The position numbers and the translations under genes were made by a program. A stretch of DNA of 39,322 nucleotides from a virus. How positions within the stretch are numbered: position 1 is the first letter of the stretch; every line of letters begins with the position of its first letter. Of this stretch, positions 1-39,322 are shown in pieces. A model generated the notes under the pieces. That model worked only from the letters and a program-made list of their open reading frames with translations, did not search any database and was not told where the DNA came from. The stretch is from positions 1 through 39,322 of IMG/VR virus record IMGVR_UViG_3300044961_000226. One strand, written 5' to 3'.

Positions 1-285
1 TTTGAACATAATCGCCGGCATGGATGTCTTACCTGTGCCCTGCGGACCAATCACGATCATCATCCAGTCAACCTTAGTCCCAGGACTGGCCATGCGAGCA
101 CAAGCTGAGATCAACCATTTACTCGCCACCTCCCTCACATACGGAGTATCGGAGCATCCCCAATAATCGCACAGCCAAGTATCTAATCGGGCAACGCCAT
201 CCCAGCGGAGACTTTGTATCCACTCAAGCATGGGCGATCGCTGATTAGTTTTCGCCAATGCTTGGATGCATGAGTAAACTAGACG
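1..285. repeat. Terminal overlap copy A (partner 39038-39322)
   Basis: These 285 bases recur at the right end with nine substitutions (window positions 127, 130, 137-139, 142, 258, 279 and 281) and no indels. The reading frame of the primase-helicase stays open through both copies. The simplest reading is a circular or circularly permuted genome assembled with a polymorphic overlap, not a true direct terminal repeat, because the repeat lies in the middle of a gene. Confidence 0.85.
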
Positions 286-1302
286 GGTGTTGACTTTCTC
301 GAAACCGAAATTGTACTGGAAATGATTGGCGATATCCATCTCAGTCTTATCGGGAACGGCAGGTTTATCGCCCACCATCACGACATTTGTGTCTAAGTTT
401 CGCCAAATCTTTGGGAACGCGGGGTGAGCTTCCAGCAGTCGCATCACATTGGCTGAGTGTTGATAGACTGTAATCTTTCCATCTTCACTTTTCTTAAACG
501 CGAGGTTGTAATCCCTCACCAGTGAAACAATGGTTTGAGCTAAGTCCCCACTACTTAGCTCTGGGATCTGAGCGAATTGAGTCCCAGCTTCTGGTCCCCA
601 ACTGACTAACAAATCGTCAATCTTGCCTCCAGGATTAAGTATCTTTGCTGAGATACCGAGTTTCCCCAGAGCCTGTACGAAAGTTCCGTATGCTTTGTTG
701 ATATCGTAGCGTTGGATGTCACCGTCGGGTATAATGACCAAATTGGACCATTTACCACGACTAATCAAATCTAATATCCAAGGATGTACCTCGCCACTAC
801 CGTCGGGTGATGTCCACATATGACATCCACCGATGCCAAATGCAGGAACATTAAGATATTTGATGACCGCAGCAGTTTTCTTTTCGCCCTCACAACAATA
901 AATCGTGTCCCCTGTCATGCAGTGTATTCGCGGGGGAATGTACGGGATGTAAGACGGAAGTCCCGCTTTGTTCAATTCTTCGCTACTCGGCTGGCTGTAG
1001 CGGATCGCTTTAGACATGGGCGGATACTTGTATCGCGCCCGATGCATCGTGATGTATCCTGAGGAGTCTGTAAGTACATCACCATCGAGATCGTAGTATG
1101 GGATCACATACCCGGCCTCAGCGCCGCGTGCCAAACGCATCATTGGGTGAGCGTAGGCTTGTATATCGTCAGGTTCTAGTCCAGAACGGGCGAGATCCTC
1201 CAGCATGAACTCTTCATTCTTTTGAGAGTCCGATTCGAAAAATTGAGTTTCAACTACATTGGGAATTTTAAAGGGTCGAAATCTAGCGACAGACTGTTGC
1301 AT
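1..1302 (-). CDS. Primase-helicase, N-terminal part (continues at 38348-39322)
   Basis: This is the first 434 codons of a gene that runs off the left edge and continues in frame at 39037 down to 38348, giving about 663 residues in the closed circle. Visible motifs are a Toprim/DUF3854-like EGEKK at residues 138-142, PDGD at 192-195 and a Walker A GPQGTGKT at 419-426. The layout matches phage VirE/D5-type primase-helicases: a Toprim-like half that acts in primer synthesis and a P-loop half that acts as a helicase or loader. The ATG at 1302 is the first start in an otherwise open frame. It faces away from the plus-strand early genes, so 1303-1441 should carry divergent promoters. Confident as a replication protein; the exact primer-synthesis mechanism is inferred from the family. 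Confidence 0.85.
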   Translation of the reverse strand, partial: MQQSVARFRPFKIPNVVETQFFESDSQKNEEFMLEDLARSGLEPDDIQAYAHPMMRLARGAEAGYVIPYYDLDGDVLTDSSGYITMHRARYKYPPMSKAIRYSQPSSEELNKAGLPSYIPYIPPRIHCMTGDTIYCCEGEKKTAAVIKYLNVPAFGIGGCHMWTSPDGSGEVHPWILDLISRGKWSNLVIIPDGDIQRYDINKAYGTFVQALGKLGISAKILNPGGKIDDLLVSWGPEAGTQFAQIPELSSGDLAQTIVSLVRDYNLAFKKSEDGKITVYQHSANVMRLLEAHPAFPKIWRNLDTNVVMVGDKPAVPDKTEMDIANHFQYNFGFEKVNTRLVYSCIQALAKTNQRSPMLEWIQSLRWDGVARLDTWLCDYWGCSDTPYVREVASKWLISACARMASPGTKVDWMMIVIGPQGTGKTSMPAIMFK

Positions 1303-1441
1303 CACAGTTCGCCTGAGGGGGTTACGTGGCGGGGTTGTATAGTGTGCGCCGCGCCCCTACCACGAGCAATCCACGCTTGCTAGGAGGTTGCCGACCGCGC
1401 ATACTGCCACCCATACCGCAACACAAAGGAGGCTAATGGTC
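1303..1441. other. Divergent intergenic spacer
   Basis: This 139-base spacer lies between the minus-strand primase-helicase and the first plus-strand gene. It must hold leaders for both directions. No clear pair of -10 and -35 boxes was found. A strong AAAGGAGG ribosome-binding site at about 1425-1432 serves the gene starting at 1442. Confidence 0.5.
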
Positions 1442-1849
1442 ATGAGCAACGGGATGTTGGAGCACATTGAGGAAGTCAGGAGTCAGATGGAGCGGAATGC
1501 CGCTGGACTCAAGAAACTGGTGACAGATCACACTGATTTGTTTGACAATCTTGTCAGTTTGGGAATTGAGCCTTACTGCACTCTGCGTGACAGGGATATG
1601 AACGTTTCCTTCGCCGGTGACTACGCGCTCATGAAGCAGGTATGGGCAATTCTGCGTAAGAACGGATTCGTGCCGTACAGCAATCCCCAAGATACCAAGC
1701 TGACTGCATTCAGCACTTGGTTTGAGAAGGAGGGCTATTGCAGGATCTGGTTTAACTTCACCAGCACTGTTTGCAGGCGCGTTAAGGTCGGAACCAAGAT
1801 GCAGGAGGTCGATGTTTACGAAATCCAGTGCGGTGAGGAGTCTGAATGA
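1442..1849 (+). CDS. Hypothetical protein, 135 aa
   Basis: Unrecognised soluble protein. The N-terminal third is charged and helical, and the C-terminal half looks beta-rich with several aromatic residues (IWFNFTSTV region). An upstream in-frame TTG at 1388 could extend it, but its shine-dalgarno-like sequence touches the codon. The ATG at 1442 lies nine bases after GGAGG and is preferred; the ATG at 1436 is only three bases from it. The gene opens the plus-strand early region and overlaps the next start by four bases (ATGA), which implies translational coupling. Function unknown. Confidence 0.7.
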   Translation: MSNGMLEHIEEVRSQMERNAAGLKKLVTDHTDLFDNLVSLGIEPYCTLRDRDMNVSFAGDYALMKQVWAILRKNGFVPYSNPQDTKLTAFSTWFEKEGYCRIWFNFTSTVCRRVKVGTKMQEVDVYEIQCGEESE

Positions 1850-2154
1850 GCGGCACACTGATCATAATTCCGACGGAAGCAGCCCCTCCCAAAGAAATCA
1901 GGGTTGAGTCACGAACTCCAAGCTACGATCTACTCCGTTCTAGTGTGGGCGGTCTTATTCAACCTGTGAAAGTTCGCTGGAATGGAGTGGTGCGTCAGGC
2001 ATACGTCAACGAAGAGGGGATACCCCTTAACTTACCACTGAATCGCACGGCGCGAAAGCTGATTGCAGACTACTACCGAACTTCGTACCTGAACATACAG
2101 GAAATCTCTGGCCCGATGGCAATTTGGGTTCCCGACAAAAGGAGTAAGAAGTGA
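1846..2154 (+). CDS. DUF3846-like protein, 102 aa
   Basis: The middle of this protein (GG-IQPV, then YVNEEG, then LPLNRTAR) and the end (I-GPMAIW) follow the DUF3846 pattern: short phage and plasmid proteins with a conserved N-E-x-G-K/I-P/L-LPLN core. The biochemical role of that family is not known to me. It starts in an ATGA overlap with the preceding gene and ends with TGA overlapping the next start, so it belongs to a tightly coupled set of small early genes. Confidence 0.7.
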   Translation: MSGTLIIIPTEAAPPKEIRVESRTPSYDLLRSSVGGLIQPVKVRWNGVVRQAYVNEEGIPLNLPLNRTARKLIADYYRTSYLNIQEISGPMAIWVPDKRSKK

Positions 2155-2447
2155 TGTATCCGCAGAGTACGGCACAGATTGTGGAAGATGGGTTCATAAA
2201 CACGATCAGAAAGAGTAAGTCTGACCAAGAATTCTTTTGCCGAATGTCGTCTCGAGCATTGAAGTCGATGCACGACTACATGGGTCGTGATCTCATCGAG
2301 AAAATGTCGCGGGGAATGGATATTTCTGATGAGTACCTCAACACAATGCTGTTCTCCAAGTTGGTCATTCTCTACTTTGATTGTGCTGGTGATTGGGACA
2401 AGATGGAACAGAGGATTAAGGACAAAATGAGGGGATTCAAATCATGA
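2154..2447 (+). CDS. Hypothetical protein, 97 aa
   Basis: Unrecognised, mainly helical, with many Met, Lys and acidic residues. A GTG at 2151 lies directly before the ATG at 2154. The ATG is preferred because the GGAG at 2141-2144 is nine bases away and the previous stop overlaps it (TGATG). It overlaps the next gene by ATGA. It sits among small early genes upstream of the replication block, where host-takeover or accessory proteins are usual, but nothing in the sequence shows a function. Confidence 0.65.
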   Translation: MYPQSTAQIVEDGFINTIRKSKSDQEFFCRMSSRALKSMHDYMGRDLIEKMSRGMDISDEYLNTMLFSKLVILYFDCAGDWDKMEQRIKDKMRGFKS

Positions 2448-2629
2448 ATCAGCTAGAGAAAATGCAAGAACTCGAACGCAGGGTCGCAGCAAAAAATCGC
2501 ATGGATGAAATACGAAACGAACTGCGCCTCACCACAGATCCACACCTGCGAATATCTCTGATTCGCGAGTATAGAAATCTTGAGGACACTGTGTTGAAGC
2601 CTTGCGCCGGAGCGCCGACTATTGTATAA
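2444..2629 (+). CDS. Hypothetical small coiled-coil protein, 61 aa
   Basis: A short charged helical protein with heptad-like leucines (LEKMQELERR, then IRNELRL), probably a single coiled coil. It starts by ATGA overlap with the preceding gene. Its last codons overlap a -10 box for the next transcript, so transcription can restart here. Function unknown. Confidence 0.55.
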   Translation: MNQLEKMQELERRVAAKNRMDEIRNELRLTTDPHLRISLIREYRNLEDTVLKPCAGAPTIV

Positions 2630-2630
2630 T
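2602..2630 (+). promoter_or_regulatory. Candidate sigma70 promoter
   Basis: TTGCGC at 2602-2607 is followed after 17 bases by a perfect TATAAT at 2625-2630. It lies about 45 bases before the ATG at 2676, at the end of the preceding small gene. The -10 and spacer are good and the -35 is weak. No phage RNA polymerase gene is present, so host polymerase use is expected. Confidence 0.55.
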
Positions 2631-2675
2631 ACCCTTCCGCCCCCGCAGTGGGGACGGGTAACCTAGGAGTCAAGT

Positions 2676-3419
2676 ATGTCAAGTACCCTTCCTGTGAACT
2701 GGCAAGACGAACTGGCGAAGCAAGCACGCGACGTTGCAGCACTTGAGCGACCGAGTGTTTCTAACATCAACATTCGCGGCGGCGTGATGCTTTACCAGAA
2801 TCAACCTGTACCGGGCAACCGGATGCAGGTTATAATCCTTCAGCACTCGTTCCTTCGTCGATATTACTCTAAGAAGTTCAACCCCCAGGAGATTCAGTCT
2901 CCCGACTGCTTCTCTATCTCCCTCACGGGGGAAGACATGCGCCCGCATGAGAACATCACCAATCCCATCAACCCTACCTGTGATGACTGTCCGTTTAATC
3001 AGTGGGGCAGTGACAAAGAAGGGCAGAGCGGCAAGGGGAAGAAGTGTAAGGAGTCTCGCCGGTTCGCGATGATCCCAGCATCCAGTCTTGAGGCGGGTAA
3101 CGTTCGCAAAGCTGAGATGGCTGTGCTCTCCATTCCCGCAACGTCTATTAAGAACTGGAGTAATTACGTCAACGCGGTTGCCGCTGAGTTCCAGCGCCCA
3201 CCGTTCGCCGTCATTACCGAAGTGTCTCTTGTCCCCAATCCGCGAACTCAGTTTGAAATCAAATTTGACTACCGCGGATCGGTGAAGGAGGAACACCTGG
3301 GAGACGTGTATGCTCGTGTAGACAATGCAATCAGGGTTCTGGAGCAGCCGTATGAAGAACCGGGGTCAGAAAAGCAAGAAACTCCGCCGGCAAGCGACGG
3401 AAAGAAAAAGAAATATTGA
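2676..3419 (+). CDS. Candidate ssDNA-binding / DNA-metabolism protein, 247 aa
   Basis: This protein sits alone in a promoter-terminator unit just before the DNA polymerase. It has a central Cys cluster (C-D-D-C-P, then K-K-C-K about 16 residues later) that could bind zinc, beta-rich flanks and a Pro/Lys-rich tail. The position and size fit a phage single-strand DNA-binding or recombination-mediator protein, but the C-terminus is basic (GKKKKY), not acidic as in gp2.5 or bacterial SSB. The function is therefore inferred mainly from context. The ATG at 2676 has an AGGAG about eight bases upstream. Confidence 0.6.
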   Translation: MSSTLPVNWQDELAKQARDVAALERPSVSNINIRGGVMLYQNQPVPGNRMQVIILQHSFLRRYYSKKFNPQEIQSPDCFSISLTGEDMRPHENITNPINPTCDDCPFNQWGSDKEGQSGKGKKCKESRRFAMIPASSLEAGNVRKAEMAVLSIPATSIKNWSNYVNAVAAEFQRPPFAVITEVSLVPNPRTQFEIKFDYRGSVKEEHLGDVYARVDNAIRVLEQPYEEPGSEKQETPPASDGKKKKY

Positions 3420-3426
3420 TTCTGAG

Positions 3427-3449
3427 GGCCTCCGAAAGGAGGCCTTTTT
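3427..3449 (+). terminator. Rho-independent terminator
   Basis: A seven-base stem GGCCTCC / GGAGGCC with a GAAA tetraloop is followed by five T at 3445-3449. It lies eight bases after the stop of the 2676-3419 gene, so this gene is at least partly a separate transcript from the polymerase operon. Confidence 0.85.
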
Positions 3450-3514
3450 AATCTGTGCTCGCGAAACACGACGTTCTAAGCGGGAACGACGTAAGTATAG
3501 GGAATTCTTACACG

Positions 3515-5371
3515 ATGACGATCACACCCCCGATTACGATTGACTTTGAAACTGAGGCCATAGAAGGAAATCCCATCACCAATCCACCGAAGCCTGTGGG
3601 CGTCGCCATGTACATTCCCGGTAGAGACCCTTTCTACCTCTCGTGGGGGCATCCAGGCGAGAACAACACTACATTCGCCGCCGCGCATGAGTACCTTAAG
3701 AAGATAAGGAACTCGAAGCAGCCGATTCTATTCCACAATGCTTCGTTTGATTTATCTGTGTGGAACCATTGGTTCTGCAATGCGAAATGGCACTGGCTGG
3801 ACCAATCGTGGCGTCGCGTACACGATACAATGTATCTGTTGTTTCTGGACGATCCGTACTCAACTAACTTGTCGTTGAAACCCAATGCGGAGAAGTATCT
3901 CAACCTTCCCCCAGCGGAACAGGATGAGCTACACGCCTGGATCCTGAAAAATGTACCCGAGGCTACGCGAAAAACAGCAGGAGCGTACATTGCTCGCGCC
4001 CCTGCTGATCTTGTTGGGAAATACGCGATTGGCGACGTAGTCCGGACAAGACAATTGTTTGATTTACTCTACGCTAAGATCGTAGAAAAAGACATGGTGA
4101 AAGCGTATGAACGCGAGCAAAGGCTCTTCCCTATTCTATTCAATGGTACTATTGATGGCATACGGCTTGACCGTTCTACTCTTGAATACCACACTGAAGT
4201 CTACGAAAAGTGTTTGTCTGTTGGTCGTGATCGCCTTGCTAAGTTTCTGGGGAGCGGTGATTCTATTCATTATAGCGACGATGCATTGGCTGATGCGCTA
4301 GAAAAAGCCGGAGCAGTCAAGGAGTGGACCATAACCAAGACGGGAAAACGGTCTATGTCCAAGGACAACCTTAAGATCCTGATTCCGGAAGTCAAGATCT
4401 TAATGGACTACAACAGTGTTCTTGAGACTTCTCTGCAAACATTCATGCGCCCGTGGCTAGAGTTTTCAGCTAAGGATGGTAGACTTCACCCGAACTGGAA
4501 TCAGGTTAGGCAGGCACGGGATGATAGAGGGCATTCAAAAGGAACGCGCACCGGACGGTTGTCCTCTGACAGTCCAAACTTTCAGAATGTTCCGTCCGAA
4601 TATACACTGCCGACCGGTGAACCGCTGCCTGTTCCAGAGGGGTTACATCCACCGCCTTGCATGCGACGGTATTGTCTCCCAGAAGTTGGTCACGTATGGC
4701 TCAAACGTGACTTCTCATCACAAGAGATACGTATCCTTGCGCACTTCGAGGACGGAACACTTGCAGAAGCGTACCGGGCGGATCCAAACCTAGATCCGCA
4801 TGAGCTTGCTCGGCAGTTGATCTATGGTATCATCAACATCCTGTTTGCTAGAAAATCAGTTAAGATAACAGGATTTTCGCTAATCTACGGCACAGGAGTC
4901 GCAGCTCTTTCAGGACAGCTGAATACCAGCTATGAAGAAGCCTACCAGATTAAGAACAGCTATCTGGCAGCATTCCCTGCGGTTAGGGAACTCATGGACG
5001 ACGTACAGCGTCGCGGGAAGAGTGGACAGCCGATACGAACGTGGGGCGGTCGTATCTATTTTGCTGAAGCTCCGAAGGAAGTCAATGGTAGGTGGATGGA
5101 TTTTGCATACAAGCTCCTCAATTACCTGATTCAAGGCAGTGCAGCAGACCAAACCAAGGAGTCCATCTGCGACTGGGCAGACAATCGCAAATGGCACGAC
5201 ATATTCCTTGCCACTGTTCACGATGAAATTAACATCAGCGCCCCCGAAGAATGCTGGCGAGATAGTATGCAGCGGCTCGCAAACGCGATGAACGCAGACC
5301 GCTTTGATGTGCCCATGCTCAGCGAAGGGTACATGGGTCATAACTGGCACGAACTGGAGAAGGTAGAGTGA
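3515..5371 (+). CDS. DNA polymerase I-like (family A) replicative polymerase
   Basis: Replicates phage DNA. An N-terminal 3'-5' exonuclease carries Exo I D10-x-E12, Exo II with N75 and D79, and Exo III YAIGD at about 170-174. The polymerase half carries motif A DFSSQEIR at about 399, motif B R-x3-K-x3-F-x3-YG at 446-459, and motif C VHDE at about 568-571. There is no 5'-3' exonuclease domain. The residue matching E. coli Phe762 is Phe. The frame is open from 3455, but homology to the exonuclease begins right after the ATG at 3515, which has AGGGA eleven bases upstream. It ends in a GTGA overlap with the nuclease gene. Confidence 0.95.
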   Translation: MTITPPITIDFETEAIEGNPITNPPKPVGVAMYIPGRDPFYLSWGHPGENNTTFAAAHEYLKKIRNSKQPILFHNASFDLSVWNHWFCNAKWHWLDQSWRRVHDTMYLLFLDDPYSTNLSLKPNAEKYLNLPPAEQDELHAWILKNVPEATRKTAGAYIARAPADLVGKYAIGDVVRTRQLFDLLYAKIVEKDMVKAYEREQRLFPILFNGTIDGIRLDRSTLEYHTEVYEKCLSVGRDRLAKFLGSGDSIHYSDDALADALEKAGAVKEWTITKTGKRSMSKDNLKILIPEVKILMDYNSVLETSLQTFMRPWLEFSAKDGRLHPNWNQVRQARDDRGHSKGTRTGRLSSDSPNFQNVPSEYTLPTGEPLPVPEGLHPPPCMRRYCLPEVGHVWLKRDFSSQEIRILAHFEDGTLAEAYRADPNLDPHELARQLIYGIINILFARKSVKITGFSLIYGTGVAALSGQLNTSYEEAYQIKNSYLAAFPAVRELMDDVQRRGKSGQPIRTWGGRIYFAEAPKEVNGRWMDFAYKLLNYLIQGSAADQTKESICDWADNRKWHDIFLATVHDEINISAPEECWRDSMQRLANAMNADRFDVPMLSEGYMGHNWHELEKVE

Positions 5372-6009
5372 GCACTTGGTCTCTTTCGCGGCTTGGTACA
5401 TTTGAAAAATGTCAAGCTCAGTACAAGTATCGGTATATTGATCAGATACCGACCCCAAAGTCTACTTCTGCTCAGCGCGGTATAGACACCCACAAGATCG
5501 TTGAGGACTTCCTGCTTGGGAACGTACCATCTCTCCCGGACGAACTCAGCTTCTACAGTCAATTCCTAACTTCATTAAAGAACGCAGGAGTCCACGCAGA
5601 GATCAAACTTGGCGTTGATCGTTCTTGGTCTCCAGTGAGTTGGGATAATGAAGCCGTATGGGGACGTGCAGTTCTGGATGCACTTCACATAAATGGGAGC
5701 GTGGCAAATGTCTACGACTGGAAAACGGGGAAGCCGTATCCGGAACACGACGATCAGAAAGAACTATACGCTGCCTTCGTCTTTTCCAACTACCCTGAAG
5801 TACAGCGAGTCAACTCATTTCACACCTATCTTGACTCCAGGAAGACGATCCCAAAGGTCTTTGATAGACCTGATCTTACAGGGATTGTTGAACGATGGAC
5901 TGATAGAGTACGAAGAATGGAAGAAGCTCAGATGTTCATCCCGAACCCAACCTTCTCATGTACATATTGTCCGTTCTCGCGAGCGAAAGGAGGACCATGT
6001 CGGTTTTAA
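5368..6009 (+). CDS. PD-(D/E)XK nuclease, RecB/Cas4-like, 213 aa
   Basis: A probable DNA exonuclease for recombination or DNA processing. The PD-(D/E)XK core is visible: H42 in RGIDTHKIVED, D104, DWKTGK with D117 and K119, and Q130 in motif QxxxY. Four cysteines are placed as in iron-sulfur AddB/Cas4 nucleases: C15 near the start and C198, C201 and C211 at the end. The start is a GTG coupled to the polymerase stop (GTGA). It overlaps the VRR-NUC gene by 13 bases, so polymerase and nucleases should be co-expressed. No CRISPR array or other cas gene is present, so a CRISPR role is not suggested. Confidence 0.85.
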   Translation: MSTWSLSRLGTFEKCQAQYKYRYIDQIPTPKSTSAQRGIDTHKIVEDFLLGNVPSLPDELSFYSQFLTSLKNAGVHAEIKLGVDRSWSPVSWDNEAVWGRAVLDALHINGSVANVYDWKTGKPYPEHDDQKELYAAFVFSNYPEVQRVNSFHTYLDSRKTIPKVFDRPDLTGIVERWTDRVRRMEEAQMFIPNPTFSCTYCPFSRAKGGPCRF

Positions 6010-6443
6010 GAGAATCAAGGATTGAAGAGGATGTATTCAAATGGGCAAAGAGAAGGAAAATCAAAGTTTGCAAAGTCCAGTTTGTGGAGACTGGCCATCC
6101 CGACCGACTCTTCATCCTGCAAAATGGACTACACGTCTGGATAGAATTCAAAAGGCCCGGAGAAGTTCCGAGTCGTCTTCAGTACTACCGTATTCGGGAG
6201 CTCCAAAATCTAGGCGCAGTGGCAACGTGGACGGACGACGCAGATGACGCAATCAAATTTCTGGAGACCCAAGCCCTATCAGAAAAGAGCAATTTCACTC
6301 CTCCTGTCCCAAGCTTCTGGAGGATTGTTCCTAGATCCAGGGTTAGGAAAGACCAGCACCGTGCTCGCTACATTTCTGATTTTGAAGAATCAGAATCTGG
6401 CGAAGAAAATGCTGATTATAGCTCCCCTACGTCCAGTGTATAA
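5997..6443 (+). CDS. VRR-NUC domain nuclease, 148 aa
   Basis: A small nuclease of the VRR-NUC (PD-(D/E)XK-like) family, often linked to Holliday-junction or structure-specific cleavage. Key residues are G33-H-P-D36, then I-E50-F-K52 and Q62. The ATG at 5997 follows AAAGGAGG and is preferred over upstream starts. The family core ends near residue 92. The remaining 56 residues are encoded entirely inside the start of the helicase gene in another frame, a 200-base same-strand overlap. That C-terminal tail is low in hydrophobic content and may be only tolerated read-through. Confidence 0.85.
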   Translation: MSVLRESRIEEDVFKWAKRRKIKVCKVQFVETGHPDRLFILQNGLHVWIEFKRPGEVPSRLQYYRIRELQNLGAVATWTDDADDAIKFLETQALSEKSNFTPPVPSFWRIVPRSRVRKDQHRARYISDFEESESGEENADYSSPTSSV

Positions 6444-7617
6444 AGTCTGGCCGGACGAAATAAAGAAATGGGAAGAATTCAAAGACCTCACGTACGCGAT
6501 TCTGCATGGACCCAACAAGGAACGGAACCTGAGAAGCGATGTTGATATTTACATCATAAATCCGGAGGGTTTGAAATGGCTGTTCGCAGATCATACAAAA
6601 AGACCTCAGTTCGACGTACTGTGCGTAGACGAGTCAACAAAATTCAAGGATTCACAAACTCAGAGATTCAAACTCTTGAAGACGCACTTGCCATACTTCA
6701 AACGGCGTTGGATCCTAACAGGAACTCCGCACCCGAATGGTTTAGAAGATCTCTTCGGCCAAGTCTATATAATGGACTTGGGAAGGTCTTTAGGGCGCTT
6801 TATAACCCATTTCCGAAACAAATTCTTCGAAAGGGACGGATGGAGCATGTACTCCTGGCGTCCAAAACACGGCGCGTATCAAGAGGTAGTGGAAAAGATA
6901 AGCCCTCTTGTCATACGTCTGTCCGCGGAGGATCACCTGGAGATGCCCAGCTTGATTTCTTCGACGCTGGAGGTAGAACTACCCCCGGAGGCCAAGAGAA
7001 TATATAAGGAAATTGAAGACGATTTCATTACTGAGGTAGATCAAGGAACAATTGTTGCTAGTAACGTGGCGGTCGCTGGTGTAAAATGCAGGCAAGTAGC
7101 TAACGGGGCGATTTACCACGAAGACAAGGTGATACATGTCCACGATGCAAAGATTGATGCTTTGGAAGAGCTCATTGAGGGATTGTGTGGAAAACCGGTC
7201 TTGGTTCTATATGAGTTCAGACACGACCTTGAGCGAATCCAGTCGCGTTTTGGTCCTTTGCCGAATCTCGGCAGTGGAGTGTCCCCAAAGCGTATGGAAG
7301 AGATTATTGATCAATTCAATGCTGGGCGGATACCAGTCCTCCTCGGACACCCGGGAAGTATGGCTCATGGACTTAACCTCCAAGAAGCGTGCCATCACAT
7401 CATCTGGTTTAGTATTCCTTGGTCTCTTGAGCTTTATGATCAGGCTGTTGCCCGAGTATATCGGCAAGGTCAACAGTCGGATTCAGTCTTTGTATACCAC
7501 ATCGTATGTAAAGAAACTCTAGACGAAACAGTCATGGAAACATTGGATTCCAAAGACCGAACCCAGCAATCACTATTGAGGTCTATCAGTGAGTACCGTA
7601 AAATACACTTTGACTAA
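6244..7617 (+). CDS. SNF2/superfamily 2 DNA helicase, 457 aa
   Basis: An ATP-dependent DNA translocase or helicase. It has a YQ motif near residue 12, Walker A GLGKT at 33-37, a DEST box near 129, the TGTP motif near 158, and the motif V/VI region (HGLNLQ, then ARVYRQGQ near 400). This pattern is the phage SNF2-like helicase that accompanies polymerase and VRR-NUC genes. The ATG at 6244 lies inside the VRR-NUC frame without a strong ribosome-binding site, so translation is probably coupled. It ends 29 bases inside the next frame. Confidence 0.9.
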   Translation: MTQSNFWRPKPYQKRAISLLLSQASGGLFLDPGLGKTSTVLATFLILKNQNLAKKMLIIAPLRPVYKVWPDEIKKWEEFKDLTYAILHGPNKERNLRSDVDIYIINPEGLKWLFADHTKRPQFDVLCVDESTKFKDSQTQRFKLLKTHLPYFKRRWILTGTPHPNGLEDLFGQVYIMDLGRSLGRFITHFRNKFFERDGWSMYSWRPKHGAYQEVVEKISPLVIRLSAEDHLEMPSLISSTLEVELPPEAKRIYKEIEDDFITEVDQGTIVASNVAVAGVKCRQVANGAIYHEDKVIHVHDAKIDALEELIEGLCGKPVLVLYEFRHDLERIQSRFGPLPNLGSGVSPKRMEEIIDQFNAGRIPVLLGHPGSMAHGLNLQEACHHIIWFSIPWSLELYDQAVARVYRQGQQSDSVFVYHIVCKETLDETVMETLDSKDRTQQSLLRSISEYRKIHFD

Positions 7618-7879
7618 TAAGCCCACAGCTCTTTCTAAAGGTTACGACATACTCATTTGGATAGACGATGACGGAGACATTGTTTGTTCTTCGTTTAGCC
7701 CCAAAGGATTTGAAGTTATGAAAATGATGACAGGAGGATTCTATACTGAGGATACAACTGTCATCATCTGTGTTCACCCGGAAGAGTTTGTTTCCATGTT
7801 ACCTGATAAAACCAGAGTAGGAATCGTTTCACGTGACCACTCTACGGTTACTGAAATGAGCAAAAACATGTTGCAATGA
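7589..7879 (+). CDS. Hypothetical protein, 96 aa
   Basis: Unrecognised acidic protein with IDDDGD near the middle and beta-rich flanks. It starts at a GTG eight bases after GAGG, within the last 29 bases of the helicase gene, so it is coupled to the helicase. It is followed by a short inverted repeat and a new transcription or translation unit. Function unknown. Confidence 0.6.
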   Translation: MSTVKYTLTNKPTALSKGYDILIWIDDDGDIVCSSFSPKGFEVMKMMTGGFYTEDTTVIICVHPEEFVSMLPDKTRVGIVSRDHSTVTEMSKNMLQ

Positions 7880-7899
7880 ATGGTAGACTGTGCTACCAT
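7880..7899. repeat. Short inverted repeat (possible operator or weak terminator)
   Basis: ATGGTAG and CTACCAT form a perfect seven-base dyad with a six-base loop directly after the stop of the preceding gene and 41 bases before the ATG at 7940. There is no T-tract. A TTGCAA at 7871 lies 17 bases before TACCAT, so the dyad could also overlap a promoter. Confidence 0.4.
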
Positions 7900-7939
7900 C
7901 ACTTTGTTGACCCCACCACAACTAAAACGGAGTACGAAA

Positions 7940-8305
7940 ATGTCTGATGTTGTCCCTGATCTGACTCCCCCGACCAAAGTTGCGAAAGCCCCTAAGGAAC
8001 CGAAGGCTCCTAAGGAACCGAAGGCTCCCAAAGTTGTCGATCCGAACGCTCCCAAGAAGGAACGCGCCCCGCGTACTGATTACGGCTACGCGAAGGATGC
8101 CATTCTGGAAGTCAAGGTTGAGGCCGCGAGCAAATATCGCGGTGCTCGCAAGCGTTGGTTTGACAGCCTTGTCGAGAGCAACGGCAAGACTGTCGGTGAG
8201 TGGGAGGAGGGCCGGAAGGTAGCGGGTGAGAAGGATCCCCCGCGCGGCTGGCTCCGCTTCTACGTGCTGGAGGAAGAGACGGTCACCCTGAAGAAGGCTG
8301 GCTGA
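7940..8305 (+). CDS. Lys/Pro-rich small protein with YRGAR domain, 121 aa
   Basis: The first 45 residues are a basic Lys/Pro/Ala-rich tail with repeated KAPKEP units, encoded by an 18-base tandem repeat around 7985-8030. It resembles histone-like or nucleic-acid-binding tails. The globular part has KYRGARKRW at 65-73 and GWLRFYV at 103-109. The same two motifs in the same order occur in the gene at 35721-36020, so the two are paralogues. The ATG at 7940 has GGAG about eight bases upstream; an earlier in-frame start at 7880 has none. A strong hairpin follows the stop. DNA binding is inferred from composition only. Confidence 0.7.
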   Translation: MSDVVPDLTPPTKVAKAPKEPKAPKEPKAPKVVDPNAPKKERAPRTDYGYAKDAILEVKVEAASKYRGARKRWFDSLVESNGKTVGEWEEGRKVAGEKDPPRGWLRFYVLEEETVTLKKAG

Positions 8306-8312
8306 TAAACAA

Positions 8313-8341
8313 GAGACCCCCGGCTCACAACCGGGGGTCTC
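8313..8341 (+). terminator. Strong GC hairpin, probable terminator
   Basis: An 11-base perfect stem (GAGACCCCCGG / CCGGGGGTCTC) with a seven-base loop starts seven bases after the stop of the 7940-8305 gene. Only a loose T-rich tail follows. It separates the upstream unit from the DNA-modification cassette. Confidence 0.65.
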
Positions 8342-8371
8342 GTGTCTTCGAAATCGACTCGAGGATTATCT

Positions 8372-9223
8372 ATGATCTTAGCGATAATGACGCGAGGACG
8401 CGTTGGAAGGCAAGAAACTCTAAAGTGGATTCCCTCTAAGTGGCGTGATAAGACCGTGGTAGTATGCCCAGAGGAAGAGGAGAATGGGCATACACGATTT
8501 TTCCCATGGGTAGAAGAAGTGATGCCACCGAAACATTGGGGCATCAATAACTACAGCCGAAAGTTCCAAGCTCTATATGACGGTACCTTGTTGAGTGAAG
8601 AGGACAAGGTAGTCATCATGGATGATGATCTGTATTTCAACGAATACATTGACGGACGACTGTGCGTCATAAAAGACCCTGAACGAGTAGCTCCCATGTT
8701 TGACCTCATGGAAGCCATGCTGGACAAAATTCCTCTTGTAGGAGTTCACCCGAGGCTAATGGCTCAAAATGCGAAACCACCGTTTGAATGGAATTCTAAA
8801 ATCGTCACCATCCAAGGTATCAACCGATCCCTCTGTCCAAGAGGGCTTGTGCTTGATAAGCACCCTATCCTCGCTGACGTTCGACTTAATTGCGAGTTGC
8901 TCAGCCGTGGACTTCCAACTGCGAGAATCACCACCCATTTCGTTGACTGGCTCCCAAGTCAGTCAGCTGGAGGATGCGACTATAGAACTGCGGAAATGCA
9001 GAGACTTGCTTGCGAAGATATCGCAAGAGATTTCGCCCCTTTCGCAAGTGTCGTTACGAAAAAGCCGAAAACGGCGAAGTGGCTCGGTGACGAGAGAACC
9101 GATCTTAAAGTAAGATGGAAGGACCTCTACAATGCAAGCCCTAAGCGAATTGATGTACTGGATAAAGGAACGGGAAACGGTGCGGAGGAAGAAGGAGGCA
9201 GGACACCCGAAACCGTGGAGTAG
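8372..9223 (+). CDS. TET-associated-type glycosyltransferase (DNA base modification), 283 aa
   Basis: The N-terminus (ILAIMTRGRVGRQETLKW), the VCPEEEE strand end and IMDDDLYF with D84-D86 fit the GT-A-fold glycosyltransferases predicted to act on modified DNA bases in phages (the TET-associated glycosyltransferase type). The DDD serves as the DXD metal/nucleotide-sugar site. A likely role is adding a sugar to a hydroxymethylated base. No TET/JBP oxygenase is visible here; the next genes suggest hydroxymethyl-uracil as substrate. ATG 8372 has GAGG seven bases upstream; the longer GTG start lies in the hairpin. Its last 92 bases overlap the next gene. Confidence 0.75.
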   Translation: MILAIMTRGRVGRQETLKWIPSKWRDKTVVVCPEEEENGHTRFFPWVEEVMPPKHWGINNYSRKFQALYDGTLLSEEDKVVIMDDDLYFNEYIDGRLCVIKDPERVAPMFDLMEAMLDKIPLVGVHPRLMAQNAKPPFEWNSKIVTIQGINRSLCPRGLVLDKHPILADVRLNCELLSRGLPTARITTHFVDWLPSQSAGGCDYRTAEMQRLACEDIARDFAPFASVVTKKPKTAKWLGDERTDLKVRWKDLYNASPKRIDVLDKGTGNGAEEEGGRTPETVE

Positions 9224-9977
9224 CGATCCTGTATTCCACAACACGTACTTCTGCAACGTCCGACGGGAGGATGACAAAGTTACTCGTTTCATTCGTCAGT
9301 TCTACTCCCCTTACTTCAACGATCCGTACTTCATCTACAACATCGTATTCTCCCGATTCATCAATTGGCCTCCAACTCTCGAGAGGGTTGGATATTTGAC
9401 TTCGCATAAGCCACACGACATCATAGAAACACTGACTGAGATATCCAACTCAGGATCTAAAGTGTGGGGTGGAGCCTATATCATCACGACCCACGGCATA
9501 CCAATGGGTAAGGTACCCTACCTTGCGAATCTGGTTATGCGGCACGTCGACAAGGCGCTCGACGGCCTTAACCGCATGGCCCGCATGGGTACTATAGCCC
9601 CCACCGCGCGCGCGCTCGAGCTAATCGACGGCATTGGCACGTTTCTGTCTGGGCAGATAGTTGCAGACCTTAAGAACACTAAGGGATACCCCTTGGAGAA
9701 AGCTGAGGACTGGTGGACTTTCGTAACCCCCGGCCCAGGGAGCATGAGAGGACTGCATTGGGTGAAGTATAATCAGCCGGGAGAAATCTCGAAAGGCAGG
9801 TTTGAGAATGAATTCTCAATGCTGAGGGCTAACGTCAACCTAAACTGGGACAGCGATACAATGGGACCACCCATCTGTAATCAAGACCTCCAAAACTGTC
9901 TATGCGAGTTTGACAAGTATATGAGGGTTAAGAACGGAACGGGTAAGTCTAAAAGGAGCTACAATGGTTATCGTTAA
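9132..9977 (+). CDS. Thymine hypermodification protein: aGPT-pyrophosphorylase / 5-hmdU kinase helical family, 281 aa
   Basis: The signature FCNVRREDDKVTR at 40-52, FINWPPTLE at 76-84, the helix-hairpin-helix-like GIGTFLSGQIVADL at 167-180, and DWWTFVTPGPGS at 193-204 match the all-helical family that includes alpha-glutamyl/putrescinyl thymine pyrophosphorylases and the helical domain of 5-hydroxymethyl-dU DNA kinases. No Walker A is present, so it is not a complete kinase. In known pathways such enzymes replace an activated hydroxymethyl group on thymine with another group. A patch at about 9540-9640 is more GC-rich than its surroundings. ATG 9132 has GGAAGGA about nine bases upstream. Confidence 0.8.
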   Translation: MQALSELMYWIKERETVRRKKEAGHPKPWSSDPVFHNTYFCNVRREDDKVTRFIRQFYSPYFNDPYFIYNIVFSRFINWPPTLERVGYLTSHKPHDIIETLTEISNSGSKVWGGAYIITTHGIPMGKVPYLANLVMRHVDKALDGLNRMARMGTIAPTARALELIDGIGTFLSGQIVADLKNTKGYPLEKAEDWWTFVTPGPGSMRGLHWVKYNQPGEISKGRFENEFSMLRANVNLNWDSDTMGPPICNQDLQNCLCEFDKYMRVKNGTGKSKRSYNGYR

Positions 9978-10914
9978 TGCACGAAATGTTCCCGAAGCCT
10001 ACCGGGAAGTATTGTGGGCGATGAAAGTGCATGGTAAGAATGAAGACTCCAGGAACGGCCCTGTACTGACAATCCAAGAACCGTTCTGTCTTACAATTGA
10101 GCGTCCGTGGGAGAGGGTGCTACTGGATCCTGTCCGACAGGCGAACCCATACTTCCATGTGATGGAATTTGTGTGGATGATGTCTGGTAGTAATGATGCT
10201 CAGTGGCTGGCACGATACAACAAGAGGATGATGTCGTACACAGATGACAATGCTACCCTCAACGGAGCCTACGGGCATAGATGGCGCAAGCATTTCGCTG
10301 TAGATCAAATTGTGTGGGTCATCGAGAAACTGCGTGCTGACCCTACGACCCGCCGCGCCGTAATCGCTATGTACGACCCTGACACAGACACTGGCGACAG
10401 CCTTGACATCCCCTGCAACACCCACATCTATTTCCGGATAGTCAATGGTTCTCTAAACATGACAGTCTGCAACCGCAGCAATGATGTCATCTGGGGGATG
10501 TTGGGAGCGAACGCTGTTCACATGACTTTCCTCCATGAATTTATATCACGCGCGGTTAAGGTCAAGCAAGGGGATTACATCGTAATGACTAACAATGCTC
10601 ATATCTATCACGATGTTCCCAATTTTGATCAAGTGGATTGCCCGCCAGACATTGTAGACTACCATTACGAAACTGTGATTAAACCTTTACTCAATCCTTG
10701 GGAGACCTACCAGAGTTTCTTGCGTGACGCAGAAAGGTTTGTTGAATTTTCGTCAGTGGAAACTGAATGGTTCAAAACTGTGGCGCTTCCGATGAAAATG
10801 GCTTATCAAGCCCGACTTGAGAAAGACAGGGTGTACGAAGACAGGATGTTAGCTCTAGTAAAGTCACTCGACTGGAAAGAAGCCTGTGTTCAGTGGAGGA
10901 AGTGGCGTGAGTAA
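9964..10914 (+). CDS. Thymidylate synthase homologue, probable dUMP hydroxymethylase, 316 aa
   Basis: Thymidylate synthase fold. Visible residues include the catalytic C151 in DIPCNTH, E68 in the MEFVW segment, R130-R131, GAYGHRW at 101-107, N183 (the residue that selects dUMP over dCMP) and AHIY at 212-215. Two features point away from ordinary ThyA: the tryptophan-bearing WDEW segment is replaced by SYTDD, and the usual hydrophobic C-terminus that closes the active site is absent. With its neighbours, making 5-hydroxymethyl-dUMP is the favoured role; plain dTMP synthesis is the alternative. It has a strong AAAGGAG, overlaps the upstream gene by 14 bases and the next by eight. Confidence 0.85.
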   Translation: MVIVNARNVPEAYREVLWAMKVHGKNEDSRNGPVLTIQEPFCLTIERPWERVLLDPVRQANPYFHVMEFVWMMSGSNDAQWLARYNKRMMSYTDDNATLNGAYGHRWRKHFAVDQIVWVIEKLRADPTTRRAVIAMYDPDTDTGDSLDIPCNTHIYFRIVNGSLNMTVCNRSNDVIWGMLGANAVHMTFLHEFISRAVKVKQGDYIVMTNNAHIYHDVPNFDQVDCPPDIVDYHYETVIKPLLNPWETYQSFLRDAERFVEFSSVETEWFKTVALPMKMAYQARLEKDRVYEDRMLALVKSLDWKEACVQWRKWRE

Positions 10915-11347
10915 GAAGATTATAATTTGTGATCTAGATGGTACTCTAGCTGATGGCTCACATCGCGAATATCTTATAAAGAATCATCCACGAAATTGGG
11001 ATCTGTACTTCGACCTGTGTCATCTAGATGTACCTAACTGGAACATGGTGGAGATACTAGAGCGTATCGCGAGCGCCTACAAGATTGTCATTATTACGGG
11101 GAGGATTGAACGTATCCGAACCAAGACAACGAATTGGCTCGATGAATTTGACATACCTTACCACGAGTTGATCATGCGTCCCACAGATGACCGCACTGAC
11201 GATCACATACTCAAGGTTCGTCAAGCTATCAATCATGGCTACCACCCAGAACGAGTGATTGCAGTATTTGAAGACCGTAATCGTGTAGTCAAGTCTTGGA
11301 GGGATGCAGGGTATCTGTGTTTCCAAGTGCGCGAAGGAGATTTCTGA
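10907..11347 (+). CDS. HAD-family phosphatase, polynucleotide-kinase-phosphatase-like, 146 aa
   Basis: The HAD core is complete: motif I CDLDGT with D9 and D11, motif II IITGR near 62-66 and an acidic motif FEDR with D123. The single-domain form with TGRIERIR and EDR resembles the phosphatase half of T4-type polynucleotide kinase and related nucleotide phosphatases. In this cassette it could act on a nucleotide or DNA-end phosphate. The GTG at 10907 lies six bases after GGAGGA and overlaps the previous stop; a longer start at 10886 has no such site. Confident on fold, not on substrate. Confidence 0.8.
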   Translation: MSKKIIICDLDGTLADGSHREYLIKNHPRNWDLYFDLCHLDVPNWNMVEILERIASAYKIVIITGRIERIRTKTTNWLDEFDIPYHELIMRPTDDRTDDHILKVRQAINHGYHPERVIAVFEDRNRVVKSWRDAGYLCFQVREGDF

Positions 11348-11718
11348 TGGACGATTACTTCAGGAAACGAAACGAAAAAATAGCTGTTGCATCACAAAAA
11401 GCAGAGGCGCACACTGTACGCATGGCAGGTGACAGCAACAAGCGACAAGTCGGTGGTAGTCACTACAAAACTGGAGGCATTGAACACTGGGACGTAGTTC
11501 ACCTCTTTGAGCTGGACTACTTCCAAGGGCAGATCACCAAGTACCTGTTCCGCTGGAGGAAAAAGAATGGTATTCAAGACCTTGAGAAAGCAAGGCACTT
11601 TCTGGACAAGTACATTGAGTTGGCGCGACAAGATGAGGCAGCTTCCGGAGCAGAAGCATTACCAAGAGGTTATGTTGACCAAGATCAGGGAGATTCAAAT
11701 GCGGCTAGGCCCAAATAG
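11347..11718 (+). CDS. DUF3310 protein, 123 aa
   Basis: The block QVGGSHYK, then IEHWDVV, then FQGQITKYLFRWRKKNG, then LEKARHFLDKYI is the DUF3310 pattern found widely in phages, often described as SaV-like nucleotide-kinase-associated protein. Its function is unproven. The ATG overlaps the preceding stop (TGATG) and AAGGAG is seven bases upstream; a longer start at 11296 is unsupported. It is the last gene of the modification cassette and is followed directly by a hairpin. Confidence 0.8.
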   Translation: MDDYFRKRNEKIAVASQKAEAHTVRMAGDSNKRQVGGSHYKTGGIEHWDVVHLFELDYFQGQITKYLFRWRKKNGIQDLEKARHFLDKYIELARQDEAASGAEALPRGYVDQDQGDSNAARPK

Positions 11719-11737
11719 TATTCGCGCAGTGCGAATA
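11719..11737 (+). terminator. Hairpin at end of modification cassette
   Basis: TATTCGC and GCGAATA form a perfect seven-base stem with a five-base loop starting at the base after the stop codon. There is no T-tract, so termination would be weak or factor-dependent. The rest of 11738-11925 holds no gene. It has a TTGACA at 11773 but no matching -10, and a GGAAGGAG before the next ATG. Confidence 0.45.
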
Positions 11738-11925
11738 GAAAGCTAGCACATACATCGCCCGAGCCGTGGCGTTTGACAAAGTAACGGTCCTAGGTGCTTT
11801 GCCTGATTTACCACCGAATTACGTAAACAGGCCGCGATCAACCCGCGCAGTGGCGGCGTCCTATGTTGGGAGCTGGTGTTCCCCATACGCCACAAACACC
11901 ATGAATTTTGGGGAAGGAGTAAACC

Positions 11926-12111
11926 ATGACCAACGCCACTGAGTACGACGAGCTGCGCTTGACGGTTTCAGAACTGCGCAACCGCAATGAAAAGCTGAAC
12001 GACGATGTCGACCAGCTTCGCTGGACGGTGTCGGAACTGCGCGACTACGTCGAGCGTCTGCGTGACGATATCAACGAGCTTCAGCGCGACGTCGGGAGGA
12101 TCGCTCGATGA
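11926..12111 (+). CDS. Small coiled-coil protein, 61 aa
   Basis: Almost the whole chain is a charged coiled coil with an internal duplication: the VSEL-R unit occurs twice (residues about 13-17 and 36-40) in matching heptad register. A strong GGAAGGAG precedes the ATG. It overlaps the next gene by ATGA. It begins a cluster of small GC-rich genes whose base composition differs from the AT-richer cassette before it. Function unknown; oligomerisation is the only property the sequence supports. Confidence 0.65.
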   Translation: MTNATEYDELRLTVSELRNRNEKLNDDVDQLRWTVSELRDYVERLRDDINELQRDVGRIAR

Positions 12112-12485
12112 CCGACACCTTCGACCCGACAAAGCCCGTACGTTTGCGCAATGGATGGAAGGCGGGCATCTATTCGACCAACAACGGCGGCGAGTATCCG
12201 ATTCATGGCTGGTATGAAGATGAGGATGGGATTCGCCACGTAGGCGAGTGGCTCGCAACAGGGGAGTACTCTGCCCCTATGCAGGGTCCGAGCAGGCTCG
12301 ACTTCATCAACATCTCACCCGCGCCGAAGTACGCCGATCCGCCGAGGGAGATCGAGATGGTGCAGTTCGTTCAGGAGAACGGGGTAGGCGCGTCTGGTGT
12401 TTACCACCCTATGGAAGCTGTAAGCATGATGCGGCTTTGCGAACACCGCATCCTGCGCTACGTGCTCGCGGAGGGGCAGGGATGA
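12108..12485 (+). CDS. Hypothetical protein, 125 aa
   Basis: The N-terminal half (VRLRNGWKAGIYSTN, then YPIHGW, then HVGEW) resembles the short proteins common in phages of Proteobacteria that begin 'V-TRDGRKAR-I-TD--G-YPI'. Their function is unknown. The C-terminal half is distinct and helical. Coupled to its neighbours by ATGA overlaps at both ends. Confidence 0.65.
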   Translation: MTDTFDPTKPVRLRNGWKAGIYSTNNGGEYPIHGWYEDEDGIRHVGEWLATGEYSAPMQGPSRLDFINISPAPKYADPPREIEMVQFVQENGVGASGVYHPMEAVSMMRLCEHRILRYVLAEGQG

Positions 12486-12565
12486 GCAATAATCAGGCAG
12501 AACACGGGATCAGCGTTAGCGCCCGTAAGCCACGAGACCTAGCCCGGTGGGTCGCTGCCGAATAG
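12482..12565 (+). CDS. Possible tiny protein, 27 aa
   Basis: A 28-codon frame that begins by ATGA overlap with the preceding gene and ends 31 bases before the next start. GGGGCAGGG upstream could serve as a weak ribosome-binding site. The coupling matches its neighbours, but the length gives no coding evidence of its own. Confidence 0.3.
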   Translation: MSNNQAEHGISVSARKPRDLARWVAAE

Positions 12566-12596
12566 ACCGGGCGCTCTTAACGAAGGAGAAAATATC

Positions 12597-12890
12597 ATGA
12601 GCAATCTGATCCAGCTACAACCCTGCGGCTGCCACGAAGGGCGCGACTGCACGATGGTCCGGCAGTGCTACGTCGAGGAAATGGTGCGCGTGCAGCGCGT
12701 GACAGACGAGGCCGAAATAGAAGCCCTACGCGCCCGCGTGGCTGAACTTGATAGCTCACTGAACGCTGCTGGTTCTCGAGTTTCGGCACTGGAAAGCGAG
12801 AACGCCGTGCTGCGGTGGCGAATCAGCGATCTAGAGCAAAACATCGAAAACCTTCGCGGACAAGTCAACGCTTGGGAGGTGACGCCATGA
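12597..12890 (+). CDS. Small protein with Cys-rich head and coiled coil, 97 aa
   Basis: The N-terminus carries three cysteines and a histidine in C-G-C-H-x4-C, plus another Cys at about 24, and might bind metal. Residues about 38-90 form a long coiled coil (LRARVAELD, then VSALESENAVLR, then DLEQNIENLR). AAGGAG lies eight bases before the ATG. It ends in an ATGA overlap with another coiled-coil gene. Function unknown; the pair may form a heteromer. Confidence 0.65.
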   Translation: MSNLIQLQPCGCHEGRDCTMVRQCYVEEMVRVQRVTDEAEIEALRARVAELDSSLNAAGSRVSALESENAVLRWRISDLEQNIENLRGQVNAWEVTP

Positions 12891-13132
12891 GCGTGAGTAA
12901 TCACGGTGCTACTTGGAAAAGCGTAGCCCGCTTACAGAGTGAAATTCTAGAGAGCCAGAAAGCGGAGGTGGAAGCCCTGAGCGCCCGTGTGGAGAAGCTG
13001 GAAGAGCTGCTTAGCAACATCGTGCTGAACGCGATCCTGACCCCTGACCCGTCGATGGGCGGCGCGATAGACTGCTATATGGTGCCGATTGACGACATCG
13101 AGGACGCGCGCCGTGCGGTGACCCGCGCGTGA
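12887..13132 (+). CDS. Small coiled-coil protein, 81 aa
   Basis: A coiled coil in the first half (VEALSARVEKLEELL) and a short C-terminal domain with PIDDIEDARRAV. The start is the ATG at 12887 in an ATGA overlap with GGGAGGTG upstream. Fragments of the beginning and end of this gene recur fused at 13703-13743, indicating past duplication and deletion. Function unknown. Confidence 0.65.
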   Translation: MSVSNHGATWKSVARLQSEILESQKAEVEALSARVEKLEELLSNIVLNAILTPDPSMGGAIDCYMVPIDDIEDARRAVTRA

Positions 13133-13146
13133 AGGAGGAGTAAATC

Positions 13147-13494
13147 ATGAAAGCACGAGACAAGGCAGCAATGAGCAAGTACAGCGTTGAGTACACGGAC
13201 ACCTTCGGCGGCGAAGCTAACTATTCTTGGGTGGACCGTGCGGTTGTCGCCATGCCAGACCTGTCGCATTACGGTTATACCGAAGGCGATGATTCCAACT
13301 ACGCCAAAGCGAACCGCACCTATCAGCGCGAGCTGATTCGCAAGGCGAAGGCCGCCGTCGGTATTACCGGTGTACGCGGCAGGCGCTTCGATTACGGGGA
13401 CATGATCGAATTCCGTCCGTATGGCATGTGCACGGTCATGTTCGTGACGTGGCTGGAAGAGGCGGGTGACCATGAGCAGGGGGTGACGCCATGA
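13147..13494 (+). CDS. Hypothetical protein, 115 aa
   Basis: An unrecognised mixed alpha/beta protein with an aromatic N-terminus (SVEYTDTFGGEANYSWV), a basic middle and YGDMIEFRPYG near the end. A strong GAAGGAGG precedes the ATG. It is coupled to the next gene by ATGA. A second ATG at 13171 is possible but less well placed. Function unknown. Confidence 0.65.
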   Translation: MKARDKAAMSKYSVEYTDTFGGEANYSWVDRAVVAMPDLSHYGYTEGDDSNYAKANRTYQRELIRKAKAAVGITGVRGRRFDYGDMIEFRPYGMCTVMFVTWLEEAGDHEQGVTP

Positions 13495-13700
13495 GCATTC
13501 TAGATCCAGCTCCAGATCTTGCGCGCATTTTGGAGACTTACGACGCGGCGGAATACGGCGACATAGTAGTGCTGCGCAAGGCAGGACAGCCCGCGATTGC
13601 GGTGCGGGTGGACGGCGACGATGACACCGAGGCGCTGGTGGCGCGCATGGTCGCTGACGGATGGAGCCGGGAGGAGTGTTATGAAATCGGGACGATGTGA
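13491..13700 (+). CDS. Hypothetical protein, 69 aa
   Basis: A small acidic protein (DGDDDTEALVARM core). The fold looks beta-beta-alpha. It starts in an ATGA overlap and is the last intact gene of the GC-rich cluster. Function unknown. Confidence 0.6.
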   Translation: MSILDPAPDLARILETYDAAEYGDIVVLRKAGQPAIAVRVDGDDDTEALVARMVADGWSREECYEIGTM

Positions 13701-13702
13701 AA

Positions 13703-13743
13703 TGACGCCATGAGCACCGCTTGACGACATCGAGGATGCGCGC
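13703..13743 (+). pseudogene. Fused remnant of the 12887-13132 gene
   Basis: Bases 13703-13715 repeat the start region of the 12887 gene (TGACGCCATGAGC), and 13721-13743 repeat 13089-13111 near its end with one mismatch in 23. The middle is missing and no useful frame remains. This looks like a duplicated copy collapsed by an internal deletion. Confidence 0.55.
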
Positions 13744-13762
13744 AGATATCTTAGGGAAAACG

Positions 13763-14266
13763 ATGAGATTACTCAAGAATACAAAAACTACGACTAAGCT
13801 GGTGATTTTCTTCCTCATCCTCTGTGTAGGAGCATGGGCCACCACCTGCTCGGCTGAGGGTAGGACATTCACTAGTTTCGGCGGAGGCACCACTGTAAAC
13901 AGAGGGAAAACTGAAATCCTTGAGTTCGCTCATACGTGGCCTGTAGCTAATATGAAAGATCCTCAGTGGCGTATAGCAATGACGCTTATTGGATCTTCTA
14001 ACGATCCGCGATATCAACTAGATTCCCCGAATAATTTCTGCGCCTCGGGGCAATACATCGATGGATTTAAAAGAGCCAAACTGGGCCTCGGCTTAGTCGC
14101 ATGTCAGAACACTGATGTTTACATCAGCTCGCACGCTGGATTCTACATTTCAGCAGACTTTGAATTTAAGAGTTTTTACATCCGGTACGGCCATATCTCC
14201 AACGCAGGAACTCGTACGCCAAACTCAGGTCGTGATTTCGTAATGTTACTGTGGAAATTCTACTGA
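13763..14266 (+). CDS. PagL-like lipid A 3-O-deacylase, secreted, 167 aa
   Basis: The first 33 residues are a basic start, a hydrophobic segment (LVIFFLILCVGAWA) and a likely signal-peptidase site near CSAEG. The C-terminus has FYIRYGHISNAGT, then PNSG, then F, ending in an aromatic residue as outer-membrane barrels do. This matches PagL, an outer-membrane enzyme that removes the 3-O acyl chain of lipid A. The catalytic H and S are present (H144, S146), and D158 lies exactly 12 after the Ser, where PagL has Glu. It may remodel host LPS. ATG 13763 has AGGGAAA upstream. Identification is from motif and topology only. Confidence 0.7.
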   Translation: MRLLKNTKTTTKLVIFFLILCVGAWATTCSAEGRTFTSFGGGTTVNRGKTEILEFAHTWPVANMKDPQWRIAMTLIGSSNDPRYQLDSPNNFCASGQYIDGFKRAKLGLGLVACQNTDVYISSHAGFYISADFEFKSFYIRYGHISNAGTRTPNSGRDFVMLLWKFY

Positions 14267-14370
14267 TGAAACGGAAGTATAGCTTCGTGGATGAATTGGT
14301 AATTCACATTTGCATCTGGCTGTTCATTTGGGCTATAATGACCTATGCAAACCTTTCTGCCCATAGCTGA
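14266..14370 (+). CDS. Possible small membrane protein, 34 aa
   Basis: The ATG overlaps the stop of the PagL-like gene (TGATG). The frame encodes one hydrophobic helix (VIHICIWLFIWAIMTYA) after a charged N-terminus, and ends 26 bases inside the next gene. The coupling to a secreted protein and the clear transmembrane segment favour a real gene, but it is very short. Confidence 0.4.
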   Translation: MKRKYSFVDELVIHICIWLFIWAIMTYANLSAHS

Positions 14371-14800
14371 CTTTGTAGAATCAGCAAAAGTTTTAGACTA
14401 CAAACGACTTGGGAAACAACGTCTTGAGTGTAAGCAGATTCTACAAGCGATTTACTTCAATGGCGGATGGGCTAGTCACCCAGCTACGAAAATGTGGCGA
14501 GGGTATGAGAGAGCTTTGGGAGAGTACTGGCTCACGATGTGTAGAGAATGGGCAGCTCGCGGCTACACTGACAACATGTCATCACAAGCAGGACGATTCC
14601 TGGCATCAATGCAATCGGTGCCTCTTGTCCTTCCCCACTGGTTCGGCTGCGAAAGATTCCACGCCTCGCATCGCTCCAACCTCCTCCGTAAAAATCCTAC
14701 TCACTACGAGAAATTCGGTTGGAGTGAGGGTCCTCACTTGCCGTATGTGTGGCCTGACCGTAGTTACGTACCATTGACCCGTAAAATCAGCCCCGTATAA
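14345..14800 (+). CDS. Pyrimidine-dimer DNA glycosylase / endonuclease V-like, 151 aa
   Basis: The N-terminal MQTFLP, then LD--RLGKQRLE, then HPATKMWRGYE, then EWAARGY is the pattern of the MSMEG_6728/T4 endonuclease V-like family (Pyr_excise). T4 endonuclease V starts DNA repair by cutting the glycosidic bond of UV dimers, using its N-terminal amine. A phage role in UV repair, or in cutting unmodified host DNA, is possible. It is the last plus-strand gene before the convergent late operon. The start is the ATG at 14345; the N-terminal homology begins there. Confidence 0.8.
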   Translation: MQTFLPIADFVESAKVLDYKRLGKQRLECKQILQAIYFNGGWASHPATKMWRGYERALGEYWLTMCREWAARGYTDNMSSQAGRFLASMQSVPLVLPHWFGCERFHASHRSNLLRKNPTHYEKFGWSEGPHLPYVWPDRSYVPLTRKISPV

Positions 14801-14874
14801 AGGCTGTCGACGGCCGCAGTAAAATAGGCCGCTAGGGTAGGCTAGGGTAAAAATGCGCCCCTTATAAAAATCCG
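14801..14874. other. Convergent intergenic region
   Basis: Seventy-four bases between the ends of the plus-strand left arm and the minus-strand late operon. It contains a tandem CTAGGGTAGG-like ten-base direct repeat (about 14832-14851) and a weak CGGCC/GGCCG dyad. Transcription from both sides should stop here, but no textbook terminator is visible. Confidence 0.4.
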
Positions 14875-15342
14875 CTACAAAAGACGGATTTCATCCTCTC
14901 TTCTGGCCACTAGTCCTGGGAGTTTTCTACCGCCGCCCCAGACCCATCTTCGTAGCTGGTAGGGGACGTCTCCCCAGTCTCCGTCGTTGATTCTACGGCG
15001 GAGTGTAGATGAACGTAGTCGTCCTTCACCGAGATTAAATGTGAAGTCAATGATGGCAGCGAGTCTTCCGGGGCTACTCCTCGCGAGTGACGGGCAATGG
15101 CGGAGAGTAGCTGCGAGAGCGATGATGAGATCATGCTGAAGATAGACACGCGCTGTCTCCTCAGTTATCGGAGGATGATCTTTTTGGCAAAGATGCCCAT
15201 ACCCTATCGTCCAGTATCCAGCGGGGCACAGATATGGAACAGCCACGTTTCCGACTTTGCGATGGAACCCCTCCCATCGAACGCATAGCTCACTTGCTAG
15301 GTTTAATGCGTCGATCACGAGAGGGGTCTGGACCTGACTCAC
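14875..15342 (-). CDS. Endolysin, GH24 lysozyme (muramidase), 155 aa
   Basis: Cleaves peptidoglycan at the end of infection. The GH24 catalytic signature is visible: E24 in WEGFH, then C39-P-A-G-Y-W-T45-IGYGH, with Cys in place of the usual Asp, as in some phage lysozymes. No signal-anchor helix is seen, so release needs the holin encoded just upstream. The start is a GTG with GAGGAG, overlapping the end of the metallopeptidase-like gene by 53 bases. It is the last gene of the late operon. Confidence 0.9.
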   Translation of the reverse strand: MSQVQTPLVIDALNLASELCVRWEGFHRKVGNVAVPYLCPAGYWTIGYGHLCQKDHPPITEETARVYLQHDLIIALAATLRHCPSLARSSPGRLAAIIDFTFNLGEGRLRSSTLRRRINDGDWGDVPYQLRRWVWGGGRKLPGLVARREDEIRLL

Positions 15343-16240
15343 GGTATCTCCTCAAATACTTCGCCATGATTTTTGGATCCATCATGGCGTCATACCATTC
15401 AGTCTGAAGTTTATAATCCACTACTGGCTGACTACGGTACCCTGCCTCTGCCATCTTCCTTGGAATGTACTCCAATCTTCGCAGCTCAGCAGCGATATGT
15501 TCTTGCATCGGCACGGCAGCACGTTGTTCTGGAGTCCAATTCTTACGCATTTGCGTGACACGCGCTTCAACTTCACCTAGATTAGAAAGGTATTTCTGGA
15601 AACTTTCCGATTCTGCCAGACTAGCTCCTTTCGACACGAAATCTTCAATGTTCTGAATCGCATGAGTTCCCTCATGTAGGACAGTAGATCGTGACCAAGC
15701 GGGATTATCTATGATTCTAGAGTTTAGGACTATCTCTTTGGGAATGCGTCTGTATCGACCCCTCAGGTTAGGCCCAAGATCTTCAACTTTAATCTTATAT
15801 GAAGCTAACTGCGGGTATTGCTCATACAAAGCAGGATGTTGAAATACACTGCCGAGGTTGGTACTCCCCAGTTTCTTCAGTGTTTCTGTATCGAGCATAG
15901 AAGCTTCGTCAGGTATCTCGAATTTTCGTGAACCGTAAGGGTCTATCCAAGTTTCAGAGTTAGGAGGAGGCTTCTTAGATCTACGCATGCCTCCCACCAT
16001 GTCCATCATCCCAGGACCACGCTGACGGAGAGCTTTAATCAAATCGAGACCCGGAATCAATCCGGCAACCCCCTCCATTTTCTCGGCACCAGTGGAGGTA
16101 GGATCGACCACTGCCGCTGCATCTATGACATCATTAGCTCCAGGAATAAAAGAGGCAACCGTAGTCGCCTCCGGGTGCTTTTTCATCTGCCCGCGGAGTA
16201 ACGTGGCAACCTGAGCTACGAAGTCATTTTGCGGTTTCAT
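15290..16240 (-). CDS. HExxH metallopeptidase-like protein, 316 aa
   Basis: The middle carries VLHEGTHAIQ with the zinc motif H189-E-G-T-H193, and GEVEAR at 222-227 could supply the third ligand. This pairing is typical of the metallopeptidase-like domains in large polyvalent phage proteins. The N-terminus has an Ala/Gly/Pro-rich segment (ASFIPGANDVIDAAAVVD) like those in toxin or lysis-associated peptidases. It lies between holin and endolysin, so roles in lysis, tail-tip digestion of the envelope or virion maturation are possible. Start ATG 16240 overlaps the holin stop. Confidence 0.75.
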   Translation of the reverse strand: MKPQNDFVAQVATLLRGQMKKHPEATTVASFIPGANDVIDAAAVVDPTSTGAEKMEGVAGLIPGLDLIKALRQRGPGMMDMVGGMRRSKKPPPNSETWIDPYGSRKFEIPDEASMLDTETLKKLGSTNLGSVFQHPALYEQYPQLASYKIKVEDLGPNLRGRYRRIPKEIVLNSRIIDNPAWSRSTVLHEGTHAIQNIEDFVSKGASLAESESFQKYLSNLGEVEARVTQMRKNWTPEQRAAVPMQEHIAAELRRLEYIPRKMAEAGYRSQPVVDYKLQTEWYDAMMDPKIMAKYLRRYRESGPDPSRDRRIKPSK

Positions 16241-16713
16241 CGTAGTGCTTTGTCAAACACCCTGCCAAGGAACCAGAAGTTGAGGATGGCAGCCATCATA
16301 GCCTGATCTGCGTCAGTCCACCAGACTTTTACGGCCGCGAACAGCTCCATCTCCGAAGTGTAATGATTCAATGTGATGAGTTTAACTCCAACCCACATCG
16401 CGAAGACAATATAAGTCACAGTAGGGCGAACCAAAGCATTGATGCCATCAATGATCTTAATGCCCGACTGCGTTGCCTGCGATTTTACAGATTCCTGGAG
16501 AGCCTCAACAGCGACTTTGAATTGTTCGTTCGCAGCCTGCTGATCGATGATAGAAATCTGATTAGCGGTTCTAGCTTCATCAAGTTTGATCTGATTCTCA
16601 AACATTAGAAGCTCGTGCTTTCGTTCTCCTTTGCGGTCGAAGAACTTAAAAAGCTCGGGGGCGAGGCGAGTCGCACCGCCTAACAAGCCCCCGAGAAGGC
16701 TGGCTTCAATCAT
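16237..16713 (-). CDS. Holin, 3TM gene-transfer-agent type, 158 aa
   Basis: The N-terminus (GGLLGGATRLAPELFKFFDR), a long charged helix, then IDGINALVRPTVTYIVFAMWVG and a final hydrophobic segment match the GTA-type 3TM holin family. It would form inner-membrane lesions that let the cytoplasmic endolysin reach peptidoglycan. It overlaps both neighbours by ATGA-like four-base junctions, forming a lysis module with the genes on each side. Confidence 0.8.
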   Translation of the reverse strand: MIEASLLGGLLGGATRLAPELFKFFDRKGERKHELLMFENQIKLDEARTANQISIIDQQAANEQFKVAVEALQESVKSQATQSGIKIIDGINALVRPTVTYIVFAMWVGVKLITLNHYTSEMELFAAVKVWWTDADQAMMAAILNFWFLGRVFDKALR

Positions 16714-16952
16714 TGCTGTCTCCGAAGTAGAATTTGATTGATGCTGTTTTGGATAGCAGAGAGCTGACTCCTAGTCTCCTCTCTGTGGTCATGAAAATCT
16801 TTCTTGAGATCTGAGATGGCATCTTTTTCGGCCTTGCTCTTCTCAAGCTCATCAACCCTTCTGTGTAGACGATCAGCACTCCATTTCAGTACGGCCACAA
16901 AACCTCCGAGGATTGCTAGAATGAGCCAATCGACAAATTCATTAGTTGACAT
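16710..16952 (-). CDS. Small membrane protein with coiled coil, spanin-like or holin partner, 80 aa
   Basis: One N-terminal transmembrane helix (WLILAILGGFVAVLKW, residues 9-24) is followed by a charged coiled coil to the end. This topology is seen in inner-membrane spanins and in holin accessory proteins. No outer-membrane lipoprotein partner is recognised nearby, so the spanin assignment is open. Start ATG 16952; the upstream 58-aa gene overlaps it by 11 bases. Confidence 0.65.
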   Translation of the reverse strand: MSTNEFVDWLILAILGGFVAVLKWSADRLHRRVDELEKSKAEKDAISDLKKDFHDHREETRSQLSAIQNSINQILLRRQQ

Positions 16953-17118
16953 CCTTATTTTCCTTGTCTCTCAACTGAGGAAACAACTCCCCCTCAATGA
17001 TCGGTTTAGCTTGATTGTACGGGAGATACTTAGCCAAGACATCGATAATAATAGCGACAGTCTCGGGCTTAAGCGTAAGAGTGACTGGGCCGTTGAGTTC
17101 GATTTTATCTTCGTTCAT
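16942..17118 (-). CDS. Hypothetical protein, 58 aa
   Basis: A short frame in the lysis module. It begins MNEDKIELNGPVTLTLKPETV, with an amphipathic strand-helix start and IIEGEL near the end. TTGAGGA is upstream, and it overlaps the next gene start by 11 bases, so it fills the gap between the glycine-rich tail protein and the lysis genes. Function unknown. Confidence 0.65.
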   Translation of the reverse strand: MNEDKIELNGPVTLTLKPETVAIIIDVLAKYLPYNQAKPIIEGELFPQLRDKENKDVN

Positions 17119-17128
17119 TGTTGTATCC

Positions 17129-17728
17129 TCAAGTGAATGTTATGGTTACGGAGCCTGCTGCTCCCGCACCGCTAAATATACCATTCGCGCCGGGGCTGCC
17201 ACCACCACCGCCGCCCGGCGCCGTGCCTGCTCCACCCGGCGAGCCATTAGCACCTCCTGCTCCACCGTCCGGGGTTCCTCCCGCTCCACCGCTCGACAAG
17301 GTTCCCGCAGAGCCATTAGCTCCACTAGAGAATCCGCTAGTGGAGAATCCTCCTCCGCCTCCTGCCGTCATAGTTCCGCCTTCACCACCAGCAGCAATCT
17401 CCGAATAAGTGACCCCGTTGAAGGTAGCGTTGACAGTCGTGTCTCCTCCGTTGGATCCTGTTCCGTCAGTGCTGCGTCCATTAGCTCCCGCTGCCACCGT
17501 GACTGAAACAGGATCGGACCCTACGGCCGGTGCACTGTCGATGGTGCCACGAGCTCCACCCCCTCCGCCTCCGGGGGATCCTGCATTCGCTTTGCCGCCC
17601 GCTCCACCACCACCGTAGGCCACGAGTCTCACGCGAGAAGTCCCCATAGGCGCAACGAAGGAGTGAGATCCTGGAGGAGGAGCGTACACCGCTGGAGGGA
17701 ACGTAGTTTGTCTGGCTGCAAAACTCAT
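17129..17728 (-). CDS. Glycine-rich tail-tip/adhesin protein, 199 aa
   Basis: The N-terminal 35 residues precede a chain dominated by Gly runs (GGGGAGG, GGGGGG and similar), with short beta segments between. This is the phage glycine-rich-domain type found at the tips of tail fibres, where polyglycine II-like helices form a receptor-binding surface. It is directly downstream of the tail fibre gene with an overlapping stop/start (TGATG). The role as fibre tip or adhesin is inferred from composition and position. Confidence 0.75.
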   Translation of the reverse strand: MSFAARQTTFPPAVYAPPPGSHSFVAPMGTSRVRLVAYGGGGAGGKANAGSPGGGGGGARGTIDSAPAVGSDPVSVTVAAGANGRSTDGTGSNGGDTTVNATFNGVTYSEIAAGGEGGTMTAGGGGGFSTSGFSSGANGSAGTLSSGGAGGTPDGGAGGANGSPGGAGTAPGGGGGGSPGANGIFSGAGAAGSVTITFT

Positions 17729-19458
17729 CAGGCAAATCCTTTGCTGAGCGAAGCGTACCAGAGCCCAGTGCTGCTTCGGTAAGTAGCTACCATTAGGTCA
17801 ACAGCATTGGCCGCCGTAGAGAGAATACCTGCCAACCCACCCGGCCAGCGAAAAGTGGAAGGCCATGTCATCGTGCGACCACCCGTAGCGTCCTGGGTAA
17901 TGAACCAGTTGATCGTCTGCCCATCTTGAGGGTTGGACAGTGTCGGGGCAGTAGTCACGTTAGCGGTAAATGTCGTCGTGAATACATTTGATAGACGACA
18001 ATCAACAGTCATCGCGGTAGGGCTAAATGTCACTGCCACGGGAGTAGTAGCTACTGCTCCAGCGATAGTGACATTACCAGCAGAAGCAATGGTCACCCGA
18101 AGTACGCCATTCGTATAGATCCTATGACTTGTGAATGCTCCCGTGCAATCTGTGTAGAAACCACTTCCGTCGAATGACTGAATAAATGAAGAGCCACCGT
18201 TATTCGTCACGACGGTAGTGCCGTTGACAGTCAGAGCTGCTCCACTAGTCGGCGCAGCAATAGTGACACTTCCAGTGGACCCTACAGTGATGCGATCTGC
18301 TGAGGCCGTATTGTCGCGCAGCACGAATGTGCCCGTGCTGTTGTTTGAGCGCAGTGCGTAATCTCGGCCGCTTCCGCCTGTGCTGGACAACACTGCAATC
18401 GTGTCGTTGCCCGCAACAGTCATCGTTACAGTGTTCGCGCCAGCTGCGCCAGTGATGGCCAGAGTAGTCCCGCTACTCGGCGCTGCGATGGTGATGTTGC
18501 CTGATAGATTAATAGACAGAGGAACCCGCGTTCCGTCCGATATTCGGAACGATCCAGATGACGCGAAATTTTCAATATCCCAGTTTACGACACCTGTTTG
18601 ACCAAGACGTATACCGGAAGTATTCCCTGAAGAGACAGACTGTAGGAACCCATACCCACCGCCAGATGCATAAATAGCAACGAATGCAGAAGACGCTGAA
18701 TTCACCGCAGCAGTGATGGTATCTCCGCTACTCGGCGCATTGATAACGACGTTACCCGCGGAGGAGATTCTTACTCGCTGACCATTGCCTGCATACAGGT
18801 CTAGTGGATGCGAGCTAACTGAACCGATATACACAGCATTATTTGACGTGTCACTTCCAATGTCAAATGAGCGCGTGTTGTCGGTAAATAGAGCGAACGA
18901 TTGATTTGCGATACCGTTAATCTGCAGCGTCCTATTGCTGCTCGGGGCTGCGATAGTGACATTGCCAGCAGAAGAAATGGTTACCCGAAGTACGTTATTC
19001 GTATAGATCCTATGGCTTGTGAATGCTCCCGTGCAATCTGTGTAGAAACCACTTCCGTCGAATGACTGAATAAATGAAGAACCACCGTTATTCGTCACGA
19101 CGGTAGTACCGTTGACAGTCAGAGCTGCCCCACTATTCGGCGCAGCAATAGTGACATTGCCTGCGGTTCCTACCGTGATACGAGTATTAGCCCCTGTAGA
19201 AATACCGAGCGCATCCACCCCAATGCGATACAAACCCGTATCGCGGTCTGCGTCAAAAGTTAGCCCCGGAGCGCCGACCGTTCCGTCAATAAGTTTGAGG
19301 GCGGCAGTCATAGCCCCGTCGCCAGTACGATCAAGAGAATCTGTCAGCGCAGTAGCTATATCGCTCAGAGTGCTGTTAGCCCAAACTGAGCTGATTGTCG
19401 ATCCAGAAGTTACGGCTGGATTCGGTAGCGTGTAGACTCCAGATGGATTACGGGGCAT
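17728..19458 (-). CDS. Tail fibre protein, 576 aa
   Basis: The N-terminus (MPRNPSGVYTLPNPAVTSGSTISS...) is the usual start of phage tail-fibre proteins that attach to the tail. The rest is a string of beta repeats with the recurring motif VTIA-APSSG and AALTVNGTT, as in beta-helical fibres with an LPS or surface-receptor role. A segment of about 71 residues is duplicated (see 18062-18274 and 18950-19162). The ATG at 19458 has GGAGAG upstream; longer starts read into the preceding gene. It overlaps the ejection-protein gene by 11 bases. Confidence 0.85.
   Translation of the reverse strand: MPRNPSGVYTLPNPAVTSGSTISSVWANSTLSDIATALTDSLDRTGDGAMTAALKLIDGTVGAPGLTFDADRDTGLYRIGVDALGISTGANTRITVGTAGNVTIAAPNSGAALTVNGTTVVTNNGGSSFIQSFDGSGFYTDCTGAFTSHRIYTNNVLRVTISSAGNVTIAAPSSNRTLQINGIANQSFALFTDNTRSFDIGSDTSNNAVYIGSVSSHPLDLYAGNGQRVRISSAGNVVINAPSSGDTITAAVNSASSAFVAIYASGGGYGFLQSVSSGNTSGIRLGQTGVVNWDIENFASSGSFRISDGTRVPLSINLSGNITIAAPSSGTTLAITGAAGANTVTMTVAGNDTIAVLSSTGGSGRDYALRSNNSTGTFVLRDNTASADRITVGSTGSVTIAAPTSGAALTVNGTTVVTNNGGSSFIQSFDGSGFYTDCTGAFTSHRIYTNGVLRVTIASAGNVTIAGAVATTPVAVTFSPTAMTVDCRLSNVFTTTFTANVTTAPTLSNPQDGQTINWFITQDATGGRTMTWPSTFRWPGGLAGILSTAANAVDLMVATYRSSTGLWYASLSKGFA
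18062..18274 (-). repeat. Tail-fibre internal repeat, copy near the C-terminus
   Basis: A 213-base segment repeated in the same orientation and frame at 18950-19162, exactly 888 bases away. The two copies differ at a modest number of mostly third-position bases. The encoded unit includes SSFIQSFDGSGFY and FTSHRIYTN. Confidence 0.9.
18950..19162 (-). repeat. Tail-fibre internal repeat, copy near the N-terminus
   Basis: Partner of 18062-18274. Both copies keep the frame of the fibre gene, so domain duplication rather than assembly duplication is likely. The flanking repeats are more diverged versions of the same beta motif. Confidence 0.9.
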
Positions 19459-21214
19459 TGAAATTCTCTCCAGTTTCAGTAGTCGCTGCCCGACGCATTG
19501 CGGCACCGACCTCAGCCGCAAATTTCGGATTCTTACGAAGGAACTCTGCAATCTTCATCTGTGTAGCAGTATCCCCATACAGAAATTTCTGTGCCGTGCG
19601 GGAAGCGAGAGCATTTCCACCCCCGACCACAGCCGCCGCTCCGGGGAGGCTGAGGCCACCTCCCATGACGGTAGCTCCCAAACCAGCACTGAACATCCAA
19701 GGACTCACAGAACGAAGGTACTTGTTCGTTCCTGATGCAGACTGTCCGAGAACCTGAGTAGAAATGTCTGCAAGAGTCTTGTTATGAGTGCCCAGAGGAG
19801 CGGAGGCCGCCAACTGTCCCGGGGTGAAATTCCCCATATTCCTCTTAGCACTAATCGCGGCTTTGCGAATAGCCTCTAACTCAGGGTACTGCTGATTAGC
19901 AGCTTTATACATGCGAAGATCTCTGGTGCCTGCGATGTCACTAGAAACTATATCGTCTAGCTTAGCACGAGCTTTCTCCAACAGAGATTTGACCCTCGCT
20001 GCTCCTGGAGTTGTAGAGTTTCCCAGAGCTTTAATTCTCTTCTGAAGAGCATTCTTGGCATCAAGAAGATTGTAGCCAGTGATGAGAGTATCTACCCGAT
20101 CCTTAGTTCCTGATCCTGGCCCCAACAATTCGCCGACTACTTCTTTCTTAACCCGAGCACGAAGAGTGTCGTCAAGAATATCCTTAACTTCATTGAGGTA
20201 CTGCTCAGGAATCTCATCACCAATCGCAGCGCCTTTACGAAGTGACTCTACAACATCGTCAGACCAATTCTCCGGAATGCGAAAAACATATTTCTTAACT
20301 TCGTCGTACACGTTATTGAAATCGCCTTTCAACCTGCGAACTGCGGAGGCAGTAGCTTTCTCAGCTCCGTCGCCAATTCTACCAACCGGAACCTGACCAC
20401 TGAGTTCGCCAGCAGCTTCTTTCAACGCCATCCGACGAAAGACAGCTTCGGCTTCATCAGCTTGATTTTGAAACTGTCCACGAACAAATGGAACAACGTC
20501 AAGATTTCGGTAGGTACCTGAGATGATTTTACTCGCCTTGTCGTCTTTACTCGCGCCTTGTGTAACGGGGATGAAAATATCCTCCCCAGCATTCCGGGCC
20601 ATAGTTTCTAGAGCCAGCGCGTCGTCCGACTTCTTTACCAGTCCACGAATGCCTCGACCAGCAGCACGACCTGCTAGGTTGAGTCCTCCGCCCACAACAG
20701 CGCCAGTCGCACCCGCCTGTAGACGTTGCCCTGGATCAGCGTATAGAGCACTGTTTAAACCGCCTTCGACGGCCGCTGCGCCCGCCCCTAGCCCTAGCCC
20801 ACCCGCTAGCTTTGGGGCCATCGACGCCAGCCTCGATGCGCCTCCGGCCACGCCGAAGCCGACCGGCGCAGTAGCGGCTACTTGCCCTACCAAACTCCCG
20901 GTGAACCCACCACCAGTCTCTTCAATCTCTCGCCCTATCCGATTGACTTCCTTGGCCCGTTCGTCATCGACGAGTCCAACCATGTTCCCAAGATTTGTAC
21001 CCAAACGATGGAAGGCTGAAGTGTTACCGACGGCAAGATTATGAAGGAATGAGGAATCAGCATTAGTTCCGTATTTCGCCTTGAATTCTTTAGAATTCGG
21101 ATCGTACTCGGCTGGATTAGCTTTGATTTTCTCCCGCATTTGCTCGACTCGCAGCGCCTTACGACGCTCGAGTTCACGACGGGCCAATTCTTTCAATGCC
21201 GCATTACGGTCCAT
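19448..21214 (-). CDS. Internal virion / DNA ejection protein, 588 aa
   Basis: A large, mainly helical protein with a charged N-terminus, a Gly/Ala-rich hydrophobic stretch at about residues 95-195 (TGSLVGQVAATAPVGFGVAGG and GGLGLGAGAAA) and another near 510-545. This mix of long helices and membrane-active Gly/Ala segments is typical of podovirus ejection proteins that form a conduit across the envelope. It is one of three or four such genes in a row before the tail fibre. Overlaps both neighbours by 11 bases. Confidence 0.7.
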   Translation of the reverse strand: MDRNAALKELARRELERRKALRVEQMREKIKANPAEYDPNSKEFKAKYGTNADSSFLHNLAVGNTSAFHRLGTNLGNMVGLVDDERAKEVNRIGREIEETGGGFTGSLVGQVAATAPVGFGVAGGASRLASMAPKLAGGLGLGAGAAAVEGGLNSALYADPGQRLQAGATGAVVGGGLNLAGRAAGRGIRGLVKKSDDALALETMARNAGEDIFIPVTQGASKDDKASKIISGTYRNLDVVPFVRGQFQNQADEAEAVFRRMALKEAAGELSGQVPVGRIGDGAEKATASAVRRLKGDFNNVYDEVKKYVFRIPENWSDDVVESLRKGAAIGDEIPEQYLNEVKDILDDTLRARVKKEVVGELLGPGSGTKDRVDTLITGYNLLDAKNALQKRIKALGNSTTPGAARVKSLLEKARAKLDDIVSSDIAGTRDLRMYKAANQQYPELEAIRKAAISAKRNMGNFTPGQLAASAPLGTHNKTLADISTQVLGQSASGTNKYLRSVSPWMFSAGLGATVMGGGLSLPGAAAVVGGGNALASRTAQKFLYGDTATQMKIAEFLRKNPKFAAEVGAAMRRAATTETGENFNAP

Positions 21215-22154
21215 TGAGGATTCTCTCTAACTCTTCATCACTAAGCTGAGTTATATCCACCCCTGTAGCGGATTCAGTGTATTTCTCCATCGTAGACTTA
21301 CCGCCCGACTTCGGTCCCGGACCAACGGGAGGAGGTGCGCCAAGATCAATTCCAGCGAAATACCCCTCCACAGCTTCTGGATCATAACCGTTGCGGATGG
21401 CGTTGTCTCGTATCTGCCTGAGTTTGCGCTGGTGAATGTCACGAATGACCTTCATCTTAGCACGAATTTGATCATCCGTGTCACTAGGATTGAACGTTGC
21501 TTCTTTCCAAGACTTCAACTCGTTAGCAGTAAGAGTAGCACCGAACAAAGCATATCGTTCTGGAAGGTTTGAGAACCTTTGAACCTGATTCCACCACCGA
21601 GCCGCGTCTTTGGCGGTCTGAGTACTAAGACCCGGATTGGCATTTGCCCATGCGATCCGAGCTTCATTAGTCTTGAAAATGCCTGGAGAAGCATACTCGG
21701 GCTTGTAAGAAGACATCAAATCATTGAAAGCTGCGAAGTCTGATGCACCTGTCTCCATCCTCTTAGAAAGACCATCAGAAATCTTGCGGTATTCAGGGCC
21801 GCCCGCGTTCGAACGTCGCTCCATAGAAGCGTCACGATTCAGCGATGCAAGATAATCCAGCGTGTTGCCACGACGAGTTTCAGCAAGAACGTCAGCCATG
21901 TGCTTGAGTTGAGCGTCCTGATACGACTTAGTTTGTGCATTATCGGCATCTTTCTGTCGTATATCCTGAAGCATCTTGGCGAAATTGTCCGCAGAAGAAA
22001 TCTGACCCTGACCAAATGGCGCAAGGATCCTATCTCCGGACATCTGACCAAGTTCGCCAAGAAGACGCTGACGACGCAGTTGCTCTGCCAGCTTCATCTG
22101 AATGGCTTTATCAGTCGGAGCTTCTCCGATAAGAGCTGCGTAGATGTCGTCCAT
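21204..22154 (-). CDS. Internal virion / ejection-type protein, 316 aa
   Basis: An all-helical protein rich in Gln, Arg, Lys and Asp, with an acidic C-terminus (DITQLSDEELERILNG). The ending resembles the acidic starts and ends of its neighbours. No enzymatic motif is seen. Position between two other ejection-type genes suggests it is packaged and released with DNA. The start overlaps the upstream stop as TAATG. Confidence 0.6.
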   Translation of the reverse strand: MDDIYAALIGEAPTDKAIQMKLAEQLRRQRLLGELGQMSGDRILAPFGQGQISSADNFAKMLQDIRQKDADNAQTKSYQDAQLKHMADVLAETRRGNTLDYLASLNRDASMERRSNAGGPEYRKISDGLSKRMETGASDFAAFNDLMSSYKPEYASPGIFKTNEARIAWANANPGLSTQTAKDAARWWNQVQRFSNLPERYALFGATLTANELKSWKEATFNPSDTDDQIRAKMKVIRDIHQRKLRQIRDNAIRNGYDPEAVEGYFAGIDLGAPPPVGPGPKSGGKSTMEKYTESATGVDITQLSDEELERILNGP

Positions 22155-22630
22155 TAGTAATTCAGTCCCAGTAGGAAATCACGAGAGGAGCGACCACGAC
22201 GGGGAGGCCCAGGAGATACTGGAGGACGAGGCTGACGTAACTGTTGAGCTACCTGCATCTGAAACATCGGTTCGGGAACGTTAACCTCCATGGAAGACTG
22301 GGTCGGGTCTTCCATAATCGGAGCAGGATTCCCACGCCATGCTCTACCATACGCTTGTCGGCCAGCTCGCTGCTGAGCTCTGGAATTAGCCAGAGCTTCC
22401 TCGATAGCTTTCTCCTTTTGATTCATCTTCACCATCTCCATCGCCCGAGCGAGATGCTCAAGAGGGTGATTAGCGGTGTAGATGTCGCCAGCCTGCCTGC
22501 CCTGAAGAGGACTCATGTTCCCACGCAGCTTTTGAAGCATGGCTAGCTGAAGTAGGGCATCCTGAGACGAGTCCTCCATGGACCCGCTGTTCAGAATCTG
22601 CTCAAGTTCTTGTGCTGTTAAATCGTCCAT
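22154..22630 (-). CDS. Virion-associated protein, 158 aa
   Basis: An unrecognised Gln/Met-rich helical protein with a Pro/Arg-rich tail. It begins MDDLTAQELEQILN; the 21204 protein ends in a similar LSDEELERILN motif, which may be a shared docking segment. The ATG at 22630 shares bases with the upstream stop (TAATG); a longer start at 22642 is less likely. Role inferred from the structural operon. Confidence 0.6.
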   Translation of the reverse strand: MDDLTAQELEQILNSGSMEDSSQDALLQLAMLQKLRGNMSPLQGRQAGDIYTANHPLEHLARAMEMVKMNQKEKAIEEALANSRAQQRAGRQAYGRAWRGNPAPIMEDPTQSSMEVNVPEPMFQMQVAQQLRQPRPPVSPGPPRRGRSSRDFLLGLNY

Positions 22631-24024
22631 TACGGTCCCCACCCAAACGGATTAGTCATACCGATAATATTAGACGCTCCGCCCATAAGACCTTGGAGCA
22701 TACTGTTCTGCAGACTTGCATTCTGCGCGGCAGCCTGTCCGGTCATCTGAGCAGCGGCGAGTGACTGTAGTGGCTGAGCAGCCGCCGCAGTATTGAAGCC
22801 CGGCATAGTCGGCATAGCGACTTGCTGACCAGTAAGGATCGCATTGATCTCATTGAGGCTGAAGCCTCGACGCTGCAACGCTTCAGCAATCTGCTGCTGA
22901 CGAACTTGATTACGGAACGCTGAAGATTGCATACCCTGCTGGAACCGATTAGCTCCCTGCTGTTCCCGCATCTGCGCAGCGGCGAGTTCCTGCTGGAACC
23001 TGTTGAGTCCTTGTTGATCCTGCATTCGGGCAATGTCCATCTCCTGACCAAACTCTGTGGTTCCGGCAGCGAGATCTTCTCCAAACTGCTGACTGCGAAT
23101 TCGATTCGCCAGATCCGCAGCTCCGAGTCCTTCGTTGAACTGCTGACCTCCACCGGCCAGACGTTGTGCGAAAGCCTGTTGAGAAGCTTGGTTGGCGAAG
23201 TTACCGCCAGTCGCACGTTCACCAAACTGCTGACCTCGAGTACCTAGATCCATACCGTGCATACGAGCAGCTTCAGCACCAGACCCGATGATAGACTGAT
23301 ACGCTGCCTGCTCATAAGCATCATTCTGCGAATCGCGCAAGTCGCGCATCGCATTGTTGTAGGCTTCGTCTCCTTCGCGAAGCCCACTATTGTAAAGCTG
23401 AGTGCGAAGTAAGTTAGCTTCCCTTTCAAACCGAGGATCCATACGGCTACGGAATTTGTTGTAGATAGCATCTCCAGCTTGATCATAGTACCGCTGGGAA
23501 GGATCTACATCTTGCAAGCCGGAAGTGTCTAGTGACCTTTGTACAGATTCTGGATCATACTGTCCGACCTGTGGCACAGACCCATAGTTAGAAAGATTCT
23601 GTCCGAACCTACGAGCATTGGGAAGTGTAGAGCTTTGACTCGCATTGGGCACAGATACGTATCCCTGAGTATCTGGACCGAAACTTAGAGGGTTGAACTG
23701 ATTCCAATCCATTTCCGGACCAAACTCGTTCTGAGCTCGACCCAGTAGACTTTCCGCAAGATTAGAACGACCCTCCTGGATCCTCATCTGGGCATCCAGA
23801 GCAGCCTGACTTTCGGGAGTTAGACTGGTGTTCATCGTCCATTCATTAAGCCACTGATTAGTGGCGGGATCCCAAGTGGGAGTACGTTCCCATGTCTGGG
23901 ACCCCCAGGGAGTATTGATGGTAGGACGATTCGCTACCGTTTGTTGTTCTGTTACTTCACGACTAGAGGCCGCTTGCTCTCTAGCAGCGGCAGCATAGTC
24001 AGGCGCTCTGTAATTCTTGCTCAC
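22630..24024 (-). CDS. Ejection/tail-associated protein, Gln-rich, 464 aa
   Basis: The N-terminal third is Pro/Trp/Asn-rich (NTPWGSQTWERTPTWDP) and the rest is a Gln-rich helical domain with repeated QQGxNRFQQ units near residues 340-365, ending in a Gly/Phe tail. Such proteins are found in podovirus genomes between the tail hub and fibres and are thought to be internal virion proteins. The repeats and low complexity resemble coiled ejection proteins. It overlaps the acetyltransferase-like gene by 26 bases. Confidence 0.65.
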   Translation of the reverse strand: MSKNYRAPDYAAAAREQAASSREVTEQQTVANRPTINTPWGSQTWERTPTWDPATNQWLNEWTMNTSLTPESQAALDAQMRIQEGRSNLAESLLGRAQNEFGPEMDWNQFNPLSFGPDTQGYVSVPNASQSSTLPNARRFGQNLSNYGSVPQVGQYDPESVQRSLDTSGLQDVDPSQRYYDQAGDAIYNKFRSRMDPRFEREANLLRTQLYNSGLREGDEAYNNAMRDLRDSQNDAYEQAAYQSIIGSGAEAARMHGMDLGTRGQQFGERATGGNFANQASQQAFAQRLAGGGQQFNEGLGAADLANRIRSQQFGEDLAAGTTEFGQEMDIARMQDQQGLNRFQQELAAAQMREQQGANRFQQGMQSSAFRNQVRQQQIAEALQRRGFSLNEINAILTGQQVAMPTMPGFNTAAAAQPLQSLAAAQMTGQAAAQNASLQNSMLQGLMGGASNIIGMTNPFGWGP

Positions 24025-24430
24025 CTATGGTCTCCAGAAACCGACACTCACTACGTCGTATTTCTTGGATGACCATACAGGTTCCAAGATCCCAACCGTC
24101 TTTGATACGATAAGTCTCTCTGAAGCCCAAAGCTCTAGCTACAGCGAGGCTTGCCGCATTATCTGCTGGTGTTACCGCAAAAGCAATCTCTCGCTTGCCG
24201 TAAACAAACGGAAACCAGAAGACTTCATGTATGAATTTCTTGTCGAACAAGTGTTTGGGAGAGTCCGACCAAACATGCATCTGTACACCGGATTTAGTCC
24301 ACCAGTCGTAAAGCACCATCGCGTGAACGCCATTGTCATCATTGCAGATGCCCTGACAGACTTTACTTGGAGAGTAACTGACTATGTCAGCAAATTTGTC
24401 GATCTCCTCAGGTGTCATAGCTCTAATCAC
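23999..24430 (-). CDS. GNAT-like acetyltransferase fold protein, 143 aa
   Basis: The C-terminal half has the GNAT pattern: AFAVTPADNAASLAVARALGFRETYRI, where N-x3-L-x3-LGF matches the acetyl-CoA-binding loop and helix. Similar proteins sit in the structural operons of many podoviruses; their substrate is unknown and they may be virion-linked. The GTG at 24430 overlaps the upstream stop and has AAGGTGG upstream; the ATG at 24418 is an alternative. Confidence 0.6.
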   Translation of the reverse strand: MIRAMTPEEIDKFADIVSYSPSKVCQGICNDDNGVHAMVLYDWWTKSGVQMHVWSDSPKHLFDKKFIHEVFWFPFVYGKREIAFAVTPADNAASLAVARALGFRETYRIKDGWDLGTCMVIQEIRRSECRFLETIGEQELQSA

Positions 24431-26010
24431 AACAGACCACCTTGCTGGACCATGAGGTCAAATCTGACAAGAGTAGTGGAGTCTTGAGACCTACCATTGA
24501 TGCCTACTGCGATAGCTCGTCCCATACCTGTTCCACCACGAACTTTGTCGATAACCTGAAACACACCGCCCCAGAGACTAGAATCCCAGAGGGAAGTATC
24601 CCAGATAGCAGCAGTTGTGACTCCTGAATCTACAGCACCGAAAACTTCATCTAGATTGTAGTCGTATCTAGCCTCAACAACGTACGATGGCGGCGATCCA
24701 GCCACGAACACTGGACGTATGTATTGAGTTATCTTGTACGCCCCTGAGTCGCCAATATCTTGGAAAGACATAAGTACAGACCAATTAATCTGCTCGTCGT
24801 CATCCAAGTCTCCTGTTAGCTGTAACAGTTCTCCATCGGAAGTTCCAATGTAGAAATTCCCCAGCCAAGTCTCTCCCGTGTAGTACGGGATTCCTCTGTA
24901 AATAGTCCAGGCTTGGTTGTTCAAACTCTGAACGTACTGACTAAACTCACCAGTAGCTTTCTCTGGAACTGAGCAGATAAGAGAATTCTCTCCGGGGATA
25001 AGTTTGATTTCCCACCCGCGAGTAGTCCTCAAACTAGCCATGTCTTCATTGAGAAGTGGATTAACTCTACGTGAAATGTAGATGTCTTCGCTCTGAATTA
25101 AGATGCCTGAGACAAGTTTTGAGAGTGGTACGATTCCGTAGGACGAAAGGATGTACAACTCACCACCGAACGAACCCGCAATCCTGCGGTTGATCGGGGG
25201 CGGACCAATGAACCACTGTCCCACCTGTCTGAAATCTGTAGCGGAAGTAGGATCATTTCCTTTGTAGACTATAACGTCTCCAGCAGAAGAAACGGCCACG
25301 AGGTAATCATCTACACCCTCACCACCATCTACCGTCCAGTTGAAGAGGTTTACCAAATATCCGCCTGATTTGAACTTGTTACCAAAATTGAATTGAGTAA
25401 CTGTTCCATAGACGGAACCTACAGGCAGATACCATGCCAATCCAGTATCCCTCTCAACAAACCAGACACGACTTTTATAGACGCATACCGCCACCAGATT
25501 AGTCGTGTTAACGCCATTGATCTGTGTAGCGCCGGTTCCAGTCGTTACAGCAGCCCAAACCCCTGAGGACTCGGTATAGATATGATACCCGTTTACCTCA
25601 TCACAGTACAGTAGGAACTGACCAGCGATTGTTCGGAATGACTGATGTATACCATTCCCAGCGGAACCACTGGTAGTAGCGAAAGCCAACACCGTAGACG
25701 GAGAATTAGTCGGTGTAGTCTGATTAAATATGCCGTTCGTAGAAGTCACAAACAGACGGTCGTTTGTAGAAGTCGTTCCTGTAAATGGCATGATGGTTCG
25801 TACCCCAGACGAACCAATATTATTCGCAAGAACAGTGTATCCAGTACGAACTTTGAGTCCATACCGAGTAGGTATCATATTGAACGAAAAAATGCAATCC
25901 GCAGGATCCATCTGCGCGAGAGAATCAATCGCGTTGATTCCCCGCTGTGGAGCAGGGATCTTTATCGACTTCGTAAGCTGCGGTCTTGGAGCAAGTAAAG
26001 CTCTACGCAT
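24427..26010 (-). CDS. Tail hub / nozzle protein (gp10-like beta-propeller), 527 aa
   Basis: A large beta-rich protein that begins with RGINAIDSLAQMDPADCIFSFNMIPTRYGLKVRTGY and contains repeated beta blades with GELYILSSYG-type and VIVYKG-type strands. This is the layout of P22 gp10-like and related tail nozzle or packaged-DNA-stabilisation proteins that close the portal channel. It follows the head-tail adaptor gene with a TGATG overlap. The ATG at 26010 is preferred to a GTG one codon earlier. Confidence 0.75.
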   Translation of the reverse strand: MRRALLAPRPQLTKSIKIPAPQRGINAIDSLAQMDPADCIFSFNMIPTRYGLKVRTGYTVLANNIGSSGVRTIMPFTGTTSTNDRLFVTSTNGIFNQTTPTNSPSTVLAFATTSGSAGNGIHQSFRTIAGQFLLYCDEVNGYHIYTESSGVWAAVTTGTGATQINGVNTTNLVAVCVYKSRVWFVERDTGLAWYLPVGSVYGTVTQFNFGNKFKSGGYLVNLFNWTVDGGEGVDDYLVAVSSAGDVIVYKGNDPTSATDFRQVGQWFIGPPPINRRIAGSFGGELYILSSYGIVPLSKLVSGILIQSEDIYISRRVNPLLNEDMASLRTTRGWEIKLIPGENSLICSVPEKATGEFSQYVQSLNNQAWTIYRGIPYYTGETWLGNFYIGTSDGELLQLTGDLDDDEQINWSVLMSFQDIGDSGAYKITQYIRPVFVAGSPPSYVVEARYDYNLDEVFGAVDSGVTTAAIWDTSLWDSSLWGGVFQVIDKVRGGTGMGRAIAVGINGRSQDSTTLVRFDLMVQQGGLL

Positions 26011-26741
26011 CACGGAATACCGAAGTTAGTTTCTGGGATATTGCGCCAGTCAAGGAACGGATACTTGCGACTACGAGCCATGCTGAGTATCGGAGCCGCC
26101 ATATCCGCCCCAGTCCATCCCTCAAACATACTCAGAAACTCCTGAGACGCAGCTTGAGTATCAAACCCCTTAGCCTGCAAGAACCTCAGTTTGAGGAACT
26201 TTTTAATCAGGATGGGTTCGTACAACACAACATCTAGTGAGCTAGAACAAGACTCTTTTGCAGGTGTAGTGGTGGAAGGATTAGCCACCCACCATCTGGA
26301 GATGTACTCAAAGTTAATCTCGATATTCGGCGGAGCAGGCTGCGGCAGAACTCTGATGAGCCCCTGATCCTGGCGAAAACTGACGTAGATAGTCTGCTGC
26401 GCCAGATTAGCATTGGTGATGTACGCCCAGTCCTGAGGAGTAAGTGGTCCACCAAGCGGAAGACGGTTCGTGGGAGACCACCCAGTCTGATCAATCATAC
26501 GAGAGAAATCGCTAGGTAGTGGGTAATCACCAGGATCACTGACCCCAGTGATGATCGTGTGTTTACGAGTAAGTTTCTGCCACGGACTAGCAATTACGAG
26601 TTCCTGCCCACACGAATTCAGAAGATACTGGAGTTGAGCAAACGCAGGATCGCTAACGATGTATGGATCGCTAACTGGTACGAGTCCCACTTCGGCGGCG
26701 ACTTGATTGATTATTTCGCCTGCGGTATCAAATCTTGCCAT
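26010..26741 (-). CDS. Head-tail adaptor / tail tubular protein A-like, 243 aa
   Basis: Helical N-terminus (INQVAAEVGL, then AQLQYLLNSCGQELV), a middle beta part (DYPLPSDFSRMIDQTGW, then WAYI), and a helical C-terminus. This pattern and the position before the tail nozzle fit the tail-tube or adaptor family of podoviruses (T7 gp11 or P22 gp4-like roles). It would join the portal to the nozzle. The ATG at 26741 lies downstream of a gene remnant. Confidence 0.75.
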   Translation of the reverse strand: MARFDTAGEIINQVAAEVGLVPVSDPYIVSDPAFAQLQYLLNSCGQELVIASPWQKLTRKHTIITGVSDPGDYPLPSDFSRMIDQTGWSPTNRLPLGGPLTPQDWAYITNANLAQQTIYVSFRQDQGLIRVLPQPAPPNIEINFEYISRWWVANPSTTTPAKESCSSSLDVVLYEPILIKKFLKLRFLQAKGFDTQAASQEFLSMFEGWTGADMAAPILSMARSRKYPFLDWRNIPETNFGIP

Positions 26742-26925
26742 ACATCACCTCAGTAATCCGACTCAATGTAGACCTTAGAAACCTCACTGCATTGTTCGCA
26801 ATAATCGTAGAATTATTATCCGCCGAAGTAGTAACGTCCCCAGTGAGAGCAGCGCGGCTCAATGTTACGGGGGAATTCGCACCTCCGTCAGCGAGAGACA
26901 GTGAAGTTCCGACGGCAAGGTTACG
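26728..26925 (-). pseudogene. Orphan tail-fibre-like frame without a normal start
   Basis: The minus strand from 26925 has an open frame of 65 codons ending at 26728. It reads VGTSLSLADGGANSP, then LTGDVTTSADNNSTIIANNAV. That resembles the repeat modules of phage tail fibres. There is no ATG or GTG near its beginning; a TTG at 26862 is the first plausible start, and its Shine-Dalgarno-like GGAGG is too far upstream. It overlaps the adaptor start by 14 bases. Read as a gene fragment or a gene with an unusual start. Confidence 0.45.
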
Positions 26926-26929
26926 TCAG

Positions 26930-27523
26930 TTACTCCTCGTCGTCGCCGCCAGACTCAAGAGCCTCCAAACGCTTCGCCAAATCTTTAGTAAGATTTTCAA
27001 GCATGGCAATTTTCCCATCCTTCTCTTCGAGTTCTTTTCGAAGAACAGTGAGATGAGCAGAATCCTTAGAAGCCTCCAAGAAATCCTTAGCCCTCTGCTT
27101 GAGTCCGTAGAAACCCATGACGCGATTAGAAACTGTGTCTGGAAGATTGGCGAGTTGCTCAACAGTCACAATGTTGAAATGCTCAAGTTCCTTGACCTGT
27201 GGCGCAGAAATAGCAGGCCACGAAGCGAGAGGAGTTCCAGTGATGCTCTGTTTCTCCTGATTCTTGAACTGCGCGTACTGACGCGGAAACCTCTGATAGT
27301 CTTGCTCCCACACTGGACGAGTGATGATGTCGTCGATAGCGCCGGGAACTCGAATCTCAATGTACTCTTTTTCGGTATAGATAGGACGACCCTGCTCAGC
27401 AGAAGCTGCCTCGTCCTGTACCGGATGGAGGAAAAACCTGACGATGAGTCGATCGTCTGGATTGGATCCACCGCGACCGCCCATCCCCATGTCTGTCATA
27501 CTATAGTCTGCTTCTTGTCTCAT
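26930..27523 (-). CDS. Structural-operon protein with helix-hairpin-helix-like and coiled-coil segments, 197 aa
   Basis: The first half has beta segments (LIVRFFLHPV, EYIEIRVPG). Then comes LEHFNIVTVEQLANLPDTVSNRV, which looks like a helix-hairpin-helix or SAM-like segment, followed by a C-terminal coiled coil (LRKELEEKDGKIAMLENLTKDLAKRLEAL, split here by description) and an acidic end. It lies between the decoration protein and the adaptor. The ATG at 27523 has GGAG seven bases upstream; a longer frame to 27598 runs through a hairpin and is rejected. Function unknown. Confidence 0.65.
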   Translation of the reverse strand: MRQEADYSMTDMGMGGRGGSNPDDRLIVRFFLHPVQDEAASAEQGRPIYTEKEYIEIRVPGAIDDIITRPVWEQDYQRFPRQYAQFKNQEKQSITGTPLASWPAISAPQVKELEHFNIVTVEQLANLPDTVSNRVMGFYGLKQRAKDFLEASKDSAHLTVLRKELEEKDGKIAMLENLTKDLAKRLEALESGGDDEE

Positions 27524-27543
27524 TTTTATACTCCAGATGTGAA

Positions 27544-27571
27544 GAGGGGGGCCTCGGAATGAGGCCCCCTC
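27544..27571 (-). terminator. Strong hairpin after decoration gene
   Basis: GAGGGGGGCCTC and GAGGCCCCCTC pair with one bulged base around a five-base loop. It begins eight bases beyond the stop of the 27579 gene on the minus strand. There is no T-tract. It probably reduces read-through from the abundant coat transcripts into adaptor genes, or stabilises the 3' end. Confidence 0.6.
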
Positions 27572-27578
27572 AGTTGGC

Positions 27579-28091
27579 TTACAAGGTACGACCCACAAAC
27601 GGATTGTTGAGCATCGCTGCTACAAGAGCGGTAGAACCGCCGTTCGTAGCATTGAGCACAACACCGTCAATGACTCGAGAACCCGCCGTAGCATCGTCGT
27701 CAAGAACGCCAGCCGTCGCAGTCGTGTTGAGAGGAGTGTTCAAGACAGCACTGGCAAGAACGCGGATAGCGCCGATGCCCGAGACCTGAACCCATCCGTA
27801 CTGCGGAGTAGCCAGAGAACTGACTGCCCTCACCACTACTCCTACCTTACGACCTACCGACTGACCGGGAGCCGCGTTCGCCGTGGTGATTGGAGTCGCA
27901 ACACCCGCCGCTGAGATAGCTACGACATCACCGACGCTGAAATCCGTACTCGCAGCATACTGAACGTAGATGTACTCGCGAGTTCCGCCCGACTGGGAGT
28001 CAGTGGCTCCGGTAGTGAGAAGTGCGAATGCCGCCTGCGAGGAAGTATCGATATCTGTGATGTCGATACCAAGAATTGCCTTACCAGACAT
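27579..28091 (-). CDS. Capsid decoration / stabilising protein, 170 aa
   Basis: A small Ala/Gly/Thr/Val-rich beta protein, beginning MSGKAILGIDITDID and with VYVQYAAS-like and VGDVVAISAAGV strands. It is encoded 13 bases downstream of the major coat gene with a strong GGAGGCATT site, and is followed by a hairpin. The position and composition fit a head decoration protein that binds the capsid surface. It has no enzymatic motif. Confidence 0.7.
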   Translation of the reverse strand: MSGKAILGIDITDIDTSSQAAFALLTTGATDSQSGGTREYIYVQYAASTDFSVGDVVAISAAGVATPITTANAAPGQSVGRKVGVVVRAVSSLATPQYGWVQVSGIGAIRVLASAVLNTPLNTTATAGVLDDDATAGSRVIDGVVLNATNGGSTALVAAMLNNPFVGRTL

Positions 28092-28104
28092 GTCAAATGC
28101 CTCC

Positions 28105-29070
28105 TTAATTGTTGTCCCAACGAGCCTGGAACTGGCGACCCGACGTAGTCAGGTTACCCGCCCAAGCCAAGATCTGCACTTCCGCATCCTGGTTGATCGC
28201 GTAACGCTTGTTCGGCGCCAGCGGAACCATGTTGCGGTCCTTGTGGGGACGCCAGTGAATGTACTTCGTATTCAGGAAGAAGGCAGTGTTCGCCGGGCAG
28301 TTGCCGCCGATACCACCGTCCAGAACCACATCCGCATCCATGAACTTAATCGTCGGGAACCCCAGCTTGCCGGTCTCAGTGCCAGTGAATCGCTGAAGCG
28401 ACTGGAGCGACTGCATGTACAGAGCCCAAGTAGCATTATCAACGATGATCATATCTGGACGATCCGAGCCGCGAACAGTGCGAGCCCAAACGCTATTCCA
28501 GCTCTGCTGGATGGTAGCCGCCGTGATGCCCGAAGTATCAACACTCTGGTTACGCCAGAAAGACCAAGTGACCTGATTGATACCGCCGTAAGTTCCTGCC
28601 GCAGAAGGATCAACCGGAACAGCCGCGTTCAGACCAGTGATCTGCTTACCGCCGAAGCCCGTACCGTCCGAGTAGATACCAGCAGCGAGCAGATTCGCCA
28701 TACTCGCCTCAGCCACTTCAAGTCGGCCGTCCATCAGATCAATGATTCGCTCTTTACCAGCGTTCTGGAGCATCTCCAGACCAGAGATAACAACAGCGAC
28801 GGCAGCCTGCTTGATGTCATACTGCGCAGCGGACAGAACGTCCTGTGCAGTCACCGGGAGCAGATCGTACCCGCTGTAGTATCCAGCGTTGCCGTTATCA
28901 GCGAAAGAAAGCTCCTGATAGATAACACTACCACCCGAGAAAGTCTTAGTGTTACCGCGCATCTTGAGCTTCTTAAGAAGCGCGTTGTTATCAGTTACGT
29001 TATCAGCAATCTCGCCACTTCGCGATTCAATCGTTGTAGCGAGAATATCAGACACATTTGGGAATGCCAT
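28105..29070 (-). CDS. Major capsid protein (HK97 fold), 321 aa
   Basis: Length and layout fit an HK97-type coat protein: a helical N-terminus with IESRSGEIADNVTDNNALLKKL, an E-loop region, a spine helix, and a P/A-domain with RGSDRPDMIIVDNATWALYMQSLQ, then FPTIKFMDADVVLDGGIG. The last part holds NTKYIHWRPHKDRNM. A strong GGAGG is seven bases before the ATG. It follows the scaffold gene after a structured spacer and precedes the decoration gene. Confidence 0.9.
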   Translation of the reverse strand: MAFPNVSDILATTIESRSGEIADNVTDNNALLKKLKMRGNTKTFSGGSVIYQELSFADNGNAGYYSGYDLLPVTAQDVLSAAQYDIKQAAVAVVISGLEMLQNAGKERIIDLMDGRLEVAEASMANLLAAGIYSDGTGFGGKQITGLNAAVPVDPSAAGTYGGINQVTWSFWRNQSVDTSGITAATIQQSWNSVWARTVRGSDRPDMIIVDNATWALYMQSLQSLQRFTGTETGKLGFPTIKFMDADVVLDGGIGGNCPANTAFFLNTKYIHWRPHKDRNMVPLAPNKRYAINQDAEVQILAWAGNLTTSGRQFQARWDNN

Positions 29071-29131
29071 GATTATCCTCCAAGAGTTAAAGAAAAGTCT
29101 CGTCTACTTCGCTTTCGCACTTGGGGATTTC

Positions 29132-29199
29132 ATTCCCGTGGGATGAGAAATCCTAGTCCTCAGCTAACGAGGGAATCCTACACCCCATCCCACGGGAAT
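29132..29199 (-). repeat. 14-bp inverted repeat in the scaffold-to-coat spacer
   Basis: ATTCCCGTGGGATG at 29132-29145 and its exact complement at 29186-29199 frame a 40-base loop. A second dyad, GGATTTC (29125-29131) with GAAATCC (29146-29152), shares sequence with the first, so two folds compete. The spacer of 134 bases is the longest within the late operon and lies just upstream of the coat gene. Confidence 0.85.
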
Positions 29200-29204
29200 T
29201 GCAA

Positions 29205-30227
29205 TCAGGTTTTACCCCATGCCTGTTCAATAGCCTCACGACGACTCTTAGGTTTCCCGTCTATAGTTGTTCGCGGTGCCCCCGCTACCGACTTTGCGGC
29301 AGCAGCAGATTTAGCCAGATCGCTCTGAGAAGCCCCCATAGAACTCGCTTTGTTCCTCTGCTCAATGATCTGACTAATCTCTGGATTTAGCTTGATAGCC
29401 TGTTGGTATGCTTCTTTCAGAGTGATTGATTTCCCACGGCGAGCATTGAATTCTAGCAGATCTGCAATGTCTTCTCGCAGATCTTCAAAGAAAGGTTCGT
29501 TCGCTATTTCTTCAATAGCAGCCTGCGCTCTCTGAGAAATCCTCTCTTCGTTCGTCTTGCGAATATTACGAATTTCGTTCATGAATTCGTAGATAGGCGC
29601 AAGTTCTCTCTGAAGATTCGGATTTACTGAATCTTTAACAGGTTGATTCTGTAGAACAGCTCCAAGAGTCTCAAGATCAATTCCATAGTTTTGAATAATC
29701 TGGGCCACAAGAGCAGCTTTCTGCGCAGGAGTGCCTGTCTGTAAAGCAGCCGCAGTTCGCATCATGTTATCAACGGCTGCGAGAGGAGTACTGTTCTGCG
29801 CACGAATGAGATGCTCGAACGGCTGAACTACGTTCTGAAATTCTTGCAAGAACTTTCGTGCATTCGCGCTCTGTGACAAAGCTACCTCTGTCTCACGCTC
29901 ACGCTTAAGAACTTCCTGTCTTACTTCTGGGGGAAGTTTGGCCCATTGTTCCCGTACAGCCGGACGCCACGAGTTCGGGGGCTTAGGAATATCCACCTGA
30001 TCTGTGGGTGTAGATTCAGCCTTAACTTCTGTAGCCTTAGTATCTACGACTACAGGTTCAAGTTTTTCCTCTGGTGCCCCCGAAGCAGACGGTTCGGCAG
30101 GAGGAGGGGAAGGATTACTCTTTACCTCACTCGTCTGCTCCGGGGACTCAGAAACATCCTTCGGAGTTTCATCTTCTCCAGCAGATTCAAATGCAGCCTC
30201 AAGTGCTGCTCTACGATCGACGCCCAT
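29205..30227 (-). CDS. Scaffolding protein, 340 aa
   Basis: An acidic, Pro/Ser/Glu-rich N-terminal third without hydrophobic clusters, a helical middle (WRPAVREQWAKLPPEVRQEVLKRERE) and a basic C-terminus (GKPKSRREAIEQAWGKT). This is the usual charge pattern of a podovirus scaffold that binds the inside of the coat shell and leaves before packaging. It lies between the portal and coat genes, as expected. The start overlaps the upstream 108-aa gene by 17 bases. Confidence 0.85.
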   Translation of the reverse strand: MGVDRRAALEAAFESAGEDETPKDVSESPEQTSEVKSNPSPPPAEPSASGAPEEKLEPVVVDTKATEVKAESTPTDQVDIPKPPNSWRPAVREQWAKLPPEVRQEVLKRERETEVALSQSANARKFLQEFQNVVQPFEHLIRAQNSTPLAAVDNMMRTAAALQTGTPAQKAALVAQIIQNYGIDLETLGAVLQNQPVKDSVNPNLQRELAPIYEFMNEIRNIRKTNEERISQRAQAAIEEIANEPFFEDLREDIADLLEFNARRGKSITLKEAYQQAIKLNPEISQIIEQRNKASSMGASQSDLAKSAAAAKSVAGAPRTTIDGKPKSRREAIEQAWGKT

Positions 30228-30537
30228 TTAGTTTCTCCAGTGCTCTTTTAATATGCTCTTTTCTCCGAGCACTGTCGTACCCGGAGCCCGGTGTGAAAAC
30301 TTTTTCTCTTTCTTTACGAGCCTTTTCCCAAGTTTCTTTAAAGTCCGACGGATGCGTTACGTCGTGAATTTTATTGTGCTGCCTCAGGGCAACTCTGCCC
30401 GACACAACCTTCCCGTCTATTGGAGATACGAAAGGCTGGAGATCAGGCATAATGATCAAGCGGGATCCGGGAGGATCCTCAGTTGTTACTTCTACCAGCT
30501 TGTTCAAATCTGGATTCCAGCGCCATCTCTTTCTCAT
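30211..30537 (-). CDS. Conserved small virion-assembly protein, 108 aa
   Basis: A basic protein that begins MRKRWRWNPDLNKLVEV and ends with FTPGSGYDSARRKEHIKRALEKL. Small proteins of this type occur between portal and scaffold in many podoviruses, but I know of no proven role. It overlaps the end of the portal gene by 59 bases and the start of the scaffold gene by 17. Its C-terminal helix may interact with portal or scaffold. Confidence 0.65.
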   Translation of the reverse strand: MRKRWRWNPDLNKLVEVTTEDPPGSRLIIMPDLQPFVSPIDGKVVSGRVALRQHNKIHDVTHPSDFKETWEKARKEREKVFTPGSGYDSARRKEHIKRALEKLNGRRS

Positions 30538-32446
30538 GTTCCATTTCCTGCTGTCCGAACGCTGCTTCCATCACAGCTCTACGTTCATCGGCCTGAATTT
30601 TAGCCTGTAGCTCTGTCATCTTGATTTTGTGACTGAGCTGAAGTTCTACCATCTTCATCTGATGCTCTTGCTGATCACGCTGCATCTCAAGCTGAATCTT
30701 TTGAATGGTCGCCTGAGCTTTTATCTGCTCTGCCTGAGCTTTAATTTGAGCATTTGGATCTTCCTCTTTCTGCTGAGGAGGATTTTTCTGCAACATGTCA
30801 ATGGCGCGATCTACAACACCCTCAATCTGACGACTTCCACGAAAACCAGCGAGACCCCACTTCAGCAACTCAACCAGGAAGGCAGAAGCTTGCGGAGCCT
30901 GCTGAACTACAGGCGCAGCGGACTGTAGGAACATAGAAAGAGCGTTGATGTACTCAGTGCGCTCGTTCTGCAACTGCGCATAGTCGGAAATAGCCAGAGA
31001 CTCCGGACGGACAGTGATCCTCCAACGGCTCTTAGATGGATCTTTAATGAGCGCCACCGCTTGCTGAGCATACTGCGCATCAGGCGTGGACATGATGTTA
31101 GACTGCCGAATAATCTGCTCAGGCGAATAATACTTCGCAATGATTTGCACTTTGATAGATTGCAGATCACTGGCAAACCGAGCAAAATCATCCTGCATGG
31201 CCTGGATACGAGTGCTGGCAAACTGAGCTTTGATCTTTTGCTCAGCAGCCGTCGCATACGGAGTACTAACTCCCCGCATGACATCTGACATTCCCGTCAC
31301 TTGATAAAGCTGTTGAATCTTTTCATTCAACTTAACAGTGAGGACATCTACCGCCTTTACGATAGAGTCAATCGGGATCCAATCGATGACCCCCGCCAGC
31401 CCGCCTTTCTCAGAGAGTTTAGCCCAATTCTCAACAGGGATAAGATCGTTCTCGACACCTTCGTTGAATACTCTTTTAACTTCTGCTGAAGACTTGTCGT
31501 AAACACCGACAACTTTGATCGCACGAGTAAGAAGACTGATACGAGTTTGTAGTTCGTCAATCTCGTTGTAAATGTCCTGGCTGAGAACATAGTCAGACTT
31601 CGGGATGTACTGACTAGTCGTACAGTTTGCGATCAGCGGGATCGGAGAAGGGAAGAAGCAATCAAGCTCAAGAGGAGGATCGCTCTCTTCTAGAAGCTGG
31701 GGGTAGCACTCACAGAGCCAGTACACCTTCTTTGAATCCTTACACCAGATTTCCCAAACTTCTGCTTGGGGATTGGCTTCTTTTTCTTCCGTTTTTGTCT
31801 TATTTTCCGAAAGAGGGATGGCATTGGCAATTTTCTCCCCGAAACGTTCAGCCAACTCGTACTTCGTCATGTACGAGCGATACGCAATCCAACGAATCTC
31901 AGCGTATGTTCGGGCAGGCGACCACATGACATCCTTCCAGTGGACGTAAATGGTGTCTACCCACTCGTCTGCTTTGTACTCTTCCGTGACTTGCGGGGCA
32001 AGCTCCACCCCCATCGGGTCCACGATGGCCGGGGTGACTCGCTGTTCTGTTTTGAAGTCATATTTTTGGCGTGCGATTCCCAATCCTGTAATGAGTCGAT
32101 CCTCAAGACAAGCTCGCAGTGCTTCAGAAAATGTTCCGTCATCATCTTGGATGTCTACATTGAGAATACGAGAAAGAATCTCCCCAGCAACTCTAGCTAC
32201 GTCATCATTGGCGTCGTTGAATCTACGGTCAACCTCGATCTTCGGCATGTTCCCATACATCATTGACTTAACAGTCACGACGTTGCTGTGGAACAGATTG
32301 AGTGTCCTTGTTTCGACTCCGAGAGTGTCTTGCGAGTCTTCGGAAAGGTATTTCTTAACTACTCGGTCGCCCTGAGTATGAAAAGGCTTGAACTTAGACC
32401 TCGCAGCAGCGAACTCCTCCATCCACTTAGCGTGATCGTATTTCAT
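30479..32446 (-). CDS. Portal protein, 655 aa
   Basis: A podovirus portal of typical length. It starts with a charged helix (WMEEFAAARSKFKPFHTQGDRVVKKYL) and has SMMYGNMPKIEVDRR, a helical middle with YIPKSDYVLSQDIYNEIDELQTRIS, and a tail of Gln/Lys-rich coiled coil (residues about 560-640) that resembles the barrel or crown of long portals. It forms the dodecameric ring for DNA passage and binds terminase. GAGGA precedes the ATG. Confidence 0.9.
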   Translation of the reverse strand: MKYDHAKWMEEFAAARSKFKPFHTQGDRVVKKYLSEDSQDTLGVETRTLNLFHSNVVTVKSMMYGNMPKIEVDRRFNDANDDVARVAGEILSRILNVDIQDDDGTFSEALRACLEDRLITGLGIARQKYDFKTEQRVTPAIVDPMGVELAPQVTEEYKADEWVDTIYVHWKDVMWSPARTYAEIRWIAYRSYMTKYELAERFGEKIANAIPLSENKTKTEEKEANPQAEVWEIWCKDSKKVYWLCECYPQLLEESDPPLELDCFFPSPIPLIANCTTSQYIPKSDYVLSQDIYNEIDELQTRISLLTRAIKVVGVYDKSSAEVKRVFNEGVENDLIPVENWAKLSEKGGLAGVIDWIPIDSIVKAVDVLTVKLNEKIQQLYQVTGMSDVMRGVSTPYATAAEQKIKAQFASTRIQAMQDDFARFASDLQSIKVQIIAKYYSPEQIIRQSNIMSTPDAQYAQQAVALIKDPSKSRWRITVRPESLAISDYAQLQNERTEYINALSMFLQSAAPVVQQAPQASAFLVELLKWGLAGFRGSRQIEGVVDRAIDMLQKNPPQQKEEDPNAQIKAQAEQIKAQATIQKIQLEMQRDQQEHQMKMVELQLSHKIKMTELQAKIQADERRAVMEAAFGQQEMEHEKEMALESRFEQAGRSNN

Positions 32447-32452
32447 AAGTCC

Positions 32453-33043
32453 TCAAGCGCAAGGTGCGGCGACGTTGCTAGTCGGGCTCGTAGCCCACCA
32501 TTTGATCTCAGTTAAGTCACTCGGACGGTGATAGTTTCTATCACGGTAGCGGTACACAACGGGACCACTGCACTCACTCCCGACAGGAATGAATCCCACA
32601 ACAACTGCACCGCGCGAGCCATCTGCGTTGATGCGATAAAGCGGAGCCATGTTCAACCCAGCGACCACCGCCACCGTCGTAAGCGTGGGAGGGTTCGGCA
32701 CTGGGGGAGCGATTACTCGCTGAACAACTCCTGACGGCGCACTCTCTTGTCCGAACGTGTTCCGTGAAAAAGCACGAAAACAGTAAGTCCCAGGCCCGAG
32801 GTTCGTAATCGTGAAACTCGTAGCGGGCGCAGCTACGATTTGCTCAGCAATACGAGTTCCAAACGCCGTGCCGGAACAAGTACCCCACTCAAGTCGCGTA
32901 GACGTCAGAGATCCTGGACCACTGGCGGGAATCGTGCTTCCATCAACGTTCTGCGTCGGATTGGTCCATTGAGCGGTAACGTTCGCACCCTGCCCATACG
33001 CGGGCGCGCTGAGTATAAAGAGGGTGACCAGTAGTCGCTTCAC
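32453..33043 (-). CDS. Secreted fibronectin-III-like protein, 196 aa
   Basis: A signal peptide is visible (MKRLLVTLFILSAPAYG, cleavage near residue 17). Next is a fibronectin type III-like domain with TRLEWGTCSG, then TITNLGPGTYCFRAFSRNTFG, then SAPSGVV. A C-terminal region holds four cysteines in all, which suggests disulfides in the periplasm or outside. A secreted protein between a small head gene and the portal gene is unusual. It may be an exclusion or adhesion factor carried as a moron. Starts at ATG 33043, overlapping its neighbour. Confidence 0.65.
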   Translation of the reverse strand: MKRLLVTLFILSAPAYGQGANVTAQWTNPTQNVDGSTIPASGPGSLTSTRLEWGTCSGTAFGTRIAEQIVAAPATSFTITNLGPGTYCFRAFSRNTFGQESAPSGVVQRVIAPPVPNPPTLTTVAVVAGLNMAPLYRINADGSRGAVVVGFIPVGSECSGPVVYRYRDRNYHRPSDLTEIKWWATSPTSNVAAPCA

Positions 33044-33345
33044 TGACCGCCACCCCGCTGAACGTAGATGTTCATTGAACCAGTGCCTGAGAACACCGCG
33101 TAATGAGTAACTCCAATCCCAAGCGCGAGGATAACCAGTGAGTTCGGGGGAAGAACGATATCGGTGGCTGCGGCCACTACGCCCGATCCTCCAAAACGGA
33201 TGAACGCGACCGCGTTGCCGCTGTTGTGTACCGCAGCAGTCGCTACTACGTCTGGATCACCAGGAAGTGCAGTCGCGGCAGTGGATGCAGAAGCGACTGT
33301 CGCAACGGTTGAAGTGTTCCCAATCGGACTAAATGCTTGAAACAT
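33040..33345 (-). CDS. Small head-associated beta protein, 101 aa
   Basis: A Val/Ala/Gly-rich protein with no charged clusters, containing AAVHNSGNAVAFIRFGGSGV and IVLPPNSLVILALGIG. The pattern is one of small virion decoration or fibre-like subunits that adorn the capsid. It follows terL with a one-base overlap and precedes the secreted gene. Role inferred from position and composition. Confidence 0.55.
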   Translation of the reverse strand: MFQAFSPIGNTSTVATVASASTAATALPGDPDVVATAAVHNSGNAVAFIRFGGSGVVAAATDIVLPPNSLVILALGIGVTHYAVFSGTGSMNIYVQRGGGQ

Positions 33346-34736
33346 TAGATTCGTCTCCGAAAGTATGAGCGCCTCATACGATCCTCATGAAGACGCTCGA
33401 GAGTGAATATTTCGGATAGAGATGGTATAGCAATCGCTCCTGATTGTACATCTCCTACTCGATCACGTCTACTTGCGCCGATTAGCGGCTCCTCCACGAC
33501 TAGCGCAGCGTATCCAAACGCATCACTGCCATGCGATGCCCAGTCGTGCAGAGGGTCATCTACAAATGTCTGCTTGCGGTCGTCCCATTGTCGCTTGTAA
33601 GCTCTAAGACACTCTACGCCAGACTTAGTCTTGGGGGAGAACCAAGAAGTACGAAGAACTCGACGTGAAGCGTTGATCCTGTCCATGATATCTAGCTTCG
33701 GAACGATGTCGATGGGGAACCCTGCGTCCCGCATCTGCTCTACCGTCGATCTCTTCGTTTGCAGCGTCTTCGCGCGAGCGTCATGGGGTAGCCAGATTTT
33801 CTCATACTGATACCCTTTTGAGTTCAGCATGTCAATGTAGAAGTCTACGTGCTCACCCGCAGCCTCTACATAGTCTCCCCATGCGATCCCATCTGGCCTG
33901 CGTTGCCAGAACCACGCAGCCGTTGAGTCTGTGCGACCTAAATCAAATGCGACCTTTACGGGGAGGGACTTATCTATGTCTGCATCTGAACTGTAAATCT
34001 GTCCCGTAGCCTCTAAGTCTCTAATAATCGCCGCGTAGTACGTTCCCCTTACGATGGCATTAAAGTCGCACTCATACTCTTGAGCGTAGGTCTCCTCACC
34101 TTGCTCTCTCTTGAGCTCTCTGAGTTTCTCAGGGCTGAACACCCCAGACTCACTCGCGCGCAGGACATACCAATACCACTGACGACGGATGTACTCCTCA
34201 GTATCTCCGGGGAGCATGTCCTCACCTTGCGCACGACGGAGGATCGAGTAAAAGTGATTCTTCCCCTTCGGCGTGCCGATGAATACGACCCAACCGTCAC
34301 GATCGGAGAGTGCTGGGATGAGGATGTCTGACCAGATAAACGGGGCCATGTCCCCGAACTCATCAACTACCGCTCCGTCAAAGTATAGACCGCGAATTCG
34401 GTCTGGGTTGTCTGCACCGTAGATGCGAATTCTCGCTCCGTTGTGACGGAGGACAACGTAGAGCTCTGACTCCGACACTTTGGAGGTGAGGCCCTCTGTG
34501 TACTGCTTGAGGTACGACCACGCGATGTCTTTCGCTTGCGAAAGGAGGGGACCGATGTAGGCATAGCGCGGATCTTGCCTCTTATTGCGAATAGCTCTCT
34601 CGATAAGCTCATTGATGCATGCAACCGTTTTCCCCGCGCGACGATGCGCGACCATGACCGCATACTTCTGTGATCTGCGGTGGAATGGGAGGAAAAATGG
34701 TCGCGGTTTGTATTGAGAGACGAATTTATTAGACAT
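33345..34736 (-). CDS. terL: Terminase large subunit, 463 aa
   Basis: The DNA-packaging motor. The ATPase carries Walker A HRRAGKT at 31-37, Walker B VVDEF with D125 and E126, and the coupling motif IGTP at 153-156. The RNase H-like nuclease carries D265 in AFDLGRTDS and D405 in HGSDAF. It cuts and translocates DNA with the small subunit. The ATG at 34736 lies inside the first unit of a 3 x 37-bp tandem repeat, and GGGAG is eight bases upstream; the first nine residues are encoded by repeat sequence. Confidence 0.97.
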   Translation of the reverse strand: MSNKFVSQYKPRPFFLPFHRRSQKYAVMVAHRRAGKTVACINELIERAIRNKRQDPRYAYIGPLLSQAKDIAWSYLKQYTEGLTSKVSESELYVVLRHNGARIRIYGADNPDRIRGLYFDGAVVDEFGDMAPFIWSDILIPALSDRDGWVVFIGTPKGKNHFYSILRRAQGEDMLPGDTEEYIRRQWYWYVLRASESGVFSPEKLRELKREQGEETYAQEYECDFNAIVRGTYYAAIIRDLEATGQIYSSDADIDKSLPVKVAFDLGRTDSTAAWFWQRRPDGIAWGDYVEAAGEHVDFYIDMLNSKGYQYEKIWLPHDARAKTLQTKRSTVEQMRDAGFPIDIVPKLDIMDRINASRRVLRTSWFSPKTKSGVECLRAYKRQWDDRKQTFVDDPLHDWASHGSDAFGYAALVVEEPLIGASRRDRVGDVQSGAIAIPSLSEIFTLERLHEDRMRRSYFRRRI

Positions 34737-34773
34737 AAATTCGTCTCCCAGTAGAGCCGAATTTATTAGACAT
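34729..34773 (-). CDS. Possible 14-codon leader ORF upstream of terL (unit 2)
   Basis: Identical peptide to the ORF at 34766-34810, preceded by GGGAG. Its stop lies within the terL start codon region, so termination here could feed re-initiation at terL. No independent coding evidence exists. Confidence 0.3.
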   Translation of the reverse strand: MSNKFGSTGRRIYV

Positions 34774-34810
34774 AAATTCGTCTCCCAGTAGAGCCGAATT
34801 TATTAGACAT
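34766..34810 (-). CDS. Possible 14-codon leader ORF upstream of terL (unit 3)
   Basis: ATG 34810 has AGGAG upstream and starts MSNKFGSTGRRIYV, ending at TAA eight bases past the ATG of the next unit. The same happens in the next unit (34773 to 34729), which ends eight bases past the terL ATG. They are either by-products of the duplication or true leader peptides. Confidence 0.3.
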   Translation of the reverse strand: MSNKFGSTGRRIYV

Positions 34811-34829
34811 AAATTCGTCTCCTAGTCTC

Positions 34830-35189
34830 CTAGTCTCCACTCCGCTTCTCCTCAAACTCTCCATCGGTGACTTCGTCAGAGGGGATTTCGTCTAGTGGAG
34901 AAGCCTCGAGGGCGGTGATGATACGAAATTCGCCTTTGGCCACGATGTCCTGTTGACTACTGGTGGGGAGGAGCTTACCGAATATTCTGTAAAACTCAGT
35001 AGGATTCTTATCAGCCCAAAGGGCGAGACGTGGTACTCCGCCGACCAGTTCGAACGCTTCCTCGAACGCATTGATAACCTTCTGTCTGTCAAATGGCTTA
35101 CGAGGTAGACTTGTGAGCGATTTATGTCGTTCCGCAAAGTCCTGTAGCGTGAGCATCGCGGGGGCTACTTCGAGCTCTTTATCTTCCAT
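34830..35189 (-). CDS. terS: Terminase small subunit, 119 aa
   Basis: A small acidic helical protein directly before terL, with PFDRQKVINAFEEAFELVGGVPRLALWADKNPTEFYRIFGKLLP. This is the phage terminase small-subunit pattern seen in podoviruses, with a helix-turn-helix-like stretch. It would recognise the packaging site, and there are direct repeats on both sides. ATG 35189 has AAGGA upstream, and that site lies in one arm of a 10-bp palindrome. The longer frame to 35210 is rejected. Confidence 0.8.
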   Translation of the reverse strand: MEDKELEVAPAMLTLQDFAERHKSLTSLPRKPFDRQKVINAFEEAFELVGGVPRLALWADKNPTEFYRIFGKLLPTSSQQDIVAKGEFRIITALEASPLDEIPSDEVTDGEFEEKRSGD

Positions 35190-35194
35190 AGGAT

Positions 35195-35215
35195 GTTCCT
35201 TGCACTGCAAGGAAC
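35195..35215. promoter_or_regulatory. Perfect palindrome over the terS ribosome-binding site
   Basis: GTTCCTTGCA and TGCAAGGAAC flank a single central base, a perfect 10-bp dyad. It lies six bases before the terS ATG and contains the AAGGA site. It shares the CCTTGCA / TGCAAGG arms with the dyad at 37598-37614. It could be an operator at the start of transcription or an RNA hairpin that hides the ribosome-binding site. Confidence 0.65.
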
Positions 35216-35216
35216 A

Positions 35217-35243
35217 ATACTACATCTTAACCCGGAAATACAA
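35217..35243 (-). promoter_or_regulatory. Weak candidate promoter for the late operon
   Basis: On the minus strand TTGTAT (35243-35238) and TAGTAT (35222-35217) are 15 bases apart, just upstream of the palindrome. The spacer is short and matches are partial. It is noted because the palindrome then lies at the expected start site, as at 37624-37651. Confidence 0.3.
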
Positions 35244-35250
35244 TCATAAA

Positions 35251-35348
35251 GCCTACGAGTTCGTAGGCTAATGAGTCACCGGCTATAAAGTTCGTAGGCT
35301 AATGAGTCACCGGCTATGCAGATCATAGGCTAATGAGTCACCGGCTAT
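35251..35348. repeat. Three 31-bp iterons upstream of terS
   Basis: The 23-base core (TAGGCTAATGAGTCACCGGCTAT less two bases at the edges is constant) begins at 35264, 35295 and 35326, exactly 31 bases apart. Each core has the palindrome TGAGTCA. A dyad GCCTACGA / TCGTAGGC (35251-35268) overlaps the first. Spacing of three helical turns puts the sites on one face of the DNA. The region from 35349 to 35458 shows no gene. Confidence 0.9.
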
Positions 35349-35458
35349 GCGAGAGGGTTGAGTGATTGTAGTTGTGGATGTTAATTTTTGACTCTCCCGG
35401 GGGGCGGCTGCGCGCGCTAACATAACGCGGCATGTTGCAGTGCAGCATAACGCAACGC

Positions 35459-35488
35459 AAAAAAGCCGGGCAGCGTGTGCTGCCCGGC
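35459..35488 (-). terminator. Rho-independent terminator, minus strand
   Basis: GCCGGGCAGC and GCTGCCCGGC pair perfectly around a four-base loop (35465-35488). On the minus strand the hairpin is followed by six T (complement of 35459-35464). It lies 14 bases beyond the stop of the 35503-35727 gene and ends that unit before the late-operon promoter region. Confidence 0.9.
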
Positions 35489-35502
35489 CCGCGCGTTGTA
35501 CG

Positions 35503-35727
35503 CTAAGCCATGTACGTAAAGTTAGGCAACAGCAAGCCGCCCGTTACGTGCAGTGTTGGCACCAGCAGTGCCGCGCTTTTGCGCTTTTGCCCTTGCAGTG
35601 CCAGTACAGCATGCAGCGCATTGTTGTAAGGCACTACAGCCACAACAACATAGCGGCGGCTGCTAGTTAATGGCCGTACAACGCCGTTACCAATGGCTTG
35701 CATTGGTACTGGGTTGTAACCTAGCAT
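35503..35727 (-). CDS. Hypothetical protein, 74 aa
   Basis: A beta-rich protein with RRYVVVAVVPYNNALHAVLALQG and LLVPTLHVTGGLLLP, ending in NFTYMA. The ATG at 35727 overlaps the stop of the upstream YRGAR gene by seven bases, and a terminator follows the gene. A longer frame starts at 35778 inside the upstream gene and is less likely. Function unknown. Confidence 0.6.
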   Translation of the reverse strand: MLGYNPVPMQAIGNGVVRPLTSSRRYVVVAVVPYNNALHAVLALQGQKRKSAALLVPTLHVTGGLLLPNFTYMA

Positions 35728-36020
35728 TGCGGCGGCACCAGTGTTGCCACACCCTGCCGCACAAAGTAGGCAAGCCACCCACTGGCAGGTTCCGGCTTGC
35801 CCGCATTTTTGCCTTTGGTGGGCAAACTGGGCGGGTTAGCCGTAGTGGCCGCAAGGTATGCGGCGGCAGGTTGCCCGTTGTGCTGCAACAGCACGGCATA
35901 CCATGCGGCGCGCGCGCCCCGGTAATGCATGCCTTGCTTAACCTGCAACACGGGCACAGGCGGCGCCGCCTGCGGTTGCGTTGCGGTGGCCGCCGTAGCG
36001 GCATTGTTTGCTTTTGCCAT
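35721..36020 (-). CDS. YRGAR-domain protein, paralogue of 7940-8305, 99 aa
   Basis: The first 25 residues are Ala/Thr/Pro/Gln-rich and flexible. The domain has MHYRGARAAWYAVLLQHNG at about 31-49 and GWLAYFV at 81-87, which match KYRGARKRW-x5-NG and GWLRFYV of the 7940 gene in the same order. Its codons are much more GC-rich than those of that gene. It is the first gene of a two-gene minus-strand unit ended by a terminator. Function unknown; conservation of two copies in one small genome suggests a real role. Confidence 0.65.
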   Translation of the reverse strand: MAKANNAATAATATQPQAAPPVPVLQVKQGMHYRGARAAWYAVLLQHNGQPAAAYLAATTANPPSLPTKGKNAGKPEPASGWLAYFVRQGVATLVPPQC

Positions 36021-36196
36021 GTTAGTACCCGTTACCTATGTATGCGGCACCATTTGCCGCAGCACCATTAGGCCACAACGCAATGCAGGTTGCAACAACT
36101 TTTTATTGCGGCTTGTACGTATTTACAAACAGCGCGCGGTATGCTAGGGCGCATATTATGTAACCCAGCCCCCGCGCCCGACTCTAGATTACGAAG

Positions 36197-36366
36197 CGAG
36201 ATCTGCGATGTCTGCGAATCGGAGAGATCTGCGAATCGGAGAGATCTGCGATGTCTGCGAATCGGAGAGATCTGGGAGATCTACGACTCGGAGAGATCTC
36301 CGACTCGGAGAGATCTCCGATTCGGAGAAATCTGGGAGATCTGCGACTCGGAGAGATCTGCGACTC
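36197..36366. repeat. Degenerate tandem repeats, 17/26-base units
   Basis: Units of the form AGATCT-NCGA-NTCGGAG follow one another seven or eight times, 17 bases long or 26 when a further nine-base block is inserted. AGATCT and CTCCGA-T-TCGGAG are themselves palindromes. No protein of normal composition is encoded on either strand. It is the first part of a gene-free stretch from 36021 to 36769. Confidence 0.85.
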
Positions 36367-36470
36367 TAGTCGGAAATCGGAGATTTCTACGAAATCTCGA
36401 CTCCGGGAGGGGATTTGCTAGTCGGGAATCGGAGATTTCTGCGAAATCTCGATTCTGGGAGGGATGTGAA
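36367..36470. repeat. Two 52-base hairpin-forming repeats
   Basis: The segments beginning TAGTCGG at 36367 and 36419 repeat with a 52-base period. Each contains GAGATTTC - three bases - GAAATCTC, a perfect eight-base dyad, extended on one copy by AATC / GATT past a bulge. They directly follow the 17/26-base array. Confidence 0.85.
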
Positions 36471-36529
36471 TGATAAAGAGTTCCCCCGTATACCATAGCG
36501 GCTTGAGGTAGAGATCTGGCCACCAACCC

Positions 36530-36660
36530 AGTTTTTCGGGGCTTTTTCGGTGTTTTCGGCTCTTTTCGGGGCTCTTTTCGGCGTTTTAGCAGATCTACAA
36601 CACTACAAAACACTAAAAACACTAACTTTTTTAGTCGTAAAAATTTTTGCATGTAGCCAC
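36530..36660. other. TTTTCGG repeats followed by AT-rich tract (possible origin unwinding element)
   Basis: Five TTTTCGG repeats lie at about 36533-36590. After them comes an A/T-rich segment with repeated ACACTA and runs of T and A (36596-36656). An array of repeats next to an AT-rich tract is the usual plan of a replication origin. No gene is visible on either strand; an open frame on the minus strand here has abnormal composition. Confidence 0.4.
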
Positions 36661-36710
36661 CTAATGGGTACGGTACACTGTTGCGAGTGTTGTAAATACT
36701 GCAAAGCCAT

Positions 36711-36736
36711 GTTTTTAAAGGCAAAACTTTAAAAAC
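36711..36736. repeat. AT-rich inverted repeat downstream of 36770 gene
   Basis: GTTTTTAAAG and CTTTAAAAAC pair perfectly over ten bases with a six-base loop. On the minus strand it lies 34 bases beyond the stop of the 36770-37048 gene. It may act as a weak terminator or as part of the origin-like region. Confidence 0.6.
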
Positions 36737-36769
36737 ACTAGCCGTAACCATACTGCCGCGAGTGTTTTG

Positions 36770-37048
36770 CTACCGAATCGTAAACACTGTTGAGTCCCAC
36801 CCCGCTGGCGTAAGGCTGAACCACCCATTACCCGCCCTGAGTGTGAGGTCGCCCCCCAAGGCGACCTCCAGCACCGCGTTGCGGTGGAGCAACGCAACGA
36901 ACTCCTCAAGAGTCTCATGAAGTCCACAGGTATTGGGATCGTACAGGACATCCCAGTAATTGCCCGCGAGTTCGCCAAGCGCGTTGCGGATGTCCTGTTC
37001 GTGGGGGGCTTGCCAGCCACAAGCCCCCCAAGCCGAACTAGTAAACAT
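36770..37048 (-). CDS. Hypothetical protein, 92 aa
   Basis: A beta/alpha protein starting MFTSSAWGACGW, with helix GELAGNYWDVLYD and a C-terminal strand pair (LTLRAGNGWFSLTPAGWDSTVFTIR less residues at the edges). The ATG at 37048 shares bases with the upstream stop (TAATG). It is the third gene of a minus-strand unit led by the promoter at 37624-37651. Function unknown. Confidence 0.65.
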   Translation of the reverse strand: MFTSSAWGACGWQAPHEQDIRNALGELAGNYWDVLYDPNTCGLHETLEEFVALLHRNAVLEVALGGDLTLRAGNGWFSLTPAGWDSTVFTIR

Positions 37049-37398
37049 TAGAACTGACCCCATGCCGAGTCAACCAGTGCCAGGAACCGAACCGCCACCC
37101 GGTAGAACTCCTTAACGTGTTCGGGTGCTGCGCCCGTGCTAAGCTGGGTGAGTTCAACAAAGTTGGGGCTAAGCGACTCCACCCACGCATGGGCGGCGCT
37201 GGGGTAGCTGGCAAACGACTCGTTGTAAACCCCTGAGTCGCTAAGGTGCCGTGCGAAGTCCTGCACCGCCTCGTAACCCTGCCGCCACGTTGACTCCATG
37301 ATGTCAACGTACTGCTGCAACACGGCGAACTCCTCGTCGCTGAAGTCCGGGCCGCCCGCCCCGTAGCAACGGGCAATGTGGAAGTCACGGTAGTTCAT
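37048..37398 (-). CDS. Hypothetical protein, 116 aa
   Basis: A helical acidic protein (FSDEEFAVLQQYVDIMESTWRQGYEAV and EHVKEFYRVAVRFLALVDSAW). AAGGAG precedes the ATG at 37398; a longer frame to 37494 reads through the upstream gene and is rejected. It overlaps the upstream gene by 14 bases. Function unknown. Confidence 0.7.
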   Translation of the reverse strand: MNYRDFHIARCYGAGGPDFSDEEFAVLQQYVDIMESTWRQGYEAVQDFARHLSDSGVYNESFASYPSAAHAWVESLSPNFVELTQLSTGAAPEHVKEFYRVAVRFLALVDSAWGQF

Positions 37399-37576
37399 GG
37401 CAAAGCTCCTTGTGGATTTCACCCTGTGCGTTGATCGCGTAAGTGCTAGGGCAGCAGGACTCCACCCAGATTTCACTACCACGTTCAATGCCATGCTGCG
37501 CCACCAGCGCCGCCAGCGCCTGCAAGTCGTTGGCGCATGCGGCCAGTATTTTTGCGAATTTAACCTTGGGCTCCAT
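37385..37576 (-). CDS. Hypothetical protein, 63 aa
   Basis: A small helical protein (KFAKILAACANDLQALAALVAQHG) with two adjacent cysteines near the middle and a second part rich in polar residues. A consensus AGGAGG precedes the ATG at 37576. It is the first gene of a three-gene minus-strand unit whose leader carries a palindrome shared with terS. Such a first small gene could encode a regulator, but no DNA-binding motif is clear. Confidence 0.65.
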   Translation of the reverse strand: MEPKVKFAKILAACANDLQALAALVAQHGIERGSEIWVESCCPSTYAINAQGEIHKELCHELP

Positions 37577-37597
37577 AACCAAACCTCCTATGTAGTA

Positions 37598-37614
37598 CCT
37601 TGCACCATGCAAGG
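37598..37614. promoter_or_regulatory. Palindrome shared with the terS leader
   Basis: CCTTGCA and TGCAAGG flank three bases, a perfect seven-base dyad located about 10-26 bases downstream of the -10 box and just before the ribosome-binding site of the 37576 gene. The arms are the same as those of the palindrome at 35195-35215. Confidence 0.65.
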
Positions 37615-37623
37615 CCTACTGGT

Positions 37624-37651
37624 AGTGTACCGCACCTAATACAGATTGCAA
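37624..37651 (-). promoter_or_regulatory. Candidate promoter for the minus-strand small-gene unit
   Basis: On the minus strand TTGCAA (37651-37646) and TACACT (37629-37624) are 16 bases apart, about 50 bases upstream of the ATG at 37576. The matches to sigma70 consensus are partial but the location is right. Confidence 0.45.
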
Positions 37652-37656
37652 GCCTA

Positions 37657-37685
37657 TTGTGCTCGCACATGGGCGCAGGTAGCAT
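37657..37685 (+). promoter_or_regulatory. Candidate divergent promoter, plus strand
   Basis: TTGTGC (37657-37662) and TAGCAT (37680-37685) are 17 bases apart, about 53 bases before the ATG at 37738. It would drive the two-gene plus-strand unit. Alternating purine-pyrimidine stretches follow. Weak consensus match. Confidence 0.35.
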
Positions 37686-37737
37686 ACGCACCTACATGCG
37701 CACATGCATGTAAGCCACCACAAAGGAGCTTAAATAC

Positions 37738-38064
37738 ATGAACTTAGAGATCAAACGTAAATGGGTCGCTGCGCTGCGCGGCGGTCGGTACCCACAAGGC
37801 CACAACACGCTACGACAAAAAGGCCCCAACGGAGATCAGTTTTGCTGTTTGGGAGTTTTGTGCGACGTTGTAGACCCCGACGGATGGGAGGGCTACAGCC
37901 ACCACGGTTCAAGGAACATACCCCGGCGCGAAATACTGGAGTTGTTTGGGGGTGAGATCAAAGAACAACCAATCTGGGACCGTTTGGTTGAGCTTAACGA
38001 CAATTTGCGGCTGAGCTTTACTGAAATCGCAAATTTTATTGAAACCCACGTAGAGGAGACCTAA
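37738..38064 (+). CDS. Conserved phage protein, 108 aa
   Basis: The pattern LEIKRKWVAALRGGRYPQG, then QFCCLGVLCDVVDPDGW, then LVELND is a phage and prophage protein family that I recognise from many genomes but whose function is not known. The FCCLGVLCD core and flanking charged helices are its hallmark. A strong AAGGAG precedes the ATG. It lies one base from the next gene, forming a two-gene plus-strand unit. Confidence 0.7.
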   Translation: MNLEIKRKWVAALRGGRYPQGHNTLRQKGPNGDQFCCLGVLCDVVDPDGWEGYSHHGSRNIPRREILELFGGEIKEQPIWDRLVELNDNLRLSFTEIANFIETHVEET

Positions 38065-38065
38065 A

Positions 38066-38314
38066 ATGCAGATCCCAGACTTTACGCCGTTTACGACTGC
38101 CGACTTCATAGAACACAACAAGCTCCCGAAAGAGCTTGCGCACGACCCACGGTTTACTAAGCCTCTCCATGAGCGTCTAAAACAGTTAGGATATCGACAG
38201 GGCCAGCGGCGAATCACAACGAAGGATGGAACAAGTATTGTTCGCCTCGCATGGGTGCGAGATCCGGGGTACAATGTCGAGTCTTTTGTAGCTCAGCTAG
38301 CTGATCTCAGCTAG
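38066..38314 (+). CDS. Hypothetical protein, 82 aa
   Basis: A basic protein with helices (PLHERLKQLGYRQGQRRIT) that might form a winged-helix-like fold; this is a guess from composition. GAGGAG precedes the ATG and the gap to the upstream stop is one base. It ends at tandem hairpins shared with the convergent primase-helicase gene. Function unknown. Confidence 0.6.
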   Translation: MQIPDFTPFTTADFIEHNKLPKELAHDPRFTKPLHERLKQLGYRQGQRRITTKDGTSIVRLAWVRDPGYNVESFVAQLADLS

Positions 38315-38315
38315 C

Positions 38316-38360
38316 GAGTCCAACTACGTTGGACTCATTGAGTCCAACTACGTTTGACTC
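38316..38360. terminator. Tandem hairpins between convergent genes
   Basis: GAGTCCAAC-TAC-GTTGGACTC (38316-38336, perfect nine-base stem) and a near-identical second hairpin (38340-38360, one mismatch) are 24 bases apart. The second overlaps the stop codon of the primase-helicase gene. They lie just after the end of the plus-strand 38066 gene and can act on both strands. There are no T-tracts. Confidence 0.6.
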
Positions 38361-39322
38361 ACCGCCCATACGTAATGTCGCCCTCGTACTCCGGGGGCGA
38401 CTTCTTTACTGGTGTTTCGCTGCTCGCAACCGAGCTTACGCAACGTCGCGGCTATATCGCGCGTTACATGGGGATTCTTAGCCGCACCCTCATGGTTCAC
38501 TCCCATCAGTAGTTGCGACATGGTGAAATAGACGTAACCGTCCTTGCAATTCGTTCCATTCTTGTTCTCGGCCTGCGCCCAGAGCCAGTTTTGAATCTGA
38601 TCCTCCAGCACGTTGGGAATCACATATCGCTCGGCATTAGCAGAGGCACCGGATATCTCCCAGTACCTGACTCCCCCACGTGAATATCGGGCCCACGCCT
38701 CCGCCCACAGATGGTCCCTTACCGCCTCCAGCCCTGCGAAATCGAGAAGTTTGTTGACTTCAATAATCGCATATCGACGATATCCGCTTGGATCGTTTTG
38801 CAGGAACTCGTATCTATTCCCGCATCCATACAGAGTGAATCGACGGGGGAACACCTCAACGGATGCTCCGTAGGGAGGCCTGAACGCATCCTCGTTGCGA
38901 GTGATCATAGCTTTAAGATTGCTAGCCTCGCGCTTGCCGAATGAATCTAGCTCATCGAATCCTACGACCAACGCGGAGTGGAGGAGCATATGGAGATCTT
39001 TATCATTATGCTCGCCGTAAAGAGTCAAGCAATTGCCTTTGAACATAATCGCCGGCATGGATGTCTTACCTGTGCCCTGCGGACCAATCACGATCATCAT
39101 CCAGTCAACCTTAGTCCCAGGACTGGCCATGCGAGCACAAGCTGAGATCAACCATTTACTCGCTACTTCCCTCGTGTATGGAGTATCGGAGCATCCCCAA
39201 TAATCGCACAGCCAAGTATCTAATCGGGCAACGCCATCCCAGCGGAGACTTTGTATCCACTCAAGCATGGGCGATCGCTGATTAGTTTTCGCCAGTGCTT
39301 GGATGCATGAGTAAATTTGACG
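38348..39322 (-). CDS. Primase-helicase, C-terminal part (N-terminus at 1-1302)
   Basis: The continuation of the gene at 1-1302. It covers the Walker A GPQGTGKT again in the overlap, the Walker B FDELDSF at about 460-466 of the whole protein, and an arginine-finger region (ASVEVFPRRFTLYGCGNR, then YRRYAIIEVNK), typical of VirE/D5-like P-loop ATPases. The protein ends RGRHYVWAVSQT with a TAG inside a hairpin. In this copy the frame runs open to 39322, with three amino-acid differences from the left copy in the overlap. Confidence 0.9.
   Translation of the reverse strand, partial: RQIYSCIQALAKTNQRSPMLEWIQSLRWDGVARLDTWLCDYWGCSDTPYTREVASKWLISACARMASPGTKVDWMMIVIGPQGTGKTSMPAIMFKGNCLTLYGEHNDKDLHMLLHSALVVGFDELDSFGKREASNLKAMITRNEDAFRPPYGASVEVFPRRFTLYGCGNRYEFLQNDPSGYRRYAIIEVNKLLDFAGLEAVRDHLWAEAWARYSRGGVRYWEISGASANAERYVIPNVLEDQIQNWLWAQAENKNGTNCKDGYVYFTMSQLLMGVNHEGAAKNPHVTRDIAATLRKLGCEQRNTSKEVAPGVRGRHYVWAVSQT
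39038..39322. repeat. Terminal overlap copy B (partner 1-285)
   Basis: Same orientation and length as 1-285 with nine substitutions and no indels. Three of the changes alter the protein (Val to Thr, Leu to Gln, Val to Ile) and the rest are silent. This pattern is that of natural strain variants rather than sequencing error. Confidence 0.85.

Follow-up and report, generated by a model that had tools for sequence, protein, structure and literature searches.

A five-gene cassette in the phage DNA analysed here probably makes glycosylated 5-hydroxymethyluracil (hmU), a base-J-like thymine, with the PF18723 protein (HEL) engaging the base in DNA and a TAGT-like glycosyltransferase (GT) adding the sugar. 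As judged from the sequence, hmU is predicted to replace some of the thymine in the phage DNA, after which the sugar would be attached. The stretch examined, hereafter the window, is IMG/VR record IMGVR_UViG_3300044961_000226 (39,322 nt, positions 1 to 39,322), in which the cassette lies at 8372-11718 (Table 1). An ORF check bore out the existence and coordinates of the five overlapping reading frames listed in the original prediction, and the residues it had named were present: D84-D85-D86 in the GT (counted from the ATG at 8372), FCNVRREDD at residue 40 of HEL, and C151 and N183 in the thymidylate synthase (TS) homologue. Hairpins had been proposed on both sides of the cassette; the upstream one is strong (-26.4 kcal/mol, z -4.8), with its T-rich tail on the minus strand, and the downstream one is weak. 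The prediction had known of no described set with this make-up, but the gene set is not unique to the window phage: it is frequent among environmental phages and also occurs in Brevibacterium phage LuckyBarnes.

Table 1. Features of the cassette and its boundaries
Feature	Position	Strand	Basis or remark
G+C-rich hairpin	8313..8341		directly upstream of cassette; terminator-like on minus strand only
GT-A glycosyltransferase, TAGT-like, 283 aa, DDD 84-86	8372..9223	+	phrog_842, fold, invariant DDD
HEL: PF18723 HMUDK_hel (= aGPT-PPlase1), DNA-glycosylase (HhH) fold	9132..9977	+	PF18723 8e-35; AF2; fold comparison
TS homologue, predicted dUMP 5-hydroxymethylase (C151, N152, N183)	9964..10914	+	phrog_5131 3e-92
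HAD phosphatase (PNKP phosphatase domain only), predicted nucleotidase	10886..11347	+	PF25109 1e-26
DUF3310 protein	11296..11718	+	PF11753 2e-9
Weak hairpin	11719..11737		3' of cassette; -7.6 kcal/mol

The predicted base and its nucleotide precursors

The TS homologue matches PF00303 (E 1e-24, Pfam) and, in E. coli numbering, has C146, N147 and N177 and no W80. Thus, Cys146 and the uracil-type Asn177 of a dUMP 5-hydroxymethylase are present, and the His147 and Trp80 of ThyA are replaced. Two other assignments were rejected, an ordinary ThyA by the lack of His147 and Trp80, and hydroxymethylcytosine as the base by N183 rather than D. The catalytic residues are identical to those of YuA gp17, the dUMP hydroxymethylase (hmdU synthase) of that phage, and this supports the proposal that hydroxymethyl-dU is made at the nucleotide level. 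Among the TS-type enzymes of HEL loci in which the residue could be read, 96 of 98 have N177. In two dereplicated HEL lineages the enzyme is of the dCMP type (D177), thus HEL is not strictly linked to hmU.

The HAD phosphatase has its DLDGT motif at residue 16. A HAD enzyme occurs in 11 of 109 HEL loci and an HD (YfbR-like) nucleotidase in 48, and since the two exchange and are never found together, a role for HAD in removing DNA 3'-phosphates alongside a polynucleotide kinase was rejected. The likelier start of the DUF3310 gene is the ATG at 11344, which overlaps the HAD stop codon, and its PF11753 domain is also found in T7 gp1.7 (E 4e-23), annotated as a nucleotide kinase.

The glycosyltransferase resembles TAGT proteins

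The GT reading frame extends upstream to a GTG at 8342, but the homologues begin at the ATG at 8372. The search for a relationship with TAGT, suggested in the original prediction, gave a divided answer. The match to PF20691 is weak and lies below the Pfam cut-off (E 0.012, 15.9 bits; cut-off 27.5), which the GT homologues of locus L061 (44 bits) and LuckyBarnes (55 bits) exceed. On the other hand, the protein matches phrog_842 (beta-glucosyl-HMC-alpha-glucosyltransferase; E 1e-22, PHROGs), and its AF2 model (pLDDT 89) adopts a GT-A fold in structure comparison, with as viral neighbours, likewise predicted structures, TAGT proteins (TM 0.67-0.74 for those named in BFVD) and the PKO111 beta-glucosyl-HMC-alpha-GT. 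The DDD motif is invariant in 26 homologues. These data support the proposed DNA-type glycosyltransferase, and sequence and model together predict that it transfers a sugar onto a DNA base.

Single-protein scans with the window GT or the GT of MW202897 as query returned zero viral loci. A 26-row GT alignment was too diverse for a locus search, and a closer alignment succeeded, yielding 75 new GT loci, of which 69 contain HEL and 71 a TS gene. Many other acceptors are known in the wider GT-A superfamily, and the enzyme might act on the host envelope or a protein and be located here by chance, but with TS adjoining in so many GT-anchored loci and TAGT proteins as the closest predicted viral structures, we regard this as highly improbable.

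HEL has a DNA-glycosylase fold

As proposed, HEL belongs to PF18723, with 121 bits (curated cut-off 25) over positions 3-277 of 281; its gene overlaps that of the GT by 92 bp. The best structural match of its AF2 model (pLDDT 95) was PaMx11 gp46 (8z2n, Z 11.5), an amino-acid:DNA transferase, the 5-PmdU glycinyltransferase, followed by HhH-GPD glycosylases (MjOgg, Z 9.9; several others 9.7-9.9). We gave the match to the glycosylases moderate weight, because the fold is mostly helical. A sequence search against solved structures found zero matches, even with a 55-row profile, so that the relation is visible by fold comparison alone. HEL is an all-helical HhH protein without Walker A motif or attached P-loop kinase domain, and the kinase partner implied by the Pfam name HMUDK_hel was not found in the window.

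To our knowledge, no known reaction step of the kinase-branch pathways has been assigned to PF18723. Its profile shows weak homology to that of ADDT (PF18724; E 5e-4), the proven amino-acid transferase and a probable paralogue. The annotation of phage Montesquieu and the gene order of SN1 (PMC9476957) identify PF18723 as aGPT-PPlase1 and ADDT as aGPT-PPlase2.

HEL, with its invariant R14, D32, R45, D48, D193, C258 and E259, may itself be catalytic. These residues, the homology to ADDT and the structural match to the glycinyltransferase would suit a transferase that acts after the neighbouring enzyme, so that the final base carries a sugar plus another group. However, the same residues are kept with a kinase or a GT as partner (27 positions are conserved in both branches, and zero distinguish them), which would be surprising if one enzyme acted on two distinct intermediates, and where an amino-acid transferase is recognised in a kinase locus, it is a separate ADDT. 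We therefore consider a transferase role unlikely, and most likely HEL engages a hydroxymethylated base in DNA on behalf of whatever transferase it is paired with.

HEL has alternative partner genes

Gene content, folds, active-site residues, exclusivity of the partner slot and its swapping were all computed. Among 109 dereplicated HEL loci, counts drawn from related sequences, the slot is occupied by a TAGT-like GT in 53 and by a P-loop DNA kinase in 30 (one of these labels, at L055, came from an HMM at the locus and a whole-record search did not confirm it), and never by both. Of the other 26 loci, 20 carry a GT-B enzyme or a family X, to which Pfam, PHROGs and comparison with the GT-B family gave no name. 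ADDT is found in 11 of the 30 kinase loci versus 0 of the 79 others, sulfotransferase-like proteins occur in seven loci, all of the sugar type, and locus L059 contains UDP-glucose dehydrogenase and epimerase genes. The HEL tree requires at least 12 changes between GT and kinase. A natural swap is seen between L106 and L112, which share 76% nucleotide identity over 2.6 kb from HEL onward and differ in their slot enzymes. This suggests, from gene content, that a single helper protein works with either of two chemistries, addition of sugar or of phosphate, which were never found mixed.

The original prediction had noted that no complete DNA kinase is visible, and indeed none of the four Walker A (GxxxxGK[ST]) matches in the window falls in a kinase-like gene: they lie in a VapE-like primase/helicase (two copies, at near-identical contig ends), a 35-codon frame and a 324-codon minus-strand frame. 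PF18748, PF18751 and profile A7, which represent DNA kinases, were absent from the window and all GT-branch records searched. The PF18748 search had no positive control and was repeated with A7, for which kinase-branch records served as controls. With these controls detected, whole-record searches found a kinase in 0 of 37 GT-branch records and a GT in 0 of 16 kinase-branch records, and neither A7 nor ADDT matched the window record, although both searches detected the kinase-branch controls. Since HEL+GT loci are without kinase (0/53 dereplicated loci, 0/37 whole records), the two themes are alternatives rather than the pair that had been proposed, and most likely no kinase is missing that a host or novel enzyme would have to supply.

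The same counts, together with the DNA-glycosylase-type fold, speak against HEL as a pyrophosphorylase that needs phosphorylated hmU. Such a model, in which the kinase is a novel one or that of the host and the GT works in parallel, accords with the historical name of PF18723, aGPT-PPlase clade 1, and with the HmPPUra intermediate that is known from phiW-14 (PMC5977210). However, PF18748, PF18751 and A7 have no match in the GT-branch records covered and ADDT never occurs in GT loci, which leaves this model barely credible.

MW202897, a circular genome with similar gene order, has a GT and a hydroxymethylase and HEL nowhere, thus HEL may not be essential. The GT might then work without HEL, which could instead guard hmU-DNA from host DNA glycosylases or signal the modification state; its fold resembles a base-excision glycosylase, and hSMUG1 together with endonuclease VIII cuts phage DNA in which the 5hmdU is unmodified (PMC6449724). 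Against this, slot enzyme and HEL genes overlap tightly across several enzyme families and HEL accompanies most GT-anchored loci, which makes a separate role rather improbable.

Proposed pathway and comparison with known systems

We infer every reaction, the base-engaging role of HEL and the identity of the sugar. The TS homologue would produce 5-hydroxymethyl-dUMP, and the HAD phosphatase, perhaps with DUF3310 and host kinases, would tune the nucleotide pool for incorporation of hmdUTP. HEL would then recognise, and probably evert, hmU in duplex DNA, and the adjacent GT would add a sugar, with a nucleotide-sugar of the host as donor. Where the slot holds a P-loop DNA kinase instead, as in other phages, that enzyme would start amino-acid hypermodification.

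Several observations count against this explanation: MW202897 without HEL, the invariant charged residues of HEL, which may make it catalytic, the window GT scoring below the TAGT cut-off, the D177 lineages, and the origin of the counts in related sequences.

T2/T6 TAGT (PF20691) shares with the window GT the GT-A fold, phrog_842 and a predicted DNA-base acceptor. However, T6 TAGT transfers sugar onto already glucosylated hydroxymethylcytosine (PMC13216743), whereas the window has a dUMP-type synthase, an adjacent HEL and no other GT that we found. The core order of slot enzyme, PF18723, dUMP hydroxymethylase, nucleotidase and DUF3310-type gene is shared with the kinase-branch Pseudomonas phages M6/YuA and PaMx11, but their slot holds a P-loop hmdU-DNA kinase, accompanied by ADDT and tailoring enzymes, none of which the window has. 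The cultured phage LuckyBarnes (gp38-gp41) also combines TS, TAGT and PF18723, and its record yielded neither a DNA kinase nor ADDT; it differs in its two TAGT copies and gene order, and the genes are annotated as glycosyltransferases and a hypothetical protein. Kinetoplastid base J is, like the predicted product, a glycosylated 5-hydroxymethyluracil in DNA. In base J synthesis, JBP1/2 oxidise thymine within DNA before glucosylation, whereas the window hydroxymethylation is predicted at the nucleotide stage. In Bacillus phage SP-15, too, a modified uracil in the DNA carries a sugar (PMC5977210), but that sugar is located on a dihydroxypentyl side chain, which is attributed to a different gene cluster.

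Implications

In a wider reading, to which we give somewhat less than an even chance, PF18723 would serve as a general adaptor, capturing hydroxymethylated pyrimidines in double-stranded DNA and handing them to transferases that can replace one another (P-loop kinase, GT-A, GT-B, family X). A one-gene swap would then switch between amino-acid-type and sugar-type modification, and the sugar branch, including the window, would make a glycosylated thymine that in some phages may also be sulfated. We know of no measured phage DNA base of this class. A testable role is thereby offered for two orphans, PF18723 and the solitary TAGT-type glycosyltransferases; a 2026 study pointed to the latter, in 288 of 753 phage genomes, as transferases that may be novel (PMC13216743). 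If true, base-J-like sugar-modified thymine would be widespread among environmental phages, which would be relevant to phage resistance against restriction and DNA-glycosylase defences, and the cassettes would be a possible source of enzymes for hmU labelling.

Cassette genes and genome completeness

The five plus-strand open reading frames of the cassette were checked, and their coordinates and quoted residues were all right. Profile searches assigned genes two to five to PF18723 (HMUDK_hel, hereafter HEL), PF00303 (the thymidylate synthase (TS) homologue), PF25109 (the HAD phosphatase), and PF11753 (DUF3310), respectively. The first gene, the glycosyltransferase (GT), matched phrog_842 (beta-glucosyl-HMC-alpha-glucosyltransferase) at 1e-22, and barely touched the Pfam TAGT profile. 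Its AF2 model (pLDDT 89) has a GT-A fold, and the named neighbours of the model among predicted viral proteins were mainly TAGT proteins, together with one beta-glucosyl-HMC-alpha-glucosyltransferase. The DDD triplet was the sole invariant motif among 26 diverse GT homologues.

The virus record behind the window comprises 39,322 bases. Its ends (1-285 and 39038-39322) overlap by 285 bases, 276 of them identical. The junction of the ends is spanned by a 681-codon open frame whose scanned part is VapE-like. The window is therefore probably a complete genome of about 39.04 kb, so that gene absences carry weight.

Coordinates of features discussed in the text (L-numbers, HEL or related loci of other viruses)
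Feature	Positions	Remark
Small lysine/proline-rich protein	window 7880-8305	repeats of APKEPKAPKEPKAPK; immediately upstream of cassette
PagL lipid A deacylase match	window 13721-14266	at C-terminus; PF09411, 1e-5
Pyrimidine dimer DNA glycosylase	window 14345-14800	PF03013, 2e-21; a further gene of DNA-glycosylase type in this phage
Sulfotransferase-like	L033 6828-7610; L047 2402-3022; L048 8016-8723; L050 7927-8559; L054 5721-6482; L069 9321-9989; L072 7503-8276	sugar-branch HEL cassettes
P-loop DNA kinase labelled 'terminase small subunit'	L216 5432-6001 (PaMx11 gp49); L221 6387-6950 (M6 gp054); many others	phrog_800 bears that name
Family X	L036 4847-5986; L105 5030-5986; L125 4594-5502; others	~300-380 aa; in or near HEL slot

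The nucleotide step

With residues numbered as in E. coli, the TS homologue carries C146 and N177, has N147 replacing H147, and is without W80. It likely makes hydroxymethyl-dUMP, since the hmdU synthase of phage YuA, which is closely related to M6, shows an identical N177-type residue set. According to mutagenesis work cited in PMC8670742, residue 177 sets the base, with N177 specifying uracil and D177 cytosine. The full set was present in all but three of the aligned TS homologues from dereplicated HEL loci; of the exceptions, one sequence is cut off at position 177 and the other two have D177. In L059, L061, and L062, HEL and TAGT lie beside a cytosine-type (D177) hydroxymethylase.

A HAD phosphatase occurred in 11 of 109 HEL loci, an HD (YfbR-like) nucleotidase in 48, and both in none. 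A nucleotide-pool role for the HAD phosphatase fits, because it stands in for the HD nucleotidase of its relatives and never accompanies it. T7 gp1.7, annotated as a nucleotide kinase, also contains DUF3310, and by analogy DUF3310 may possibly phosphorylate hmdUMP.

Partner enzymes of HEL

HEL loci were collected from two scans of viral contigs, annotated with HMMs made from reference genes, and dereplicated at 80% identity to 109 loci. The slot of the interchangeable partner enzyme was filled by a TAGT-like GT in 53 loci and by a P-loop kinase in 30, with neither in 26 and both in 0/109 (Fisher p 1e-11); at 60% identity these numbers were 41, 22, 22, and 0 (p 2e-8), and both p-values overstate the evidence because the sequences are related. 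The HEL tree meets that objection: it requires at least 12 changes between the GT and kinase states, hence this exclusivity is not one ancient split. Judged by sequence, a natural slot swap is provided by L106 (GT and radical SAM) and L112 (kinase), which are 76% identical in nucleotide sequence across 2.6 kb from the HEL start and 78% identical in HEL protein.

The GT was directly upstream of HEL in 38 loci and the kinase in 17, and otherwise they were elsewhere in the locus. An adjacent slot gene usually overlaps HEL by a few to ~200 bases, upper bounds obtained with the longest possible ORF starts. Twenty of the 26 loci with neither enzyme encode a GT-B protein (family Y, GT4-like) or family X, and HMM annotation found no slot enzyme of either kind in the other six. 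Family X has conserved DYT, NWN, and RFYE motifs and gave no convincing match in Pfam or PHROG. L063 and L065 have two HEL genes per cassette and no recognised slot enzyme.

Whole-record searches found a kinase in 0/37 GT-branch records (kinase-branch controls, 7/8 positive) and a GT in 0/16 kinase-branch records (GT controls, 6/6 positive). PF18751, a second kinase family that adjoins HEL in Microbacterium phage Lucky3, gave no match among the GT-branch records that were searched. ADDT (PF18724) was present in 11/30 kinase loci and 0/79 other HEL loci; sulfotransferase-like family Z and SPASM radical-SAM family W were restricted to sugar-type loci. A sulfated sugar on DNA is possible in loci with sulfotransferase-like proteins. 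In L059, a UDP-glucose dehydrogenase and an epimerase lie between HEL and GT.

HEL fold and role

The HEL model (AF2, pLDDT 95) best matched PaMx11 gp46, a 5-phosphomethyl-dU glycinyltransferase (Z 11.5). Since gp46 falls in ADDT, HEL and ADDT are probably paralogues; their profile comparison gave E 5e-4. HhH-type DNA glycosylases followed (MjOgg Z 9.9, others 9.7-9.9), and the queuine salvage protein family likewise scored Z 9-10, values of moderate weight for a helical fold; the clustering of DNA-acting proteins among the best matches adds to that weight. HEL as a P-loop kinase, implied by its Pfam name, was rejected, the modelled fold being of DNA-glycosylase type. Twenty-seven HEL positions were at least 90% conserved in GT and kinase branches alike and none told the branches apart, favouring a shared substrate, hydroxymethyl-base DNA, over a branch-specific intermediate. 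Together with the modelled fold, this favours HEL as the partner that would engage the hydroxymethylated base in DNA, probably by everting it, for the partner enzyme.

T4 beta-GT, an enzyme of the unrelated GT-B type, transfers glucose to hmU in duplex DNA solely at mispairs with G (PMC4111573). The acceptor of T6 TAGT is a sugar already on the base (PMC13216743). A TAGT-type GT redirected to hmU:A pairs might therefore need the help of HEL. Counting against this, no HEL was found in the circular genome MW202897 (L075), which has a GT and a hydroxymethylase. Its gene order is a similar one, pol-helicase-GT-hydroxymethylase-HD-DUF3310.

Of the original prediction, the genes and the combination of hmU with a sugar held, and the pyrophosphorylase and the missing kinase were dropped. 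No published chemistry for this gene set was found in the literature searched. The cassette amounts to a further variant of the thymine hypermodification known from phages, and its gene set is common in environmental phages and also present in the cultured Brevibacterium phage LuckyBarnes.
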